64,000 bases of DNA from Halobacillus kuroshimensis DSM 18393 (GTDB taxonomy: Bacteria > Bacillota > Bacilli > Bacillales > Halobacillaceae), in NCBI RefSeq assembly GCF_000425705.1, contig NZ_AUDY01000016.1, forward strand, positions 62,001 through 126,000, given 5' to 3'. The notes under the pieces were generated by a model that saw only the letters and a program-made list of their open reading frames with translations, searched no databases and was not told where the DNA came from. Numbering within the stretch: the first letter of the stretch is position 1; the number at the start of each line of letters is the position of its first letter. Positions 1-64,000 of this stretch are shown piece after piece. Both the position numbers and the translations under genes were made by a program.

Positions 1-48
1 TGACATTCCGATCGAGTGATGGCCTCCTCCTGCTTCCCGGCGCTTCAT
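1..48 (-). CDS. second ABC half-exporter, N-terminal fragment only
   Basis: Only the first 16 codons are present (MKRREAGGGHHSIGMS) and the gene runs off the left edge. Its ATG overlaps the TGA of the upstream ABC half-transporter in an ATGA junction, which indicates translational coupling. The upstream protein has a degenerate ATP site, so a partner with a competent site is expected exactly here. That is inference from gene order; no ABC motif is visible in the fragment itself. Confidence 0.55.
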   Translation of the reverse strand, partial: MKRREAGGGHHSIGMS

Positions 49-1757
49 GACATCACCCCTTCCTTTTGTGACTCAAACACCCGCCTGTAGTAGGCATTTG
101 TTTCAAGCAGTTCCTCATGCGTCCCTTTCGCAGCCATCCTCCCCTGATCAAGCAGCAGAATCAGATCCGCCTGCTGGATGGAACTGATCTTCTGCGCTGT
201 AATGAAGACCGTACAGGACTGATCATCCAGACTTTTCAACAGCTGCTTTTCGGTATGGGCATCGAGGGCGCTGGTGCTGTCATCCAGCAGCAGAACAGAC
301 GGATTCCGCACTAAGGCCCGGGCAATAGACAACCGTTGTTTCTGCCCGCCGGAAAAAACGACGCCCTTCTGCCCGATTTGTGTATCATAACCACCAGGAA
401 GTGATTCAATGAATTCGGCTATCTGCGCTTGAGCGGCCGCCTCCCTGATTTCTGCTTCGTCCGCCCCCGGTCTGCCCCAGCTGATATTTTCACGAACCGT
501 TCCTGAGAAAAGCTGGACCTCCTGAGGAACAAGACTGACGGACTGCCTTAACACCTTCAGGGAGTAATCCTCCATATCTTTTCCATCCAAAAGAATTTGA
601 CCGGATTCTTTTTCGTATAATCGGGGTATTAAATGAAGGAGAGACGTTTTACCTGAGCCTGTTTCTCCTATAATTCCCACGGTGCTTCCGTTCTCAGCTT
701 CAAAGGAAATGTTGTTTAAAATACGATGACCGCCCCGACGGAAAGAAACATCTGAGAAATATATTCCACCTTCGACATGTTCAATAGCAGAAGAACCGGC
801 AGCACGGTCGGTCTCCACAGATGACAAAAGAACCTCTTCCACCCTCGCGGCAGAAGCCTGGCCGCGGGAAACCATCATAATGAGGAAGGTGAACACAGAG
901 AATGTGAAAAGAATTCTAGTCGCATAATTGATAATGGCGACGAGTTCTCCCGGCTGCAGATTTCCGAAGGCCAGGAAACCGGAGCCCGTCCATAACAGAA
1001 CGAGAATGACCGCGTTCATGCCGAGCATGACCATCGGCATAGCGGTTTCCATCAACCAGAGCGCCTTTTTATTCTCAGCGACGAGCCCCGCATTTGCCGT
1101 GCGGAACTGCTCTTCCTCGTAATCTTTGCGATTGAATCCCTTCACAAGGCGGACGGCAGATAAATTCTGTCTGATTACATTATTCAAAGCATCGAGCTTT
1201 TCCTGCACTTTTTTAAAGTACCGGACCCCTTTCATTAAAATGAAAAATAAGAATACGAGAAATACGGGAACACCCCCGATTAATATCATTGAAAGCCGGA
1301 CATCAATGGTCAGCGCCATAATAAGGGCAGAAATAATGAAAAGAGGGGCGCGAAGCCCGATTCTCACAAGCATGAAAAGCAGGGACTGCAGCTGTATGAC
1401 ATCGTTTGTAATTCTTGTGACGAGACTCGGTGTCGAGATCCTTTGAAATTGATCACCTGTAAAATACTGGACCATTTCAAACAAGTCACGACGCAGGTCA
1501 TGCCCCACCCCTTGACTGAAATCGGCGGCATAAAAGGAATTTGTTATCCCGGCAGCAAAGGCGGTGAACGATAACCCGAGCAGAACAAGTCCCCATATCG
1601 TGACCGTCGATAAATCACCCGTGACAATTCCATCATCGATAATCTTCGCCATAAGGATGGGCTGAGTCAGTTCGACGATCAACTCAACCACCATTAGCAG
1701 TAAAGCGATAACTACAGATTTCTTATATGGAGTGGCATAAGAAAATATTCGTTTCAT
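45..1757 (-). CDS. ABC multidrug-type half-exporter with degenerate ATP site
   Basis: A 570-residue fused membrane/ATPase half-transporter. Six hydrophobic segments fill roughly residues 1-310, followed by a nucleotide-binding domain with Walker A GETGSGKTS (364-372), signature FSGGQ (468-472) and Walker B VLLLDD (488-493). The residue after Walker B Asp is Asp rather than the catalytic Glu, and the switch position reads ITAQK, so the usual His is Gln (about 522). Both changes are known from the degenerate half of heterodimeric type IV exporters such as TM287/288 and BmrCD, so the protein should work only with the partner starting at 48. The ATG at 1757 follows AAAGGAAG; an upstream in-frame start lacks a ribosome site. 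The substrate is unknown. Confidence 0.9.
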   Translation of the reverse strand: MKRIFSYATPYKKSVVIALLLMVVELIVELTQPILMAKIIDDGIVTGDLSTVTIWGLVLLGLSFTAFAAGITNSFYAADFSQGVGHDLRRDLFEMVQYFTGDQFQRISTPSLVTRITNDVIQLQSLLFMLVRIGLRAPLFIISALIMALTIDVRLSMILIGGVPVFLVFLFFILMKGVRYFKKVQEKLDALNNVIRQNLSAVRLVKGFNRKDYEEEQFRTANAGLVAENKKALWLMETAMPMVMLGMNAVILVLLWTGSGFLAFGNLQPGELVAIINYATRILFTFSVFTFLIMMVSRGQASAARVEEVLLSSVETDRAAGSSAIEHVEGGIYFSDVSFRRGGHRILNNISFEAENGSTVGIIGETGSGKTSLLHLIPRLYEKESGQILLDGKDMEDYSLKVLRQSVSLVPQEVQLFSGTVRENISWGRPGADEAEIREAAAQAQIAEFIESLPGGYDTQIGQKGVVFSGGQKQRLSIARALVRNPSVLLLDDSTSALDAHTEKQLLKSLDDQSCTVFITAQKISSIQQADLILLLDQGRMAAKGTHEELLETNAYYRRVFESQKEGVMS

Positions 1758-2073
1758 ATTTCTTCCTTTCCGGCTGTGCCCACTGTACAAGATGTTCCGT
1801 ATACAGCCCCTATGTTATGTATGGTTCGACGCATGCACTTATACAAAAATCCTGAAATTTATTATATAAGTATAACTTTTGTATAACCTGTACAACCCTT
1901 TCCAATAGGCTGTACAAACCAAAAACACGGACTTAGTTGTTGCTTAACCAACTATTTTTAGTTCATAATGGTCTATGTTGAAACTAACCTTTTTGTAACT
2001 ACTTGTGATGTAAATGAAAAGGAAATAGAATTATAGTAATAGCGTTTTCCGATTTATCAGGAAGGTGATCCAT
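1758..2073. promoter_or_regulatory. divergent intergenic region with tandem repeats
   Basis: This 316-base A+T-rich gap separates the ABC genes (minus) from the small protein and HxlR regulator (plus). It holds two copies of GTATAAC 11 bp apart (1870-1876, 1881-1887) and two copies of TGTACAA 22 bp apart (1889-1895, 1911-1917). These positions would suit regulator binding near the ABC promoter, possibly by the neighbouring HxlR protein. No convincing -35/-10 pair could be fixed on the plus strand. Confidence 0.4.
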
Positions 2074-2265
2074 TTGGACAATATAAAGCCTATTTTTCCG
2101 GTTACGGAAGAATTGCTCGAACTTGTGGACTTGTTGAATCAAATATCTCCATCAGAGGAAGAAAAAATCATTCCTCAAACAATGACGGTATTAAATAGAG
2201 TATATGCCCAGGGCGTCATGGAAGGCTATGAAAAAGCCATGCAGAAGCAGGGGCAGAAAAAATAA
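2074..2265 (+). CDS. small conserved-looking protein, function unknown
   Basis: A 63-residue acidic to amphipathic protein with no recognised domain. It is predicted helical and begins MDNIKPIFPVTEELLEL when read from TTG at 2074. I prefer that TTG because the strong ribosome site AAGGTGAT (2062-2069) lies just upstream of it, whereas the GTG at 2065 overlaps the site itself. It sits 20 bases before the HxlR-family regulator and is probably co-transcribed. A role with that regulator is only a guess. Confidence 0.6.
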   Translation: MDNIKPIFPVTEELLELVDLLNQISPSEEEKIIPQTMTVLNRVYAQGVMEGYEKAMQKQGQKK

Positions 2266-2285
2266 ATGGAAAAGAGGCGGGACTG

Positions 2286-2648
2286 ATGGGAGGCAGAGTC
2301 GGCATTAGTGTCACACTGGAGGTCGTCTGTGGGAAATGGAAGGGGTTGATTCTCTGGAAGCTTCTTAAGGATGAATCAATGCGGTTTAATGCGCTGCGCC
2401 GTTCTCTTGATGGTAATATTTCTTCGCGGATTCTGGCACGTGAGCTGAAACAGCTGATGAATGACGGACTTGTGGAAAGAATTGACCATCAGACCGTCCC
2501 GCCTCATGTTGAATACCGCTTATCCCCTTACGGCCGCTCAACAGCTTCCTTCCTCCATGCTATGAACCAGTGGGGAATCAAGCATCAGGAGGAATTGGAA
2601 GCTGCACAGCCCTATCCTGACCGGGCAGGTGACGAATCCACATCTTAA
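2286..2648 (+). CDS. HxlR-family winged-helix transcription regulator
   Basis: A 120-residue single-domain protein. The segment LEVVCGKWKGLILWKLL followed by FNALRRSL, SSRILARELKQL and VEYRLSPYG is the typical HxlR winged helix-turn-helix. A cysteine lies in the first helix (VVCGKWKG), a position that some HxlR-type sensors use for electrophiles or oxidants; that use is not shown here. It follows the small protein at 2074 and is divergent from the ABC exporter, so control of the exporter is a reasonable inference. The ATG at 2286 is preceded by a GAGGCGGGA-like site. Confidence 0.85.
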   Translation: MGGRVGISVTLEVVCGKWKGLILWKLLKDESMRFNALRRSLDGNISSRILARELKQLMNDGLVERIDHQTVPPHVEYRLSPYGRSTASFLHAMNQWGIKHQEELEAAQPYPDRAGDESTS

Positions 2649-2688
2649 GAAAAAAGAGGCACGTTCATACACGTGCCTCTTTTTTCTT
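2647..2688. terminator. bidirectional intrinsic terminator
   Basis: Perfect 18-bp inverted repeat with a 6-base loop, A-rich on the left and T-rich on the right. It serves the HxlR gene on plus and the dehydrogenase at 2693 on minus. Confidence 0.9.
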
Positions 2689-2692
2689 AATC

Positions 2693-3673
2693 TCATTCAT
2701 CAGCGGGATATAGGAGACCGATCTGTCTGCGGGCTTCCTCCATAATCCGGGCAGTGATCAACGTATGCTCGAAGGAGTTTACGGAAGACTGATTCGTGCC
2801 CCGTCGAATGACGTCGATAAACTCGGCCACTTCATAATACATAGGAGGAAAATCACTAACGGCGGTCAGTTCTTCCCGTGTTCCGTCCCGGTAAAGGATG
2901 TGGATGTTCTCCGGTTCAGAAATGTTCGGAATAATCATGGTCCCTCTTTCCCCCTGAATTTCTGAAGGAGAATGGGAGTCGATAATCTTGGAGTGCATAA
3001 CGACTCCTTCCATATCACCATAGTCCGCTGTAACCGATCCTTGGCCGTCGACTCCGGATTCCAGAAACAGGCCGCTTGCCTTAATGGAGCGTGGAGCCCC
3101 GAATAAAGCCGCCATCGGATAGATGCCGTAAATCCCTAAGTCCATCAATGAGCCATTGGATAATTCAGGCTTGAAGGCGTTCAGGATCTCTCCCTGCTTA
3201 TACGCGTCATAGCGGGAGCTGTACTTACAAAAGTTCCCTACATACCGGCGGACAGGACCCAGCTTATGCAGATGCTGCTTCACTGCTGAAAATCCAGGCA
3301 TCAGCGTGGACTTCATCGCTTCCATCAGGACGACCCCCTGATTTTTGGCTGTATTAATCATCCCGGCAATTTCCTGCTGGTTTGACGCCATGGGTTTCTC
3401 ACAGAGTACATGTTTTCCATGCTTCATAAGAGTGACCGCATGTTCGGCGTGGAGAGCATTTGGACTGGCTATGTAGACGGCCTCGATTTCTTCACTGAGG
3501 GCCAGATCTGTCATTTTTGTGAAACGGAGTGGAGCTCCGTACTGATCAGCGAACGCATCGGCCCGCTCCTGGTTTCTTGAATAAACCCCTGTCAATTCAA
3601 ATTCCGGATGGCTGCGCCCGGCTTCAATCAGCTTTTCGGTAATGGTATTTGTTCCTATGATGGCAAATTTCAA
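2693..3673 (-). CDS. Gfo/Idh/MocA-family NAD(P)-dependent oxidoreductase
   Basis: A 326-residue cytosolic dehydrogenase. The N-terminal Rossmann fold starts KFAIIGTNTITEKLIEA, and the family signature CEKPMA lies near residue 94, where the Lys is normally catalytic. A C-terminal substrate-binding domain follows. The start is TTG at 3673, directly after a strong AGGGGAGGTG site; the longer reading upstream crosses that site and is unlikely. It converges on the HxlR gene and shares its terminator. The substrate, usually a sugar or polyol in this family, cannot be told from sequence. Confidence 0.85.
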   Translation of the reverse strand: MKFAIIGTNTITEKLIEAGRSHPEFELTGVYSRNQERADAFADQYGAPLRFTKMTDLALSEEIEAVYIASPNALHAEHAVTLMKHGKHVLCEKPMASNQQEIAGMINTAKNQGVVLMEAMKSTLMPGFSAVKQHLHKLGPVRRYVGNFCKYSSRYDAYKQGEILNAFKPELSNGSLMDLGIYGIYPMAALFGAPRSIKASGLFLESGVDGQGSVTADYGDMEGVVMHSKIIDSHSPSEIQGERGTMIIPNISEPENIHILYRDGTREELTAVSDFPPMYYEVAEFIDVIRRGTNQSSVNSFEHTLITARIMEEARRQIGLLYPADE

Positions 3674-3733
3674 AACGATACACCTCCCCTTCTTTATGGT
3701 CATTATACATGAAACCATTGGATACCCCTATAT

Positions 3734-4438
3734 TTACCGCTTGTTTTTCAGTTGATTCCAGCCCAGCTCAGCCAGTTTCTCCTGTCCCTTTTTGTTCGGG
3801 TGAACATCCCGTTCAATGATATATTCCGGATGTCCTGCAAAAGCTCCGTACGCATCAATCAGCGTAACAGAGGCAAAATGACGGACCAGTTGGACGAGCG
3901 ATTGATACTGTTGATTAATGTAGGAGAGGGGTGCACTCAACTGATCAGAGGCTGCCGGATAAGGGTTATATAGATTATAGACAAGGATTTCTCCGTCTGA
4001 CAGAGCGTCGATTTCCAGGATTGTCGAATACACATTATAAATAAGATCTCTGATGACAGGGGCCGCTTTCTCCAGATCCACCCCTTGAAGGTTATCGTTT
4101 TTCTTAAGGAAATTCAGCAGGTCATTCCCTCCAATATAAAGAAGGATATAATCCGAATCAGCGACCGCATCACGGACAACCTTATTTGTTTTCAACTCCT
4201 GAAGCAGTTCTCCTGATGTAAGCCCCGGGACACTGAGATTATTGACGACCATGTTCCCTTTTTCCCCAATCAAATATGGAAAAGCATAAGGTGATGGCTG
4301 TTTATTAACGGGGGTAAGGTGATACCCGTATGGGATGGAATCACCAAGCGCTGTGATCTGCTTTTCAGAGAAGCTGTAGACATGGACAGATCCCGTCATC
4401 CATATGAGCAGAAACAGTAGAAGTCCTGTCTTCTTCAT
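3734..4438 (-). CDS. secreted SGNH/GDSL-family lipase or esterase
   Basis: 234 residues with an N-terminal signal peptide (MKKTGLLLFLLIWMTGSVHV) and SGNH blocks: GDSI with nucleophile Ser34, the Gly and Asn of later blocks including GGND (103-106), and a C-terminal DVHPN carrying Asp211 and His213. It should act outside the membrane on an ester or O-acyl group. It is similar in layout to Bacillus YpmR/LipL-type enzymes, but the substrate is unknown. It lies 60 bases upstream of the dehydrogenase gene on the same strand and may be co-transcribed with it. Confidence 0.85.
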   Translation of the reverse strand: MKKTGLLLFLLIWMTGSVHVYSFSEKQITALGDSIPYGYHLTPVNKQPSPYAFPYLIGEKGNMVVNNLSVPGLTSGELLQELKTNKVVRDAVADSDYILLYIGGNDLLNFLKKNDNLQGVDLEKAAPVIRDLIYNVYSTILEIDALSDGEILVYNLYNPYPAASDQLSAPLSYINQQYQSLVQLVRHFASVTLIDAYGAFAGHPEYIIERDVHPNKKGQEKLAELGWNQLKNKR

Positions 4439-4496
4439 GTGTATCGTCCTTTGCTGGTTTATGTAGAAAGGCGCCGGCAGAGCCGGCCGCTTTCCT

Positions 4497-5273
4497 TTAC
4501 TTCGCTATGAACATTTGTACCCAATAGTTCCCATCCTTGGCATAGCCTACACCAATGTGGGTGACACTATTGTTCATGATGTTTTTCCTGTGTCCGGAAC
4601 TGTTCAGCCATCCATCCACAACGGATTTTGGAGACTGCTGGCCTGCCGCTATGTTTTCAGCCGCTGTAGAATAGTCGACGTCAAAGTCCTTCAGCATATC
4701 GAACGGACTGCCGTAGGTTGGAGACGTGTGGGAAAAATAATCATTCTCCGCCATATCCTCTGATTTCACCTGGGCGACCTCTTCCACTTCTGCACTATTC
4801 TTCAGTGGCTCCAACCCATTCTTTTTACGGGCTTCATTTGTTAACTCGATGACTTTTTTCTGAAAATCACCGGATGCTGCCTGGCTTTCGCCTGGGCTGG
4901 AGTCTTTTTCAGCTTGGTTATTGTTTCGCTCAGCAGACTCCGGCTGTCCTTGGTTATCCCCGGATGGTGCAGCCTGACGTTGGTCATAACGGCCTTCCTG
5001 ATCGAAAAAGTACGGGCCTTCCATTCTTCCATTTGGACCATTAGGATTGATGCCCTCAAAATAGACGTTGGCATCAAAGCGGCTCTGTTCATTGGAACGG
5101 GGATCCACGGCATATCTTTGTTCCTGCTGCATGTTCTCATCTTCCGGATCGAAGGTAACCTGGTTCAAATTGTTGCGCTGACTTTCCCGCGCACGTTCTT
5201 CTGTTGTATTACAAGCAGCCAGCAAGCCGAGCAGCATGATGACTGATAAGATCACAAGGGTTTTCTTGCTCAT
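4497..5273 (-). CDS. CAP/SCP-domain lipoprotein (YkwD-like)
   Basis: 258 residues. The signal sequence ends in a lipobox (LLAAC), so the protein is probably anchored by a diacylglyceryl-Cys to the outer membrane face. A low-complexity Asn/Gln/Glu-rich linker spans about residues 25-130, and a CAP domain fills the C-terminal half (LTNEARKKNGL, FSHTSP, AENIAAG, WLNSSGHRKNIM, HIGVGYA). The start is the second of two nearby ATGs, six bases after GGAGG; the first ATG abuts the ribosome site. Bacterial CAP proteins of this kind are common in spore-formers but their activity is mostly unknown. Confidence 0.88.
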   Translation of the reverse strand: MSKKTLVILSVIMLLGLLAACNTTEERARESQRNNLNQVTFDPEDENMQQEQRYAVDPRSNEQSRFDANVYFEGINPNGPNGRMEGPYFFDQEGRYDQRQAAPSGDNQGQPESAERNNNQAEKDSSPGESQAASGDFQKKVIELTNEARKKNGLEPLKNSAEVEEVAQVKSEDMAENDYFSHTSPTYGSPFDMLKDFDVDYSTAAENIAAGQQSPKSVVDGWLNSSGHRKNIMNNSVTHIGVGYAKDGNYWVQMFIAK

Positions 5274-5373
5274 ATTCATCCTCCTTAAGGAATAGGTTCA
5301 TCTATACTATCTGCTCTTTCCGTAACCTTATCCCTGAAAAGAAGTACCAGCATAACCCCTTGCTTTTCCGCAT

Positions 5374-5402
5374 AAAAAAAGGCTGCGGAACCCCGCAGCC
5401 TA
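5374..5402 (-). terminator. terminator of the ectoine operon
   Basis: Hairpin GGCTGCGG/CCGCAGCC followed on the minus strand by a run of seven T, nine bases beyond the aldehyde dehydrogenase stop codon. Confidence 0.9.
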
Positions 5403-5410
5403 CGTATTTA

Positions 5411-6853
5411 TCAACGATGATTCAATCGGAAACAGACGACCTTCTGCTCGGTCATCGCTTCCATGCTGAAGCGGACACCTTCGCGGCCGATCCCCGATCC
5501 CTTGGTTCCACCAAACGGCATCTCATCAATCCGGTAATCGCTGCTGTCGTTGATCATCAGTCCTCCAACATCCATATACTGAATGGCTTCAAACGCTTTT
5601 TGGATATTATTTGTAAAAATGCCCGCCTGCAGCCCGTAGTTCACAGAATTTGACAAATCAATCGCTTCATCCAGATTTCTCACCGGGTGTACGAGCACAA
5701 CAGGTCCGAAAATTTCCTCCTTAGCCACTTTTGCATCGTGCGGAACGCCGGTCAGAATGGTCGGATAGTAGAAGGTTCCGTCTCTTCTTCCACCAAGGAC
5801 GATTTCCGCCCCTTCGCTGACCGCTTCCTCCACCCAGTTTTCCACCCTGAGCGCCTCTTTTTCCTGAATCATCGGCCCGACATCCGTTCTTTCCTCCATT
5901 TTATCACCAACATGGAGAGCAGCTGACGCGGCTGCGAACTCATCAAGAAAAGCTCCATACTGCTGCTCTTCCACATAAATCCGCTGCACACCGATGCAAT
6001 TCTGCCCGGCCGCTGAAAAAGCCCCTGAAACGCAGGCTTTTACAGCTTCCTCCCGGTCTGCATCGTTCAAGACGATGACAGGGGAATTGGATCCGAGCTC
6101 CATACTCAATTTCTTTGTCCCTGCTTTTTTCGTAATGGCATCACCTGCTTCAGGACCACCGGTAAAAGAGATCATCTGAACGGCCGGATGAGTAATTAAT
6201 GTGTCACCAATATCTTTTCCTGAGCCTGTAATGACGGACAAATACCCTTCTGGAAGCCCTGCGGCTGTAAAAGCCTCAGCAAGCTTCAAAGCACTTAAGG
6301 GAGTGACAGAGGCCGGTTTCAGGACAATCGCATTACCCGCAGCGATCGCAGGGCCGATCTTATGCGCCACTAAGTTGAGGGGATCATTAAACGGCGTAAT
6401 GGCTCCGATGACACCGATCGGGAAGCGCTGATAATAGCCGACTCGGTTTTCTCCGCCTTCATTCTGGTCAAAATTGATGGTTTCCCCTTTCAACCGCCGC
6501 GCTTCCTCGGCACTGATTTCAATCGTCTGAACCGCCCGCTTCACTTCCCCCCTGGCTTCGGTAATCGTTTTGCTTCCTTCCAGGGCGATCACTTCAGCAA
6601 AGGACTCTTGATTCTCCCGCACGTAAGCGGCGGCTTTTTTCAACACAGTCATTCGTTCATGCGTCGGCCAAGGGCGCCGGGATGTAAAAGCACGATGGGC
6701 CCCTTCCACCGCCTCTTCCATATCTGATTTAGAGGCGGAAGGTACTTCGGCAAGTAAACGCCCGTCCTGAGGATTGTAGACCGGGAAGGTGGAATCGGCT
6801 TCCACCCACCGCCCCGCGCACAGCATTTTTTCAACAACAGGATTCGTTTTCAT
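5411..6853 (-). CDS. NAD(P)-dependent aldehyde dehydrogenase, probable aspartate-semialdehyde oxidising (DoeC role)
   Basis: 480 residues, full length for the superfamily, with general base Glu252 (SMELGSNSP) and nucleophile Cys286 (AAGQNCIG). It is the last gene of the operon started by doeA, 15 bases after the homoserine dehydrogenase. In Halomonas elongata, DoeC oxidises aspartate 4-semialdehyde to aspartate in the last step of ectoine degradation. The position here supports the same role, but the sequence alone only shows a general aldehyde dehydrogenase. The start ATG follows AAAGGAG. A succinate-semialdehyde-like or lactaldehyde-like specificity cannot be excluded. Confidence 0.8.
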   Translation of the reverse strand: MKTNPVVEKMLCAGRWVEADSTFPVYNPQDGRLLAEVPSASKSDMEEAVEGAHRAFTSRRPWPTHERMTVLKKAAAYVRENQESFAEVIALEGSKTITEARGEVKRAVQTIEISAEEARRLKGETINFDQNEGGENRVGYYQRFPIGVIGAITPFNDPLNLVAHKIGPAIAAGNAIVLKPASVTPLSALKLAEAFTAAGLPEGYLSVITGSGKDIGDTLITHPAVQMISFTGGPEAGDAITKKAGTKKLSMELGSNSPVIVLNDADREEAVKACVSGAFSAAGQNCIGVQRIYVEEQQYGAFLDEFAAASAALHVGDKMEERTDVGPMIQEKEALRVENWVEEAVSEGAEIVLGGRRDGTFYYPTILTGVPHDAKVAKEEIFGPVVLVHPVRNLDEAIDLSNSVNYGLQAGIFTNNIQKAFEAIQYMDVGGLMINDSSDYRIDEMPFGGTKGSGIGREGVRFSMEAMTEQKVVCFRLNHR

Positions 6854-6868
6854 GGCTCTGCTCCTTTC

Positions 6869-7921
6869 CTACACATTTATTTTGGATTGCTGTTTATGGT
6901 AATGGATCAAATCAATCAACAAGGCATACCCGGTTTCCTTCAGCCCCGCTCCTGCTCCTGTCATAAAAATGGGGCCGGACATGTCACAGTCATATAAAAT
7001 GGCGTTCAAGGCTCCTGATACTCCTGCAAGAGGCTCGTGGGCGGAGATGCGTTCCGGCTTGACGATCCCTGTAACGCGGTCACCGTCCAAGGTTAATGTA
7101 CCGATCAACCGCCATTTCTCTCCCGCCTTTTCCGCTTCCTGTATATCCGATGCGGTCACTCCTGTAATCCCTGTACAAGGAATATCTTCCGGGGACAACG
7201 CCACACCAAAGACATGACTGGACAGGATGGCAAGCTTATAGCGGACATCATACCCTTCCACATCACTGGTGGGATCAGCTTCTGCATATCCGAGGCCCTG
7301 CGCCTGCTTCAAAGCCTCTCCATACTCCAGTCCTCGTTCCATTTCCGTCAAAATATAATTGGTCGTACCATTAAGGATTCCCTTGATTTTATGGATGGTA
7401 TTTCCTGCAAGTGTCTGCTCTGGAAGACGCAGCGCCGGTGTTCCGCTCATGACCGTGCCTTCAAAACCGAAAAATGCACCTTTCTCCTCCGCCTTCCGGG
7501 TCAACTCATCATAGGCATGGGCGACAGGTCCCTTATTCGTCGTAAGGACACTTTTCCCTTGATCCAGAGCCCGGCGGCAGTGGGTCAATGCCGGTTCACC
7601 TGTTTCTACATTCGTATAAGTGACTTCCACGATGACGTCTGCATGAGAGTGATCGATCATCTCCATACTATCCCAGCCTATAACAACACCCGCTTGTTCC
7701 GGATAGGCTTCCACAGTCCCATGGTCTTTAAGCCCTTTCAGTAGAACGGGAATATCAAGCCCATCCGGATGATACACCGCCCCTTTCATGACATCACTGA
7801 CTCCGACAACGACAGCATCCAAGCCATAATCCTCCCTAAGGCGGAATCTTTTCTCTTCAATGATTTCCGCAAGTGCGCGCCCGACTCCTCCAAAACCGAT
7901 AAACGCGATTTTAACAGGCAT
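6869..7921 (-). CDS. short homoserine dehydrogenase without ACT domain
   Basis: 350 residues. The N-terminal nucleotide-binding motif is FIGFGGVGRALAE, with the homoserine dehydrogenase region GILNGTTNYIL and the Asp/Glu-rich catalytic loop GYAEADPTSDVEGYD. It ends after the catalytic domain, so the regulatory ACT domain of the biosynthetic Bacillus enzyme is missing, which fits a catabolic or unregulated form. It reduces aspartate semialdehyde to homoserine (or the reverse) and so competes with the neighbouring aldehyde dehydrogenase for the product of ectoine breakdown. The second ATG (7921) has better spacing from GAGGGGG than the ATG at 7927, which overlaps the upstream stop. Confidence 0.82.
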   Translation of the reverse strand: MPVKIAFIGFGGVGRALAEIIEEKRFRLREDYGLDAVVVGVSDVMKGAVYHPDGLDIPVLLKGLKDHGTVEAYPEQAGVVIGWDSMEMIDHSHADVIVEVTYTNVETGEPALTHCRRALDQGKSVLTTNKGPVAHAYDELTRKAEEKGAFFGFEGTVMSGTPALRLPEQTLAGNTIHKIKGILNGTTNYILTEMERGLEYGEALKQAQGLGYAEADPTSDVEGYDVRYKLAILSSHVFGVALSPEDIPCTGITGVTASDIQEAEKAGEKWRLIGTLTLDGDRVTGIVKPERISAHEPLAGVSGALNAILYDCDMSGPIFMTGAGAGLKETGYALLIDLIHYHKQQSKINV

Positions 7922-7923
7922 TG

Positions 7924-9108
7924 TCATCCCCCTCGCTCTAATAGTTCATAAGCACTCCCTAAAAGGACTTGAACACCATGGGGCAGTGCTTGTTCGTCCA
8001 AATCAAAATCGGATTGATGCAGACTTTTCTCTTTGGTGAGGCCACAGCCTAAGAAAAACATCGCACCGGGAATGGTTTTCGTGTAAAAACTGAAATCCTC
8101 ACTCCCCATGCCAAAAGGTTCTTCGATAAGCTTCAAAGAACCTGCGGCTGTTTTGATGGCTGTGTTGATATCGCGGTCGTTCACAAGGGCTGGTTCTCCC
8201 CTTTGGACAGTAAGATCATAATTTCCGCCAAGGGCTGTCACGATGGTAAGGGTCTGCTTCAATTCTTCCAGCAGCTGTTCTCGGACGGATTCCTTATATG
8301 AACGGATGGTACCCTCAAGATAAAGCCGGTCCGGGATAATGTTTCCCGCTTCACCAGCCTGAACCCGGCCGATGCTGAGTGTCCCGACTTCCAATGGGTC
8401 CATCCGGCGCCCATTCAGGCTGTATAAAGCTCCCAGCAGCGACGAGGCCATCCAGATTGGATCTTTCACATGCTGGGGATAACCGGCATGGCCGCCGGAG
8501 CCATGAATGATAATGGAAAATTCATCGTTGTTTGCCATACTCGGCCCGTCATGCCACTGCACCTCCCCTGGTTTACGCCACGGACACATATGAAGCCCCA
8601 CCATTTTTTGAATATCATCCAATCTCCCTGTCTGCAGCATTTTCACAGCTCCGGTTTCTCCTTTAGAGTCACAGCATTCTTCGGCCGGTTGAAAGATCAA
8701 CTTTACTGTGCCATTGAAACGCCCCCGTTCAGCATCTTCATGCAGCAGCTGAGCGGTACCCAGCAGTACAGCCATATGGGCATCATGGCCACAGGCGTGC
8801 ATCACCCCTGGATTCCTGGATGAAAACGAATGGGTGGTCGTTTCTTGAATCGGGAGGGCATCCATATCCGCCCGCAGCCCGACCACCGGACCTTCTCCAT
8901 GACGGATGGAAGCAACCACGCCATGGCCGCCTACTTTTTCTTCCACCTTAAAGAGTGGAAGCTTCGTAAGTTCCGCAGCAATCGTTTCACTCGTCCGCTT
9001 TTCCTGAAAACTGAGTTCAGGGTGACGGTGGAAATCCCTTCTCCAGCTGACCAGCTGCTCAAACAACTGACGGGATCTCAAGGCCAAGTCCGGGTTTCTG
9101 GTTTCCAC
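7924..9108 (-). CDS. M20D amidohydrolase, candidate N-acetyl-diaminobutyrate deacetylase
   Basis: 394 residues with the M20 metal motifs ADMDALP, HACGHDAH and QPAEE, and a central dimerisation domain (GSGGHAGYP). M20D enzymes remove acyl groups from amino acids. The canonical DoeB deacetylase belongs to the AstE/aspartoacylase family, which is absent here, so this protein is the natural candidate to release acetate from N-acetyl-L-2,4-diaminobutyrate made by DoeA. That role is inferred from the operon. I recall an M20-type alternative deacetylase name, DoeB2, but cannot confirm the match. The start is GTG after GGGGGGAG; the stop overlaps the next gene. Confidence 0.75.
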   Translation of the reverse strand: METRNPDLALRSRQLFEQLVSWRRDFHRHPELSFQEKRTSETIAAELTKLPLFKVEEKVGGHGVVASIRHGEGPVVGLRADMDALPIQETTTHSFSSRNPGVMHACGHDAHMAVLLGTAQLLHEDAERGRFNGTVKLIFQPAEECCDSKGETGAVKMLQTGRLDDIQKMVGLHMCPWRKPGEVQWHDGPSMANNDEFSIIIHGSGGHAGYPQHVKDPIWMASSLLGALYSLNGRRMDPLEVGTLSIGRVQAGEAGNIIPDRLYLEGTIRSYKESVREQLLEELKQTLTIVTALGGNYDLTVQRGEPALVNDRDINTAIKTAAGSLKLIEEPFGMGSEDFSFYTKTIPGAMFFLGCGLTKEKSLHQSDFDLDEQALPHGVQVLLGSAYELLERGG

Positions 9109-9120
9109 ACCGCTCCCCCC

Positions 9121-10314
9121 TTAAGGATTCACATAGGTTTTCATCGATTGGAATGCCTGAGCTAAGTCCGCCTTCAAGTCTTCAATGTCTTCGATTCCCG
9201 CCGAATAGCGGATCAAGCCTTCAGGAATTCCCATAGCCGCTCGTTCTTCTGGTGTACATTCCACATGACTCGTCGTTCTCGAAGGGCCGACGACGGTTTC
9301 TACAGACCCTAAGTTGGCGGCTCTATTGGCGTAATTCAATTTAGGCAGTAATTCACGGACACCTGCCACTCCGCCTTTCACAGAAAAGCTGAGCATGCCA
9401 CCGAATCCTCTCATCTGCTCTTTCGCTGTCTGGTGATGCGGATGCTCCGGAAGGCCCGGATAGAAGACGGCCTCGACTTCGTCAAAGGACTTCAAGTATT
9501 CAGCGATGGCTGCAGCATTTTTGTTTTGTTGATCGACGCGCAGCTTCAACGTCTTCATTCCGCGCAGAAGCAGGTAGGCAGCCATCGGATCAAGGGTGGC
9601 TCCGTTGATTTCACGGTAGTGGTATATCGGCTCAATCAATTCTTTTCGGCCACAGACCGCTCCACCAAGAGCATCGGCATGACCACCGAGGAACTTGGTG
9701 GCACTGTGGATGACAAGGTCTGCCCCAAGCTCCAGTGGGTTTTGGTTGACCGGTGTCGCAAAAGTATTATCGACGATAACAAGTGCACCGGCAGTCTTTC
9801 CGGCCTCAGCCATCCGCTTGATATCCGTAATCTTTACGGTTGGATTGGTCGGACTTTCCAAGTACAAAACCTTGCACCCTTTCGCGATTTCCTCTTCAAT
9901 CAACTCGTGATCTCCGGTCTCACAAAGGACGACCTCGACCTGCTGCTTGGGAAGGAATTCAGTAAAGATTTTATTCGTTCCGCCGTACGTATCTTTAATG
10001 GACACCACCCTGTCGCCCGGGAACAGGTACGTACTGAGCGTATTGCTGATGGCCGCCATGCCGGTGGAAAAGCTTGTGGCCGCCTCCGCTCCTTCTAATA
10101 TACGGATTTTATCCTCAAAGGCCTGCACCGTCGGATTGGTGTTTCTGCCATAAATATGACCAGGCTTTGCGCCTACCGCAACGTCATACCATTCATCCAT
10201 GTCGTCATAACCAAAGGATACGCTGTGGACGACAGGTACCTGTGTCGCTCCGAAAGCCAGCTGCTCCTTTTCACCAGCCCAGATGGATTTTGTGCTCATT
10301 TTAGCTTCTTTCAC
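9121..10314 (-). CDS. gamma-class PLP enzyme (cystathionine gamma-synthase/lyase family)
   Basis: About 397 residues, full length for the Cys/Met-metabolism PLP family. The PLP lysine lies in HSATKFLGGH (Lys207 from the chosen start), and the family signatures YGRNTNPT, SFSTGMAAI and VDNTFATP are present. I chose the GTG at 10314, nine bases after AAAGGAG inside the end of eutC; an ATG at 10299 is the alternative. Next to homoserine dehydrogenase it could gamma-eliminate homoserine or an activated derivative, or act on another four-carbon amino acid. Its exact reaction in an ectoine operon is unknown and is one of the odd points of this locus. Confidence 0.78.
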   Translation of the reverse strand: MKEAKMSTKSIWAGEKEQLAFGATQVPVVHSVSFGYDDMDEWYDVAVGAKPGHIYGRNTNPTVQAFEDKIRILEGAEAATSFSTGMAAISNTLSTYLFPGDRVVSIKDTYGGTNKIFTEFLPKQQVEVVLCETGDHELIEEEIAKGCKVLYLESPTNPTVKITDIKRMAEAGKTAGALVIVDNTFATPVNQNPLELGADLVIHSATKFLGGHADALGGAVCGRKELIEPIYHYREINGATLDPMAAYLLLRGMKTLKLRVDQQNKNAAAIAEYLKSFDEVEAVFYPGLPEHPHHQTAKEQMRGFGGMLSFSVKGGVAGVRELLPKLNYANRAANLGSVETVVGPSRTTSHVECTPEERAAMGIPEGLIRYSAGIEDIEDLKADLAQAFQSMKTYVNP

Positions 10315-11272
10315 GAAGATCATCTCCTTTATTTTTCAAAGCTTTCCAAGCAAACCTTGCTATAGCTGTGTCCTGCACCCCTGTGCCTGTTAAGTCACAG
10401 ATCGTAATATCCTCATCAGAAGTTCGGGCCTGTTTACGACCGCTGGTGAGTTCTCCGAGTTTAAGAGCTCGTTTTTCCAGATCCGGTACCCCTCTCAGTT
10501 CCCCGAGACGTCTGGACTGATGAATAACATCACAGGTGATGCTGTCCGCTTTTTCCAACACCCCGTGATCAAGCTCCTGCTTATGTTCCGCATCCGATCC
10601 CATCGCTGTGATGTGAAGGCCGGGTTTTAACCATTCTGCATAAATGAGCGGCTCACGGGATGGTGTGGTCGTTACAACGATGTCGCTTTCATCGACGACC
10701 TGCTTCACGCTTGAGCAGATCGTTACCGGCAGTCCCAGTTCGTTTTCCACCTCTTTTTTATACATGGCTGCCTGATCCTTTCTCCTTCCGTACACATACA
10801 CGTGATCGATAGGACGGACAAGCGTCAGAGCCTTCAATTGAAGCCTTGCCTGGGCACCTGTCCCGATGATACCGGCCTTACCAGCCACTTTCCTGCTGCA
10901 GAATGCTGCTGCTACGGCCCCGGCGGCAGCGGTGCGCAGATCTGTTAAAAGACCATCATCAGCCAGCACGGCAAGCGGCTGTCCGGTACGGCTGTCAAGC
11001 AGAATCATCATCCCCCCGGATGTCGGAAGTCCTACGGAAGGGTTGTTAAAGAAGCCGGAGGATAATTTAACAGCAAAACTGTCTTCGCCCTCAATATAGG
11101 CCGACTTGATGTCAACTTCTCCGTTATGCTCCGGCACATCCATACGCATGATCGGCGGCATCGTCACCTTTTTTGTGACTAATGCCGTAAAGGCTTGTTC
11201 GATGACTTTGATTAATGGAGGATCGAGACGTATGAGGCGCTCGATCTCCTCCCTGGTATACAATTGAATCAC
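10301..11272 (-). CDS. eutC: ornithine cyclodeaminase/mu-crystallin family protein, EutC of hydroxyectoine use
   Basis: 323 residues with the family NAD-binding motif GIIGTGAQARLQ near residue 130 and a substrate region carrying MRMDVP and VDIKSAY. EutC homologues accompany doeA/eutD in (hydroxy)ectoine clusters and, with EutB, are proposed to remove the hydroxyl group from the hydroxyectoine branch. The assignment rests on family plus its place six to twelve bases downstream of doeA. The second GTG (11272) is five bases from GGAAG and is preferred to the GTG that overlaps it. A plain ornithine cyclodeaminase or ketimine reductase is the alternative. Confidence 0.78.
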   Translation of the reverse strand: MIQLYTREEIERLIRLDPPLIKVIEQAFTALVTKKVTMPPIMRMDVPEHNGEVDIKSAYIEGEDSFAVKLSSGFFNNPSVGLPTSGGMMILLDSRTGQPLAVLADDGLLTDLRTAAAGAVAAAFCSRKVAGKAGIIGTGAQARLQLKALTLVRPIDHVYVYGRRKDQAAMYKKEVENELGLPVTICSSVKQVVDESDIVVTTTPSREPLIYAEWLKPGLHITAMGSDAEHKQELDHGVLEKADSITCDVIHQSRRLGELRGVPDLEKRALKLGELTSGRKQARTSDEDITICDLTGTGVQDTAIARFAWKALKNKGDDLRERS

Positions 11273-11284
11273 GGCCACTTCCTT

Positions 11285-12487
11285 TCAGCTGATTTGTCCG
11301 CTCAAATCCAAATGGTCACGAATGACTAATTCCTGAGGATAAGTGGTGAAACGTTCACTGCCTGAGTCCGTCACCCGGAACGTTTCCGATATTTCAATCC
11401 CATCTGTATCAAACCAGAGTGCCGGGATGAGGTGAAAGGTCATATTAGGCTGCAGGACAGTCGGGTCCCCTTTTCTAATACTGGCTGTATGCTCGCCCCA
11501 GTCCGGAGGGTAATTCATGCCGACAGAATACCCGAGACGGGCTTCTTTTTCGTATCCGTATTTTTTGATCGTGTGTCGCCATACTTCCTCAAGCTCTCCA
11601 CAGGTGACTCCGGGCTTCGCAAAATCAAGTACCGCCTGAATACCTTCGAGAACCACAGGAGCGACCTGTTTCATCTTCTCATTCGGCTGTCCGATGGCTA
11701 CGGTTCTTGCAAGTGGAACGTGGTACCGCTTATAACACCCCGCCAGTTCTATAATGACGGCGCTTCCTTCCACAAACGGCCGGTCTGTCCACGTTAAATG
11801 AGGGATCGATGTATGATCTCCGGTCGGCAGCAGCGGCACGATGGATGGATAATCCCCTCCGTATTCCGGCGTCCCTTTTACGAGATGGTAATAAATCTCC
11901 GCTGCCGTATCACATTCCCTGACACCAGGCCGGACACTTTCCACCCCTTGAGTCATGGCGAGATCCGCAATCCGGGCTGCCCGCCTCATGTATTCAATTT
12001 CCTGGTCTGACTTGACCATTCTCACTTGGTTGACCAAAAGTGAACCATCCGCAAAAGAAGCGTCCGGAAGTCCCTGCTTCAGCCGCTCCAGGGCCATACC
12101 CGTGAAATAGTAATGATCCATCTCCACACCGATGCGCCGTTTCCCCTGACCGATCTGCCTGATAATTTCCGCTGCAAAATCCATCGGATGGTACACGGAT
12201 GAGTGGACATAGTAATCCGGATAGGCGATGACATTTTCATCGTAAATCCATGTCGTCACTTTGGCACCCCCGGCATCCTGGTACCGCCCAATCCAGAGCG
12301 GCTGAGGTTCATCAATCAAGATCACGAGCATTTGATGGACATAAAAGGACCACGCATCATAACCGGAGAGATAATTCATATTGGCAGGATCCGTTATCAG
12401 AAGCACATCAATCCCTCTGTCCGCCATATTTTCTTTGACGGCCTGCAGACGCTTCTGGTACTCCAAAATGTCAAACGGAAGAACCAT
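11285..12487 (-). CDS. doeA: ectoine hydrolase (M24 family)
   Basis: 400 residues, matching the usual length of DoeA/EutD. It has a creatinase-type N-terminal domain with the characteristic YLSGYDAWSFYVHQ segment and a C-terminal M24 pita-bread domain (GDHTSIPHLTW, ELAGCYKRYHVPLART, GYSVGMNYPP). DoeA hydrolyses the ectoine ring to N-acetyl-L-2,4-diaminobutyrate in the cytoplasm, and hydroxyectoine analogously. It is the first gene of the six-gene minus-strand operon and diverges from the threonine-synthase-like gene. The chosen ATG (12487) follows GGAGGGGAT; a longer start at 12505 has no good site. Confidence 0.88.
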   Translation of the reverse strand: MVLPFDILEYQKRLQAVKENMADRGIDVLLITDPANMNYLSGYDAWSFYVHQMLVILIDEPQPLWIGRYQDAGGAKVTTWIYDENVIAYPDYYVHSSVYHPMDFAAEIIRQIGQGKRRIGVEMDHYYFTGMALERLKQGLPDASFADGSLLVNQVRMVKSDQEIEYMRRAARIADLAMTQGVESVRPGVRECDTAAEIYYHLVKGTPEYGGDYPSIVPLLPTGDHTSIPHLTWTDRPFVEGSAVIIELAGCYKRYHVPLARTVAIGQPNEKMKQVAPVVLEGIQAVLDFAKPGVTCGELEEVWRHTIKKYGYEKEARLGYSVGMNYPPDWGEHTASIRKGDPTVLQPNMTFHLIPALWFDTDGIEISETFRVTDSGSERFTTYPQELVIRDHLDLSGQIS

Positions 12488-12668
12488 TCCATCCCCTCCA
12501 TCCAAGTAGTCGGAATTTTAAATCTTTATTACGTCCATTGTATTCAACAGAAATTTTTTATGTAATGTAAAAATTGTATGAATTTTCAAGGCTGTCCTTG
12601 CTACACAATGGACACAGATGTCCCCTTTGATGTTATGCTCTTTATAAATGCTTGTAGGAGGATGATCC

Positions 12669-13889
12669 ATGACGTACAGTTACATCTCTCACCTTTACTG
12701 CCCGAAATGCTCGAAAACCTACAACACCTCAGAACCTCACCACTTATGTACATGCGGCTCACCACTGCTTGTAAACTATGATTTGGAAGCGCTGTCTTCA
12801 TTCTGGTCAAAAGACAGCCTCAGGGACCGTAATCCCGATCTCTGGCGCTATCATGAACTTCTTCCACTACAGAACCCATCTTACCGGGTCTCCCTGGGAG
12901 AAGGGATGACACCGCTTCTTTCTCTGCCCGCGCTCGGAAAAGACATGAACATCCCCCATCTGGATATGAAGGATGAAGGCGTCATTCCAACGGGCTCTTT
13001 TAAAGCCCGCGGAGCTGCCGTCGGGGTATCCAAAGCCCGTGAACTCGGCGTAAAGGAACTGGCAATGCCGACAAATGGCAATGCAGGAGCGGCATGGTCC
13101 CTCTATGCCGCCAGGGCGTCCATCATCCCTACAATTGTTATGCCGGTCGATGCCCCGAAAATCACACGGAACGAGTGCGCGGTCTCGGGAGCACGCCTCT
13201 TCCTAGTCAACGGCTTGATCAGCGATGCCGGCCAAATCATTTCCCGGGCCGCGCAGGACCCGGACATCTATGATGTATCCACATTGAAAGAGCCTTATAG
13301 AATCGAAGGAAAGAAAACAATGGGGCTTGAAATCGCAGAACAGACCGAATGGAAGCTGCCGGATGTCATTTTGTATCCGACGGGAGGCGGAGTCGGTTTA
13401 ATCGGTATTTATAAAGCGATTCGGGAGCTCCAGCGACTGGGATGGGTAGAGAACGGGCGGATGCCGCGACTTGTCGCTGTCCAGTCAGAGGGCTGTGCCC
13501 CTATTGTGAAGGCCTGGGAAGAGGGACGGACAGAGTCCGATTTCTGGGAGGGTGCAGAAACGATGGCGTTTGGAATCAACGTTCCTAAAGCCATCGGTGA
13601 TTTCCTTGTATTGGAGGCGATCTATGAGTCCAATGGCTGTGCGGCTGCTGTATCTGAATCATCGATTCAGGAAGAACAGCAGCGGGCGGCACAAATGGAA
13701 GGAACATTCGTCTGCCCTGAAGGAGCGGCTGCTTTTTCTGCTGCCCGTCAGCTGCTGCAGAAAAACTGGATCAAGGAAGAAGAGCACGTCGTCGTATTGA
13801 ATACCGGAGCCGGCATCAAATACCCGGACACCGTAGATCTGGATATTCCAGTCCTTCAACCTGGTGACGCTCTGAAAAGAAAGGTATGA
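12669..13889 (+). CDS. threonine synthase-like PLP enzyme with zinc ribbon
   Basis: 406 residues. An N-terminal zinc ribbon (Cys11, Cys14, Cys27, Cys29) precedes a fold-type II PLP domain with Schiff-base Lys112 in PTGSFKARGA, plus TNGNAGAA and the phosphate loop PTGGGVG. These are the features of threonine synthase, which makes threonine from O-phosphohomoserine. No homoserine kinase is in the window. It is divergent from doeA with a 181-base gap, and its strong site GTAGGAGGATG precedes the ATG. Beside a homoserine dehydrogenase operon it may draw ectoine-derived four-carbon units to threonine, but a related beta-elimination role is possible. Confidence 0.8.
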   Translation: MTYSYISHLYCPKCSKTYNTSEPHHLCTCGSPLLVNYDLEALSSFWSKDSLRDRNPDLWRYHELLPLQNPSYRVSLGEGMTPLLSLPALGKDMNIPHLDMKDEGVIPTGSFKARGAAVGVSKARELGVKELAMPTNGNAGAAWSLYAARASIIPTIVMPVDAPKITRNECAVSGARLFLVNGLISDAGQIISRAAQDPDIYDVSTLKEPYRIEGKKTMGLEIAEQTEWKLPDVILYPTGGGVGLIGIYKAIRELQRLGWVENGRMPRLVAVQSEGCAPIVKAWEEGRTESDFWEGAETMAFGINVPKAIGDFLVLEAIYESNGCAAAVSESSIQEEQQRAAQMEGTFVCPEGAAAFSAARQLLQKNWIKEEEHVVVLNTGAGIKYPDTVDLDIPVLQPGDALKRKV

Positions 13890-13920
13890 TGAAAGTATTC
13901 TTAAAGAAAGTTGGGATAGA

Positions 13921-14823
13921 ATGGAACGCATACAAATAGCAGAAGACCTCTCTTATTCACGCATTGTACACGGATTATGGCGTTTAGCCGACTGGAACCA
14001 ATCGAAGGAAGAGACACTGGACTTGATTGAACATAATCTCGATCAAGGCATAACGACATTTGACCATGCCGATATTTACGGAAGCTATACTTGTGAGAAG
14101 CTTTTCGGAGAGGCACTCAGCCTGAAACCATCTCTCAGGGATCAGATGGAGATTGTTACGAAGAGCGGCATCGTACTTCCTTCAGAAAACCGCCCTGAGC
14201 ATGGGTCTCATCATTACAATACGACGAAAGAACATATCATCAAGTCAGTTGAACAGTCGCTTACCGATCTTCAGACAGAGTATGTAGACACTTTGTTGAT
14301 CCATCGTCCCGACCCGTTCATGGACCCTGCATCCACAGCTGAGGCCTTCATTCAGCTGCAGAAAGAAGGAAAAGTACGTACCTTTGGTGTGTCCAATTTC
14401 AAGGATCATCAATGGCAGATGCTTGAATCCTATCTGCCGTTTTCTCTCGTAACCAACCAGCTGGAGCTTTCCGCCTATCAACTGGAAAACTTTGAAGACG
14501 GTACGTTAAACCTTTGTCAGCAGAAGCGCGTCGCACCTATGGCCTGGTCCCCTCTGGCCGGCGGAGAAGTCTTTACATCCAACGATGACAAAGCCGTGCG
14601 GCTGCGAGGCACACTCACGAAGATCCAGGAGGAAATCGGTGCCGAGGGCATAGATGAAGTCATGTATGCCTGGCTGTTGAACCATCCGTCCCGGATTATG
14701 CCGATCGTCGGATCCGGTAAAAAGAACCGGATTGCCGGGTCCGTAAGAAGCCTGGATTACACCCTCAATCATGATCAATGGTTTGAAATTCTCCAGAGCT
14801 CCATGGGCCATGATGTACCGTAA
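13921..14823 (+). CDS. aldo/keto reductase (YcsN-like)
   Basis: 300 residues with the AKR TIM-barrel pattern: HGLWRLADW, the catalytic Asp/Tyr region FDHADIYGSYTCEKLFGEA, catalytic Lys in VTKSGI, and the NADPH-binding C-terminal part (PIVGSGKKNRI). It reduces carbonyl compounds with NADPH; the substrate is unknown. It starts 31 bases after the threonine-synthase-like gene and is probably co-transcribed with it. The ribosome site (AAGAAAG) is only moderate. The shared terminator at 14846 ends the unit. Confidence 0.85.
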   Translation: MERIQIAEDLSYSRIVHGLWRLADWNQSKEETLDLIEHNLDQGITTFDHADIYGSYTCEKLFGEALSLKPSLRDQMEIVTKSGIVLPSENRPEHGSHHYNTTKEHIIKSVEQSLTDLQTEYVDTLLIHRPDPFMDPASTAEAFIQLQKEGKVRTFGVSNFKDHQWQMLESYLPFSLVTNQLELSAYQLENFEDGTLNLCQQKRVAPMAWSPLAGGEVFTSNDDKAVRLRGTLTKIQEEIGAEGIDEVMYAWLLNHPSRIMPIVGSGKKNRIAGSVRSLDYTLNHDQWFEILQSSMGHDVP

Positions 14824-14845
14824 TTCATTTACAAGCATTTGATTC

Positions 14846-14895
14846 TAAAAAAAGGACCGGAACGACGCTTGTCATCGCGTCATTCCGGTCCTTTT
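14846..14895. terminator. bidirectional terminator between the reductase and thiE
   Basis: Long stem GGACCGGAA.GACGC with its complement around a short loop, flanked by an A run and a T run. It ends both converging transcripts. Confidence 0.88.
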
Positions 14896-14901
14896 CAACA
14901 T

Positions 14902-15519
14902 TTATAATTCTCCAACTGCCTTCCGGATATCCTCCGCTTTCGTAATGGCGGATATGACAGCTGTGCCGGAAGCTCCGGCTTCCATAACTCTGTGTGCATT
15001 TTCCGTCGTGATGCCGCCGATGCCGACCACAGGCATGTCCGGCTGTCTTTCTTTTAATTCTTTGATCCATTCCGTACCGGAAACCGGGTTGGCATCCTTT
15101 TTACTTGTTGTAGGATAGACCGGTCCTGCTCCCAGGTAATCAACGAGATCAACAGGGCTGTTTTCCCATTCATGCAGGTCGGAGACGGACAGGCCGATCA
15201 CCGCATCAGGATGTGCCTCCCGAATCCCCTTCACATGTTCATCCGACTGACCGACATGAATGCCTTCCGCGTTCAATCGGCGGAAAAGGTCCACATCATC
15301 ATTTACGATGAACAAAATACCGGCGGTTTTACAGCGCTGCTGCAATGCAGCTGCCAGCTGATATTTTTCATCTCCCTGCAGCGATCCTTCTCCTTTTTCC
15401 CGGAATTGGAAAGCCGTAATACCTCCTTCAATCGCTTCGTCCAGGATGGATAATGGGTCTCTGTCACAGTCCTGACTGCCCATGATCAAGTATTTTCTGA
15501 GCTGCTGTTCCAATTTCAC
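14902..15519 (-). CDS. thiE: thiamine-phosphate synthase
   Basis: 205 residues with ThiE motifs: FQFREK, the Mg/pyrophosphate region IVNDDVDLFRRL, the thiazole-phosphate loop TTSKKDA and VGIGGITTENA. It joins HMP-pyrophosphate and thiazole phosphate to thiamine phosphate. The GTG start overlaps the stop of thiM by four bases after GAGGAGG, giving tight coupling. It is the last gene of the TPP-riboswitch-controlled salvage operon. Confidence 0.95.
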   Translation of the reverse strand: MKLEQQLRKYLIMGSQDCDRDPLSILDEAIEGGITAFQFREKGEGSLQGDEKYQLAAALQQRCKTAGILFIVNDDVDLFRRLNAEGIHVGQSDEHVKGIREAHPDAVIGLSVSDLHEWENSPVDLVDYLGAGPVYPTTSKKDANPVSGTEWIKELKERQPDMPVVGIGGITTENAHRVMEAGASGTAVISAITKAEDIRKAVGEL

Positions 15520-16280
15520 CGGCCCGCCTCCTCTTCTGCTCCAAGAGCATCGATAAACGCAGGAACAAATGTCCCGGATCCTGACACATGAGGATGAGAA
15601 GCGGCCTGTTCTGCTGCTTTGCCAAAATGATAGAGACCGGCCCGGACGTTTCCTACGCGGTCTCCTTCAATGGCAAGAAACGCAGTGAGAACGGCACCAA
15701 GCAGACATCCGGATCCTGTGACTTTTGAAAGCCATTGATGTCCTGTATCGTTATTGAAGACTTCTCCTTGATACCCGATCACATCGGTTTTTCCTGTGCA
15801 GACGGCCATCGTCTCATAGAGTTCAGAAACTTTGAGAGCAATCTCATCGGTGTTGGAGGCTTCTCCAGAGTCCACCCCTTTTGTTTCGACTTTCTCTCCA
15901 GCAAGGAAAGCCAGTTCTCCCGCATTGCCTTTGATCACATCGACATTAACCGTCGACAATATTTTCCGGCAGGCCTCTGCTCTGTAGGAGGTGGCAGCCA
16001 CTCCCACAGGATCCAGAACGACAGGTACGCCGGCCTCATTCGCCGCTTTTCCTGCCTCCAGCATCGCTTCCACCTGATGCTCGTTCAACGTGCCGATATT
16101 CAACAGAAGGCCGTCTGCTAAACGAGCGACATCCCCGGCTTCCTGAACGGCATTCGACATAATCGGAGAAGCGCCGAGAGCAAGCAGGCCGTTGGCTGTA
16201 TAATTCATGACGACCGCATTGGTAATGTTATGAATCAAAGGGCGTTCACTCCGCAGCTGCTGGATCAACGTTTGTGTCAT
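15516..16280 (-). CDS. thiM: hydroxyethylthiazole kinase
   Basis: 254 residues. The ribokinase-like fold of ThiM is shown by PLIHNITNAVVMNYTANG at the N-terminus, PVVLDPVGVAAT, VIKGNAGELA and the anion hole GSGCLLGA with the catalytic Cys. It phosphorylates salvaged thiazole alcohol for ThiE. It overlaps thiD upstream by four bases and thiE downstream by four bases. Confidence 0.95.
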   Translation of the reverse strand: MTQTLIQQLRSERPLIHNITNAVVMNYTANGLLALGASPIMSNAVQEAGDVARLADGLLLNIGTLNEHQVEAMLEAGKAANEAGVPVVLDPVGVAATSYRAEACRKILSTVNVDVIKGNAGELAFLAGEKVETKGVDSGEASNTDEIALKVSELYETMAVCTGKTDVIGYQGEVFNNDTGHQWLSKVTGSGCLLGAVLTAFLAIEGDRVGNVRAGLYHFGKAAEQAASHPHVSGSGTFVPAFIDALGAEEEAGR

Positions 16281-17080
16281 GGATGAAAAACCTCCCTGCG
16301 TACGGCAAAATGATTGGTCGGGCCATCCCCTTTACCAAGATTGAAAGAATGGCGAATGGCCTCTGTAACAAAATGCTTGCCCTTCTCTACCGCCTGCGTG
16401 AGCGGATATCCCTGGCTCATATAAGCGGCTATAGCAGCCGAGTACGTGCAGCCTGTGCCATGGGTATTCGCTGAATCAATCCGTTCTTCTTCGAAGGTGT
16501 GCAGCTGATATCCGTCATATAAAAAGTCGACCGCTTTCCCTTTTAAATGACCGCCTTTTACAAGCGCAGCACCGGCTCCCAGCTGTTCTACAATTTCCAC
16601 AGCCGCTTCCTTCATATCTTCTTCATGATCGATCCTGCGATTGAGAAGGGTTTCTGTTTCCGGAATATTAGGGGTCACAAGCGTCGACTCTGGTACAAGA
16701 TGCCTTTTTAAATAGATCTGTTCTTCCTGCTCGACAAGCGGATCTCCACTTTGAGCAATCATGACAGGATCCATAATGTACGGAGCATCGATGGTCTGCA
16801 TCCAGTCTTTAATGACCTGCATCATTTCCTTATTGGCAATCATCCCTGTTTTCACAGCATGTACCGGCATATCTTCACTTACCGCAAACAGCTGCTCACG
16901 GATGAAGGAGTCAGGGAGGTGATGTACATCTTTAACTCCTGTCGTATTTTGGGCGACAACCGAAGTCACCACACTCATACCATAGCTTTTCAATTCCTGG
17001 AATGTTTTCAAATCGGCCTGGATACCAGCTCCACCACTTGGATCCGTACCGGCAATTGTTAATACACATGCGGGGTTCAT
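16277..17080 (-). CDS. thiD: hydroxymethylpyrimidine/phosphomethylpyrimidine kinase
   Basis: 267 residues with the ThiD signatures LTIAGTDPSGGAGIQADLK, VVAQNTTGV, DPVMIAQSG and the C-terminal anion hole THGTGCTYSAAIAA. It performs the two pyrimidine phosphorylations that feed ThiE. The ATG at 17080 (MNPACVL) lies after GGAAGTGG; a longer start at 17116 would overlap the operon leader and is unlikely. It follows the thiW transporter component by 46 bases. Confidence 0.94.
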   Translation of the reverse strand: MNPACVLTIAGTDPSGGAGIQADLKTFQELKSYGMSVVTSVVAQNTTGVKDVHHLPDSFIREQLFAVSEDMPVHAVKTGMIANKEMMQVIKDWMQTIDAPYIMDPVMIAQSGDPLVEQEEQIYLKRHLVPESTLVTPNIPETETLLNRRIDHEEDMKEAAVEIVEQLGAGAALVKGGHLKGKAVDFLYDGYQLHTFEEERIDSANTHGTGCTYSAAIAAYMSQGYPLTQAVEKGKHFVTEAIRHSFNLGKGDGPTNHFAVRREVFHP

Positions 17081-17126
17081 TGAACCACTTCCTTTCCTAT
17101 AAATCATCCTTTTCAATTGGATTCCA

Positions 17127-17615
17127 TCAGGACTGCGGGAGCGGGCTTTCCACCTTCACTCTTGATAAAAGGAACACAGCAATGAACGCTCCTGACAGAC
17201 TACTCACTAGAAACGACGGAAGAAACGCAAAGACCGCTGCTGAGCTTCCCATGAACCAGTTGGCGGCGGGAGCGGCGGCCAGAGCACCAATCACACCTGT
17301 GCCCAGCACTTCTCCGACTGCTGCAGAAAGCTTCCGTGCATATACCTTATAAAATACACCGGCAAAAAACGCCCCGAACATACCTCCGGGAAAAGCCAGA
17401 ATCGTCCCGAGTCCCAGCAGAAAACGCAGCAGGCCGATGACAAAAGCGACAGCCACCGCTGGAATCGGACCGAGCATAACGGCTGCCATGACATTGACAG
17501 CGTGCTGGACAGGATAGGCTTTTGCTACTCCAGCGGGAAACCATAAAAACTGCGAGCCAAGTGTCCCTACTGCCACAAGGACGGCCATGAATGTAAGGAT
17601 TCTGGTTTTATTCAT
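17127..17615 (-). CDS. thiW: ECF transporter S component for thiazole (ThiW)
   Basis: 162 residues, almost wholly hydrophobic, with five to six membrane segments and the ThiW pattern FPAGVAKAYPVQHAVNV followed by LGTILAFPGGMFGAF. It is a substrate-binding S component that needs the shared energising module EcfAAT, not encoded here. As first gene of the riboswitch operon with thiD, thiM and thiE, uptake of the thiazole moiety is the established inference for this family. The ATG follows AAGGAG. Confidence 0.92.
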   Translation of the reverse strand: MNKTRILTFMAVLVAVGTLGSQFLWFPAGVAKAYPVQHAVNVMAAVMLGPIPAVAVAFVIGLLRFLLGLGTILAFPGGMFGAFFAGVFYKVYARKLSAAVGEVLGTGVIGALAAAPAANWFMGSSAAVFAFLPSFLVSSLSGAFIAVFLLSRVKVESPLPQS

Positions 17616-17642
17616 CGGTCAGCTCCTTCCTGTGAATAAAAT

Positions 17643-17674
17643 AAAAAAACCAGGTCCTCCGGGGACCTGGTTTT
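17643..17674 (-). terminator. expression-platform terminator of the TPP riboswitch
   Basis: GC-rich hairpin (AAAACCAGGTCC with GGACCTGGTTTT, 4-6 base loop) followed on the minus strand by seven T, between the TPP aptamer and thiW. TPP binding should favour this hairpin and stop transcription. Confidence 0.9.
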
Positions 17675-17707
17675 GATAGAAGAAGTCGATCAATGACAAT
17701 CATGTGA

Positions 17708-17800
17708 CTACTTCCCTCCGCTGGTATTAACCAGATCAGGTACGTAAGAGTCAGAAAGCGTCCATGCTTTCCTCTCAGCCTCTTCAGGCTCCCCTAGTAG
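17708..17800 (-). promoter_or_regulatory. TPP riboswitch (THI element)
   Basis: Read on the minus strand, the THI-box core is clear: GGGGAGCC, GGCTGAGA, then the conserved 3' part ACCTGATCTGG, TTAATACCAGCG and AGGGAAGT. The aptamer lies about 90 bases upstream of thiW with the terminator hairpin between. It should repress thiW-thiD-thiM-thiE when TPP is plentiful. Confidence 0.96.
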
Positions 17801-17908
17801 TTTTGAAATCTATTCATTTGCATCAATCATATCAAAACTGGTTGAATCTGTCATCCTCTCCTGCTCCATACAGCCGGCAGAGAGACCTCCAAGCAAAAAG
17901 ATTTCCGT

Positions 17909-19591
17909 TCACTGCGGCCCGGACTTTTCTACTTTTTTCAGGAGCCACAGCCTCACACTCAGCTCCAGTAAAAATAAATCATCCGCGTTCAACAGGGACA
18001 ACCCCGTCAGCTGTTCAATATTCCTAAGCCGGTGCAGAAGGGACTGCCGGTGCAGATTCAGAGCTCTCGATGTCTGGCTGACATTGCTGTTGTACTTGTT
18101 ATACACCATAAATGTATGGAGAAGCTCCGCCTGCCTTTTCTGATCGTAATCAATAAGCGGCTGGAGAGTATCCTGAACAATTTCCTCGATTTCTTTTTTA
18201 TGGGATAAGGCCATCAAAAGCCTGTTCATTCTTGTCTCCTTAAAGAATGTCCGTCCCCCTGCCTCGTTCTGCTGCTCTCCCATCTGCAGGGCTGTCCGCG
18301 CTTCCTCATAGCTGTGATGGAATACTTGATACCCGTCTTTATGACACGAAATCCCCCATTGGATCGTGACACCGGCCAGCAGCTCGAACAAACGCCTTTC
18401 GACAAGGTCCAGAAATTGATTCGCTGCTTCCTCACTGCCTTCTTTGTCCGCCTCCAAAAAGATGATGACTCTCTCTTCATCAAAGGTCGTCATCACCTGC
18501 CGCCCCACCATGTGCCCGGCATAAGCAGCCTCCTTTTGGATGTAATAATTGCGGCTCTGTAGAGAAGAAGAAGAGGGAAGCTGTCCGTCGTTTCCTACCG
18601 ACCGGCTTGCCGGCTGATGGAACAGAACCTCTCCGACAAAACAGACGTAAGGTTTCTCAAGATCATAGCCGAGAAGCCCGGCTTTCGACAACAGCTGCTT
18701 GTCCATGCGCTGCTCCTGCTTCGCCAGATCCAAAAGAAAGTTATCCTTGAGACGGATTTCTGTCATTTCGATGGCATTTTCCTTCACGAAATAAAGGGCA
18801 CAGGCGGTCAGCGTGTGCTCCAGAATTGTCATCATCTCTGTTGTTACCTCTTGATCCTTTTCCGGCTGAAACAACAGATATCCCTGCTTCTTATAGTTGG
18901 ATAGAATCGTAAGCTGATAACAGCATTCCTCACCGATTTGATAAGCTTCTATAAAATGTGTAAGCGGGTGCTCCAGACGGAAAGGGTGCTCAATTAAGGA
19001 AACAACCGCTTCTTTACGTCCGTTCAACGCATCAATCAGGGAAGAATCAAAATGCTGATTGGCCCGGATGTGCTTCAAATGGTCGCTGATGGCATTGGGC
19101 AGCCCTGTATATTGATAGAGGATGGTCGTGATTTCCTGAAGTCCCTTCCCATTCAGGACACAATTGATCAATTCCTGACGGATCCCTTCGACATGCCTGT
19201 GAACCTTCTGTTTCTCTTCATTGATTAACTGCAGCACGCCTTGAAGAATATCCGCAAACCGTACCTCCCAGGGGATTTCCACAAGCACGAGCTCATGTTG
19301 TTCAGCTAGAGCAATGATACGATCAGGGATTTTAAACAAATGACGGCCGGTGGCAAAAGCCAGAATGGAAGCATCTGACCGGATGACATCCTTCACGTAG
19401 GCCTCCAGAGCCGGGATATTCTCCCCGCATCCCACCCCGGTGCTGAGAACGAATTCATTGTTTCTCACAAAATTTTCGACAGGCGTCTCTATGACAGAGA
19501 TCCACTCCACATCACGGTCATAAACAGGTGTCTGCACGTTCGCTTTCTCTAACATCGGCAGCTTCAATACCTCTTCAACAGGTACACCCAT
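17909..19591 (-). CDS. PucR-family transcriptional regulator
   Basis: 560 residues. An N-terminal PucR domain (VEEVLKLPML through the residue-120 region) is followed by a long central GGDEF-like or sensory section and a C-terminal PucR helix-turn-helix (YNKYNSNVSQTSRALNLHRQSLLHRL). It lies 16 bases after eutB on the same strand and is surely co-transcribed with it. Control of the (hydroxy)ectoine genes is inferred from this context; the well-known regulator in proteobacteria, EnuR, is of a different family. The ATG at 19591 follows AGGGGGAG; the GTG two codons earlier overlaps that site. Confidence 0.87.
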   Translation of the reverse strand: MGVPVEEVLKLPMLEKANVQTPVYDRDVEWISVIETPVENFVRNNEFVLSTGVGCGENIPALEAYVKDVIRSDASILAFATGRHLFKIPDRIIALAEQHELVLVEIPWEVRFADILQGVLQLINEEKQKVHRHVEGIRQELINCVLNGKGLQEITTILYQYTGLPNAISDHLKHIRANQHFDSSLIDALNGRKEAVVSLIEHPFRLEHPLTHFIEAYQIGEECCYQLTILSNYKKQGYLLFQPEKDQEVTTEMMTILEHTLTACALYFVKENAIEMTEIRLKDNFLLDLAKQEQRMDKQLLSKAGLLGYDLEKPYVCFVGEVLFHQPASRSVGNDGQLPSSSSLQSRNYYIQKEAAYAGHMVGRQVMTTFDEERVIIFLEADKEGSEEAANQFLDLVERRLFELLAGVTIQWGISCHKDGYQVFHHSYEEARTALQMGEQQNEAGGRTFFKETRMNRLLMALSHKKEIEEIVQDTLQPLIDYDQKRQAELLHTFMVYNKYNSNVSQTSRALNLHRQSLLHRLRNIEQLTGLSLLNADDLFLLELSVRLWLLKKVEKSGPQ

Positions 19592-19607
19592 CCCCACTCC
19601 CCCTTTT

Positions 19608-20567
19608 TCAGCTGTCCATCCACGTTTTAACCGTATTTGTATCTACATTGTTTCCCGTAATGATCAAGACCACAGGTCCTTCCGAAACCGGCTGATCAAG
19701 AAGATAGCCGGCTCCAACAGCAGCTGCACCCTCTACGATGATTTTATGATGATCTAGGAGACTGTATAATCCTTCTTTAATGCGGTTTTCCTGTAAAAGC
19801 ACCCCTTTATCCATCAACGACATGGTCATAGAAAATGTATAACGATTATCCTCACCAATGCCCCCGAGCAGACTGTCTGCGAGGGTGTATTCTTCTTCCA
19901 GCTTAACGACCGCCCCTTTTTTCAGGCTTGCCTGCATGACAGCACTTCGTTCCATCGTCACCCCGGTCACAGAAACAGTGGGATCCATCTTTTTCAAAAC
20001 GAAACCGATCCCGGATAAAAGGCCGCCCCCGGACAGCGGGATCACCACTTCTTTCAGTTCAGGAAGCTGTTCCATCAATTCAAGACCGATGGTTCCCTGT
20101 CCTGCAATCACCTCGGGGTCATCAAAGGGCTGGATGATCGTCATTCCATATTTAGATGCCAGCTCCCTGCAGCGAACAGCAGCTTCATCCTGACTGACCC
20201 CCGTTTGTTCGATATCCGCCCCCAGACGTTTCAGACGGCTAAGCTTCGCTTCTGGCACACGGCGGGAAATACAAACCGTACAAGAGATACCCATCTGCCG
20301 TGCCGCATAGGCGGTGGCGATCCCATGATTTCCTGTTGAAAATGTTGTCACACCACGCTTTTTTTCTTCTTCTGTTAAAGATAGCAGCTTGTTTGCCGCC
20401 CCCCTTATTTTAAAAGACCCTGCTGGGTGGGACTGTTCCATTTTCAAATAAACCGGCTGCCCTGAGCGTTCGGAGAAAAACTCCGAATACACAAGCGGCG
20501 TCGGTTTCACGATGCTCTCGATACGTTTTCTCGCTAACCACACATCTCTCAACACCATCTCTCCCAA
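19608..20567 (-). CDS. eutB: threonine dehydratase-like PLP enzyme, EutB of hydroxyectoine use
   Basis: 319 residues from TTG at 20567, six bases after AAGGGGAGG; an ATG at 20558 is the alternative, and the longer upstream reading has no ribosome site. Fold-type II PLP dehydratase: Schiff-base Lys53 in HPAGSFKIRGA, TFSTGNHGIATAYAA, phosphate loop PLSGGGLLSGIG and C-terminal ITGNNVD. It lacks the ACT-like domain of IlvA. In (hydroxy)ectoine clusters EutB is proposed to dehydrate the hydroxylated intermediate before EutC reduction. Serine/threonine dehydratase is the fallback call. Confidence 0.8.
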   Translation of the reverse strand: MGEMVLRDVWLARKRIESIVKPTPLVYSEFFSERSGQPVYLKMEQSHPAGSFKIRGAANKLLSLTEEEKKRGVTTFSTGNHGIATAYAARQMGISCTVCISRRVPEAKLSRLKRLGADIEQTGVSQDEAAVRCRELASKYGMTIIQPFDDPEVIAGQGTIGLELMEQLPELKEVVIPLSGGGLLSGIGFVLKKMDPTVSVTGVTMERSAVMQASLKKGAVVKLEEEYTLADSLLGGIGEDNRYTFSMTMSLMDKGVLLQENRIKEGLYSLLDHHKIIVEGAAAVGAGYLLDQPVSEGPVVLIITGNNVDTNTVKTWMDS

Positions 20568-20677
20568 AGAACTCCTCCCCTTGTAAATAGATAAAAAATT
20601 CTGATTATTACTCATTATAGGGGATGGAACGATAGTCGGAAAAGGGGCAGAGTATGGAATCTTTTCAAAATCCTCTA

Positions 20678-20709
20678 CAAAAGAAGCCCTCCCGTGACGG
20701 GGAGGGCTT
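20678..20709 (-). terminator. terminator of ku
   Basis: Stem AAGCCCTCCC with GGGAGGGCTT followed by TCTTTT on the minus strand, eight bases after the ku stop. Confidence 0.85.
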
Positions 20710-20716
20710 GATGTAT

Positions 20717-21559
20717 TCAAGATGATTTCTTTTTTCCGGACGTCGTTGTTTTCGTTCGTGCTTTTGTCTTGCGCTTTTTCGTGGGTCCTTTTGTCTTTTC
20801 AAGGGATTTTTCCAAGGCATCCATCAGACTTGTAACGTTATCCGGAGCCGGTTTATCCTTCGCTGTTGTAATTTCTTCATTATTCTTCTTCGCTTCAATC
20901 AGTTCCATCAACGCTGTCCGGTAGTCATCTTTATATTTCCCAGCATCAAATTCGGTGGTCAGCTGGTCAATCAATGTAACGGCTGTACTCAGTTCCTTTT
21001 TGCTTAAATCGGATTCTTCAGGGACGTTTGGGACATCCTGGACACTGCGCACTTCGTCAGGATAATGAATGGTCTCCATGACTAAGGTGTTCTCATACAC
21101 CCTTAAAACAGCCAGCTGCTCCTTCGAGCGGATGATGATTTTGGCAATTCCGATTTTACCGGTATCCCCCAGAGCCTGGCGCAGAAGGCTGTAGGCTTTG
21201 GCCCCGCCTTCGTTTGGAGAGATGAAATAGCTCCGTTCAAAGTATATCGGATCGATCTCCTCCAGTTTTACAAAATCGAGGATTTCCACCGCTTTATCGT
21301 CTTGTTCCTTTTTCAGCTGCTCTAAATCCTCGTTGTCCAGAACAACAAACTTATTTTTCGCATACTCGTAGGCCTTAACAATTTCTTCCCTCTCGATCTC
21401 CCTGTCACAGACAGGACAGCGCTTTTCATATTCCACCGGCGAATGACACTCTTCATGCAGCTGCCTCAGCTTAATGTCCTTATTTTCTGTAGCAGCATGC
21501 AGTTTCACAGGAATGTTGACCAGACCGAAACTGATGGTTCCTTTCCACATGGTGTGCAT
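20717..21559 (-). CDS. ku: Ku protein of non-homologous end joining
   Basis: 280 residues, close to the usual bacterial Ku length. It starts MHTMWKGTISFGLVNIPVKL, which is the family N-terminus, and has the beta-barrel bridge region and a Lys/Arg-rich C-terminal tail (about residues 255-280) typical for DNA and LigD contacts. The homodimer binds broken DNA ends. The ATG at 21559 follows AAGGAG; translation further upstream would run through the ligD start region. It is divergent from ligD with a 91-base gap. In Bacillus the pair is tied to spores and stationary phase. Confidence 0.93.
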   Translation of the reverse strand: MHTMWKGTISFGLVNIPVKLHAATENKDIKLRQLHEECHSPVEYEKRCPVCDREIEREEIVKAYEYAKNKFVVLDNEDLEQLKKEQDDKAVEILDFVKLEEIDPIYFERSYFISPNEGGAKAYSLLRQALGDTGKIGIAKIIIRSKEQLAVLRVYENTLVMETIHYPDEVRSVQDVPNVPEESDLSKKELSTAVTLIDQLTTEFDAGKYKDDYRTALMELIEAKKNNEEITTAKDKPAPDNVTSLMDALEKSLEKTKGPTKKRKTKARTKTTTSGKKKSS

Positions 21560-21650
21560 AGTGATGGCTCCTTTTTTCTTAGCTTTTGCGTTCAAAGTGA
21601 AAATATGTTCCATCGTGAAAGGACAACCTAAGGGAAAAAGGAGGAAACGT

Positions 21651-23411
21651 ATGAAACGTCCGATGCTGCTCACCCCGTCCGACGATCTACCCGAAGGCGA
21701 GGAGTGGATGTATGAACCAAAATATGATGGCTTCCGGGCACTCCTCGAATGTACATCTGAAGGCATCCGCCTGATCAGCCGGAACGGGAAGGATTTAACA
21801 GATAAATTCCCTGAAATCAGCGAAGCCGCCCCTCCTCCGGATACAACTCCCTTCGTCTTGGACGGGGAAATTGTCATTTTAAATACAGCTTTCCAAGCCA
21901 ATTTCGACCTTCTCCAAAAGCGGGGACGTTTAAGAAATACGGAGAACATTCGAAAAGCAGCGGCGGAGCGGCCTGCCTTATTTGCAGCTTTTGATTTCGT
22001 TCAGGAACAAATTCCATTAGAAAAAAGAAAACAACGGCTGGCCGAACTCCTTGCCAAGTGGGAACACCCAGGAATTAAAATGGTGGCCGTTTATCAACAT
22101 GTGGATAAACTGAAAGACATTATCCATCTGCACTTTGGTGAAGGGATCATTGCCAAACGGAGCACCAGCACCTACCAATTCGGAGAAAGGACCCGGCACT
22201 GGGTGAAGTGGAAGCAGTGGAAAACAGCTTCTGTATTCCTCACCCACTTCGACCCGGATAATGGATATGTGGATACAGCTGTGTATAACGAGGGGCAGAT
22301 CCGAAAAGCCGGCCGCTTTAAGCATGGTCTTCCACGTGAAGAAGCTGGCACTCTTCGTCAATTTTTTAAGGAGAAAGGAAAAAAAGAGAAGAACAAGTGG
22401 ACACTCCCGCCGAGCGTCTGTGCCGACATCCACTGCTTAGAAGCAGAAAACGGAGAGTTCCGAGAGCCGATGTTTCACCGTTTCCGCTTCGATCATACAC
22501 CAGAACAATGTACATCCAGGAAGATAACGTGGGATTTAAGTTTATTCCCCGACCGTTTTGAGCCGACCAGCCTTGAAAAGGAGCTGTTCCCAGGTGTGAC
22601 CAAGCGGGATTACCTTCTGTACACCCGTCATATCGCCCCTTATATGCTGCCTTACATGAAAGAAAAGAAATTGACCGTGATCCGCTTTCCTGACGGCATC
22701 CATAACGAATCCTTCTTCCAGAAACACCGGCCGGATTATGCGCCGGATGCACTGAAACTGTGGATGGAAAAAGGAGAGCCTTATATGATCTGCGAAGAAC
22801 TCCAGGGTCTTCTCTGGCTGGCGAATCAGGGAGCCGTAGAATTTCATCTTCCTTTTGAAAAAGCAGGCGGTGGTCACCCGGATGAAATCATTCTTGATCT
22901 GGATCCTCCAGAAAAAGATGCTTTCCCTCTCTGCCTCACAGCCGCTCTTCTCTGCCGGAAATGGCTGGATGAGCTGGGCATGATCAGCTTCATTAAACTA
23001 TCGGGAAGCAAAGGGATGCAGCTTCATCTCCCGTTCCAAGAGGGAGATCTTACTTATGAAGAAACGCGGGTCATCACAGAGACATTAGCCCGGCTCCTCG
23101 TTGAGACAAAACCGGATCTTTTCACAGTGGAACGATTCAAAAGCAAGCGGAAAGACAGACTGTACATCGATTACGTCCAGCACGGGGAAGGGAAGACAAT
23201 CATCGCTCCCTATTCTGTACGGGCGAAGGACGGCGCTCCGATTGCCGCCCCTCTGTACTGGGAGGAAGTACAGGATGAGCTGAACCCTCGGTCATACACG
23301 GTGGAGAACATGATGGAAAGGCTCAAAAAAAGAGGGGATCCTTTTCAGGACTATGAAAAAGCCAGAGCCCTACAGCCTATGGATCAGATTCAAGCACTGC
23401 TCGACTATTGA
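21651..23411 (+). CDS. ligD: ATP-dependent DNA ligase/polymerase LigD (LIG-POL)
   Basis: 586 residues. The N-terminal ligase domain has the adenylated Lys24 in EPKYDGFR, DGEIVIL, GEGIIAKR and the final WVKWK motif. The C-terminal primase-like polymerase domain begins near residue 300 and has the metal motif LDLDPP, SGSKGMQLHLP and the YIDY segment. There is no 3'-phosphoesterase domain, as in Bacillus LigD. With Ku it joins double-strand breaks. The ATG at 21651 follows AAAAAGGAGG. The divergent ku/ligD arrangement implies coordinated control. Confidence 0.94.
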   Translation: MKRPMLLTPSDDLPEGEEWMYEPKYDGFRALLECTSEGIRLISRNGKDLTDKFPEISEAAPPPDTTPFVLDGEIVILNTAFQANFDLLQKRGRLRNTENIRKAAAERPALFAAFDFVQEQIPLEKRKQRLAELLAKWEHPGIKMVAVYQHVDKLKDIIHLHFGEGIIAKRSTSTYQFGERTRHWVKWKQWKTASVFLTHFDPDNGYVDTAVYNEGQIRKAGRFKHGLPREEAGTLRQFFKEKGKKEKNKWTLPPSVCADIHCLEAENGEFREPMFHRFRFDHTPEQCTSRKITWDLSLFPDRFEPTSLEKELFPGVTKRDYLLYTRHIAPYMLPYMKEKKLTVIRFPDGIHNESFFQKHRPDYAPDALKLWMEKGEPYMICEELQGLLWLANQGAVEFHLPFEKAGGGHPDEIILDLDPPEKDAFPLCLTAALLCRKWLDELGMISFIKLSGSKGMQLHLPFQEGDLTYEETRVITETLARLLVETKPDLFTVERFKSKRKDRLYIDYVQHGEGKTIIAPYSVRAKDGAPIAAPLYWEEVQDELNPRSYTVENMMERLKKRGDPFQDYEKARALQPMDQIQALLDY

Positions 23412-23498
23412 TGTCGGATATTGCCCGGGAAATAGGAGAAGACGCAATTCCTTCTCCCATGCAGACGGATTTCGAGGTTCAATTTTTTATGTAAAGGT

Positions 23499-23544
23499 GT
23501 TGGAAAAAGGAGCGGCCCAGCGGTCGACCCTCCTTTTTTCCAAC
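23499..23544 (+). terminator. probable ligD terminator
   Basis: Inverted repeat GTTGGAAAAAGGAG against CTCCTTTTTTCCAAC around a 17-base loop, with a T run in the right arm. It also faces the converging MATE gene. Confidence 0.65.
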
Positions 23545-23580
23545 CTTCCCGGGCCTCAGCTGCCTCCTATGACTTATGAT

Positions 23581-24909
23581 TCAAGCCTTTAACACCTGTT
23601 TCCGGGTTATGACAGCAAGCAGAACAGCGACGAGCATTTCCGCAAGAGGAAGAGACAGCCATACACCCGCAGCTCCAAACCAATTTGGAAGCAGCCATAA
23701 AAGCGGAAGGATGAATACAAAGCTCCGCAGAACAATAATCGTTGTCGAAGGGCGGATCTGGCCTACGGACTGGAAATAGGTCATATAAACGAAGTTAAAG
23801 CCTAAAAACAAGTACCCGGTAAAGAACAGACGGATGCCGTTCACCGCAAGATCCGTGACATCTTCGGACTCCACTCCAAACAAGGAAACAAGAGGACGGG
23901 CAGCTAAAACTCCTATGATAAGCAGCACGATGCCGAGACCTGCAGCTGTCCGTTCACCTATCCTCACTGAATCCTTGATGGCAGCCCTGCTTCCTGCTCC
24001 ATGGTAATAACTGATCATCGGCTGGAGGGCCGACTCAATGCCGAAAAAGGATAAGAACATAAAGCCGTGCAGGTAATTCACTACTGAAAAAGCGGCGACA
24101 CCTTCGGTTCCAAGCAATGCACCAATGGCTATATTATAGCCAGCGACAAATACAAGCGTCCCCGCCTCTGCAAGAAAGCTCGGAAAACCGATGGTCATAA
24201 TTTCCCCGAGAAGCTTCCATGACCATAGAAAAACCGGCTTTCGCAGATGGGTATTTTCCTTGAAAAAGTGAAGCAGCAGCACAACCAGACCTGCCACACT
24301 GGCAAGCACGGTCGCCAGTGCCGCTCCAAACACCCCTTTTTCCAATATGAAAATCATGTAATAGTTCAATCCAATATTCACGATGGCGGTTACCCCAAGC
24401 GCCACCATCGAGAGGGTCGGACTTCCATCGTTCCGGACGAAGATACTGAGGAGCTGCTGAAGGGCAATCAACCACCCCAGCAGAAATAAAACCGTTAAAT
24501 AGTCCACGGTAGGAGCGAACGTATCCGCATTGGCCCCGAGCCAATAAGCGATTGGCTCAACGAAGAAGTATCCGGCTGTTCCAATTACAGCCAGTATAAC
24601 GAGAGATGCCGCAGTGGAAAGTGAAAAGACACTCCGCGCCTTGTCAGGCTCTCCACGGCCGATATGCATGGAATAAATCGTCCCTCCTCCGATTCCGATC
24701 CAGAGGGAAATGGAGAAGATCAATGAGAAAACCGGCATAGCAAGATTGACACCAGCCAGCCCTTCTTCACCTACACCGCGGCCTACGAATATGCCATCGA
24801 TCAGGATGTTGATCGACATCAGCATCATCCCGAACAACGCCGGGAAGAAATATTGAAAGAATACCTGTTTTACAGGTTTGGTTCTCAACGTCTCATGTGT
24901 TCCACTCAT
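23581..24909 (-). CDS. MATE-family multidrug/sodium antiporter
   Basis: 442 residues with about twelve membrane segments. MATE features include FFPALFGMMLMSINILIDG in the first helix, PVFSLIFSISLWIGIGGG and the mirrored second half (EAGTLVFVAGYNIAIG). It exports cationic drugs or metabolites, usually driven by Na+ or H+. The start ATG (24909) follows GGAGGTC; the upstream ATG overlaps. A MerR-type promoter precedes it and the MerR regulator gene is immediately upstream, so drug-induced expression is likely. Confidence 0.92.
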   Translation of the reverse strand: MSGTHETLRTKPVKQVFFQYFFPALFGMMLMSINILIDGIFVGRGVGEEGLAGVNLAMPVFSLIFSISLWIGIGGGTIYSMHIGRGEPDKARSVFSLSTAASLVILAVIGTAGYFFVEPIAYWLGANADTFAPTVDYLTVLFLLGWLIALQQLLSIFVRNDGSPTLSMVALGVTAIVNIGLNYYMIFILEKGVFGAALATVLASVAGLVVLLLHFFKENTHLRKPVFLWSWKLLGEIMTIGFPSFLAEAGTLVFVAGYNIAIGALLGTEGVAAFSVVNYLHGFMFLSFFGIESALQPMISYYHGAGSRAAIKDSVRIGERTAAGLGIVLLIIGVLAARPLVSLFGVESEDVTDLAVNGIRLFFTGYLFLGFNFVYMTYFQSVGQIRPSTTIIVLRSFVFILPLLWLLPNWFGAAGVWLSLPLAEMLVAVLLAVITRKQVLKA

Positions 24910-24942
24910 CTTTATGACCTCCTGCATCTGTTTGCAAGAGAA

Positions 24943-24973
24943 AGTATAAACCTTAAAGTAACTTTAAGGTCAA
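24943..24973 (-). promoter_or_regulatory. MerR-type promoter/operator of the MATE gene
   Basis: On the minus strand -35 TTGACC (24973-24968) and -10 TATACT (24948-24943) are separated by 19 bases. The spacer holds a perfect 19-bp dyad centred at 24960 (CCTTAAAGT-A-ACTTTAAGG). The over-long spacer with central dyad is the hallmark of promoters untwisted by MerR-family activators. It overlaps the stop codon of the regulator gene. Confidence 0.9.
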
Positions 24974-25809
24974 TCGTTTTTTGTTACAGGAATTTGAATC
25001 CAAGTGACATAGGCAGATGAATCGTTCGTTACCGATTCATCAAGAACAGACACTTCCAGAGGTGTCCCTGATATCTGCCTTCCGTCCTCCTTCAAATGAT
25101 CCAGCATCACGGCATAACTCTCTTTAATCGTCTCATAAGGCCCCCGGTGGGGATAGCAGGCATATGTCCCCTCAGGAAGGCTGGGACTCGCCGCTGTTTC
25201 CTTGTCTTTTGAAATAAATATGAACACAGCGAAATATTTAGCAGGCCCTTCTCCATGAAGGCTGTCCATATCGACCATCGTTCCCATATCCCCCGTGAAA
25301 AATCCGTCATAACCTCCACCAGCAGAAGCGAGTTCTTCCAGATCCTTCAGAAAAATGGCGTCTGATGCTACAAAAAGATCCACGGGTTGGTCATTATACA
25401 AATACGTAATCGGACGTTCTGGAAAATAACGATAGACGAAAGAAGGTGACTGGCGGAGCGTAAGTCCCTCATCAATGGTCTCAATCTTACTTTGAATCAT
25501 AGCAGAAACCTTCTTCAGCCTTGCCATTTCGTTTTCGATTTCCCTTTGTTTGCTCTCCAGCAGCTCTTTTGTATTTTCAGCTGTCCGGTTTGCCAGCTGG
25601 TGGTGGATATCATCGATGGAAAAACCGTTCTTCTTTAGAAATATAATCGTATCCAATACGACAAACTGTTCAAAGTTGTAATAGCGGTATTGTGTTTCCG
25701 AATCCACATACCCCGGACGAAACAGCCCGATTTGATCGTAATACCTTAACGTAGAAGCAGAAATCTGAAACAACCGGGCCATTTCCCCGATGCGGAAGCG
25801 CCGCTTCAT
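24970..25809 (-). CDS. MerR-family regulator with GyrI-like effector domain (BmrR type)
   Basis: 279 residues. The N-terminal MerR helix-turn-helix (FRIGEMARLFQISASTLRYY) is followed by the DNA-binding wing, a dimerisation coiled coil at about residues 75-115, and a C-terminal GyrI-like drug-binding domain with YFPERPITY and the EGTYACYPHRGPYE strand. It should bind the dyad just downstream of its own gene and switch on the MATE exporter upon binding a lipophilic cation. The ATG at 25809 is eight bases from GGAG; the earlier ATG is too close. Confidence 0.92.
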   Translation of the reverse strand: MKRRFRIGEMARLFQISASTLRYYDQIGLFRPGYVDSETQYRYYNFEQFVVLDTIIFLKKNGFSIDDIHHQLANRTAENTKELLESKQREIENEMARLKKVSAMIQSKIETIDEGLTLRQSPSFVYRYFPERPITYLYNDQPVDLFVASDAIFLKDLEELASAGGGYDGFFTGDMGTMVDMDSLHGEGPAKYFAVFIFISKDKETAASPSLPEGTYACYPHRGPYETIKESYAVMLDHLKEDGRQISGTPLEVSVLDESVTNDSSAYVTWIQIPVTKND

Positions 25810-25895
25810 AAGCATCTCTCCTCTCTTCCATCTCTCCCCCTATCCTATATCATATCCTAAACCGATCGCACAGATTTCTGCGTTGGATTTTTCCA

Positions 25896-25932
25896 TTAGA
25901 AAAGGGTGCCTTGATCAGGGGCACCCTTTTCT
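25896..25932 (-). terminator. terminator of the beta-oxidation operon
   Basis: Stem AGAAAAGGGTGCC/GGCACCCTTTTCT, just beyond the stop of the acyl-CoA synthetase gene, with a T-rich 3' arm on the minus strand. Confidence 0.88.
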
Positions 25933-25937
25933 TTCTG

Positions 25938-27491
25938 CTATTCTGTTACCTTTTCCACGGATTCCCTCAGTTTGAATTTTTGAAGCTTCCCGCTGGCATT
26001 CCGCGGCAGTTCGTCCACAAATTCATAGCGTCTCGGCCTCTTATAGCGGGCCAGCTGTCCACTTGAAATACAGAATTCATCGAGCTCCTTCTCCGATAAT
26101 CCGGGATCTTTTCTGACGATATAAGCGGCCACCCGCTCTCCCCAAAGCTGATCCGGCTCACCGATAACAGCGGCATCCAGGACGCCCGGATGTGCGAATA
26201 AGCAGTCCTCCACTTCCCGCGAGTAGATGTTCTCTCCACCGGATAGAATCATATCCTTCACCCGGTCACTCACCCACAAATAGCCGTCTGCATCAAAGGA
26301 GCCGATATCCCCGGTGTGGTACCAGCCTTTATACAACGCTTCCTTCGTTGCTTCCGGGTTGTTGTAGTATTCCTTCATCATACTCGGCCCCCTCACGATA
26401 ATTTCCCCGAGTTCCTGAGGCTTACAAATTTCATTGGGCTCTGCAGGACCGTGTTCATTCGTCCGTACGACCCGTATGTCATGATGGAAAATCGGCCTTC
26501 CCGCCGATCCGGCTTTCTCGATCTGCTCGTGGTCGAACAACGCCGTAATCGCCGGTCCCATTTCAGTCATCCCGTACGCCTGGACCAGTTCCACTCCGAG
26601 CACTTCATGCAGTCTTAAAGTAAGCGCTGGAGCCATTGGTGCGCCGCCATACAGCCCTTGACGCAGTGTTGAAAAGTCCTCATGGGAGAAGTCTTCCTGC
26701 AGCAGCATATTCCACATCGTCGGGGCAGCGAAGAACGTTGTAATCTGTTCCTCTCTTACGGTCTCGATCACTGCCGGGGCATCAAAATGATGGAGAAGAA
26801 CATTGGATGCGCCGATCATAACTCTTGGGAAAAAGGCACAGTGCAGTTCCGCGCAGTGGAAGATAGGTGCCGCGGTCAGCCCTCTGTCTTCTTCCTGCAG
26901 CCGCATGGAAGCCGCTATAATGAGCGCCTGGTCCACCATATCCCTGTGGGTATGAATGACTCCCTTCGGCAGACCGGTCGTTCCTGATGTATACATGATC
27001 GCGTAAGGGTCATCCTCCTGGACTTCACAAACAGGCGGACGTTCCAGGACTTGTTCCATACGATCATAATAATGAGAGGCAAAAGAAAAGGCTTCATCGA
27101 TCGACCAGAATTCCACTTCCGGCATCCCCCCAGCCACTTTCTCCACTTGAGGAGCCGTCGCTTTTTCAAACAGGACAACTTTCGGGCCGGCGTCCTGCAA
27201 AATAAAGCGGATCTCTTTTTCTGTGAGTCGGAAGTTGATCGGGTTGAATACAGCACCAATTTTCATACAGGCAAACAAAACCGTGGCAAATTCTGCTGTG
27301 TTGTACAGCACGGTTGATACTTTATCCCCCTTCTCCACACCGGAAGCAGAAAGCGCTGCTGCTGTCCTGTCCACTTCATCCTCCCACTGCTTGAACGTCC
27401 ACCGCACTCCAAGCCGAACATCTACAAGGCCCTCTTTATCCGGATATTTTGCAGCAGTCTGCTCAAACATGCTCTTTAATGTTGGTCCCAT
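25938..27491 (-). CDS. fatty-acyl-CoA synthetase (AMP-binding)
   Basis: 517 residues of the ANL superfamily: phosphate loop YTSGTTGLPKGV, YGMTEMGP, the hinge region YHTGDIG, SGGENIYSREVE and catalytic Lys near NASGKLQKFKLR. It activates a carboxylic acid to its CoA ester with ATP, feeding the acyl-CoA dehydrogenase encoded upstream in the same operon. Chain length is not visible. The second ATG (27491) is better spaced from AAAGGAG than the first at 27497. Confidence 0.9.
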   Translation of the reverse strand: MGPTLKSMFEQTAAKYPDKEGLVDVRLGVRWTFKQWEDEVDRTAAALSASGVEKGDKVSTVLYNTAEFATVLFACMKIGAVFNPINFRLTEKEIRFILQDAGPKVVLFEKATAPQVEKVAGGMPEVEFWSIDEAFSFASHYYDRMEQVLERPPVCEVQEDDPYAIMYTSGTTGLPKGVIHTHRDMVDQALIIAASMRLQEEDRGLTAAPIFHCAELHCAFFPRVMIGASNVLLHHFDAPAVIETVREEQITTFFAAPTMWNMLLQEDFSHEDFSTLRQGLYGGAPMAPALTLRLHEVLGVELVQAYGMTEMGPAITALFDHEQIEKAGSAGRPIFHHDIRVVRTNEHGPAEPNEICKPQELGEIIVRGPSMMKEYYNNPEATKEALYKGWYHTGDIGSFDADGYLWVSDRVKDMILSGGENIYSREVEDCLFAHPGVLDAAVIGEPDQLWGERVAAYIVRKDPGLSEKELDEFCISSGQLARYKRPRRYEFVDELPRNASGKLQKFKLRESVEKVTE

Positions 27492-27565
27492 TTTCATCGA
27501 CTCCTTTTCGTTTTTACCCGTGGCTTTTCTGCCGGTTCAACAAGGAAATCAAGGACACGGAAGAA

Positions 27566-28333
27566 TCATTTCGGCTGCATCCGTATGGCTCCGTCCAGGC
27601 GGATCACCTCCCCATTCAACATAGAATTTTCTATGATGCTTACAACCAGATTGGCAAATTCATAAGGTTTTCCCAGCCGCTTCGGAAATGGTGTCATTTG
27701 ACCGAGAGCTTCTCTAGCTTGTTCCGGAAGACGGTCGAACATCGGCGTTTCAAAAAGTCCGGGTGCAATGGCCATCACACGGATACCCCAGCGTGCCAGC
27801 TCTCTGGAAACAGGAAGCGTCATCCCGGCAACGCCTCCTTTTGAGGCACTGTAGGCCGCCTGACCGATCTGGCCTTCAAAAGCAGCGACAGAAGAAGTAT
27901 TGATGATGACGCCCCGTTCACCGTCTTCAACAGCTTCATTTTTCTGCATAACTTCAGCAGACAGGCGGATGACGTTAAAGGTGCCTATCAAATTGACTTG
28001 GATGACCCTCTGGAACGAATCCAGAGAGTGGGCCCCCTCTCTGCCTGTTACTTTTTCAGCCGTGACAATACCGGCACAGTTGACCACCGCTTGAATGCCC
28101 CCAAACACATCCACCCCGTTCTCCAAAGCCTGTTGGACTTCTGTCTCAGATGTTACATCCGTCTGCATAAAAAGCGACCGGCTTCCAAGTTCACGCGCAA
28201 GTGCCTTTCCTTTCTCTTCATTCTGATCAACAATCACTACACAGCCGCCCTGCCGGATGATTTTCCGGGCAACAGCCTCTCCAAGTCCAGAAGCTCCGCC
28301 TGTGATGAATGCTGTCATACCTGATACATTCAT
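27566..28333 (-). CDS. SDR 3-hydroxyacyl-CoA dehydrogenase (HSD10-like)
   Basis: 255 residues of the classical short-chain dehydrogenase fold: TGGASGLGEAVA for NAD binding, the active Tyr/Lys in YSASKGG, and NCAGIV. Its C-terminus (VVSIIENSMLNGEVIRLDGAIRM) resembles type II 3-hydroxyacyl-CoA dehydrogenases. It would oxidise 3-hydroxyacyl-CoA to 3-ketoacyl-CoA. The ATG overlaps the thiolase stop by four bases, supporting operon membership. Confidence 0.87.
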   Translation of the reverse strand: MNVSGMTAFITGGASGLGEAVARKIIRQGGCVVIVDQNEEKGKALARELGSRSLFMQTDVTSETEVQQALENGVDVFGGIQAVVNCAGIVTAEKVTGREGAHSLDSFQRVIQVNLIGTFNVIRLSAEVMQKNEAVEDGERGVIINTSSVAAFEGQIGQAAYSASKGGVAGMTLPVSRELARWGIRVMAIAPGLFETPMFDRLPEQAREALGQMTPFPKRLGKPYEFANLVVSIIENSMLNGEVIRLDGAIRMQPK

Positions 28334-29475
28334 GACCGCCTCCCCACCCTTTCCACCACTGTGGCATTAGCCATGCCATGTCCTTCACACACAGCGAGCA
28401 ATCCGTAACGCTTATCCGTTCGTTCTAATTCGTGAACCAAGCTCGTCATCAACTTGGCTCCAGTAGCCCCGAGCGGATGTCCTAAAGCGATCGCTCCACC
28501 GTTGACATTCAATTTCTGATGAGATACTCCGGTCTCTTTCATCCAGAACATCGGGACGGGCGCAAAGGCTTCATTCACCTCAAACACATCCACATCCTCT
28601 ATTCTCAATCCGGCTTTTTTCAACACCTTCCAGGTTGCTGGAACCGGCCCTGTTAACATGAGCGTTGGATCTGATCCCACCACTGCACGGGCAAGGACTT
28701 TTGCTTTCGGGGTCAGTCCGAACTGTTCCGCTTTATCTTTCGACATCAGCAGGATAGCTGCCGCGCCGTCACTAATTTGGCTGGCATTCCCTGCTGTAAT
28801 GCAGCCGCCTTCCTGAAAGGCCGCCGTCAGGGTGGATAAAGTTTCCACAGATGTCCCTTGTCTGGGCCCCTCATCCACTTCAACCCGTCCGGCCTCTGTT
28901 TCCACAGCCATGATCTCCTTATGAAAATGCCCTGCCTGGATGGCTGCCAAAGCCCGGTGGTGGCTTTCTGCTGCATAAGCATCCAGCTCTTCCCTCGTAA
29001 GCTTCCATTGTTCGGCGATTCTTTCCGCTGATACCCCTTGGTTAATCATGTCAAAGCGCTCCGTCAGCATCTCGTTGAAGGAGATCCCTTTCATGTTTGA
29101 AAACATCGGGACACGGGACATGCTTTCAACACCACAGGCAATAACGACATCCATGTCGCCGCATGCAATCGCCTGTGCGCCGAAATGAACAGCCTGCTGG
29201 CTGGATCCGCACTGACGGTCAAGGGTTACCCCAGGAACTTCAATAGGAAATCCGGCCGTCAAGGCTGCAATTCTGGCAATGTCACCGGCCTGCTCCCCCA
29301 CCTGGGACACACAACCCGCAATCACATCCTCCACGGCTCCCTTTGGAATACCGGCTCTTTCTACGACCTCATTTAAAACGCCGGCCAAAAGCATATCCGG
29401 GCGGATAGAACTTAACACGCCATTCCTTTTCCCTACAGGCGTTCGAACCGCTTCAACAATTACGACTTCATTCAT
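28330..29475 (-). CDS. acetyl-CoA acyltransferase (thiolase)
   Basis: 381 residues. The acyl-accepting Cys lies in LDRQCGSSQQAVH near residue 90, the His motif is GHPLGATGA, and a second catalytic Cys is in AVCEGHGMANA near the C-terminus. It cleaves 3-ketoacyl-CoA with CoA in the last beta-oxidation step. The start ATG (29475) follows GGGAGG and lies inside the 3' end of the acyl-CoA dehydrogenase gene by eight bases. Confidence 0.92.
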   Translation of the reverse strand: MNEVVIVEAVRTPVGKRNGVLSSIRPDMLLAGVLNEVVERAGIPKGAVEDVIAGCVSQVGEQAGDIARIAALTAGFPIEVPGVTLDRQCGSSQQAVHFGAQAIACGDMDVVIACGVESMSRVPMFSNMKGISFNEMLTERFDMINQGVSAERIAEQWKLTREELDAYAAESHHRALAAIQAGHFHKEIMAVETEAGRVEVDEGPRQGTSVETLSTLTAAFQEGGCITAGNASQISDGAAAILLMSKDKAEQFGLTPKAKVLARAVVGSDPTLMLTGPVPATWKVLKKAGLRIEDVDVFEVNEAFAPVPMFWMKETGVSHQKLNVNGGAIALGHPLGATGAKLMTSLVHELERTDKRYGLLAVCEGHGMANATVVERVGRRS

Positions 29476-30631
29476 GCTTTGATCCTCCCAATCCCATCTT
29501 CTTCGCAATAATGGTTTTCATGATTTCATTGGACCCTGCATAGACAGCCGTTACAGGGGCATCACGAAACCTCCTGGCAATCTCATACTCTTCCATATAT
29601 CCATAGCCGCCGTGGAGCTGCATGCACTCCATGGCTGTCTTTTTCACGAGTTCTGTCGTCCACCATTTGGACATCGATACTTCCTTTACAATGTCTTCTC
29701 CCTGCATATGAGCTTCAATCGTCCGGTTCAGAAAAGTGCGGCCGATTTCAATTTCTGTATGAAGCTCAGCCAGTTTGAACTGAGTATTTTGAAAAGAAGC
29801 GATGGACCTTCCGAAAGCTTGACGCTGAGTGACGTAATCCACGGTTATTTCCAACATCCGTTCGCAGGCCGCAACAGCCCCGATGCCTACAATCAGCCGC
29901 TCCTGCTGCAGCTGATTCATCAAATAATAAAATCCCTCTCCCTCTTTTCCCAGCAGCTGGGAGGAAGGGACGATGGCATCCTCAAAAACTAATTCCGCGG
30001 TATCCTGACTGTGCAGTCCGACTTTTTCAAGTTTCCTTCCCCTTGAAAAACCGTGCGTCCCCCGTTCGACAACGAACAGGCTGATCCCTTTGTGCGGCGG
30101 GGAAGCCTGAGGATCTGTTTTACAGACGACGACAATTAAATCAGCATGAATCCCATTTGTAATAAATGTCTTTTCTCCATTCATGACATACGTATCATTC
30201 TTCTTTACTGCTGTTGTACGAATGCCAGCAAGGTCGGATCCCGCTCCCGGTTCCGTCATGGCAACAGCTGTGATCACCTCTCCTGTCACACATTTCGGCA
30301 GCCACCTTGTCTTCTGCTCTTCCGTTCCATAGGCTTCCAGATAAGGAACGACAATATCATTGTGAAGGCCGACTCCAATTAAACCGGTTCCTACTTTTTC
30401 AAGCTCCTCGTTAATAATGACAGAATAACCGAAATCTGCCTCCATCCCGCCATAGGTTTCACTAAGCCATGGACACAAATAGCCCTGCTCCCCGAGTTTT
30501 CTCCAAAAGGCCCGGGGCACTTCCCCCTTTTTCTCCCATTCCTCATAGTATGGGAGTGCCTCCCTTTTCAAAAATTTCCTGAAGGAAGCTCGGAGCATTT
30601 CATGTTCTTCTGTTATGTATCCTGCTTTCAT
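29468..30631 (-). CDS. acyl-CoA dehydrogenase
   Basis: 387 residues with the flavin-binding middle domain (VTAVAMTEPGAGSD, EKTFITNG) and C-terminal helical domain (LHGGYGYMEEYEIARRFRD, YAGSNEIMKTIIAK). It introduces the trans-2 double bond, passing electrons to ETF. First gene of the operon ACAD-thiolase-SDR-acyl-CoA synthetase. The ATG at 30631 is six bases after GGGGAGG. A possible cre site lies about 70 bases upstream. No enoyl-CoA hydratase follows. Confidence 0.92.
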   Translation of the reverse strand: MKAGYITEEHEMLRASFRKFLKREALPYYEEWEKKGEVPRAFWRKLGEQGYLCPWLSETYGGMEADFGYSVIINEELEKVGTGLIGVGLHNDIVVPYLEAYGTEEQKTRWLPKCVTGEVITAVAMTEPGAGSDLAGIRTTAVKKNDTYVMNGEKTFITNGIHADLIVVVCKTDPQASPPHKGISLFVVERGTHGFSRGRKLEKVGLHSQDTAELVFEDAIVPSSQLLGKEGEGFYYLMNQLQQERLIVGIGAVAACERMLEITVDYVTQRQAFGRSIASFQNTQFKLAELHTEIEIGRTFLNRTIEAHMQGEDIVKEVSMSKWWTTELVKKTAMECMQLHGGYGYMEEYEIARRFRDAPVTAVYAGSNEIMKTIIAKKMGLGGSKHE

Positions 30632-30697
30632 GTCCACCCTCCCCGCCTGTACTAAGCACCTATTTCTCCTCTCTCCCTCGTTTTTCCTGCCCTTGTC

Positions 30698-30711
30698 GGA
30701 AAACGCTTACA
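30698..30711 (-). promoter_or_regulatory. candidate cre site (CcpA)
   Basis: TGTAAGCGTTTTCC on the minus strand differs from the cre consensus TGNAARCGNWWWCA only at the last base. It lies upstream of the acyl-CoA dehydrogenase gene, where carbon catabolite repression of fatty-acid use is sensible. No experimental support. Confidence 0.5.
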
Positions 30712-30736
30712 AAAAATTGTTTTTCTGCTTCGAATG

Positions 30737-30769
30737 ACAAAAAAAACCAGCCCTTGCCGGACTGGTTTT
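30737..30769 (-). terminator. terminator of the HAD gene
   Basis: AAAACCAG/CTGGTTTT stem with an 11-base loop and a T run on the minus strand, six bases after the stop codon. Confidence 0.85.
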
Positions 30770-30774
30770 GTTCG

Positions 30775-31515
30775 TTATTCTATAACTTTTTTAATTGCTG
30801 CGGCTACGCCGTCCTCGCTGTTTGATGTCGTTACAAAAGATGCTTCATCTTTGACAATCTGCTGAGCATTGCCCATCGCTACACCCAGACCCGCTTCCCG
30901 GATCATGGCTATATCATTCATGCTGTCGCCGACAGCCATGACATTCTTCATATCAAGATCGAGCCACTGGCACACTTTCAACAAGGCCGCTGCCTTGTTG
31001 ACGCCTACGGGATTCACCTCAATATTGGTAGGACTTGAATTCGTCACTTCCAACGCATCATTGGCCTGAAGCTCATCCAGGATCACTTGACGGACCTCAT
31101 CATCTTCGATATCGAAACCGAATTTGAGCCAGTCGTAGTCTTCAATTTCATTGTCAAAAGGATTCTGCGTATTATACAGCCCCTGGACCGTTGATGACCA
31201 GAAATAAAGGCCATGTTCCTTTTTCAATTCCCACAAACGATTCACATGGCTGTGATCGAGCTTCGTCTGATCCACCAATTCGTAATCATGATTATAAATC
31301 TCTCCACCATTAATGGTGACAATGTACGACGAGCGTCCAAGCGCTTCAGAAATATTCCGGCACCGGGAAAGGGAGCGTCCTGTGCTCAGGACCACATGGA
31401 TCCCCTTCTCCTTCGCCTCTTTCACAGCAGCAGCGTTGGCTTCTGACACCTCTCCTGCGTGATTCACCAACGTACCATCAAGGTCAAGGGCTATTAATTT
31501 GATATCTTCTGCCAT
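30775..31515 (-). CDS. Cof-type HAD phosphatase
   Basis: 246 residues. HAD motif I is LDLDGTLVN at residues 7-15, motif II LSTGRS, and motifs III/IV lie in VNKAAALLKV and GDSMNDIAMIREAG. A C2B-type cap sits between motifs II and III. This is the YcsE/YkrA-like class that dephosphorylates sugar phosphates or flavin precursors; the substrate is unknown. The start ATG at 31515 follows GAGGACGTG; a longer reading lacks a site. Confidence 0.88.
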   Translation of the reverse strand: MAEDIKLIALDLDGTLVNHAGEVSEANAAAVKEAKEKGIHVVLSTGRSLSRCRNISEALGRSSYIVTINGGEIYNHDYELVDQTKLDHSHVNRLWELKKEHGLYFWSSTVQGLYNTQNPFDNEIEDYDWLKFGFDIEDDEVRQVILDELQANDALEVTNSSPTNIEVNPVGVNKAAALLKVCQWLDLDMKNVMAVGDSMNDIAMIREAGLGVAMGNAQQIVKDEASFVTTSNSEDGVAAAIKKVIE

Positions 31516-31654
31516 TCCAGTCACGTCCTCTCTATATCTACACTCCATTTTAATATAAGGCCGGCCTTCTTACAATTCACACCTTTCCGATCGCCCATGA
31601 TTAACAACATACCGCAATGGGTATGGTAAAGGAGAATTCATAAGGAGGGAGAAC

Positions 31655-32038
31655 ATGTTTCATTATACGGTTGAAACAGAAAAAAGCGTAGATCAGGCAG
31701 TCGAAAGCCTGGAAGCGAATTTGAAAGAGGAACAGTTCGGTGTCCTTTGGAATTTCGACCTGAAGGGAAAGTTGAACGAGAAAGGCTTGGATTTTGAGGA
31801 CGATTTCAGGGTTCTTGAAGTGTGCAATCCAAAAGAAGCCCAGCGTGTCCTGGAGCAGAACAAAATGGCTGGATACTTCCTTCCTTGTAAAATGGTTGTT
31901 TATAAAGAGCAGCAGCAAACAAGGATCGGGATGCCCAAACCATCCTCTCTTACACAAATGGTGAATGACGACCAAATTCTTGCCATGGCTGAAGATATTG
32001 AATCACGTTTGATCCGCTGTATGGACAAATCGATATAA
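31655..32038 (+). CDS. DUF302 domain protein
   Basis: 127 residues. The segment YTVETEKSVDQAVESLEANL and EVCNPKEAQRVLEQNKMAGYFLP are the diagnostic DUF302 strands and helix. Members are small cytosolic proteins of unknown function that often occur near sulfur or redox genes; the sulfane-sulfur operon lies 1.4 kb downstream. The ATG follows a strong AGGAGGGAG site. Terminator-like hairpins follow directly. Confidence 0.88.
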   Translation: MFHYTVETEKSVDQAVESLEANLKEEQFGVLWNFDLKGKLNEKGLDFEDDFRVLEVCNPKEAQRVLEQNKMAGYFLPCKMVVYKEQQQTRIGMPKPSSLTQMVNDDQILAMAEDIESRLIRCMDKSI

Positions 32039-32069
32039 GGGTAAAAAGAACTGCCTCGTGGCAGCTCTC

Positions 32070-32108
32070 AGCTTGTAGAGAAACCTCTGTTTCTTTACAA
32101 GCTTTTTT
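32070..32108 (+). terminator. terminator downstream of the DUF302 gene
   Basis: AGCTTGTA.AGAAAC pairs with GTTTCT.TACAAGCT around a CTCT loop, followed by six T. Confidence 0.88.
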
Positions 32109-32122
32109 CTTTCTTCCCGCCA

Positions 32123-32236
32123 GGAGCGAAATCCCCTTGCCTTTCCGCGGAAGAGCGCCCGAGCTTCCTCGCAAAACCCACGCTCGGCGATCTCGGACCA
32201 CTCGTTCTTCCGCAGGAGTGGAAGGGGCACCGCTCC
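32123..32236. repeat. palindromic intergenic element, copy A
   Basis: The ends GGAGCG...CCCCTT...GCGGAAGA.CG are inverted copies of each other over about 34 bases with few mismatches, and an inner stem CCGAGC/GCTCGG is present (32159-32164, 32182-32187). The motifs TTCCGCGG on the left and TTCCGCAGGAGT on the right recur in intergenic elements I remember from many Bacillaceae genomes. Same length and layout as copy B at 37543. Confidence 0.65.
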
Positions 32237-32468
32237 CTGGGAGTTCTTTAACATCGCAAAAGACTCTCCTTCACCCCGCTCACCCTTGCTGGATGTCGGA
32301 TAATCTTTTTCATAGTCCGGCAGGCAGCCGTATCAACGCCTGTTCTTTCCCTTTTTATTCTCCACGCAACCGGCAACAGCGCAGCCCATGCCGTTCTTTT
32401 GAATCTGTGAAGCTGCTTCGTGCACAATTTCTCTCCTCTATATTCTAACGTCGACACGAGGAGCATTC

Positions 32469-32493
32469 ATCCACCGATAAGCGGAACTTGACC
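32469..32493 (-). repeat. fragment shared with element B
   Basis: These 25 bases match the reverse complement of 37532-37556 with one mismatch, including a perfect 19-bp block (32469-32487). It looks like one arm of a decayed second copy of the 37.5-kb palindrome. Confidence 0.65.
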
Positions 32494-32550
32494 AGCCACA
32501 AATGACAACCCCAGTTCCACTAGAAGAAAAGTACTATTTCTATAATCTGA

Positions 32551-32576
32551 AGAGCTGCCTTGTGGCAGCTCTTATT
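32551..32576. terminator. terminator hairpin next to the DUF421 gene
   Basis: AGAGCTGCC-TTGT-GGCAGCTCT, a perfect 9-bp stem at the stop codon of the minus-strand DUF421 gene, followed by TTATTT on plus. Confidence 0.65.
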
Positions 32577-33289
32577 TAATGATTCAGCGGAGGAAGGTTG
32601 TCTGGAGGACTTCCTTTTAACGAGTAATGAAATTCTCCTTCACTTGTTAAAGCTCCGAAGAAAACATCTGCTACCTGATGATCTCCCAGCGCTGATTCCA
32701 GCCACCGACGGTCACGCCCCATTCTCTGGAGGATATCAAGCTGGAGGGTTCCATCAAGAATGATGGGGATATCATACCCCCCTCCCCTTAAAGGCATCTG
32801 GAAATCCTCACGTGTGGGCGGTTCTTTTTCAGGCACTAATTTCACGGATAACTGCCCGTTGGCCTCCACGATACCAAGCTCCACCTGAGTGAGATCGAAG
32901 ACCTGCTGTTCGCGAAGCATCTGAGTAATGTTATCAATAGAATAACGGATCTGCTGGAGGTTTTTCTCCACCATTTTTCCTTCATAAACGACAATGGTCG
33001 GTTCAAATGTCAGCAGTCTGCCCAGCTTCCTGTTTTTCAGCTTGACCGTAACAATAAATTTCTGGAGCAGGGCTATTACAATAATGGCAGCAACCGTATG
33101 TATATGGTCGATATCCGGATCCGCGATATCTGCGCCAACAACAGAACCTAAAACAAGCACGACGAGAAAATCAAAGACCGGCAGTTCCCCGATCGACCGT
33201 TTCCCCATAAAAATCCCAACCCCGAGCATCAGCGGGAGAATCGTAACAATCCGAAGCACGACAATGACCAGGTCTTTCCATAAATCCAT
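32576..33289 (-). CDS. DUF421 membrane protein (YetF/YrbG-like)
   Basis: 237 residues. Three N-terminal membrane segments fill residues 1-85, and the soluble DUF421 domain follows (LGRLLTFEPTIVVYEGKMVEKNL, IDNITQMLREQQVFDLTQVELGI). Members occur in spore-formers, some in the spore membrane, and the function is unknown. The ATG at 33289 follows a GGTGAGGG-type site. The C-terminus is longer than the core domain by about 60 residues. Confidence 0.88.
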   Translation of the reverse strand: MDLWKDLVIVVLRIVTILPLMLGVGIFMGKRSIGELPVFDFLVVLVLGSVVGADIADPDIDHIHTVAAIIVIALLQKFIVTVKLKNRKLGRLLTFEPTIVVYEGKMVEKNLQQIRYSIDNITQMLREQQVFDLTQVELGIVEANGQLSVKLVPEKEPPTREDFQMPLRGGGYDIPIILDGTLQLDILQRMGRDRRWLESALGDHQVADVFFGALTSEGEFHYSLKGSPPDNLPPLNH

Positions 33290-33356
33290 GGACCCTCACC
33301 TCCTTTCCTAGCTTCACCCTTCCTTCTCGTCCTATCCATTGATTCAGACGAAGGTG

Positions 33357-33385
33357 TTGACATTATACCTATAGGGGTATATGAT
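33357..33385 (+). promoter_or_regulatory. cstR promoter with CstR operator 1
   Basis: -35 TTGACA (33357-33362), 17-base spacer, -10 TATGAT (33380-33385). The spacer holds ATACCTATAGGGGTAT, a near-palindrome of the CsoR/CstR type. Binding there would block polymerase, giving autorepression relieved by persulfide. Confidence 0.85.
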
Positions 33386-33433
33386 GTGTCATGTACTGTT
33401 CAACAGCAAACATCTTCACAAGGAGGGAAAAAC

Positions 33434-33691
33434 ATGGAGTATAATGACGCCATGAAGAACAGAGTCAAGCGTCTCGAAGGCCAGCTGCGGGGTGTATTGA
33501 AGATGATGGAAGAAGATAAAGACTGTAAAGATGTCATTACGCAGCTTTCTGCTTCACGGAGTGCCATTGACCGGACGATTGGGCTTGTTGTAAGTTCCAA
33601 CCTTGTGGAGTGCATCCAGGAAGCCGATCAACAGGAAGATAAAGAAGCCTCTATCAATGAGGCTGTTCAACTGCTCGTCAAAAGCAGATAA
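33434..33691 (+). CDS. cstR: persulfide-sensing repressor of the CsoR family
   Basis: 85 residues, the all-helical CsoR/FrmR fold (MKNRVKRLEGQLRGVLKMMEE). Cys31 and Cys60 occupy exactly the two positions of Staphylococcus aureus CstR, and the copper-binding His of true CsoR is missing (Asn56-Leu-Val-Glu-Cys60). That makes it a persulfide rather than a Cu(I) sensor. It heads an operon of sulfur-transfer enzymes and four operator-like palindromes lie within the region. The ATG at 33434 follows AAGGAGGG; the longer reading would start inside the promoter. Confidence 0.93.
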   Translation: MEYNDAMKNRVKRLEGQLRGVLKMMEEDKDCKDVITQLSASRSAIDRTIGLVVSSNLVECIQEADQQEDKEASINEAVQLLVKSR

Positions 33692-33705
33692 TTTTTTAGC
33701 ATTTC

Positions 33706-33726
33706 ATATACCCTATGGTGTATATA
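33706..33726 (+). promoter_or_regulatory. CstR-like operator 2
   Basis: ATATACCCTATGGTGTATAT, a near-palindrome that resembles operator 1, lies between cstR and the DsrE-like gene just before its AAGGAGG site. It may serve a second promoter for the downstream genes. Confidence 0.7.
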
Positions 33727-33745
33727 GTATAAGGAGGATATAACA

Positions 33746-34225
33746 TTGTCCGAGACAAAGAAGACGAATATCATTTTATTTAGCGGGGATTATGATAAAG
33801 CAATGGCCGCCTACATCATTGCCAACGGGGCTGCGGCCTACGATCATGAAGTCACCATTTTCCACACATTCTGGGGATTGAATGCGTTACGGAAAGACGA
33901 ACCCATCCAATTAAAGAAAAATTTCCTGGAGAAAATGTTCGGCCGGATGATGCCTAGAGGGGTAAATAAAATGGGGATTTCCAAAATGAATTTTGCCGGA
34001 TTCGGCCCCAAGATGATCAAGGACGTCATGAAAAAGCATAACGTTATGCCGCTGCCGGATTTGATCGACATGGCCCAGGAACAAGATGTAAACCTTGTGG
34101 CCTGCACGATGACCATGGACCTTTTAGGACTGCAGAAAGAAGAACTGATGGATGACATTCAATATGCCGGCGTAGCTGCCTATCTCGCTGATGCTGAAGA
34201 CGGCGCTGTTAACCTGTTTATATAA
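33746..34225 (+). CDS. DsrE/DsrF-like sulfur-carrier family protein
   Basis: 159 residues. The DsrE fold is shown by NIILFSGDYDKAMAAYIIANG, VTIFHTFWGLNAL and a single conserved Cys120 in LVACTMTMD, the likely sulfur-carrying residue. Related DsrE2-type proteins move sulfane sulfur between rhodaneses and TusA. The start is TTG at 33746, nine bases after AAGGAGG. Second gene of the cst-like operon. Confidence 0.88.
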   Translation: MSETKKTNIILFSGDYDKAMAAYIIANGAAAYDHEVTIFHTFWGLNALRKDEPIQLKKNFLEKMFGRMMPRGVNKMGISKMNFAGFGPKMIKDVMKKHNVMPLPDLIDMAQEQDVNLVACTMTMDLLGLQKEELMDDIQYAGVAAYLADAEDGAVNLFI

Positions 34226-34242
34226 TCAAGGAGGAATAAAGA

Positions 34243-34539
34243 ATGAAGACATTGACCGCAAAAGAAGTAGAACAAAAGCTGAATGAAGGTAAAACTTTAA
34301 ACATTGTAGATGTTCGTGAAGACGAAGAAGTCGCAGAAGGTATGATCCCTGGTGCCACGCACATTCCGCTGGGTTCCATTGCAGACCGTGCAGACGAACT
34401 TGATCAAGAAAAACCTTATATCATGGTGTGCCGTTCAGGTGGACGCAGCGGCCGTGCCAGCCAGATCCTTGAAGAAAAAGGGTTTGATATAACAAACATG
34501 GAAGGCGGCATGATGAGCTGGGAAGGGCCGACAAAATAA
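34243..34539 (+). CDS. single-domain rhodanese
   Basis: 98 residues with the rhodanese fold (NIVDVREDEEVAEGMIPGA) and the active loop CRSGGRSGRA with Cys63. It transfers sulfane sulfur from a donor to a thiol. It follows the DsrE-like gene by 17 bases with AAGGAGG upstream of ATG. Expected substrates are low-molecular-weight persulfides or TusA. Confidence 0.93.
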   Translation: MKTLTAKEVEQKLNEGKTLNIVDVREDEEVAEGMIPGATHIPLGSIADRADELDQEKPYIMVCRSGGRSGRASQILEEKGFDITNMEGGMMSWEGPTK

Positions 34540-34546
34540 AAACACC

Positions 34547-34558
34547 ACCCTTAAGGGT
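34547..34558 (+). promoter_or_regulatory. CstR-like operator 3
   Basis: ACCCTTAAGGGT is a perfect 12-bp palindrome between the rhodanese and TusA-rhodanese genes. It is shorter than operators 1 and 2, so binding is uncertain. Confidence 0.5.
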
Positions 34559-34573
34559 AGAGGAGGAATTGAC

Positions 34574-35143
34574 ATGGATATGAAAACAAATGCAACACTG
34601 GATGCCAAAGGATTAGCCTGCCCGATGCCGATTGTGAAAACAAAAAAATCGATGAAAGATATGGAACCGGGACAGGTGCTTGAAGTCCAAGCCACAGATA
34701 AAGGGTCCACAGCCGACCTGCAGGCTTGGACGAAAAGTGCCGGTCATCAGTACCTGGGAACCATTGAAGAAGACGGAATCCTCAAGCACTACGTGCGTAA
34801 ATCAAGTGATGAGGAAGCTGTAGAGACGACGCATCCGGATGTCGTAAACAACGAAGAACTGGAAGCTGCCCGCTCAAATCCCGACTCCGTCATTGTGGAT
34901 GTGCGCGAATCGGCAGAATATGCCTTCCATCATATTCCTGAGGCTGTCTCCATTCCTTTGGGTGAACTTGATGATCGTGCCGATGAACTGGATAAGAATA
35001 AGACGCTTTATACGGTCTGCCGGACTGGGAGCAGGAGTGACCTGGCTGCCCAAAACCTCACCTCTAAAGGATTCGGCGCAGTCTATAACGTAGTTCCTGG
35101 TATGAGCGGCTGGAACGGAGAAACCAAATCACTGAATCAATAA
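34574..35143 (+). CDS. TusA-rhodanese fusion protein (CstA-like)
   Basis: 189 residues. An N-terminal TusA/SirA domain (residues 1-75) has the sulfur-carrying Cys16 in GLACPMPIVKTKK. A short linker leads to a C-terminal rhodanese domain with active Cys149 in TVCRTGSRSDLA. S. aureus CstA is a rhodanese-TusA-rhodanese protein; this one lacks the first rhodanese, which is instead encoded separately just upstream. The fusion should pass sulfane sulfur within one chain. Confidence 0.93.
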   Translation: MDMKTNATLDAKGLACPMPIVKTKKSMKDMEPGQVLEVQATDKGSTADLQAWTKSAGHQYLGTIEEDGILKHYVRKSSDEEAVETTHPDVVNNEELEAARSNPDSVIVDVRESAEYAFHHIPEAVSIPLGELDDRADELDKNKTLYTVCRTGSRSDLAAQNLTSKGFGAVYNVVPGMSGWNGETKSLNQ

Positions 35144-35147
35144 TTTT

Positions 35148-35178
35148 TTGACAAAATTAATACCCAAGGGGGTAAAAA
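35148..35178 (+). promoter_or_regulatory. promoter with CstR-like operator 4 overlapping the ribosome site
   Basis: A -35-like TTGACA (35148-35153) precedes the palindrome TACCCAAGGGGGTA (35161-35174). No good -10 is fixed (TAAAAA at 35173). The right half AAGGGGG is also the only ribosome site for the ATG at 35180, so repressor site and Shine-Dalgarno coincide. Confidence 0.6.
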
Positions 35179-35179
35179 T

Positions 35180-36310
35180 ATGACAGTAAAAAATATGACG
35201 ATACAAGACATTGCTCATAAAGTCCTGGATAACGAAGAACTGTTCCTTTTGGATGTCCGCACTAAAGATGCCTACCAGGATTGGAAAATTGAAAGCGGGA
35301 ATTTTTCCTATTTGAATGTTCCCTATTTCGATTTGCTTGATGGTGTCGAAGAGATCATGGAACAACTTCCGAAGAATCAGCCGATTGCTGTCATCTGCGC
35401 CAAAGGCGGCTCTTCACAAATGGTTGCGGAGATGTTGGTTGAGGAAGGGCTGACTGACGTTTATTCCGTAGAGGGCGGCATGAAAGCCTGGAGTGAACAT
35501 TTAGAACCAAGGAAAGTCAGTGACCTTAAAGATGGTGGTGAACTGTATCAGTTTGTCCGCCTTGGGAAAGGGTGCCTTTCCTATATGGTCACATCCGGAG
35601 GCGAAGCAGCCATCATTGATGCGGTAAGGATGACCGAAGCCTACACAGAGTTTGCTGAAAAGCTCGGGGTAACGATTACGAATGTTTTCGATACCCATCT
35701 CCATGCGGACCATATTTCCGGGGGGCGCCGCCTTGCAGAGACGACGGGAGCAGTTTACTGGCTGCCACCGGAGGATGCCGGCGAAGTTGTCTTCAACTAT
35801 CAGCCGCTCCGGGATGCGGATCATGTGCAGATCGGTCAGTCCCATATTGATATTCATGCCCTGTATTCACCAGGACACACGATCGGGTCCACATCTTTTG
35901 TTGTAGATGATAAATTTCTGATGACAGGAGATATTCTATTCATCGACTCCATCGGACGCCCAGATCTGGCTGGAAAGGCTGAAGACTGGGTAGGCGACCT
36001 GAGGGAAACACTATATACCCGTTATAAGGAGCTCTCTGATGAACTCATCGTCCTTCCTGCCCACTTCATGATCATGGATGAATTGAACGAGGACGGCACG
36101 GTAGCGGAAAGGCTGGGAACTTTGTTTTCCCGCAACCACGGCTTGAATATAACGAATGAAGAGGAATTCCGCCGTATGGTTACAGAAAACCTTCCTCCAC
36201 AGCCGAATGCCTATCAACAAATCCGCGAAACGAATATGGGGAAAATCAGCCCCGACCATGAAGAACAGCGGGAAATGGAAATTGGACCAAACCGCTGTGC
36301 TGTAAGGTAA
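35180..36310 (+). CDS. rhodanese-MBL fusion, probable persulfide dioxygenase
   Basis: 376 residues. An N-terminal rhodanese domain (1-105) has Cys73 in [11 protein letters not shown]. The C-terminal metallo-beta-lactamase domain carries the metal set THLHADH (His173, His175, Asp177, His178) and SPGHTIGS, as in ETHE1/CstB non-heme iron persulfide dioxygenases. Domain order is reversed from S. aureus CstB, where the MBL part comes first. Expected reaction: oxidation of glutathione- or bacillithiol-persulfide-type donors to sulfite or thiosulfate. Sulfite would leave through the TauE-type exporter. Confidence 0.9.
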
Positions 36311-36375
36311 ACCATTCCACATGCGTCCGTCCACTACGGGCGCATGCAACCAACTACAAATGAGGAGGAAACAAT

Positions 36376-36606
36376 ATGAACGCAGCAAAAGTACTTGATG
36401 CAAAAGGTCTGGCATGCCCAATGCCAATTGTAAAAACAAAGAAAGCGATGAAAGACGTTGAAGCCGGTGAAGTTCTTGAAATTCACGCTACGGATAAAGG
36501 TGCGAAAAGCGATTTGACAGCATGGGCAAAGTCCGGCGGTCATGAACTGCTGAAACATGAAGAAGAAGACGGCTTATTCAAGTTCTGGATTCAAAAAGGC
36601 GAGTAA
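36376..36606 (+). CDS. tusA: TusA-family sulfur carrier
   Basis: 76 residues, a lone TusA/SirA domain with Cys14 in GLACPMPIVKTKK. It is very similar to the N-terminal domain of the fusion at 34574, which points to a local duplication. It follows the dioxygenase gene by 66 bases with its own GAGGAGG site. It would accept and hand on sulfane sulfur. Confidence 0.93.
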   Translation: MNAAKVLDAKGLACPMPIVKTKKAMKDVEAGEVLEIHATDKGAKSDLTAWAKSGGHELLKHEEEDGLFKFWIQKGE

Positions 36607-36634
36607 GCACACAGATTCACGTATAAAAAATGCA

Positions 36635-36662
36635 GAGGGAACCGGTAGAGGTTCCCTTTTTT
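36635..36662 (+). terminator. hairpin plus T tract between tusA and the exporter gene
   Basis: GGGAACC-GGTAGA-GGTTCCC followed by six T, 16 bases before the exporter start. Partial termination would lower expression of the last gene. Confidence 0.8.
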
Positions 36663-36677
36663 AAGGAGGTCACCTTC

Positions 36678-37454
36678 ATGGAATTTGGATTTATCCTTAC
36701 AATTTTCCTTATCGGTTTTGTCGGTTCCTATGTATCAGGCATGCTCGGAATTGGCGGATCGATCATAAAATATCCGATGCTGCTTTATATTCCACCCCTT
36801 GTCGGTTTTACAGCCTTCACCTCTCATGAAGTTTCCGGAATCAGTGCCGTCCAGGTGTTCTTTGCCACCATCGGCGGTGTGTGGGCATACCGGAAAGGCG
36901 GTTACTTAAATAAGCCGCTGATTATTTATATGGGAATCAGCATTCTGATCGGGAGCTTTATCGGAGGGTACGGGTCGCGCTTCATGCCGGAAGCAGGCAT
37001 CAACCTTGTCTACGGAATCCTCGCCCTTATTGCTACCGTTATGATGTTTATTCCGAAAAATGGACTGGATGACCAGGAGATGGACGACGTGACATTTAAC
37101 CGACCGCTGGCCGCCGGGCTTGCGCTGATTGTTGGGATTGGAGCTGGGATCGTCGGTGCGGCCGGAGCTTTCCTGCTTGTACCGATTATGCTTGTCGTAT
37201 TAAAGATCCCAACAAGAATGACGATTGCTTCTTCTCTGGCGATTACGTTCATTTCTTCCATTGGTGCTACGATTGGGAAGGTTACAACCGGGCAGGTGGA
37301 GTACGCGCCTGCTGCTATTATGATTGTGGCTAGTTTGATTGCAGCCCCTCTCGGAGCATCTGCTGGTAAAAAAGTGAATACAAAGATTCTCCAGACGGTC
37401 CTTGCTGTCCTGATCCTGGCATCGACGGTTAAGATCTGGATGGACATCTTTTAA
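36678..37454 (+). CDS. TauE/SafE-family sulfite exporter
   Basis: 258 residues, eight membrane segments, with duplicated TauE/SafE motif [15 protein letters not shown] in the first half and [15 protein letters not shown] in the second. As the last gene of a persulfide-oxidising operon it most likely exports sulfite or a related sulfur oxyanion. The ATG at 36678 follows AAGGAGG right after the attenuator hairpin. Confidence 0.92.
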
Positions 37455-37542
37455 AAAGGACCCTCTCCGTTCTTTTCGAACGATCGATAAATGATTTCTT
37501 ATCCATTGTACTTTTCACATGAACTGGTGACGGTCATGTTCC

Positions 37543-37657
37543 GCTTATCGGTGGATGCTTGCCGCGGGCACGGCCTCAGCTGATTTGGACAGGAAGATTA
37601 CCTGCCCAAATGGAACTTCGGCGCATGTTTTCCCCGCAGGTGTCACCACCGATAAGC
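37543..37657. repeat. palindromic intergenic element, copy B
   Basis: The 115-bp element is closed by a perfect 12-bp inverted repeat GCTTATCGGTGG/CCACCGATAAGC. Inside are GCCGCGGGCAC on the left against CCCCGCAGGTG on the right, and a central stem TTTGG.CAGG/CCTG.CCAAA with a 7-base loop. It could fold into a long hairpin as RNA or a cruciform as DNA. Its right half resembles copy A in the CCGCAGG block. No protein is encoded. Confidence 0.75.
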
Positions 37658-37686
37658 TCCTCATAACCGAACCAATTATAAGCCTG

Positions 37687-37729
37687 AAAAAAGGGAGATT
37701 TTCTTTTTACAGAAAATCTCCCTTTTTTT
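37687..37729. terminator. strong hairpin with T tract
   Basis: AAAAAAGGGAGATTTTCT against AGAAAATCTCCCTTTTTT around a short loop. It lies downstream of element B and probably ends the sulfur operon transcript. Confidence 0.85.
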
Positions 37730-37740
37730 GCGTTTTGAAG

Positions 37741-38045
37741 TCATAGAAGCAGCATAGTATACTTCCTTACAACAACTGGAGAACAAACCAGATACCTCAT
37801 GACAGCGAAGCCAAAAGGTTTGTATACACATATACCAGCGGCATCTTCTTACTGGTATAGGAAACATGTAACTTGTACCCGGTCAGGAGGAGTGGCCACC
37901 TCATTTACCGGTACCTTACCTCCATTTTAAAGACGTTTGTGTAGTGAAAGGGTATAACCCCACCCATATGAAAGTTCTTCGAAGTCATCGCCCTTGATCT
38001 ATGAGGTGAACATGCCCATCTACTTTAGGAAACCTTTTCTATTGA
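37741..38045. other. gene-free region, possible structured RNA or decayed element
   Basis: About 300 bases with no plausible gene in any frame. It has an 8-bp stem TATACCAG/CTGGTATA (about 37831-37859) and a perfect AAAAGGTTT/AAACCTTTT pair (37813-37821, 38030-38038) that would enclose 208 bases. No known RNA family was recognised. It lies between the terminators of the sulfur operon and ltaS. Confidence 0.35.
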
Positions 38046-38055
38046 GTGCAGGGCA

Positions 38056-38090
38056 TAAAAAAATCCCTCTGCTTTCAAGCAGAGGGATTT
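38056..38090 (-). terminator. terminator of ltaS
   Basis: Stem AAATCCCTCTGCTT/AAGCAGAGGGATTT followed by a T run on minus, directly after the stop codon. Confidence 0.92.
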
Positions 38091-38093
38091 GGT

Positions 38094-40004
38094 TTATTCT
38101 TCGTTCGATTGAGACTGTTCATCTTCTGTGACCAATTCCGTTTCGTCCAGATAGCGAAGCAGGTCGCCGTATACGATGGAGTCGGACATCTCCAATTCTT
38201 CCTGTGCGGCCGTGAAGCCATCTTCACAGGCAGCTCCATCTTCGACTTCTTCTCCTGTTTCACGATCATAGCATGTCCCTTGAATACCAACGTATTCTTC
38301 GTTGGCAAAGTTTCCGTCTCGTGTAATCATCAGCTGACGGCGGTCTTCATCCAGCAGGTCATGACCGAATTGGACAGGGTTTTCATCTTCAATCCCTAAA
38401 AGGTTCATGAGGGTTGGACGCAGGTCAACTTGTCCACCAACCGTATGATTCTCTTCAGGTTCGATGTCTTTCCCGTAGATAAGGAAAGGAACACGTTGAA
38501 GCTGGAACTGTTCATATTCATTTATTTCTTTTCCTAGATACTCACCCATCGCTTCCTGGTGATTCTCGGAAATGCCGAAGTGATCTCCATAAATGACGAG
38601 AATTGTATTGTCATACAGCTCTGAATTCTTGAAGTCCTCGACGAATTTTTTCAACGCTTCATCCTGATAACGGATGGTTTGGAAGTAACGGTTCAACGTA
38701 CCACTGCTCGTTTCGCCTTCTTCAATGAGTTTCAACTCTTCAGGAAGTGTGAACGGGTAGTGGTTGGTCAGCGTAATCATTTTAGAATAGAAAGGCTGAT
38801 CCAGCTCCTGCATTTTGTTCAAGGAATCTTCAAAGAAGTATTCATCAAGATATCCCCAGCCGTGGGACTTTTCTGTCGTTACCTCATAATCTTCCTTGGA
38901 GAAGAATTCATCATACCCCAGCGAATCATACATCACGTTTCTGTTCCAGAACGTCTTATCATTGGCGTGCATGGAATTTGTAAAGTAGCCATTTTCACCA
39001 AGTACGCTCGGCATCGCTTTATATTCGTTACCGGAGTGCGTAAAGAACACGGCGCCACGGTTTAGAGGATAAAGGGAGTTTGCCAGTAGAAATTCGGAAT
39101 CAGACGTCCGCCCTTGTTTAACCTGGTGATAGAAGTTATCAAAGTAGATCCCTTCTTCTTTCAGGTCGTTGAAGTAAGGGGTCAGCTCCTCCCCGTGCAG
39201 GGTGTTATCCACCACAAAGGTCTGTGTACTCTCCAGTGAAACAGCAATGACGTTCTTCCCTTCAGCTGCACCTTCCAGCCTGTCACTGTCTTCTGTCTGA
39301 TTTTCATTCAAATAGTTAATAACCGGAACAAGCTCATTGCTGTCCGCCAGCGTTTTCTTCATTTCGGTCTTCCCTTGAAGAACAATATCATACACATGAT
39401 AGTTCAATACACCAATGTATTTGACAAGCATGTTGCGGTCAAATGTTCGTTCAAGCAGGTCCGTACGTTCTGTCTCCGCCCATTGAAGGTTTACAATGAA
39501 CAGGGGAATAGCAACGATGGCCAGAACGATTCCCTCCGGCCGCTTCGGTGTGAACGCTTGGAAACGGGAAGGTTTAAGATAAAACAACAGAAAGCCTGCA
39601 GCAATCACATCAACGAACAACCATAAGTCAGCAGGACTCATAATCGTCGTGATACTTCCCCCGAGGTCAGCCAGGTTAGCTACCTGATTTAACATCGGAA
39701 TAGTGATGAAATCATTGTATTCACGATAAAACAACACATTCACATAAAGCAGGATGGATCCTAGAATGTAGGCACCAAACATCCCTCGCCGGCGTCCAAG
39801 CAGAATTCCAACTCCGAACAATAGGAATATACTGCTGAGCGGGTTGAAGGCCAGAATATTCGCCTCATTCGCATTCTCCACACCCAATGTGAAAATGTTT
39901 GTTTGAATATAATACATTTTCAACCAGAATAGACCGATCACAAATGCATAGACTAGTAGTTTCAGTCCTGTTTTTTTGTTTATATATTTATTTCCTGTAA
40001 ACAT
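38094..40004 (-). CDS. ltaS: lipoteichoic acid synthase family protein
   Basis: 636 residues. Five N-terminal membrane segments (to about residue 175) are followed by an extracellular sulfatase-fold domain. The catalytic Thr300 lies in KQGRTSDSE and the metal ligand Glu258 in VSLEST, the same layout as S. aureus LtaS (Thr300). It polymerises glycerol phosphate from phosphatidylglycerol onto a glycolipid anchor. An acidic tail (VTEDEQSQSNEE) is in keeping with halophile surface proteins. The ATG follows GGAGG. A primase or stress-type LtaS paralogue (YfnI, YvgJ, YqgS) cannot be distinguished. Confidence 0.9.
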   Translation of the reverse strand: MFTGNKYINKKTGLKLLVYAFVIGLFWLKMYYIQTNIFTLGVENANEANILAFNPLSSIFLLFGVGILLGRRRGMFGAYILGSILLYVNVLFYREYNDFITIPMLNQVANLADLGGSITTIMSPADLWLFVDVIAAGFLLFYLKPSRFQAFTPKRPEGIVLAIVAIPLFIVNLQWAETERTDLLERTFDRNMLVKYIGVLNYHVYDIVLQGKTEMKKTLADSNELVPVINYLNENQTEDSDRLEGAAEGKNVIAVSLESTQTFVVDNTLHGEELTPYFNDLKEEGIYFDNFYHQVKQGRTSDSEFLLANSLYPLNRGAVFFTHSGNEYKAMPSVLGENGYFTNSMHANDKTFWNRNVMYDSLGYDEFFSKEDYEVTTEKSHGWGYLDEYFFEDSLNKMQELDQPFYSKMITLTNHYPFTLPEELKLIEEGETSSGTLNRYFQTIRYQDEALKKFVEDFKNSELYDNTILVIYGDHFGISENHQEAMGEYLGKEINEYEQFQLQRVPFLIYGKDIEPEENHTVGGQVDLRPTLMNLLGIEDENPVQFGHDLLDEDRRQLMITRDGNFANEEYVGIQGTCYDRETGEEVEDGAACEDGFTAAQEELEMSDSIVYGDLLRYLDETELVTEDEQSQSNEE

Positions 40005-40213
40005 TGTAAAACCTCCGTTAATTTTACATTACCCTATTTTAACTCATCTTATTTCATTTTTGTACCATTAAGGCGATAGTTTTAAAACTCTGACACATTT
40101 ACCCTTGTTTTATTACAGGTTTGTCATGGAAAAATGAACCTCTTGGCCTATGACACTTAAAAGTTACTATCTATACATAATTTTTTCATAGTTCGTCATT
40201 TTCTCTCCTTTTT

Positions 40214-40244
40214 ATGTTAACCTATTATAAAATAAGTTTACAAA
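40214..40244 (+). promoter_or_regulatory. BirA-type operator upstream of bioY
   Basis: TGTTAACC (40215-40222) and GTTTACAA (40236-40243) form the split palindrome of the biotin-repressor site (TTGTTAACC-spacer-GGTTAACAA) with 13 bases between the halves, just before the bioY ribosome site. The spacer AT-richness would include the -10. Confidence 0.82.
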
Positions 40245-40257
40245 AGGAGGTTGATGT

Positions 40258-40830
40258 ATGTCCTACGAAAGCAGAAAGCTTCGATTTTTGTTAAATAGTG
40301 CGATTTTTGCCGCAATAACGGCCATTATGGCTCAAGTTGAAATCCCTCTTCCCGTTGTACCAATCAGCGGCCAGACACTTGCGGTCGGTTTAACCGCCAC
40401 GATTCTCGGTAGCCGACAGGGCGCAGCAGCTATGGTTGGATATATGGCTTTGGGTGCGGTAGGAATGCCTGTATTTGCAGGGTTCAGCGGAGGACCCCAG
40501 GTTCTTGCCGGACCGACGGGAGGATACATTTTTGGATTCATACTCAGTGCATTTATAACTGGATATATCCTCGAAAAAACGTCATTCAACTTAGGATGGG
40601 CGTTGGCGGCGAATACGGCCGGGATGGTCATCACTCTTCTATGTGGAATCCTGCAGTTGAAATTCGTCCTGGATATAAGCTGGACCGCAGCACTTGCCAC
40701 CGGTGCCTATCCTTTTATAGCGGTCGGATTGATCAAGGCTTTTCTTGCCTCCTGGCTGGGCATTACGGTCAGAAAAAGACTGGTGGCCGGGCAGTTCATT
40801 AAACAATCCGCACCTAAGGAAGCCTCCTAG
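40258..40830 (+). CDS. bioY: biotin transporter S component BioY
   Basis: 190 residues with six membrane segments and BioY signatures (MAQVEIPLPVVPISGQTLAVGL, GMPVFAGFSGG, GPTGGYIFGF). It binds biotin and works with the shared ECF module or alone at low affinity. The BirA-type operator upstream indicates repression when biotin is sufficient. The ATG follows AAAAGGAGG. No bio biosynthesis gene is adjacent. Confidence 0.95.
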   Translation: MSYESRKLRFLLNSAIFAAITAIMAQVEIPLPVVPISGQTLAVGLTATILGSRQGAAAMVGYMALGAVGMPVFAGFSGGPQVLAGPTGGYIFGFILSAFITGYILEKTSFNLGWALAANTAGMVITLLCGILQLKFVLDISWTAALATGAYPFIAVGLIKAFLASWLGITVRKRLVAGQFIKQSAPKEAS

Positions 40831-40895
40831 TTCTATTGCCCGGGAAATAAGGCGCACTCATAATTACCGGCCTTTCGGGAAGCCTATTCCTGGAG

Positions 40896-41162
40896 GTGAT
40901 TGATCTGAAACCTTATTTATGTCCGGGATGCAAAACAAACCGTTCGCGCTTTAACGTCATTGAACAGCAGGCAATGCCGGTCAAGATGGACCCGCAGACT
41001 GGAGAGAAACACCCATCTTATACTGCAGAGACCATGGATGCCTTTCATCTCGCTTATCAAGGACCCGCCATTAAGGTCCAGTGCGGGGCCTGTGGTCTGA
41101 TTGAAGATGAAGCCTCTTTCATAGCATTTGCTGGACACCAGCGTATGAATGGAACCCCCTGA
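40896..41162 (+). CDS. small zinc-ribbon protein, function unknown
   Basis: Up to 88 residues with two CxxC pairs, CPGC near the N-terminus and CGAC near the C-terminus, spaced to form a zinc ribbon. The reading frame opens with GTG at 40896, but that codon lies within the Shine-Dalgarno GGAGGTGAT (40892-40900). By spacing, translation probably starts at CTG (40905) or ATT (40899). The protein is short and hydrophilic. It lies 66 bases after bioY and may be co-transcribed. Terminator follows. Confidence 0.75.
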
Positions 41163-41184
41163 ATAGAATCAGAGGGTTCTTTTT
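41153..41184 (+). terminator. terminator of the zinc-ribbon gene
   Basis: AACCCCCTGA-ATAGAA-TCAGAGGGTT followed by CTTTTT, overlapping the stop codon. It also faces the converging permease gene. Confidence 0.8.
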
Positions 41185-42548
41185 CGTCGTATATTCAAAC
41201 GGAACCCTCCCCGGGTGAGAAAGAAGACTATAAGAAGGAGAACTGAAGGTGGATACACCATAACGGCGGCTGTGAATACATATCCCGCCAATCGATTCCA
41301 CGAAGCGGGATAAAAGGATTCTTCATTCACTTTCTTCATCTCTTCCAACACGCTCCCTTTCAAGTCATAACCCGTCCAACAAGCAATGGCCAATGCCTGG
41401 ATACACGAAGAAACCAAAGAAAAACCGAGCATCCCCTGAATAACCATCACCGCACATCCATAAATAACAAGCAGGGGGTTCATCCATTTCACATAAGTAA
41501 GGGCGAGCTGTTCATCCTCAACTGGGATAAATCGAAATACCGTCGGCTGTTTAAAAAAGTTGTGAAAGATACTGGTCGACACTTCAACAAAGATAAAAGC
41601 AGCCAGCGGCACCGTTAAAAATATCATCCAGTCCACCTGAAGTGGAACTACGACTATAATAAGGACGCCCGCTGTTAGGGAAGAAATCAGATAGTTGTAG
41701 GATTCTTTTCCATGGGACAGCCAGATCCGATCATACAAACGCTTAGGATAAAACCAACTGCTTCTCCTTCTCTGAACAGCAGCCGTAAAACGCCTGGGTG
41801 GTTTCACAGCGACATTCGTCACTTGATTGACCAGCCACAGGTTCCAAACCTTTGCATCGTTCCGTTCCGCAATCCTGCCCCAGGAAGGTTCATAATAATA
41901 AAAGCAGGCACTGGAAGCTGCGGCAGCCCATACCAGTGTTCCAATAACCAGCCCAAGGAAGGATCCTGCAGTATAGCCGGCCGTTATAACCATTCCCCCT
42001 GCAGCGGCAAGCACCAGTTTGATATACCACGGTGTGCTGTATAACCTCCATTGAATCCACACCTCAAACAAAAGACTGACTCCATACACGATAAGAAATA
42101 AAAGGATAAAGGCTGACGATAGTGGAGTTAAACATCCGGCTGACGATAGCAAAACGGCTGCCAGAAGGAGGGTCTTCCCTGCCTTCTCCCTGTATAAATA
42201 AAAAAGAATGTCCCGTCTGGAATGAGGAAGAAGGCTGAGGTGAAGTTCTGATGAAGTAAAAGGCAGCGAGGAGTCCTTGAAAGCTGCCATACAAGCTCTC
42301 ACCCACACAGCAAGGGGAAGAAAAGGGAGATACATCAAGGCTCGTTTTTCCAATGTTTGAAAAAACGGGGTGAAATCTTTCAACCAGTCAAGACTGATGA
42401 AGAATAATATAACAGCCATGACCCCGGCATAAAGAAATACAACAGGATCATACAACGTATGAAACGACTTTCGATACAAAAGCATTTTTTTCTGCCGACG
42501 ACTTCGTTTCAATACCCGAAAAACCTGCCAGCTCTCCGACCTGTTCAT
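41169..42548 (-). CDS. ABC transporter permease, EcsB-like
   Basis: 459 residues with about ten membrane segments (paired hydrophobic stretches at the N-terminus, 100-200 and 285-440) and no ATPase motif. It overlaps the ATPase gene upstream by four bases (ATGA). The ATPase/permease pair and size resemble EcsAB, which affects secretion, competence and intramembrane proteolysis in Bacillus. EcsB of B. subtilis is about 50 residues shorter and no ecsC follows, so this is a paralogue or a relative, not a firm orthologue. Confidence 0.75.
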   Translation of the reverse strand: MNRSESWQVFRVLKRSRRQKKMLLYRKSFHTLYDPVVFLYAGVMAVILFFISLDWLKDFTPFFQTLEKRALMYLPFLPLAVWVRACMAAFKDSSLPFTSSELHLSLLPHSRRDILFYLYREKAGKTLLLAAVLLSSAGCLTPLSSAFILLFLIVYGVSLLFEVWIQWRLYSTPWYIKLVLAAAGGMVITAGYTAGSFLGLVIGTLVWAAAASSACFYYYEPSWGRIAERNDAKVWNLWLVNQVTNVAVKPPRRFTAAVQRRRSSWFYPKRLYDRIWLSHGKESYNYLISSLTAGVLIIVVVPLQVDWMIFLTVPLAAFIFVEVSTSIFHNFFKQPTVFRFIPVEDEQLALTYVKWMNPLLVIYGCAVMVIQGMLGFSLVSSCIQALAIACWTGYDLKGSVLEEMKKVNEESFYPASWNRLAGYVFTAAVMVYPPSVLLLIVFFLTRGGFRLNIRRKRTL

Positions 42549-43234
42549 TTGTGCTCCCTCCTTTCCAGTCTCTCAAAAGATTCGACAGGGCCGGAGGAAG
42601 ACACAGAACCATTTTTCAACATGACGTATGTATCTGCCAGAGCTTTCACTTTGTCCAGCTGGTGAGTGGTCAGAATAATCGTCATGCCCTGTTCTTTTCT
42701 GCGAATCAACTCTTCTTCTAAATATTGACCAGCGTATACATCCAGGCCCATAAAAGGTTCGTCAATAAACAAAACAGGAACATCAGGGAGGAGGGCACAA
42801 ATCGTCTGAACCTTCTGCCTCATCCCTTTAGATAACGCTTCTGGATAGTCATCCTTCTTGTCTGTGATTTCAAAGGCGTCCATATACCTATCAACTCTGG
42901 CTGCAAAGATATCTTCATCAATGGAGTAGCTCCGCCTGTATAGATCAAAATGCTGCCGGGTCGTTAGTTCACTGAACAGCAGCGGCTCTTCCGGGATATA
43001 ACTGAATAAACGCTTATAGTTCTTCAAATGGTCATCCATGCTTTCCTGCTGAATCTTAATCAACCCCGATAGCTTTCCTCTCATACCAATCATCGTTTTC
43101 ATCAACGTCGATTTGCCTGCTCCATTATGACCGACCAAGGCAAGGATTTCTCCAGGCCAAGCCTGAAGATTCACGTGTTGTAAGATCGGATTTCCGCCAA
43201 TTTCCACTGAACAGTTCTCTACACGAAGTACCAA
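42545..43234 (-). CDS. ABC transporter ATPase, EcsA-like
   Basis: 229 residues with Walker A GHNGAGKST near residue 35, signature LSKGMRQKVQ, Walker B VLFIDEPF and switch His in TTHQLD. The start is TTG at 43234, six bases after GAGGAGGG. It energises the permease encoded next. Confidence 0.88.
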   Translation of the reverse strand: MVLRVENCSVEIGGNPILQHVNLQAWPGEILALVGHNGAGKSTLMKTMIGMRGKLSGLIKIQQESMDDHLKNYKRLFSYIPEEPLLFSELTTRQHFDLYRRSYSIDEDIFAARVDRYMDAFEITDKKDDYPEALSKGMRQKVQTICALLPDVPVLFIDEPFMGLDVYAGQYLEEELIRRKEQGMTIILTTHQLDKVKALADTYVMLKNGSVSSSGPVESFERLERREHK

Positions 43235-43285
43235 GTATATCCCTCCTCGTACAATGGTTTACGTAATTTTCCAATAAAAAGTTTC

Positions 43286-43322
43286 AAAAAAATAAGCCCT
43301 CTCCTGTGTAAAGAGCGGGCTT
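43286..43322 (-). terminator. terminator of the par-like operon
   Basis: AAGCCC.CTC/GAG.GGGCTT stem with T-rich tail on minus, five bases after the stop. Confidence 0.75.
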
Positions 43323-43326
43323 ACGA

Positions 43327-43926
43327 TTATTGATTCATCCTAGAAAGAAAATCTCCGAGCAGGTCATCATCCTCTTCCTCGGTCTCCTCCGACGATTCCG
43401 CATCACGGAGGTCGTCCTGGAAATGGCCAAGGTCCAGTCCATCCAAATCATCGTCTCCGGTTGTATCCAACACCGGCTCCTGCACCTCTTCTCCTGCTTC
43501 CTCTCCGTCAGGAATAACGGGAACTTGAGGTTCATCAGATGCAGCGATTTCTTCCTGAAGATACAGGGCTTCATCTATATCATAAGCGCGGCTGTTCAGG
43601 GAAGCCAGTAGTGTTGTGGCACGAACCGGATCCATGATGAGTTGATGGAGGATACTGCCGATCAACGCTTCGGAATGTTCATGCTTCATCCAGTTTCTCT
43701 GCTCTTTCGACAAGGCTTTCGGAAGGGGAACTGTAATCGTTTCTTTATCCTTGGAAAGAGATTCATTCACTCCGTCCATAACGAACTGAGCAATACGGCT
43801 GGAAAAATTGCGCCGTTCCGTCTCTTTCAAATGCGACAATTGTTTCAATAAATGATCCGGAGTGTCCGAGGGGACACGAAATGTAATCGACTGCCCCCGT
43901 TCGACACTTTTTCTAGATGAACTCAT
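43327..43926 (-). CDS. ParR-like ribbon-helix-helix adaptor
   Basis: 199 residues. The N-terminal part (GQSITFRVPSDTPDHLLKQL, FSSRIAQFVMDGV) has the strand-helix-helix pattern of RHH DNA-binding proteins such as ParR. A middle helical part follows, and the C-terminal third is highly acidic (EEVQEPVLDTTGDDDLDGLD, EETEEEDDDLLGDFLSRMNQ), comparable to the ParM-binding tail of ParR. It starts 11 bases after the actin-like gene, the same order as parM-parR on plasmids. The call rests on fold pattern and context, not on a recognised family name. Confidence 0.72.
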   Translation of the reverse strand: MSSSRKSVERGQSITFRVPSDTPDHLLKQLSHLKETERRNFSSRIAQFVMDGVNESLSKDKETITVPLPKALSKEQRNWMKHEHSEALIGSILHQLIMDPVRATTLLASLNSRAYDIDEALYLQEEIAASDEPQVPVIPDGEEAGEEVQEPVLDTTGDDDLDGLDLGHFQDDLRDAESSEETEEEDDDLLGDFLSRMNQ

Positions 43927-43937
43927 GAATGATCACC

Positions 43938-45128
43938 TTACTTGGAAGATCCGGCCTGTTGTTCCACTTTTTTATTCGCCGGTTCGGCTGGTTTTTTGTT
44001 CGTCTTACGGATAAAGTCGGAAATCAGCTTGTAATAAGCGTTTGCCATCATCCAGATGCTCTCTTCCTCATCCTCGAAGAATTCAATATTAAATCCGTCC
44101 AGTTTATTGTTCAACATCTTGATATATTCCTTAAGAACGGCAGAACCTCCACCAACAAAATAGCAGATTTCTGTCTGGGAATTTTTCTGCCACACATTGC
44201 GCAGGTAGCGGTATTGTTTCTTAGCCAGTTCAAGGAGAATACGATCAGTTATGTCGTGAACACTTGTACGGCTACCGCGAACCATAATGTGATGACGGTC
44301 GTTCTTCCTCGTAATAATATCTACTACGTCCCGGCGGCTGTCGAGTTCCACTCCATGCTTCGTCAAAATTTCATCACGAATCATTTCCAGTGATTCAGAT
44401 ACACCGAGGTTGAAGCCCTGTGCTTTATCATCATCCACATTACGGTTGCGGATAACCGCGATATCTGTGGATAATCCACCAATATCCTGTATAAGAATCT
44501 GCTTGTCCACAAGCTCCTTGTTAATAATGTTCAAATCATTATCCATAACAAGATTGACATAGGCGGCGAACCCTTCCGGATAAACTTTCACTTCGTCAAA
44601 CTTAAGGTTGACTTTCATCCCTTGATATTTAGGGGTTACTAAAAACTCAACCTGGTGGACAGATCCGAGGAGCTGGGAACGGTATCCTACGTCCTTCCCT
44701 TCTTTGACTTCACGAAGGGGAAGACCAGTACCGAGAGTATAGTTGGCTTCTACTACATTATTTTTAGCTTGCTGAGATCCTTTGCCAGAAACCGCATCAA
44801 GGGCAAGGGATGCAAACAGCATAATCAAAGTCTGATCTTCTTCCGATTTATAGCTGCCTGGATCAAGCTCGGTGGAGTTTGTTGTTTTCGTCGCTAGATT
44901 CCCTACGCGGTAAATCGCATTATTTTCCCTAAGGGCAGGGGAATGCACCCGAATATGTAGATTATCGAGTGGATTTTTATCATCAAGATCCTCAATTCCG
45001 ATAACCGGACGGTCTTCCAAATCTCTCGCTACCACGTTAGGAATATAAAGGGAAGATTCCAGTTTCCCGAAATTTGCTTTCAAAGCATCATTACCGACAT
45101 CGATCGCTGCAATTCTTGAATGTGTCAT
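43938..45128 (-). CDS. ParM/StbA-like actin ATPase
   Basis: 396 residues with the actin-fold motifs: phosphate 1 AAIDVGNDALKANFG, phosphate 2 ILIQDIGGLSTDIAV, and adenosine motif YFVGGGSAVLKEY. It belongs to the plasmid-segregation ParM/Alp family rather than MreB or FtsA. It probably forms filaments that push or pull DNA bound through the ParR-like protein. A promoter lies 50-80 bases upstream and an octamer array beyond it. The Lys-rich C-terminal tail (KKPAEPANKKVEQQ) is unusual. The ATG follows AAAGGAG. Confidence 0.9.
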   Translation of the reverse strand: MTHSRIAAIDVGNDALKANFGKLESSLYIPNVVARDLEDRPVIGIEDLDDKNPLDNLHIRVHSPALRENNAIYRVGNLATKTTNSTELDPGSYKSEEDQTLIMLFASLALDAVSGKGSQQAKNNVVEANYTLGTGLPLREVKEGKDVGYRSQLLGSVHQVEFLVTPKYQGMKVNLKFDEVKVYPEGFAAYVNLVMDNDLNIINKELVDKQILIQDIGGLSTDIAVIRNRNVDDDKAQGFNLGVSESLEMIRDEILTKHGVELDSRRDVVDIITRKNDRHHIMVRGSRTSVHDITDRILLELAKKQYRYLRNVWQKNSQTEICYFVGGGSAVLKEYIKMLNNKLDGFNIEFFEDEEESIWMMANAYYKLISDFIRKTNKKPAEPANKKVEQQAGSSK

Positions 45129-45177
45129 AAACAGCTCTCCTTTTTATAAGTTATTAAAATGACCTCTCCTTAGTTAG

Positions 45178-45206
45178 AATCTATAAAACTATCAGAGAAT
45201 AGTCAA
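45178..45206 (-). promoter_or_regulatory. promoter of the par-like operon
   Basis: -35 TTGACT (45206-45201), 17-base spacer, -10 TAGATT (45183-45178) on the minus strand. It lies between the octamer array and the actin gene, so an array-bound ParR could repress it. Confidence 0.7.
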
Positions 45207-45229
45207 TCCTCCTTTTTTCGTGTTCATTT

Positions 45230-45375
45230 ATGCACACAAGTAATCAAAAACGTATACTTGTAAACAAAATTGCACACATGCCTATATGACAGCTTGTACA
45301 CGCTTTTGTGTACATGAAAACATAAACGCAAACACTTTGTATTCTTTTTGTATACTTGCAAACAAAATTGTATAC
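45230..45375 (+). repeat. parC-like array of TTGYRYAC octamers
   Basis: About ten octamers fitting TTGYRYAC or close variants lie here, for example 45250, 45258 (TTGTAAAC), 45270 (TTGCACAC), 45294 (TTGTACAC), 45306 (TTGTGTAC), 45337 (TTGTATTC), 45348 and 45368 (TTGTATAC), 45356 (TTGCAAAC). The trio 45250-45277 recurs at 45348-45375, 98 bases on. Successive spacings are mostly 8 or 11-12 bases, near the DNA helical repeat. This is the expected form of a ParR-binding centromere upstream of parM. Confidence 0.75.
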
Positions 45376-45465
45376 ATAAGAGCATTTTCATATTTTTTAC
45401 ATTTTTCAACACAAAATCACGGACTGAGTTATATTCGCCGTTTCTATAGAGTGGACTAAGATAAG

Positions 45466-45502
45466 TAAAAAAAGACGATGCAGAAAGCATCGTCTTTTTT
45501 TA
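45466..45502 (-). terminator. terminator of the intracellular protease gene
   Basis: AAAGACGATGC/GCATCGTCTTT with a 5-base loop and T tract on minus. Confidence 0.92.
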
Positions 45503-46465
45503 CTGCTTCATATAAGTGCTGAACAAATCCTCCAATTTCTTCGTTAAAGCTAAAGTCATCAACCCATTGCCTTCAGCTGTTTTTGAGTATCCAAGAGGAG
45601 TCGTACGTTTGATAAGCTGGGAGAATATTTCTGATTCCGTCATCGATCGATTGAATTGCTTCTCAACTAATGGAATAAGGAGAGCGAGTCCCCCGGAGAC
45701 GTGAGGAGTGGCCATTGATGTACCTGAGAGCCTTGCATATTTTCCTTCTAAATAGGTGGAAAGGACATCAACTCCGGGAGCCACAAGGTCAAGCTGGGTG
45801 TTCGTATTTGTAAAATCAGCCAGTTCCCGCCGTTCATCTACGGCTCCTACTTGAATGACTTCATTATATGCTCCAGGATATCCGTACTCCATAGTGTCTT
45901 CCCTGCCATCTCCCTCGTTGCCAGCAGCACAGACGACGGATACATCATGGCTGACAGCGTTTTTAACAGCTTCTCTTAAGGGTTTTGTATCTTGAGGACC
46001 TCCAAGTGACATCGATATCACTCTCACCCGTTCCTGATTAGGGCCTCTCCAGTTAACGGCGTAATGGATGGCATCAATAATCCATTCATACTCCCCTCCC
46101 CCATCCTCTGATAGGACCTTTAAGATGAGAAGTTTTGACTTAGGTGCCGTTCCTATGACACCTTCCCCATTCTCTACTGCAGCAATGGTCCCTGCTACAT
46201 GTGTCCCATGGCCATTGTTGTCTGAGTAATTATCAGGGTCCCCTCCATAATCATCAGTAAAGTTATGTCCATCCACAATGTTCTCTTCGAGATCAGGATG
46301 ATCAAGCTGACACCCTGTATCAATGATCGCTACAACGCTTCCAGCTCCTTGATCCGAATCTTCCCATAGGCTTTCAGCTTCCACCATCTGTATTCCCTTC
46401 GGACGCTCGTTTGTTGTTTCTAAAATTGCTTCCGTTCGGTAAGGAATCAATTTCATCCGACTCAT
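45500..46465 (-). CDS. intracellular subtilisin-like serine protease
   Basis: 321 residues, no signal peptide. The catalytic triad is Asp49 ([13 protein letters not shown]), His86 ([10 protein letters not shown]) and Ser250 (SGTSMATPH), with oxyanion Asn183 (AAGNEG). The N-terminus reads [13 protein letters not shown], which is the LIPY/F inhibitory propeptide of intracellular subtilisins (ISP); it keeps the enzyme inactive until cleaved. Its likely job is turnover of cell protein in stationary phase. The ATG at 46465 follows GGAGGAGG by six bases. Confidence 0.93.
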
Positions 46466-46618
46466 GGACATCCTCCTCCATTATGGTAAAGGGTGTTGAT
46501 GTACATTCATGGAGTAATTCTTCCTTTCATTATAACATCCAAATATACCCACTTCGGAGGGTTTTTGAAATAAGGACCTTAGAATCATAAATGATATAAA
46601 GAACAATTGTATTTTATA

Positions 46619-46673
46619 TTGAATTCCAAGCAGAATTCAGTATAATAAAAGAAAAAAGTTCTTTATAAAGAAC
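46619..46673 (+). promoter_or_regulatory. promoter with 16-bp palindrome before the zinc-ribbon microprotein
   Basis: -35 TTGAAT (46619-46624), 16-base spacer, -10 TATAAT (46641-46646). A perfect palindrome GTTCTTTATAAAGAAC lies at 46658-46673, in the initially transcribed region, and the half-site AAAGAAC occurs again near 46598-46604. It could be an operator for an unknown repressor. Confidence 0.7.
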
Positions 46674-46698
46674 AAATCATTAAGGAGTGACCTGCCTT

Positions 46699-46890
46699 AT
46701 GTACAGGAAGCTTTGCCATCACTGCCACAGGGCATCCTACAGCTGCCAGAACGACCATTGGACCTGTCCCTTATGCGGCCAAGATTTAAGCCGTCAGGCA
46801 CACTTACCCGCTCATTTACACACCACAGACCATCGAGGCATTAAACAATATGAAAAGCAGGCAGCGTTGACAGGGACATCAACGTTTTGA
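46699..46890 (+). CDS. small double-CxxC zinc protein, function unknown
   Basis: 63 residues starting MYRKLCHHCHRASYSC. Two pairs, CHHC and CPLC, surround a short hydrophilic loop and are expected to bind one zinc, giving a rubredoxin-like ribbon. The remainder is His-rich (HLPAHLHTTDH). I prefer the ATG at 46699 after TAAGGAGTGA; the GTG at 46687 overlaps that site. It is alone on its strand, with its own promoter and terminator. No family was recognised. Confidence 0.75.
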   Translation: MYRKLCHHCHRASYSCQNDHWTCPLCGQDLSRQAHLPAHLHTTDHRGIKQYEKQAALTGTSTF

Positions 46891-46894
46891 AAGT

Positions 46895-46935
46895 ATAAAA
46901 AAAAAGCTGCACCGATTCATATCGATGCAGCTCCT
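46895..46935. terminator. bidirectional terminator
   Basis: AGCTGCA.CGAT/ATCGATGCAGCT type stem, with a run of nine A on the left. It ends the zinc-protein transcript and the converging M23 gene. Confidence 0.82.
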
Positions 46936-46941
46936 TTCCCT

Positions 46942-48345
46942 TTATGGGAGATATTTTCTAGGGTTTACAGAGTTTGAACGGCTTCCATTCCAGGAACCTT
47001 CGTGAATTTCGAAGTGAAGGTGCTGCCCTGTAGAATCACCGGTACTTCCCATATTACCTAGGAATTGGCCTTGAGAGACCGTTTGACCGGCAGATACAGC
47101 CGGTGTACTTCTCAAGTGTGCATAAACGGTTGTGAACGTCTGACCGTTCATATAGTGGGAAATCATAACCACGTTTCCATAACTGGATGAATAGTTAGCC
47201 CGGATAACTGTACCTGATGCGGACGCATGTATCGGAATCGTGCCTCCGGCAGCTAAATCAATCCCTGAGTGAAGACGAGGTGTCCCATAAATCGGGTGGA
47301 TTCGGTTGCGGTCATATTCAGATACGGCAGGTGCGTTAGCAGGCCAGATAAATCCTGAACTGTTGCTGCTGGATGATGAACTGGACGTGCTCTCAGACTC
47401 GCTTGAATCAGATGAGCTGGATTTATTTGAAGATGAAGAATTGGAGGAGGCACTGCTTACAGTCTCCTCTGCTTTTTCTTCCTCAGCCGCTTTTTCAGCT
47501 GCGGCTTTTTCTGCAGCGGCTTTTTCAGCTGCTGCCTTCTTTCTGGCTTCTTCTTCAGCTTTACGCTTCCGTTCAAGTTCCAGCTGGCGCTGGCGCTCGA
47601 TTTCCTTCTCAATAGCGGCTTCCTGTGCAGCAAGTGTTTCCTGTTCTTCTTCCACGCTGACCATGTGGTTATGAGCATCTTCTTCTTCCTGCTCAAGCGT
47701 GGACATCAAGGCTTCTTTTTCTTCTTTCTTACTTTCAAGCTCCTGCTTTAATGTTTCAAGCTCGGACAATTTACTTTCAAGGGAAGACAATTCCTCTTCC
47801 ACTTGGGCTTTCTTTTCTTCCACAGCCTGCTTATCAGCAAGATGCTCTTCCAGAATTTCCTTATCCTGTGTAGCAATCGTGTTCAGGCTCATGACACGCT
47901 CCAGAAAGTTTCCGAAGCTTTCAGCGCCCATGAGAACATCAAGGTAATCCACGCTTCCACCGTTTTGATGCATGGATTTCACACGTTCTTTAAGAAGTTC
48001 ATCACGCTCTTCAATGCGCTTTTCAAGCTCGGCAATTTCTTCTTTCAGCTGATCAATGTTCTCTCTTGTCTGTGCGATTTCATTTTCTTTCGTCTGGATT
48101 TTATCCAGTGTATCCATCGTCTGCTCGTCCAGACGTGCAATCTCAGCATCTACTTCATCCTGATCTTCCTGCAGTTCAGCGATTGTATCTTCTTTTTCCT
48201 GAATTTCCTGCTCATTTTCAGACTGCTGTTGTCTATTCTCTTCCAGTTTTTCCTGATTTGTTTCAGCATTAACCGTTGTTGAAACAGGTAAACCGGATAG
48301 AATCAGACCGGCAGTAAGAGCGGCTGTAATGATTTTTGATTTCAC
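46942..48345 (-). CDS. secreted coiled-coil M23 peptidoglycan hydrolase (PcsB/EnvC/CwlO type)
   Basis: 467 residues. A signal peptide ends near VNAETNQ. A long coiled coil fills about residues 28-270, then a Lys/Glu/Ala stretch, then a Ser-rich linker (about 305-335). The C-terminal LytM domain has HSGIDLAAG and HLHFEIHEG metal motifs. FtsX-controlled hydrolases (CwlO, PcsB, EnvC-linked) have the same coiled coil plus catalytic domain layout, and ftsX is directly upstream (51 bases). GTG start after GGGGGAGG. Confidence 0.92.
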   Translation of the reverse strand: MKSKIITAALTAGLILSGLPVSTTVNAETNQEKLEENRQQQSENEQEIQEKEDTIAELQEDQDEVDAEIARLDEQTMDTLDKIQTKENEIAQTRENIDQLKEEIAELEKRIEERDELLKERVKSMHQNGGSVDYLDVLMGAESFGNFLERVMSLNTIATQDKEILEEHLADKQAVEEKKAQVEEELSSLESKLSELETLKQELESKKEEKEALMSTLEQEEEDAHNHMVSVEEEQETLAAQEAAIEKEIERQRQLELERKRKAEEEARKKAAAEKAAAEKAAAEKAAEEEKAEETVSSASSNSSSSNKSSSSDSSESESTSSSSSSSNSSGFIWPANAPAVSEYDRNRIHPIYGTPRLHSGIDLAAGGTIPIHASASGTVIRANYSSSYGNVVMISHYMNGQTFTTVYAHLRSTPAVSAGQTVSQGQFLGNMGSTGDSTGQHLHFEIHEGSWNGSRSNSVNPRKYLP

Positions 48346-48395
48346 TCTTCTTCCTCCCCCGATTCCTCACCTGTGTGTATGATTCATCTATTTTT

Positions 48396-49289
48396 CTAAA
48401 CCTTCAAATACTTACGGATGGACGTAAAGCTTCCCCAAAGTCCAATGGTGACCCCCATCAGGACAAGCAGGGCAGATACTTCAAAAACAAACGGGTAAAC
48501 CGGCAGTAAGTCTATAAATAAAGTAGGGTATCTGGTCGTAATCTCATCGTAGAGAGCATCATAACCAAAGATCACAAGGGCGATAGGTAAAATCGACCCA
48601 AGAATTCCAATTAGGATACCTTCGAATAAGAAAGGCCAACGTATGAACCAATTGGTCGCCCCTACCATTTTCATAATCTCGATTTCACGTCCCCTGGCTA
48701 CGATAGTGATCCTGATTGTATTCGCAATCAAAAACATCGCTGTAAATAAAAGCCCTGCGATAATCGCCAGCCCGACGTTTCTGGCTACATCCATAACGCT
48801 GAACAAACGTTCTACGGTCTCTTTGGCATACTCGACTTTGTCCACATTATCAAAACTTTCAATCGTTTCAGCTACCTGAATCGTATCCTGTGGATCTGCC
48901 GTTTTCACCACGTATACGTCGTTCAATGGATTTTCATCTTTGAGAGATTCAAAGGCTTCCCCTTCATCTCCCATGCTATTGATCAGGTTATCCAGACCTT
49001 CATCCTTCGACTGGAAATTCACACTGGAAACACCCGATACGTCTTCCAATTGACCCTGCAGGTTCTCACGGCTTTCCTCATCTGCGGTACGCTCGATGAA
49101 AACACGGACTTCGACGTCTTCCTCAATCTGTTCTCCCATATCATTCAAGTTCAGGAGAAGTGTCGCGAAAACTCCGACAAGCAGAAGGGTTACGGTTACC
49201 GCTGAGATGGAGGCTACCGACATCCACTTGTTTCTCGTTATGTTTTTGACGCCTTCTTTTCCGTGCCGGCCGAACGTTTTAAATTTCAT
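48396..49289 (-). CDS. ftsX: FtsX-like cell-division ABC permease
   Basis: 297 residues. An N-terminal cytosolic stretch (MKFKTFGRHGKEGVKNI) is followed by TM1, a large extracellular loop (about 45-165) that contacts hydrolases, and three further membrane segments (FTAMFLIANTIRITIVARGREI is typical). It normally pairs with ATPase FtsE to activate CwlO/PcsB-type hydrolases. Here no ftsE precedes it; a 360-base gene-free leader with its own promoter does. The ribosome site (AGGAATT, ATG) is weak. Confidence 0.92.
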   Translation of the reverse strand: MKFKTFGRHGKEGVKNITRNKWMSVASISAVTVTLLLVGVFATLLLNLNDMGEQIEEDVEVRVFIERTADEESRENLQGQLEDVSGVSSVNFQSKDEGLDNLINSMGDEGEAFESLKDENPLNDVYVVKTADPQDTIQVAETIESFDNVDKVEYAKETVERLFSVMDVARNVGLAIIAGLLFTAMFLIANTIRITIVARGREIEIMKMVGATNWFIRWPFLFEGILIGILGSILPIALVIFGYDALYDEITTRYPTLFIDLLPVYPFVFEVSALLVLMGVTIGLWGSFTSIRKYLKV

Positions 49290-49301
49290 AATTCCTGTCA
49301 C

Positions 49302-49638
49302 CCCGGCACTTCTGATTTATAACGGTTTGAAAGTCCCTCATTCTGCCTGCGTCTTCGGTTATACGGTGATGCGTTTCAAACAATTTCTATCACTTCCTAC
49401 CAATCTTTCATATTTGTTGATCTATGTTGTAAAAAATTATGTAGTCTCGGTCGTCTCGTTCAATTACCCTACTAATTATATCAAATATATTCGCTAAATA
49501 AAGACAAATTATTATTACATTTGTGTTTCATAAGTTTACAGAACCCTGTAATATCAGGGTTTCTTTTCGACATCATCCGTCATATCCAGGAGTCGTTACA
49601 GGTAAATATAATCAGGCCTTCAGACCCTGTCTATGCAT
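49302..49638 (-). promoter_or_regulatory. gene-free leader of ftsX
   Basis: No gene in either strand, including no trace of FtsE Walker motifs. A TG-extended -10 (TGATATAAT, core 49480-49475) lies about 190 bases upstream of ftsX, so ftsX likely has its own long-leader transcript. The function of the leader is unknown. Confidence 0.5.
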
Positions 49639-49679
49639 AAAAAAATAAGCTGTCCTGGTAGAAAGACAGCTTATTTTTT
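49639..49679 (-). terminator. terminator of the 95-residue protein gene
   Basis: AATAAGCTGTC/GACAGCTTATT stem with A and T tracts on both sides, overlapping the stop codon. Confidence 0.85.
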
Positions 49680-49958
49680 CAGGTGATGGTTCTTTAATTT
49701 TTCAATTTCCCTCTTGAGCTGGAGGTTTTCCCATACAACGCAATCGTACGACTTCCTCGTCCGGGCGTCCGGATCCAGGTTTACTTCGTACCATGATTTT
49801 CGGAGCACGGCATCCACCGGGCTCGTCTGTTTAATCTCAGCGGAAGGGTAGAGTTTCTTGAGACGGGTCACCTCTTTTTCAGACAAGCGGAGTTCCCTGA
49901 AGAAGATACCTTCTTGAAATGACTCGACCAAGAAGCGCTCAAACGCTTTTTTTGCCAA
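49671..49958 (-). CDS. conserved-looking small protein, function unknown
   Basis: 95 residues, charged and mostly helical, ending in a Lys/Glu-rich helix (ENLQLKREIEKLKNHHLKK). The segment LSEKEVTRLKKLYPSAEI has a helix-turn-helix flavour but no family was recognised. The start is TTG at 49958 after GAGGGGG. It has its own terminator and lies between ftsX and the racemase operon. Confidence 0.65.
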   Translation of the reverse strand: MAKKAFERFLVESFQEGIFFRELRLSEKEVTRLKKLYPSAEIKQTSPVDAVLRKSWYEVNLDPDARTRKSYDCVVWENLQLKREIEKLKNHHLKK

Positions 49959-50014
49959 TGCCTTTCCCCCTCGAGTAAATCGTCTTAGTTATATATAAGA
50001 CGAAACGGGAAAGT

Positions 50015-50725
50015 TCATGACTTCTGGAATACAGATTCTTTTACTACGGCATGGGCTACGACTTCCATAGGATCAAGCAGCGGCACTGGAAGATGGTATG
50101 GTTTTAGAACCAGACCGATTTCTGTGCATCCGGAAATGATCACTTCTGCGCCCTGATCGAGCAGTTCCTCAGCAGCAGCTTTTAAAAGGGAAAGCGGTTC
50201 TGCATCCGTGTTGCCGCTTTTAATGCCATTGCTTCCATAGATGGATTCCATCACTTTCTCGGTCTGTGTCACCGGGCGGGGTTCAATAACATCAAGGTGA
50301 CCAAGGTGTTTTTTGAACAATCCGGTCTGCAGTGTGCCGGACGTTGCAAGCACACCGATTTTCCGAACGCCGGGATAATGATCCTCGATATATTTTTTCA
50401 ACTCTTCAAAAGCGTTCATAAGTGGAAAGGATACGGCTTTTTGAACGTCGTCGATGAAATAATGGGCTGTCATGCATGGAATACAAGCCACATCCACATT
50501 CACTTTTTCCAGGTTCTTAGCGGCATCGATCATTTGCGGGACAGGGTTTTCCCCGCGGCCGGAAATGGCCGCAGTACGGTCCGGGATTTTGGCGTTGCTG
50601 TCAATAATCACACGGTAATGATCCTGATCCTTTTCGGCCTGTGTAGCGCGGATAATCTTCATATAATATTCAGCCGTTGCCTCAGGTCCCATACCCCCGA
50701 GTATGCCGATAATTTTGTCGTTCAT
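50015..50725 (-). CDS. aspartate/glutamate racemase (RacX/RacD-like)
   Basis: 236 residues with GILGGMGPEATAEYY at the N-terminus, first catalytic Cys84 in CIPCMTAH and second Cys200 in SGCTEIG, the two-base PLP-independent mechanism. It is the third gene of an ATP-grasp, MurE-like ligase, racemase series. In Enterococcus faecium a racemase lies beside the D-aspartate ligase that builds the wall cross-bridge. D-Asp supply is therefore the preferred role; D-Glu supply is the alternative. The ATG at 50725 follows TAAGGAGG. Confidence 0.86.
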   Translation of the reverse strand: MNDKIIGILGGMGPEATAEYYMKIIRATQAEKDQDHYRVIIDSNAKIPDRTAAISGRGENPVPQMIDAAKNLEKVNVDVACIPCMTAHYFIDDVQKAVSFPLMNAFEELKKYIEDHYPGVRKIGVLATSGTLQTGLFKKHLGHLDVIEPRPVTQTEKVMESIYGSNGIKSGNTDAEPLSLLKAAAEELLDQGAEVIISGCTEIGLVLKPYHLPVPLLDPMEVVAHAVVKESVFQKS

Positions 50726-50770
50726 CGTCTGCCTCCTTACAAAAGACCCGATACGTGGCTGAGAAGCCAT

Positions 50771-52318
50771 TTACAGAACACCGGCCACCCGGTTTTTCAA
50801 CGGTTTGAACAGCTGATCTTCGTCGATGTCTGGTCTTTTTGTACTTAACTGTTCTAAAGCAATCTTCGCGCCTGGGTCCATGCCCTGACATCCCGCCAGC
50901 AGCAGCACATCATTTTCCTGCACTTCAGATAAAGCATGGTTCACAGCGTCATCAAGCTCTCTATAAAGATGGACTTTAATGCCGGCTTCATCCATCGCTT
51001 CTTGGAATACACGGACCTCTTCGTCCGTCACAACATCTTTTTCAGTCACATGAGAATGACTCACCGTAGCAATAATTTCTGTCAAGCCAAGACGCGGAGC
51101 CCATTCAGCAATAGCTTTCGCGTTTTCTTTGTTCACTGTGACCCCGCGACTGCCGCGGATAGCATAAACAAGTTTCAAGTCTGAGTAGTCCATCTGCTGC
51201 AGCGTACTCAGTGTTACGTTAATATTTCCATAGTTGGCGAAGTGATCATCAAGCATTTTGAAGTCATCTTCAAAGACCATTTCAAAACGGCGCTCCACAC
51301 CGCCAAAGCCTTTGATACCGGACTGGATGGTCGGAATCGGTACCTCATTCAGAAGCGCCGCTGCGATGGCCACCATAGAATTGTAAACAGAATGATAGCC
51401 CGGCGTGGACAATTCTATATCGAATTCCTGTGGAGCGTAATCGGTATTCCCGGCAGAAAACGGCCGGCGGATTTCCACCGTGAACTTAGCTCGTCCCGTG
51501 GACAAGTCAAGATTCTTACAAACGAGATCCCCATCGGCAGTTTCCACACTAAATGTAAGGACATTGGCTTTCGTTTCCTCAACTAAGGATGCCGAATAGG
51601 AATCATCCAGGTTCAGGACTGCCCAGTTCCCTTCAGAAGCGTTCCGGATCAAGCTGGCTTTACTGTTAAAGTATTCCTCAAAAGATCCGTGAAGATCAAT
51701 ATGTTCTCTACTGATGTTGTTCAATGAGACGATATCAAAATCGACACTGCCCACCCGGCTTAAATCAAGGGCGGAGGATGAAACCTCCATCGTTACGTGG
51801 GAAACATCCTGGTTTCTCATTTCTGCAAAGTATCTGTGCAGGTCCAGTGATTCAGGTGTCGTCAGCTTGGTCGGTTCGGAATAGTCGCCGTATTTCACGA
51901 CCACGGTCCCGATCAATCCTGTTTTCAAGCCGTGCTCTTCCAAAATGGCATCAGTCATAAAGGAAGTGGACGTCTTACCATTCGTAGCTGTAATCCCGAT
52001 GGTCTTCATAGACTGGGAAGGGTGGTTGTAGTAGGCATCGCTTAACGCAGCCAGAGCCTGACGGCTGTCCGCGACGCGGTATTGAGGAAGGTCTCCCCAT
52101 CCGTCCTGGTAATCTTCTACAACTATTGCGGCTGCACCACTCTGCACCGCATCTTTCACGTACCGGTGCCCATCCGTCTTAAAGCCTTTAATGCAGACGA
52201 AGACGTCTCCTTCGTTTACGTTTTTAGAATTGTAGGCAAGTCCCTGGACATGTATGTCTTTATCATTCCAGGCTTCCAACACTTCAATCGATGATAATAA
52301 CTGATTAAGCATAGCCAT
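50771..52318 (-). CDS. MurE-like Mur ligase with unusual substrate site
   Basis: 515 residues. Mur ligase layout: UDP-domain to residue 100, ATP loop GITATNGKTST (108-118), the carbamylated-Lys region DLHGSFEEYFNSKASL with Lys220, and C-terminal domain. At the position of the MurE amino-acid selector (DNPR for diaminopimelate) it reads SHSHVTEKD (420-428), and the usual DYAHTP stretch is DDHFANYG. It therefore probably adds an amino acid other than meso-diaminopimelate, such as L-ornithine or L-lysine, to UDP-MurNAc-L-Ala-D-Glu. Another Mur-family role cannot be excluded. Start ATG after GGAAGG. Confidence 0.82.
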   Translation of the reverse strand: MAMLNQLLSSIEVLEAWNDKDIHVQGLAYNSKNVNEGDVFVCIKGFKTDGHRYVKDAVQSGAAAIVVEDYQDGWGDLPQYRVADSRQALAALSDAYYNHPSQSMKTIGITATNGKTSTSFMTDAILEEHGLKTGLIGTVVVKYGDYSEPTKLTTPESLDLHRYFAEMRNQDVSHVTMEVSSSALDLSRVGSVDFDIVSLNNISREHIDLHGSFEEYFNSKASLIRNASEGNWAVLNLDDSYSASLVEETKANVLTFSVETADGDLVCKNLDLSTGRAKFTVEIRRPFSAGNTDYAPQEFDIELSTPGYHSVYNSMVAIAAALLNEVPIPTIQSGIKGFGGVERRFEMVFEDDFKMLDDHFANYGNINVTLSTLQQMDYSDLKLVYAIRGSRGVTVNKENAKAIAEWAPRLGLTEIIATVSHSHVTEKDVVTDEEVRVFQEAMDEAGIKVHLYRELDDAVNHALSEVQENDVLLLAGCQGMDPGAKIALEQLSTKRPDIDEDQLFKPLKNRVAGVL

Positions 52319-52436
52319 TGTTATCTACCTTCCCTGCTCATTTTTGACTGGTTTCCATTTCGATTATGATCCGTTTATATGCTTCGTACACCGCAGAACT
52401 TTTCCCGCTGTCCTCCGGTATCTATTTCCTGTTGTT

Positions 52437-53624
52437 CTACGCTTTTTTTGTTACACGTCCAGCGACGAGGCGGGCCAGCTTCTTTCCAAAAGCAAAGGCC
52501 GGCTTCGGGTCTTTCGGGTCCCAGATCGCATGGGCTTTCGGTCTGAAATAGGATTTCATCACACTTTTCGGGGAAAGCTGACCCGTTTTGATATATTCCC
52601 TTACGGCAAGAAGATCCTCATAGGCATACCAGAATACGATGTTTTTATCCTCACGTACAGCTTTCGGCTCAAGTGGACGGCCTGTAAGCTCCCGGTAGGT
52701 GATATAAGGAATATTGATTCCTGTCTTCTGCAGCAGGTGGTTTAAGTTTGTAATTCTCACATTGATTTCAATCAAATAATACTGCCCTGTTTCGGCATCT
52801 TTTTTAAACTCGATTTCGGCAAATCCTTTGTACTGGATCCCTTCGAGGAATTTCGTTCCAAGCTCGTACAATTCCGGGACATATTTCTGCTGTGTGTAGA
52901 CAGAAGCCCCATAGTTCACAGGAAACTGCCGAAGCTTCTGGCAGGTCACCCAGTGCGTCACTTTCGAATCCTGATCCAGATAAGCATCAAATGTGTACAT
53001 ATGGTCGTCAAAACCAGGAATGATGCGCTGTACAATCACTTCGATATCTGCCGCTTTCGCCTCGTTGACTTTCTCAAGCAGTTCTTCCTGATTGTGTACG
53101 GTGAAGAGCTTTCTTCGGAACTTGGCCACAAATGCCGGTGAATCCACCGGTTTGACAAGGCACGGATACTGAATGTCCTTTTCCACCCGCTCTACGAAAT
53201 TCTCTTCATCGACATTGACAGTTTCAGGAACCGCCACCCCATGTTCAGAAGCCAGGGTATGAAGCGTTCCTTTGTCCATTATCTTAGTATATAACCCCTG
53301 TTCCTTTTGAGGAATAAGGAAATGTTCCCCTAATTCCGGCAGATGTTCATCGACGAACTCCACGTACGGATCGGCTGTCGGAATGAGAACAGGAGGACTG
53401 TCCTGTTTCTTAGCATAATCCACGAGAAAAGCAGCAAGTCCAGCCGGATCTTCTTTATAGTGAGGTCCGATCAGAGCTTCCGAACAATATTTAGATTCCA
53501 GCCCGTAAGCCCCTTCCCACGCATAATCCACAGCAGCAACATGGACACCATGAATACCCAGACACCGGATTGTACTCAGTCCAATATAATAATTCGCACC
53601 TAAAACGACCGCTTTATTCGTCAT
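52437..53624 (-). CDS. ATP-grasp carboxylate-amine ligase, candidate D-aspartate ligase
   Basis: 395 residues. An N-terminal pre-ATP-grasp domain (AVVLGANYYIGLSTIRCLG) leads to the ATP-grasp core: PCLVKPVDSPAF, VIVQRIIPGFDDHMYTFDAY, FAEIEFKKDAE and the metal motif YLIEINVRITN. The E. faecium D-aspartate ligase Aslfm has this fold and links D-Asp to the side chain of residue 3 of the peptidoglycan stem. Together with the racemase and MurE-like gene it fits L-Orn-D-Asp cross-bridges. A 118-base gap separates it from the MurE-like gene. Direct proof of the substrate is not in the sequence. Confidence 0.82.
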   Translation of the reverse strand: MTNKAVVLGANYYIGLSTIRCLGIHGVHVAAVDYAWEGAYGLESKYCSEALIGPHYKEDPAGLAAFLVDYAKKQDSPPVLIPTADPYVEFVDEHLPELGEHFLIPQKEQGLYTKIMDKGTLHTLASEHGVAVPETVNVDEENFVERVEKDIQYPCLVKPVDSPAFVAKFRRKLFTVHNQEELLEKVNEAKAADIEVIVQRIIPGFDDHMYTFDAYLDQDSKVTHWVTCQKLRQFPVNYGASVYTQQKYVPELYELGTKFLEGIQYKGFAEIEFKKDAETGQYYLIEINVRITNLNHLLQKTGINIPYITYRELTGRPLEPKAVREDKNIVFWYAYEDLLAVREYIKTGQLSPKSVMKSYFRPKAHAIWDPKDPKPAFAFGKKLARLVAGRVTKKA

Positions 53625-53756
53625 GAGATATCCCCTTTTACCTTTTTATTAACTATACACGACCCGTTACCTAAGGCGTGAATCTTCCGATATGTAAACA
53701 TATATATTTTACCACAATCCACAGGGGAACAAAACGCAAACCGGTTCCCGGCATAG

Positions 53757-53784
53757 AAAAGGCGGCCCGGACACGGGACGCCTT
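53757..53784 (-). terminator. terminator of the small membrane protein gene
   Basis: AGGCG.CCCG-gaca-CGGG.CGCCT stem followed by TTTTC on minus. Confidence 0.8.
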
Positions 53785-53796
53785 CACTCTTTCTAT

Positions 53797-53955
53797 CTAT
53801 TTGGCAGATGGCGGCTGAACATCCAATGGATTGGATGGAGCGGCGGCTGTTTCCTGTCCGCTTTTGCGGAAACGGCGCACCCATGTATCAGCTGCATACA
53901 TCACTAAGAACAGAAGCAGGACGGTCAGTGACAACATCGCGAATGACGTAACCAT
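53797..53955 (-). CDS. small single-pass membrane protein, function unknown
   Basis: 52 residues beginning MVTSFAMLSLTVLLLFLVMY, one membrane segment at about residues 3-21, then a short basic patch (RRFRKSG) and a Pro/Ala-rich tail. The orientation by the positive-inside rule is tail in. The ATG at 53955 follows AAGGGG; a reading from further upstream has no site. It is a stand-alone gene with its own terminator. Confidence 0.68.
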   Translation of the reverse strand: MVTSFAMLSLTVLLLFLVMYAADTWVRRFRKSGQETAAAPSNPLDVQPPSAK

Positions 53956-54310
53956 CGTTTTTCCCCTTTTTTCGTTAAATTTCCTCAAATCACTACAAAT
54001 CCTTATATATAATACCAAATATACGGCTGTTGTAAATATTTATTTCTATTTTCTCCATTATTCTATGGATTCTTCAAAAAATCCGCCTTCCCTGTAAAGG
54101 AAAGGCGGTCCTCTCTGCACGGTTTTCCGGCTGCAGTTTCGGTAAAAGAATTGCCGCCACACCTTCTGTCAATTCCTATTAACCTCCTGCATTCACTTCT
54201 GGATAGCGGGGAACTTAAGTCTGGATAAACTCCCCAACCTCTTTTGAAGAACGCTTCCGCTACACGGCAGATAAAGAGCCGTTCATTCAGCACATCCTCC
54301 ATCTCGCTGC
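53956..54310. other. gene-poor region with one marginal 32-codon frame
   Basis: Nothing firmly supported. A TTG frame at 54172-54074 (minus, 32 residues) has AGGAGG ten bases upstream but ends inside a terminator hairpin (54076-54108). Its peptide has no recognisable feature. The rest is A+T-rich DNA between the small membrane protein gene and the dipeptidase terminator. Confidence 0.35.
54076..54108 (-). terminator. hairpin with T run in the gene-poor region
   Basis: CCGCCTT.CCTG/AGG.AAGGCGG stem followed by six T on minus. It implies that some transcript from the right ends here. Confidence 0.72.
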
Positions 54311-54349
54311 AAAACAAAGCTGACACCCGCGTGGGTGCCAGCTTTGTTT
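54311..54349 (-). terminator. terminator of the M20 dipeptidase gene
   Basis: AAACAAAGCTG.CACCC/GGGTG.CAGCTTTGTTT stem ending in TTTGTTTT on minus, directly after the stop codon. Confidence 0.85.
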
Positions 54350-55701
54350 CATGACAACTTCTGAAGATATTGGGCAGCCGTTTCAATCCCTTTTGTGAAA
54401 TTATCCAAATGGAAGTGTTCATTAGGGGCGTGGAGATTCTCTGTCGGAAGACCAAAACCCATCAATACGACAGGAGCCTCAAGAACACGGCCAAAAACTT
54501 CCACGATGGGAATGGACCCGCCTTCTTTCGGAAACAGCGGACGCACCTTGTAGACATCCTCATAAGCTTCTGCCGCAGCCTGGATAAAGGAGTTTTGAGA
54601 ATCCATGGCGACAGGGTCCGCTTGAATGAATTTCTCCAGACTGACTTTGGCCCCGGCAGGCTTATGCTGCTTCACATGGCGTTCTATTGATTCATAAACC
54701 GCCTGCGGATTTTGATCACCGACGAGACGACAGCTGATTTTGGCGGACGCTTCCTTTGGAACAATTGTTTTCAGTCCCTCGCCCTGGAAACCACCTGTAA
54801 TGCCATTGATCTCGAGCGTCGGGCGGATTCCTGTTCTTTCTTTAAATGAAAACCCGGCTTCTCCGTAAAGATCGTCTATTTCGAGTCCGCGCTTCGTTTC
54901 TTCTTCGTCAAAAGGAACGGCAGCGACTTCCCGGCGGAGTTCTTCGGTCGGTTCCGGAACGCCTTGATAAAAGCCCTCTACAGAAACTCTCCCCTGTGAA
55001 TCATGAAGGGAATCCAACAGGGAAACGAGCGAATGGACCGCATTCGGGACTCCGCCGCCATATGTACCAGAGTGAAGATCGGAGTTCGCCGTCTGGACCG
55101 TCATTTCCATTGCGAGCGCCCCTCGCAGGGAGGTGCAGATCGCCGGCTGGTCTTCTGCACTGAAGGAGGTATCACTTATCACGACAGAATCACAGGATAA
55201 ACGCTCCTGATTCTCTTCAATGAACGGACCTAGATGAGGACTGGCGACTTCTTCCTCCCCTTCGATGATAAACTTCACGTTCACAGGCAGCGCTCCATGC
55301 TCTTTCATCAGAAGTTCGGCTGCCTTGATATGAATGAACAGCTGTCCTTTGTCGTCGGTCGCTCCACGGGCATATATCTTGTCGTCTTTGATGACCGGCT
55401 CAAAAGGCGGTGTATCCCATAGGTCTACAGGATCTTCCGGCTGGACGTCATAGTGGCCGTACACCAGCACTGTCGGCTTATCCGGGGCATGAAGCCAGTC
55501 ACCATAAACAAGTGGATGACCATTCGTTTCGATGACTTCCACATGCTCCATCCCGGCTTTTTCCAAAGCTTCGGCGGTCCATTCCGCTGCCCGGCGAACC
55601 TCTCCTTTATATTCCGAAAGCGACGAGATACTCGGTATACGCAGATACTGCTTGAGTTCTTCGATAAATTGTTCCTTATGTTGTTCCACAGCTTCTCTCA
55701 C
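54349..55701 (-). CDS. M20-family dipeptidase (PepV/DapE-like)
   Basis: 450 residues. Metal motifs VLVYGHYDVQPEDP, the Asp/Glu pair DDKGQLFIHI and IEGEEEVASPH, and the C-terminal MGFGLPTENLHAPNE. It cleaves dipeptides or other N-acyl amino acids in the cytosol; specificity is unknown. Start GTG at 55701 after GGGAGGTAG; the TTG-starting extension overlaps the site. Upstream lies the microprotein gene. Confidence 0.88.
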   Translation of the reverse strand: MREAVEQHKEQFIEELKQYLRIPSISSLSEYKGEVRRAAEWTAEALEKAGMEHVEVIETNGHPLVYGDWLHAPDKPTVLVYGHYDVQPEDPVDLWDTPPFEPVIKDDKIYARGATDDKGQLFIHIKAAELLMKEHGALPVNVKFIIEGEEEVASPHLGPFIEENQERLSCDSVVISDTSFSAEDQPAICTSLRGALAMEMTVQTANSDLHSGTYGGGVPNAVHSLVSLLDSLHDSQGRVSVEGFYQGVPEPTEELRREVAAVPFDEEETKRGLEIDDLYGEAGFSFKERTGIRPTLEINGITGGFQGEGLKTIVPKEASAKISCRLVGDQNPQAVYESIERHVKQHKPAGAKVSLEKFIQADPVAMDSQNSFIQAAAEAYEDVYKVRPLFPKEGGSIPIVEVFGRVLEAPVVLMGFGLPTENLHAPNEHFHLDNFTKGIETAAQYLQKLS

Positions 55702-55784
55702 TTTACTACCTCCCTTTTTCAAACCATATCTTCATTATACATGATGCAGACAGCTGTCCCTCTATCTCCCTTTGTCATCCAGTC

Positions 55785-55823
55785 AGAAGAAAACGGACGG
55801 TGCATGTCGACATGCACCGTCCG
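55785..55823 (-). terminator. perfect-palindrome terminator of the microprotein gene
   Basis: A perfect 30-bp palindrome (55794-55823, arms CGGACGGTGCATGTC and its complement) followed by TTTTCTTC on minus, 11 bases after the microprotein stop. It supports transcription of that gene. Confidence 0.82.
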
Positions 55824-55833
55824 GACGTACTTC

Positions 55834-55902
55834 CTATATAAGAGAGATAATAAAGCTGATTACTACTATTAAGCCGATAATCATCAGGATCGTGCGAATC
55901 AT
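55834..55902 (-). CDS. 22-residue hydrophobic membrane peptide
   Basis: Start ATG follows GAGGTGATCGC, an excellent Shine-Dalgarno, and the peptide MIRTILMIIGLIVVISFI is one membrane helix with a single Arg at the N-terminus, ending ISLI. A terminator lies right after. Too short for routine gene finders. Function unknown; it could be a membrane-bound regulator, or a toxin-like peptide. Nothing shows which. Confidence 0.65.
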   Translation of the reverse strand: MIRTILMIIGLIVVISFIISLI

Positions 55903-55970
55903 GCGATCACCTCATTGTGTTTGGATTTTCTTTTACTATTCCCTTAATCCTGTATTTTTGAAACAACGAA

Positions 55971-56005
55971 GAAAAAAAAGCTGCCGGAAAAATTCCCCGG
56001 CAGCC
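55971..56005 (-). terminator. terminator of katE
   Basis: GCTGCCGG/CCGGCAGC stem and a run of eight T on minus, 36 bases after the catalase stop. Confidence 0.9.
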
Positions 56006-56040
56006 TGAGAACGGACAGGTCCATCCTCCATTTTATTCCC

Positions 56041-58077
56041 TTACATGACTTCGCGATCCCAGAAGCGGTGGGCGGCAACAGCTTCACCAAACTGTTTGGC
56101 GAACTGCTCTGCATTGTCTCCTGTAATGACGCCGCTTTGCTTGTCCATATCGTTCTGCTGCACATATTCCACACCTTCGTGAGTGGCTCCGATCGGTTTG
56201 AAGTGCATGAACGCTTCAGATAGGAAGTTACCGGACTGCTTGGCGAACGTTTGATCCGCTTCAGCTCCTCCGACAGCATAAATCGCATCATAAAGAACGG
56301 AATCCACCGTAAGGAACGTATGGTCCACTTTCAGTTCTGAATTGTCATCACCTTTCAGCATCCCTTGGCGGTTACTGATAATGTCTGTCATGATCCCTTG
56401 TGATTCCAGCTGCTCCAATGTCTGTCTCACATCCTGACCATTAAAACCGTCAGCAAGAATGACACCGACCGTTCTCGTTGCCGGAGAGTGAACCGTATTA
56501 GCCTGGCTGAGCGCCGGGGAAGATTTCGTCACGTTCGATCCACCGGATTCCGGAGGGGTTACACCGATGTTTTTCGCAAAGGACTGGGCGAGCTCAAGAC
56601 TTACGTTGGAGAACATCTCGACAATTTTCTCACGCACATCCTCACTCTGTACTTTTCCAAGTTCAAAGCTGAATGCATTGATGATGTGATTCTTTTCATG
56701 ATCACTCATGCTGTTCCAGAACAGGGTCGCCTGGGAGAAGTGATCCTTAAAGCTTTCACTGCGTGCACGGACTTTATGGCCGTCCACTTTTTCCTGATAA
56801 TGCTCAAAGCCGCCTTCTTCTTTGCTTGCGGGTGCCGGCGTGTTACCAGCCAGACCATTTTTGTGATAAGCCACAGGTCCTTTATTGATCGTCTGACGTC
56901 CATAGCCGTCACGCTGATTGTTAAAGAACGGACAAACCGGACGGTTGATCGGCAGTTCGTGGAAGTTCGGCCCGCCGAGACGAATCAGCTGCGTATCCGT
57001 ATAGGAGTGAAGACGCCCCTGTAGCAGCGGGTCATTCGTAAAGTCGATGCCTGGTACAAGATGGCCAGGGTGGAAGGCCACCTGTTCGTTTTCAGCAAAG
57101 ACGTTATCGACGTTGCGGTTCATCGTCATTTTACCGACGATTTCGACAGGTACGTCTTCTTCCGGCCAAAGCTTCGTCGGATCAAGAAGGTCGAAGTCAA
57201 ACTTATATTCATCTTCTTCCGCAATCACCTGGATGCCGAGTTCATATTCCGGATAATCCCCGTTTTCAATAGAGGTCCAAAGGTCACCACGGTGGAAATC
57301 CGGGTCTTTCCCATTGATTTTCTGAGCCTCGTCCCAAACGAGGGAATGCGTTCCTAGAACAGGTTTCCAATGGAACTTCACAAAGTGTGCAACGCCTTCT
57401 TTGTTCACAAGGCGGAAGGTATGTACACCGAAACCTTCCATCATACGCAGACTGCGTGGAATGGCACGATCGGACATTGTCCACATCACCATATGAGCGG
57501 ATTCCTGGTTATGGGCAACAAAATCCCAGAACGTATCGTGGGCGGAAGCTCCCTGCGGCATACCATTATGTGGTTCCGGTTTAACCGCGTGAATCAAATC
57601 GGGAAATTTGATTGCGTCCTGGATGAAGAAAACAGGAATGTTGTTTCCAACAAGATCAAAGTTCCCTTCCTGTGTATAGAATTTTGTAGCAAAACCTCTG
57701 GCGTCACGAACGGTTTCAGCAGAGCCCTTGGACCCCTGCACGGTAGAAAAACGTGTAAATGTCGGGGTTGTCTTCGATGTATCTGTCAAAAATTCAGCAC
57801 TCGTATATTTTTCAAGTGATTTATATAATTGAAATTCTCCATGAGCAGAAAAGCCTCTGGCGTGCACAATACGCTCAGGGATACGTTCATGGTCAAAGTG
57901 AGTCATTTTTTCGCGAAAGTGAAAGTCCTCCATAAGAGTAGGACCGCGTTCACCAGCTTTGAGGGAGAATTCATCCTCGGATACTTTCACTCCCTGGTTG
58001 GTGGTCATATGTTTACCAGAATCATCTACTCTGTACTGATCCAGCTGCTCATCCTTTTTTGTACGCTTGTCGCTCAT
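56041..58077 (-). CDS. katE: large-subunit catalase with DJ-1-like C-terminal domain
   Basis: 678 residues, clade 2 catalase (HPII type). Catalytic His lies in [15 protein letters not shown], distal Asn in [14 protein letters not shown], and haem-binding Tyr in [14 protein letters not shown]. After about residue 520 a DJ-1/PfpI-like domain follows ([19 protein letters not shown]), as in E. coli KatE and Bacillus KatE/KatX2. It detoxifies hydrogen peroxide in stationary phase or under sigma-B-type stress; no sigma-B site was checked. ATG follows GAGGAGGAG. Confidence 0.95.
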
Positions 58078-58213
58078 TGTGCTCCTCCTCTGATTATGTT
58101 TAGAATGGTGAGTAAAAAATAACCATTACAATCTAAAAGTACCCGAGGGTTCGACAAGTTAAACGACATTATTATTATTTTTAGAAAACAAAAACAATGA
58201 ATCAGGCATGCCA

Positions 58214-58250
58214 TAAAAAAGAGGGCGGACATTGTTGTCCACCCTCTGGT
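58214..58250 (-). terminator. terminator of gltBD
   Basis: GAGGG.GGAC-attgtt-GTCC.CCCTC stem followed by six T on minus, six bases after the gltD stop. Confidence 0.9.
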
Positions 58251-58255
58251 TATCG

Positions 58256-59743
58256 TTAAGGCAGCTGTGTCGTACCCATCAAGTAACGATCACATTCACG
58301 GGCTGCTTCACGACCTTCATTGATTGCCCACACAATCAAGCTCTGTCCGCGTCGCATGTCGCCCGCAGCAAACACGCCATCTACATTGGTCGTGTATTTG
58401 CCATATTGTGCAGCTACATTGGAACGGACGGTCGTTTCTATGCCCAGCTTCTCAATGAGATCCTGCTCCGGCCCACTGAATCCAATCGCAAGCAGGACAA
58501 GGTCCGCTTTCCACACTTTTTCCGTTCCTGGAATTTCTGTACGAACTTTGTTCCCTTTTTCATCATAGGAAAGTGCGACATCAATGGTATGCACTTCCTT
58601 GATGCGGTTATTCTCATCACCAACGAATTTCTTCGTCATGACCGCATAGGCCTTCGGATCTTTCCCGAATTCAGCTTCCGCTTCTTTCTGCCCATATTCA
58701 ATACGGTGGATAATTGGATACTGCGGCCACGGGTTTGTTTCATTATCGCGGACGCTGCTCTTCTTATCGTAGATATCAAATTGGGTCAGACTCTTACATT
58801 CGTGGCGCATGGATGTGGCCATACAGTCTGTCCCTGTATCTCCCCCGCCGATCACGATGACATTCTTATCCTTGGCACTAATATAGTTGCCGTCTTCATG
58901 GTCCGAATCCAAGAGACTCTTCGTATTGGAGTGAAGGAAATCCATGGCATAGTGAACGCCTTTCAGGCTTCTTCCACTTACGTCGATGTTCCTCGGTGTC
59001 GTTGCACCGCCGCATAGAATGACAGAATCATATTCTTCATTCAAGCGGGAAACAGGATAGTTACGCCCCACCTCTGTGTTGGTAAGGAATTGAATGCCTT
59101 CCTGCTTCAGAATGTTCACACGGCGCTCCACGACGGAGTACGGAAGCTTCATTTCCGGAATGCCGTAGGTCAGCAGTCCGCCGACACGGTCGTTCCGCTC
59201 ATATACCGTCACCCAGTGCCCGGCTTTGTTCAACTGCGCAGCTGCAGCAAGACCGGCCGGTCCGGAACCGACAACCGCCACTTTTTTACCTGTACGGTAG
59301 GCCGGCGGCTGAGGAGTCACCCAGCCTTCCGAAAAACCTTTTTCAATGATCGAGCGCTCTACACTACGGATTGCAACAGGCGGCTCATTTATGCCAAGCA
59401 CACAGGCGCCTTCACATGGAGCCGGGCAGGCAAATCCGGTAAACTCCGGGAAATTGTTCATTTCATGCTCTTTCTCAAGGGCTTCCTTCCATTTCCCTCG
59501 ATAGACGAGATCATTCCACTCGGGAATCAAGTGATAGACCGGGCATCCAGTCGTAATGCCATTGATCTCCATACCGGAATGACAGGTCGGAACGCCGCAG
59601 TCCATGCAGCGCGCCCCCTGCTTTTGTACTTCTTCATCTGAAAGGGGAAGCGTGTAATCTTCCCAGTCTTTCGTTCGAACTTCAGGATCACGCTCAGGTA
59701 TGGCCTGGCGTGTATATTCCATAAATCCAGTTGGCTTTCCCAT
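58256..59743 (-). CDS. gltD: glutamate synthase small subunit
   Basis: 495 residues. The N-terminal Cys cluster CMDCGVPTCHSG with GCPVYHLIPEWNDL binds 4Fe-4S centres, FAD binds at VVGSGPAGLAAAAQL (about 150), NADPH at VIGGGDTGTDC, and the C-terminal FAD motif is GVFAAGDMRRGQSLIVWAI. It passes electrons from NADPH to GltB for reductive glutamate synthesis. It follows gltB by 19 bases with GGAGGGGGAG before ATG. Confidence 0.97.
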   Translation of the reverse strand: MGKPTGFMEYTRQAIPERDPEVRTKDWEDYTLPLSDEEVQKQGARCMDCGVPTCHSGMEINGITTGCPVYHLIPEWNDLVYRGKWKEALEKEHEMNNFPEFTGFACPAPCEGACVLGINEPPVAIRSVERSIIEKGFSEGWVTPQPPAYRTGKKVAVVGSGPAGLAAAAQLNKAGHWVTVYERNDRVGGLLTYGIPEMKLPYSVVERRVNILKQEGIQFLTNTEVGRNYPVSRLNEEYDSVILCGGATTPRNIDVSGRSLKGVHYAMDFLHSNTKSLLDSDHEDGNYISAKDKNVIVIGGGDTGTDCMATSMRHECKSLTQFDIYDKKSSVRDNETNPWPQYPIIHRIEYGQKEAEAEFGKDPKAYAVMTKKFVGDENNRIKEVHTIDVALSYDEKGNKVRTEIPGTEKVWKADLVLLAIGFSGPEQDLIEKLGIETTVRSNVAAQYGKYTTNVDGVFAAGDMRRGQSLIVWAINEGREAARECDRYLMGTTQLP

Positions 59744-59762
59744 CAGGTCTCCCCCTCCGCTG

Positions 59763-62700
59763 TTATTTGACGGTTTCTACCGGTTTGTTTCTCTCTTCAA
59801 AAGCTGTCATTTCTGCGTCAAATTTGTCCAGTCCGCTCTCTTTCAGGCGCTGGATGCGATCCTGCATGTGCAGGTAATCTCTTGGAATCACTTTGACAAA
59901 TCTGCTCACGTACTGCGGCCACTCTGCAAGGATCTTCTGACCCAGCGGGCTGTTTGTATACGATACATGACGGTCGATCATGTCATAAAGCTCCTGGATT
60001 TCCTGTGAATCCTGCAATTGCTGCAGGAGCACAAGCTCCTTGTTGCACTTCGTTTCAAAACGGTGGGCTGTTTCATCAAGAACGTAGGCGACGCCTCCTG
60101 ACATACCGGCAGCAAAGTTACGGCCGGTACCACCAAGGACGACGACCCTTCCACCCGTCATATATTCACAGGCGTGGTCCCCGACACCTTCGACGACGAC
60201 ATCCGCCCCGCTGTTCCGCACACAGAAGCGTTCCCCGGCAAGACCGTTGATATAAGCTTCTCCGGCAGACGCTCCATAGAAGGACACGTTTCCGATAATC
60301 GTGTTTTCTTCTGGTCGGAACGAAGACTTGGATGAAGGGTGGACGATGATCTTCCCTCCGGACAGTCCTTTACCAACATAGTCATTGGAATCTCCGATCA
60401 GGCGCAGTGTCATCCCTTTAGGAATGAAAGCTCCGAAACTCTGACCTGCTGAACCTTTGAATGTCAGGTTGATCGTATCTTCAGGCAGACCTTCTGCGCC
60501 GTAACGGCGGGTGATCTCACTGCCTAAAATCGTCCCTGTCACCCGGTGGATGTTCCGGATCGACCCGGTATATTTCATCGGTTTACCCGTTTCAATTGCG
60601 TCTTTACATAATGGAAGCAGTTCTTCCATATCGAGGGTTTTATCCAAACCATGATCCTGCTTACGCACAGCAAATAAACCATAGTTGTCCGGTACATTCG
60701 GCTGGTAAAGAAGCGCAGACAAGTCCACACCCTTCGCTTTCCAATGATCGATTGCTTCATTTGTTTGAAGCACATCCGTACGTCCGATCATTTCATTGAT
60801 CGTACGGAAACCGAGTTCTGCCATGATCTCCCTCGCTTCCTGTGCAATGAAGCGCATAAAGTTTTCAAGGTGATCGGCTTCGCCCGTGAATTTCTTCCGA
60901 AGTTCAGGATCCTGGGTGGCGACACCAACAGGACATGTGTTCAAATGGCAGACACGCATCATGACACAGCCAAGGACAACAAGAGGGGCTGTGGAAAATC
61001 CATACTCCTCCGCTCCAAGAAGAGAAGCGACAACGACATCACGGCCGGTCATCATCTTACCGTCTGTTTCAACGACAATGCGGTCACGAAGCCGGTCGAG
61101 CACAAGCGTCTGGTGGGTTTCAGCCAGACCGATTTCCCACGGAAGACCGGTATGCTTAATGCTTGTACGCGGCGCAGCCCCAGTACCACCGTCATACCCA
61201 CTGATCAGAACGAGATCGGCACGGCCTTTTGCTACACCGGCAGCAATGGTTCCGACACCGACAGCCGATACAAGCTTCACGCTGACACGAGCCTTTGGAT
61301 TGGCATTTTTCAAGTTGTAGATCAGCTCAGCCAGATCCTCGATGGAATAAATATCATGGTGCGGAGGCGGTGAAATCAATTCAACGCCTGGGGTGGAGCC
61401 GCGGACTTCGGCTACCCACGGGTACACTTTCTTACCAGGCAGGTGTCCGCCTTCCCCGGGCTTCGCCCCCTGCGCGACCTTGATCTGGATTTCATCGGCA
61501 TTCACTAAATAGTGACTGTTTACGCCGAAACGGCCGGAAGCTACCTGTTTAATAGCGCTTCGCTTCAGATCACCATTTTCATCCGGCTCAAAACGGGACG
61601 GGTCTTCTCCACCCTCTCCGGAGTTGCTCCGGCCGCCGATCCGGTTCATCGCCACAGCGAGAGCCTCGTGGGCTTCTTTACTGATGGACCCGAAGGACAT
61701 GGCGCCTGTTTTGAATCGTCGGGTAATGTCCTCCACGGACTCCACTTCATCCAATGGAATGGACGGACGCTGTTTAAAGGATAAAAGTCCACGAAGAGAC
61801 TGCAGGTTATGCTTTTCATCCGTCAGCATCTTCGAGTACTGCTTGAACAAATCATAATCATTGGCACGGCAGGCGTGCTGCAGTGTCGCGATCGTCTGCG
61901 GATTGTACTGATGATCCTCACCATTTCTGCGGTATTGATAATCATCACCCGCATCAAGCGTACGGTTTCCGCCACGGCCTTCACTGAAGGCTGTTTCATG
62001 ACGCATCAATACTTCTTTTTCAATGATGTCCAGACCGATTCCGCCGAGACGGGAAGCCGTCCGGGTAAAGTATTGATCGATCACATCCATATGAATACCG
62101 ACCGCTTCAAAAATCTGAGCCCCCCGGTAACTTTGGATAGTTGAAATCCCCATTTTGGAGAGGACTTTAATAATGCCGTCTGTCGCCGCTTTAATGTACG
62201 TCTGTACAGCTTCGTTATGGGATACGTCTTCAATCTGACCATTTTCAAGAAGGTCACGCAGAGATTCATAGGCAAGGTAAGGGTTGATCCCTTCTGCCCC
62301 GTAGCCTAGAAGTGTTGCAAAATGATGAACTTCACGCGCTTCCCCTGATTCCACAAGCAGACTGACTTTTGTTCTCGTCCCTTCGCGGATCAGATGGTGG
62401 TGGAGACCTGAAACAGCAAGCAGCGTCGGTATCGCAGCGTACTCATCATTCACACCGCGGTCAGAAAGGATGATCAGTGTCGCTCCGTTTTCCACGGCAT
62501 GATCGGCTTCTTCAAATAAACGGTCGAGCGAAGCTTTCATTTCATTTTCTTCCGCTTTAAATAACATCGACAGTGTGACCGGTTTGAATCCTTCCACCGT
62601 CTGCTGGCGAAGCTGTTCAAGTTCTGTATTCGTCAGTATCGGTGTTTTCAGACGGATCTGACGGCAGCTGTCCGGTTTTGGATCCACCAGGTTCCCCTCA

Positions 62701-64000
62701 GCACCAATGGTCGTTTCCACCATCGTAATAAGCTTTTCACGAATCGCATCGATCGGCGGGTTGGTCACCTGGGCAAACAGCTGTTTGAAATAGCTGTAAA
62801 GCAGCTGAGGTTTCTTGGAAAGGACAGCCAGCGGGGAATCATACCCCATCGAACCGACTGGATCTTTTTTATCTGTCACCATCGGCATGAGAATCTTATT
62901 CAATTCCTCAGTCGTGTATCCGAAAGCGAGCTGCTGATCGATCAAATTGCCGATAGGGCGGTGTTCTGTGGCTGGCTCAGGCAGGTCTTCCAAATCGAAT
63001 TTATGATCATCAATCCATTCCTGGTACGGATGCTCACGGGCAATCTGAAGCTTGATCTCTTCATCCGGAATGATTTTTCCTTCTTCGAGATCGACAAGCA
63101 GCATTTTGCCAGGGTGCAGACGATCTTTGTACAAAATATCATCAGCGAAAATATCAAGCGCACCAACTTCAGACCCAAGCACGATCATACCGTCCTTCGT
63201 TACATAGTAACGGGCAGGGCGCAGACCATTACGGTCCAGACAGGCACCAATCTGCTTCCCGTTCGTATAGGCAAGGGCTGCCGGACCGTCCCATGGCTCC
63301 ATCAGCGTGCTGTGATATTCATAAAAACTCTTCTTATCTTCCTGAATCGTCTCATCATTGGACCACGGCTCAGGGACCATCATCATAGCGGTGTGCGCCA
63401 GAGAACGACCGGATAAGTAAAGGAACTCAAACGCATTATCAAACATGGATGAATCACTTCCGTTGGCATCAATGACCGGCAGAAGCTTATCCAGATCTTC
63501 TTTGCTGAAGTATTCAGACTCGCAAAGCTCCTGCCTCGCTCTCATCCAGTTCACATTTCCGCGGAGGGTATTAAACTCTCCGTTATGGATGGTATAGCGG
63601 TTTGGATGTGATCGTTTCCAACTCGGGAAGGTGTTCGTACTGAATCGAGAGTGCACTAAAGCGAGGGCGGTCTTAAAGTCAGGGTGGTTCAAATCAATAT
63701 AGAAGGAGTCCAGCTGTTCCGGAATCAGCATACCTTTATAGACAATCGTATTGGAAGACAGGCTGCTGATATAAAAGTCATCATACTGGTCCATGGAAGC
63801 AATTTCGCTTTCCGCACGTTTGCGGATAATGTATAAACGACGTTCCAGATCCATCTGTGTCTGGATATTTTCAGAAGGAGCTACAAAAGCCTGACGAATG
63901 AATGGTTTCGTCTTTTTCGCATCTTTCCCTACGAAGGAGTCGTTGACGGGTACAGTACGCCAGCCAAGGAACTGCTGTCCCTCTTCCTCAACGATACGTT
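59763..64000 (-). CDS. gltB: glutamate synthase large subunit, 5'-truncated by window edge
   Basis: About 1411 codons are present and the frame stays open to 64000, so roughly the first 100 residues, with the catalytic N-terminal Cys of the glutaminase domain, are outside. The rest of the class II amidotransferase domain, the central domain, the FMN-binding synthase domain ([17 protein letters not shown]), the 3Fe-4S cysteines in [15 protein letters not shown] and the C-terminal beta-helix (repeated Gly-rich turns such as [10 protein letters not shown]) are seen. It makes glutamate from glutamine and 2-oxoglutarate with GltD. Translation from ATG 63854 would be an internal start and is not the gene start. 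Confidence 0.97.

Follow-up and report, generated by a model that had tools for sequence, protein, structure and literature searches.

The chromosome of Halobacillus kuroshimensis DSM 18393 carries, within the window (the whole 64-kb stretch of DNA that was analysed), an actin-like gene of the ParM family, a small partner gene directly downstream and an array of octamers upstream, and we give somewhat better than even chances to the reading that this is a chromosome-resident type II (ParMRC) segregation module acting on the origin region. What was observed is (i) the three parts themselves and their conservation together, (ii) purifying selection, (iii) a non-random spacing of the octamers, with one strict array in this genome, and (iv) a constant, origin-proximal place in which the genes are co-directional with replication. 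ParMRC is mostly a plasmid system, and we know of no earlier actin-driven bacterial chromosome segregation system. If true, the broader form of this reading, given further below, would provide the first one known to us, and it bears on whether an actin-type machine moves any bacterial chromosome. New here is the origin-proximal, same-side and co-directional parM in 47 genomes of 25 genera. Since the module is complete, widespread, mostly single-copy and near the origin in cultivable spore-formers, with the B. subtilis control genome lacking a match to the Pfam family, this question is directly testable.

A three-part module and its setting

The features, in window coordinates, are the following.

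43296..43316, minus strand: hairpin resembling a terminator, downstream of the ParR candidate gene
43327..43926, minus strand: ParR candidate, 199 aa, an ORF 11 bases after parM
43938..45128, minus strand: ParM/Alp7A-type actin-like ATPase, 396 aa (Pfam, PHROG, Foldseek)
45178..45206, minus strand: sigma-A-like promoter TTGACT-17-TAGATT of the parMR operon (promoter scan)
45230..45237, minus strand: degenerate octamer, ATGCACAC on the plus strand, at the array's edge nearest the promoter
45258..45375, minus strand: octamer array, candidate centromere (parC), GTNYRCAA on the coding strand (pattern count); octamers (TTGYRNAC on the plus strand) start at 45258, 45270, 45294, 45306, 45348, 45356 and 45368
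45467..45501, no strand assigned: inverted repeat with flanking A/T runs, found by eye and outside the scan's list, in the spacer that separates the array from the S8 protease gene

The order originally predicted for this chromosomal locus, that is, a parC-like array followed by parM and a parR-like gene, holds. The ParR candidate adjoins parM in all 110 loci examined, and none of these loci lacks an octamer upstream of parM (three or more in 98/110, only one or two in 12/110). This set joins 30 loci, the window's own included, with the best 80 of the 445 given by a genome scan, so that counts on these 80 lean towards close relatives; some genomes are represented in both parts, and L031 and L032 were left out. 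Among the neighbours examined (an ABC transporter, an S8 protease, an M23 peptidase, FtsX and BioY, with ftsX 3.3 kb from parM), no replication or mobile gene was recognised, as had been predicted for replication and prophage genes. The accompanying list of core chromosomal neighbours stands in part: BioY and FtsX were confirmed and a GltD-like oxidoreductase is present, and the ORF named ltaS contains a sulfatase domain, like LtaS itself.

The actin-like protein

The 396-aa protein belongs to the ParM family, which upholds its prediction as a ParM-class actin-like ATPase. In Pfam, Alp7A_like_C (PF22128) reaches 125.4 bits against a cut-off of 22 and ALP_N (PF17989) 34.6 bits against 26.3, while MreB-like_C is also over its cut-off (42.6 bits versus 27.8) but less strong for its length; PHROG 691, a 'partition protein', matches at 3.6e-40. 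The AlphaFold model is poor (pLDDT 51.8), and the Foldseek matches, which rest on this poor model and have low TM values (0.30–0.42), are nevertheless uniform in kind, all six PDB matches at E <= 0.001 being ParM/Alp proteins: BtParM twice (4xe7, 3e-13), Alp7A (5ec0, 2e-10), Dh-cParM1 (8x1i, 1e-8), Alp12 and AlfA. PDB sequence searches returned marginal ParM matches only (E 0.034 and 0.03), and a phage search one weak, partial match. Among 40 aligned ParMs, in which mean column identity is 84% and the 39 relatives are 79–93% identical to the window's protein, D10, G12, D215, G217, G218, T221, D222 and G326–G328 are invariant; we take these residues to be the nucleotide-binding motifs. Nucleotide-dependent filaments are a predicted property of the protein. 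ParM is under strong purifying selection in the pairs tested, with dN/dS of 0.003–0.025 (about 0.01) in seven of the 11 pairs tried, the other four having either zero dN (one pair) or saturated dS (three pairs).

The ParR candidate

The 199-aa partner, likely a ParR, was predicted as an RHH protein 11 bases downstream of parM. The gene and its 11-base gap are as described, and the gap is 5–19 bases, with genes as mechanically called, in the best 80 of the 445 loci; the RHH assignment comes from the sequence pattern and from homology to the protein downstream of ParM on plasmids (26–31% identity to a small protein in that place on four plasmids), no RHH family having been matched in Pfam, a PDB profile search, PHROGs or Foldseek (with a weak model). 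Nor did the PDB yield a match by sequence profile or fold. The layout is that of an N-terminal beta-helix-helix (RHH-like) block, a helical middle, an acidic linker and a conserved C-terminal peptide with the consensus DDLLGDFLSxMNK, although the model, which is weak (63.3, pTM 0.26), shows two helices after the strand-like block and no strand. In the alignment of 40, the N-terminal block is rich in invariant positions, the middle varies and the last residues are kept, with L190, F193, M197 and N198 invariant; it is this tail that would contact ParM. Partner dN/dS is 0.03–0.11 in 8/11 pairs and saturated in three.

The octamer array and the promoter

The array is real but smaller than predicted. 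Between 45258 and 45375 there are seven TTGYRNAC octamers, five of them exact TTGYRYAC, which together with the one degenerate copy at 45230 makes the predicted 'about ten' exact octamers too many. Seven is nevertheless far from the shuffled expectation (mean 0.6, maximum 4 in 2000 shuffles), and the array is the densest 170-base octamer stretch of the 64-kb window. In the best 80 of the 445 loci, 448 octamers were counted versus 36.9 +/- 6.3 in dinucleotide shuffles, and three or more octamers are found in 70/80 loci versus 1.3% of shuffles. The mean is 5.6 octamers per locus, mostly upstream of the promoter-like site. Octamer positions and orientations vary among species while the array persists, and same-strand spacings in these 80 loci peak at 8, 12, 20–22, 42, 54–56 and 62 bases. 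Those at 20–22, 42 and 62 correspond to roughly two turns of the helix or a multiple of that, the others being 8- and 12-base offsets. The array is a candidate binding site for the ParR-like partner.

A strict triple pattern (TTGTRYACN{4,34}TTGYRYACN{4,34}TTGYRYAC), run on 49 genomes, matches in 22, and in 20 of these upstream of parM, whereas its reversed control gave one match over all 49; the remaining 27/49 have no match to the strict pattern. The genome of the window itself has two matches, both at the par locus, which by this pattern makes for one array there; looser arrays may lie elsewhere in it. The two exceptions among the 22 are G044, in which the match is just downstream of the partner gene, and G202, in which it is elsewhere only, and G136 and G213 each have one extra match elsewhere, that of G213 being on an 11-kb plasmid contig. 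The G044 match (L150:1202-1287) is a second octamer group, besides those upstream of parM. The G202 match (L148:1161-1210; contig C1, about 3.012 Mb) consists of three TTGTRYAC octamers 21 bases apart, two of them palindromic and TTGTRYACAA-like, far from parM and between ORFs that by eye are dehydrogenase-like and GntR-like, and may belong to a different regulator using a similar site.

The predicted sigma-A-like promoter (TTGACT-17-TAGATT) is there, but taken alone it is no better than chance, with five promoter-like sites at the own locus versus 4.7 +/- 2.0 in shuffles. It is the relatives that exceed shuffles: in the best 80 of 445 loci, a promoter-like site (median -83) is found in 70 versus 55.4 +/- 3.4 shuffled, which also means that some such sites arise by chance, and TTGAC is found in 49/80 versus 8.8. 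Of the 70 loci with a promoter-like site, only five have an octamer overlapping it, while the octamers of four plasmid cousins sit at or near the promoter (by eye), and the chromosomal array thus looks suited to cluster-building more than to repression, as if operator and centromere had been split. Terminator-like sites in the region number six versus 1.8 +/- 1.4 in shuffles, one being the hairpin after the ParR candidate gene, and since the inverted repeat at 45467..45501 looks terminator-like too, the module may be transcribed as a closed unit.

Distribution and descent

Element boundaries together with absence from sister strains had been named beforehand as evidence that would count against a chromosomal module; no boundary was seen, and parM is in 22/22 genomes of the genus examined, the own genome included. 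In a search of 61 genomes (own included) it was found in 45 at E <= 0.001 and in 41 at 77% identity or more, and across the order the ParM profile matches 204 of 397 genomes, in 56 of 135 sampled genera, mostly once per positive genome. Of these matches 201 are strong, which is the count used below, the weak ones in G158, G290 and G349 being left out. About half of the order's 397 genomes have no ParM match and the Alp7A Pfam family had none in 14 control genomes, B. subtilis among them, so the module is not a general need. Extra, distant ParM copies (E 3e-64 to 5e-97) lie beside the chromosomal copy in G378 (contig C2), G211 (C1) and G379 (C2).

Neighbouring genes differ between genera and are common within them, no neighbour family beyond the two par genes being found in more than 21/80 loci. 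The ParM tree, a quick one in which 27 of 80 inner branches are without support, clusters by genus (30 changes versus a shuffled mean of 57.9, with 0/200 shuffles as low). Pseudalkalibacillus, Metabacillus and Bacillus sensu lato are split in it, for which occasional transfer or taxonomy problems remain as explanations.

Position near the origin

In 47 nearly closed genomes from 25 genera, parM is 36–327 kb from dnaA (median 93 kb), which corresponds to a median of 3.9% of the replichore and at most 16.4%, and in every genome (47/47) it lies on the upstream side of dnaA, with transcription pointing away from the origin and thus co-directional with replication. These distances are those of relatives, the window's genome being split over 15 contigs and contributing no dnaA position. 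The genomes were hand-picked, in an incomplete pick of 48, from positives with six contigs or fewer; G332, in which dnaA and parM are on different contigs, was left out, as was a second, weaker FtsX match in G405. Contig sizes are exact for 23 genomes and rounded to 100 kb for the others, with parM distances across contig ends exact. The ftsX control is 176–1269 kb from dnaA (median 570 kb), on the same side as parM in 43/47, and in ratio its distance varies about as much as that of parM. A constant place is therefore no proof of selection, since genes often inherit their arm and approximate distance, as the ftsX control illustrates; that the position persists while the neighbours change is the stronger point.

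Sites resembling parS, with one mismatch allowed, were found in 49/49 genomes (reversed control 0 to 4 per genome), and they flank parM on both sides in G135 and G282, the two genomes compared. The most likely, putative, function of the module is to move or anchor the origin region. In this mechanism, array binding by ParR, contact between ParM and ParR, filament dynamics and the chromosome as cargo are all predicted steps: RHH-like ParR dimers would bind the spaced octamers to build one nucleoprotein cluster near oriC, the clustered C-terminal peptides would capture and promote ParM filaments, and these filaments would push or hold apart two newly copied origin regions or, alternatively, hold one origin near the pole during spore formation, with ParMRC working alongside the ordinary ParABS. 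Against a segrosome, RHH/actin pairs unrelated in sequence could have other tasks. The broader proposition, that in much of the Bacillaceae and related families an actin-based ParMRC with its own origin-proximal centromere acts on the chromosome in addition to ParABS, is one that we hold tentatively, at a little short of even chances; its task would perhaps be origin separation or origin capture in the spore.

Plasmid relatives

Only 71 of 72,556 plasmid records contain a ParM match, and none at 60% identity or more, which alongside the dnaA-relative position in 47 genomes speaks for a conserved chromosomal locus. Four of the 71, on B. methanolicus pBM69, Peribacillus pB, Cytobacillus kochii pBkBDGP4A and Pseudalkalibacillus unnamed1, are Bacillaceae cousins with a ParM 41–44% identical and the same two-gene order, an RHH-like partner being directly downstream. 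Each also has between one and three octamers of the same type, located by eye on the promoter or close to it. Unlike in these cousins, the chromosomal array is longer and lies about 100–300 bases upstream of parM, and the partner has a different C-terminal tail.

That such cousins exist, and that ParMRC systems are mostly plasmid-borne according to the available part of PMC12270681, would suit a leftover of an integrated plasmid, kept without a selected function. We regard this as very improbable indeed, because most positive genomes have one match, the pairs tested are under strong purifying selection, the oriC-relative place is the same across 25 genera and the examined neighbours include no recognisable replication or mobile gene. 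An integrated plasmid or mobile element as such was rejected on its presence in all 22 genomes of the genus and in 201/397 of the order, on proximity to dnaA and on dN/dS.

Plasmids could instead be what the chromosomal ParMR acts on, serving or excluding octamer-bearing ones (by hitch-hiking or centromere incompatibility), in which case the own array would be a decoy or operator. The cousins, with their same-type octamers and both genes, would fit, as would the absence of ParM matches at 60% identity or more from the 72,556 plasmid records, and one possible client was noticed: the 11-kb Rossellomorea marisflavi plasmid NZ_CP081871.1 has five TTGTAWAC octamers in about 70 bases (7948-8015; L147:3949-4016), its own ParA gene and no parM-profile match, while the module itself is on the chromosome of its host (G213). 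These octamers are possibly a centromere borrowing the chromosomal machinery or else a simple AT repeat. However, this is the one such plasmid noticed, its array is perhaps just an AT-rich tandem repeat, and a dN/dS near 0.01 and a constant origin-proximal place are not readily explained by occasional plasmids, which is why a plasmid-directed role seems quite unlikely to us.

Sporulation and other actin-like functions

SpoIVA is in 382/397 genomes, and ParM is in 201 of the 382 with it versus 0 of the 15 without it (Fisher p = 2e-5), which hints at a sporulation link, although the 15 are from six genera and four families and thus represent few independent events. That ParM replaces RacA was considered and rejected: RacA-like proteins (NF009646, which we take to be the RacA family; the tool's name is PRK13182.1-1) and ParM are independent in the 397 genomes (126 with both, 75 with ParM only, 116 with the RacA-like protein only, 80 with neither; Fisher p = 0.54), with loose presence calls since there was no match at the curated cut-off, even in the B. 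subtilis control.

The own genome contains a second actin-like pair (L151:3598-5160; G000, contig C4, about 186.6-188.2 kb) near CotZ and SipL-domain genes. It comprises an ALP_N/Alp7A-type protein of 390 aa, which shares 27% identity with the ParM of the window, and a partner of 123 aa whose C-terminus is acidic. A second match to the ParM query, possibly the same gene, is found in 18/22 genomes of the genus.

Actin-like proteins next to spore genes thus occur, and the window's pair might likewise have been repurposed, moving no DNA but making filaments for shape, division or sporulation, with the RHH-like protein as an autoregulator acting through the array. The 0/15 count in SpoIVA-less genomes would agree with this, and roles beyond plasmid segregation have been suggested for chromosomal ParMs, as the accessible portion of PMC12270681 has it. 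Simple autoregulation, however, should require no more than a few promoter operators, the arrangement of the four plasmid cousins, and not several octamers per locus mostly upstream of the promoter-like site, so that we consider repurposing unlikely.

Relationship to known systems

The features that define ParMRC, as used here for membership tests, are from the part of a review (PMC5016525) that was available. By that account, pSK41 and R1 ParMRC share with the Halobacillus module the order parC–parM–parR, and have an RHH ParR with a conserved C-terminal tail, their repeats being gathered at a single locus upstream of the operon. The module differs from them in being chromosomal, in its longer ParR candidate with an acidic linker and in its degenerate octamers in reshuffled order, and no sequence similarity to their ParR was detectable for the candidate in the PDB search.

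A literature search found no Bacillaceae-wide origin-proximal ParMRC; the chromosomal ParMs that it did find are those of PMC12270681, in whose main text the words Halobacillus and Bacillaceae are absent. As far as the portion of that source at hand goes, chromosomal ParMs with ParR partners were reported in 2025 from Desulfitobacterium, Clostridium and others, the cassettes being those of Desulfitobacterium Dh-cParM1, C. botulinum Cb-cParM and B. tropicus Bt-cParM1/2; two chromosome-encoded ParMs form filaments, Cb-cParR binds a repeat region beside its own operon, a highly conserved Dh-cParM1 is found across its genus, several Bacillus chromosomes are said to share a conserved Bt-cParM, and ParCMR is described as yet to be implicated in chromosome segregation. 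The Halobacillus module resembles these cassettes in pairing a ParM-family actin with a ParR-like partner on the chromosome, Bt-cParM1/2 being likened to it by description only. It differs from Dh-cParM1 in sequence, the Foldseek match being at 15% identity. Dh-cParM and Cb-cParM are, within the same portion of PMC12270681, described from a single genus or a restricted set of strains, whereas the Halobacillus-type ParM is in 56/135 genera; and unlike the Clostridium set, among whose strains a conserved cparC was, in that portion, not identified, it has an array of octamers upstream wherever its loci were examined, and in 25 genera it sits close to the origin.
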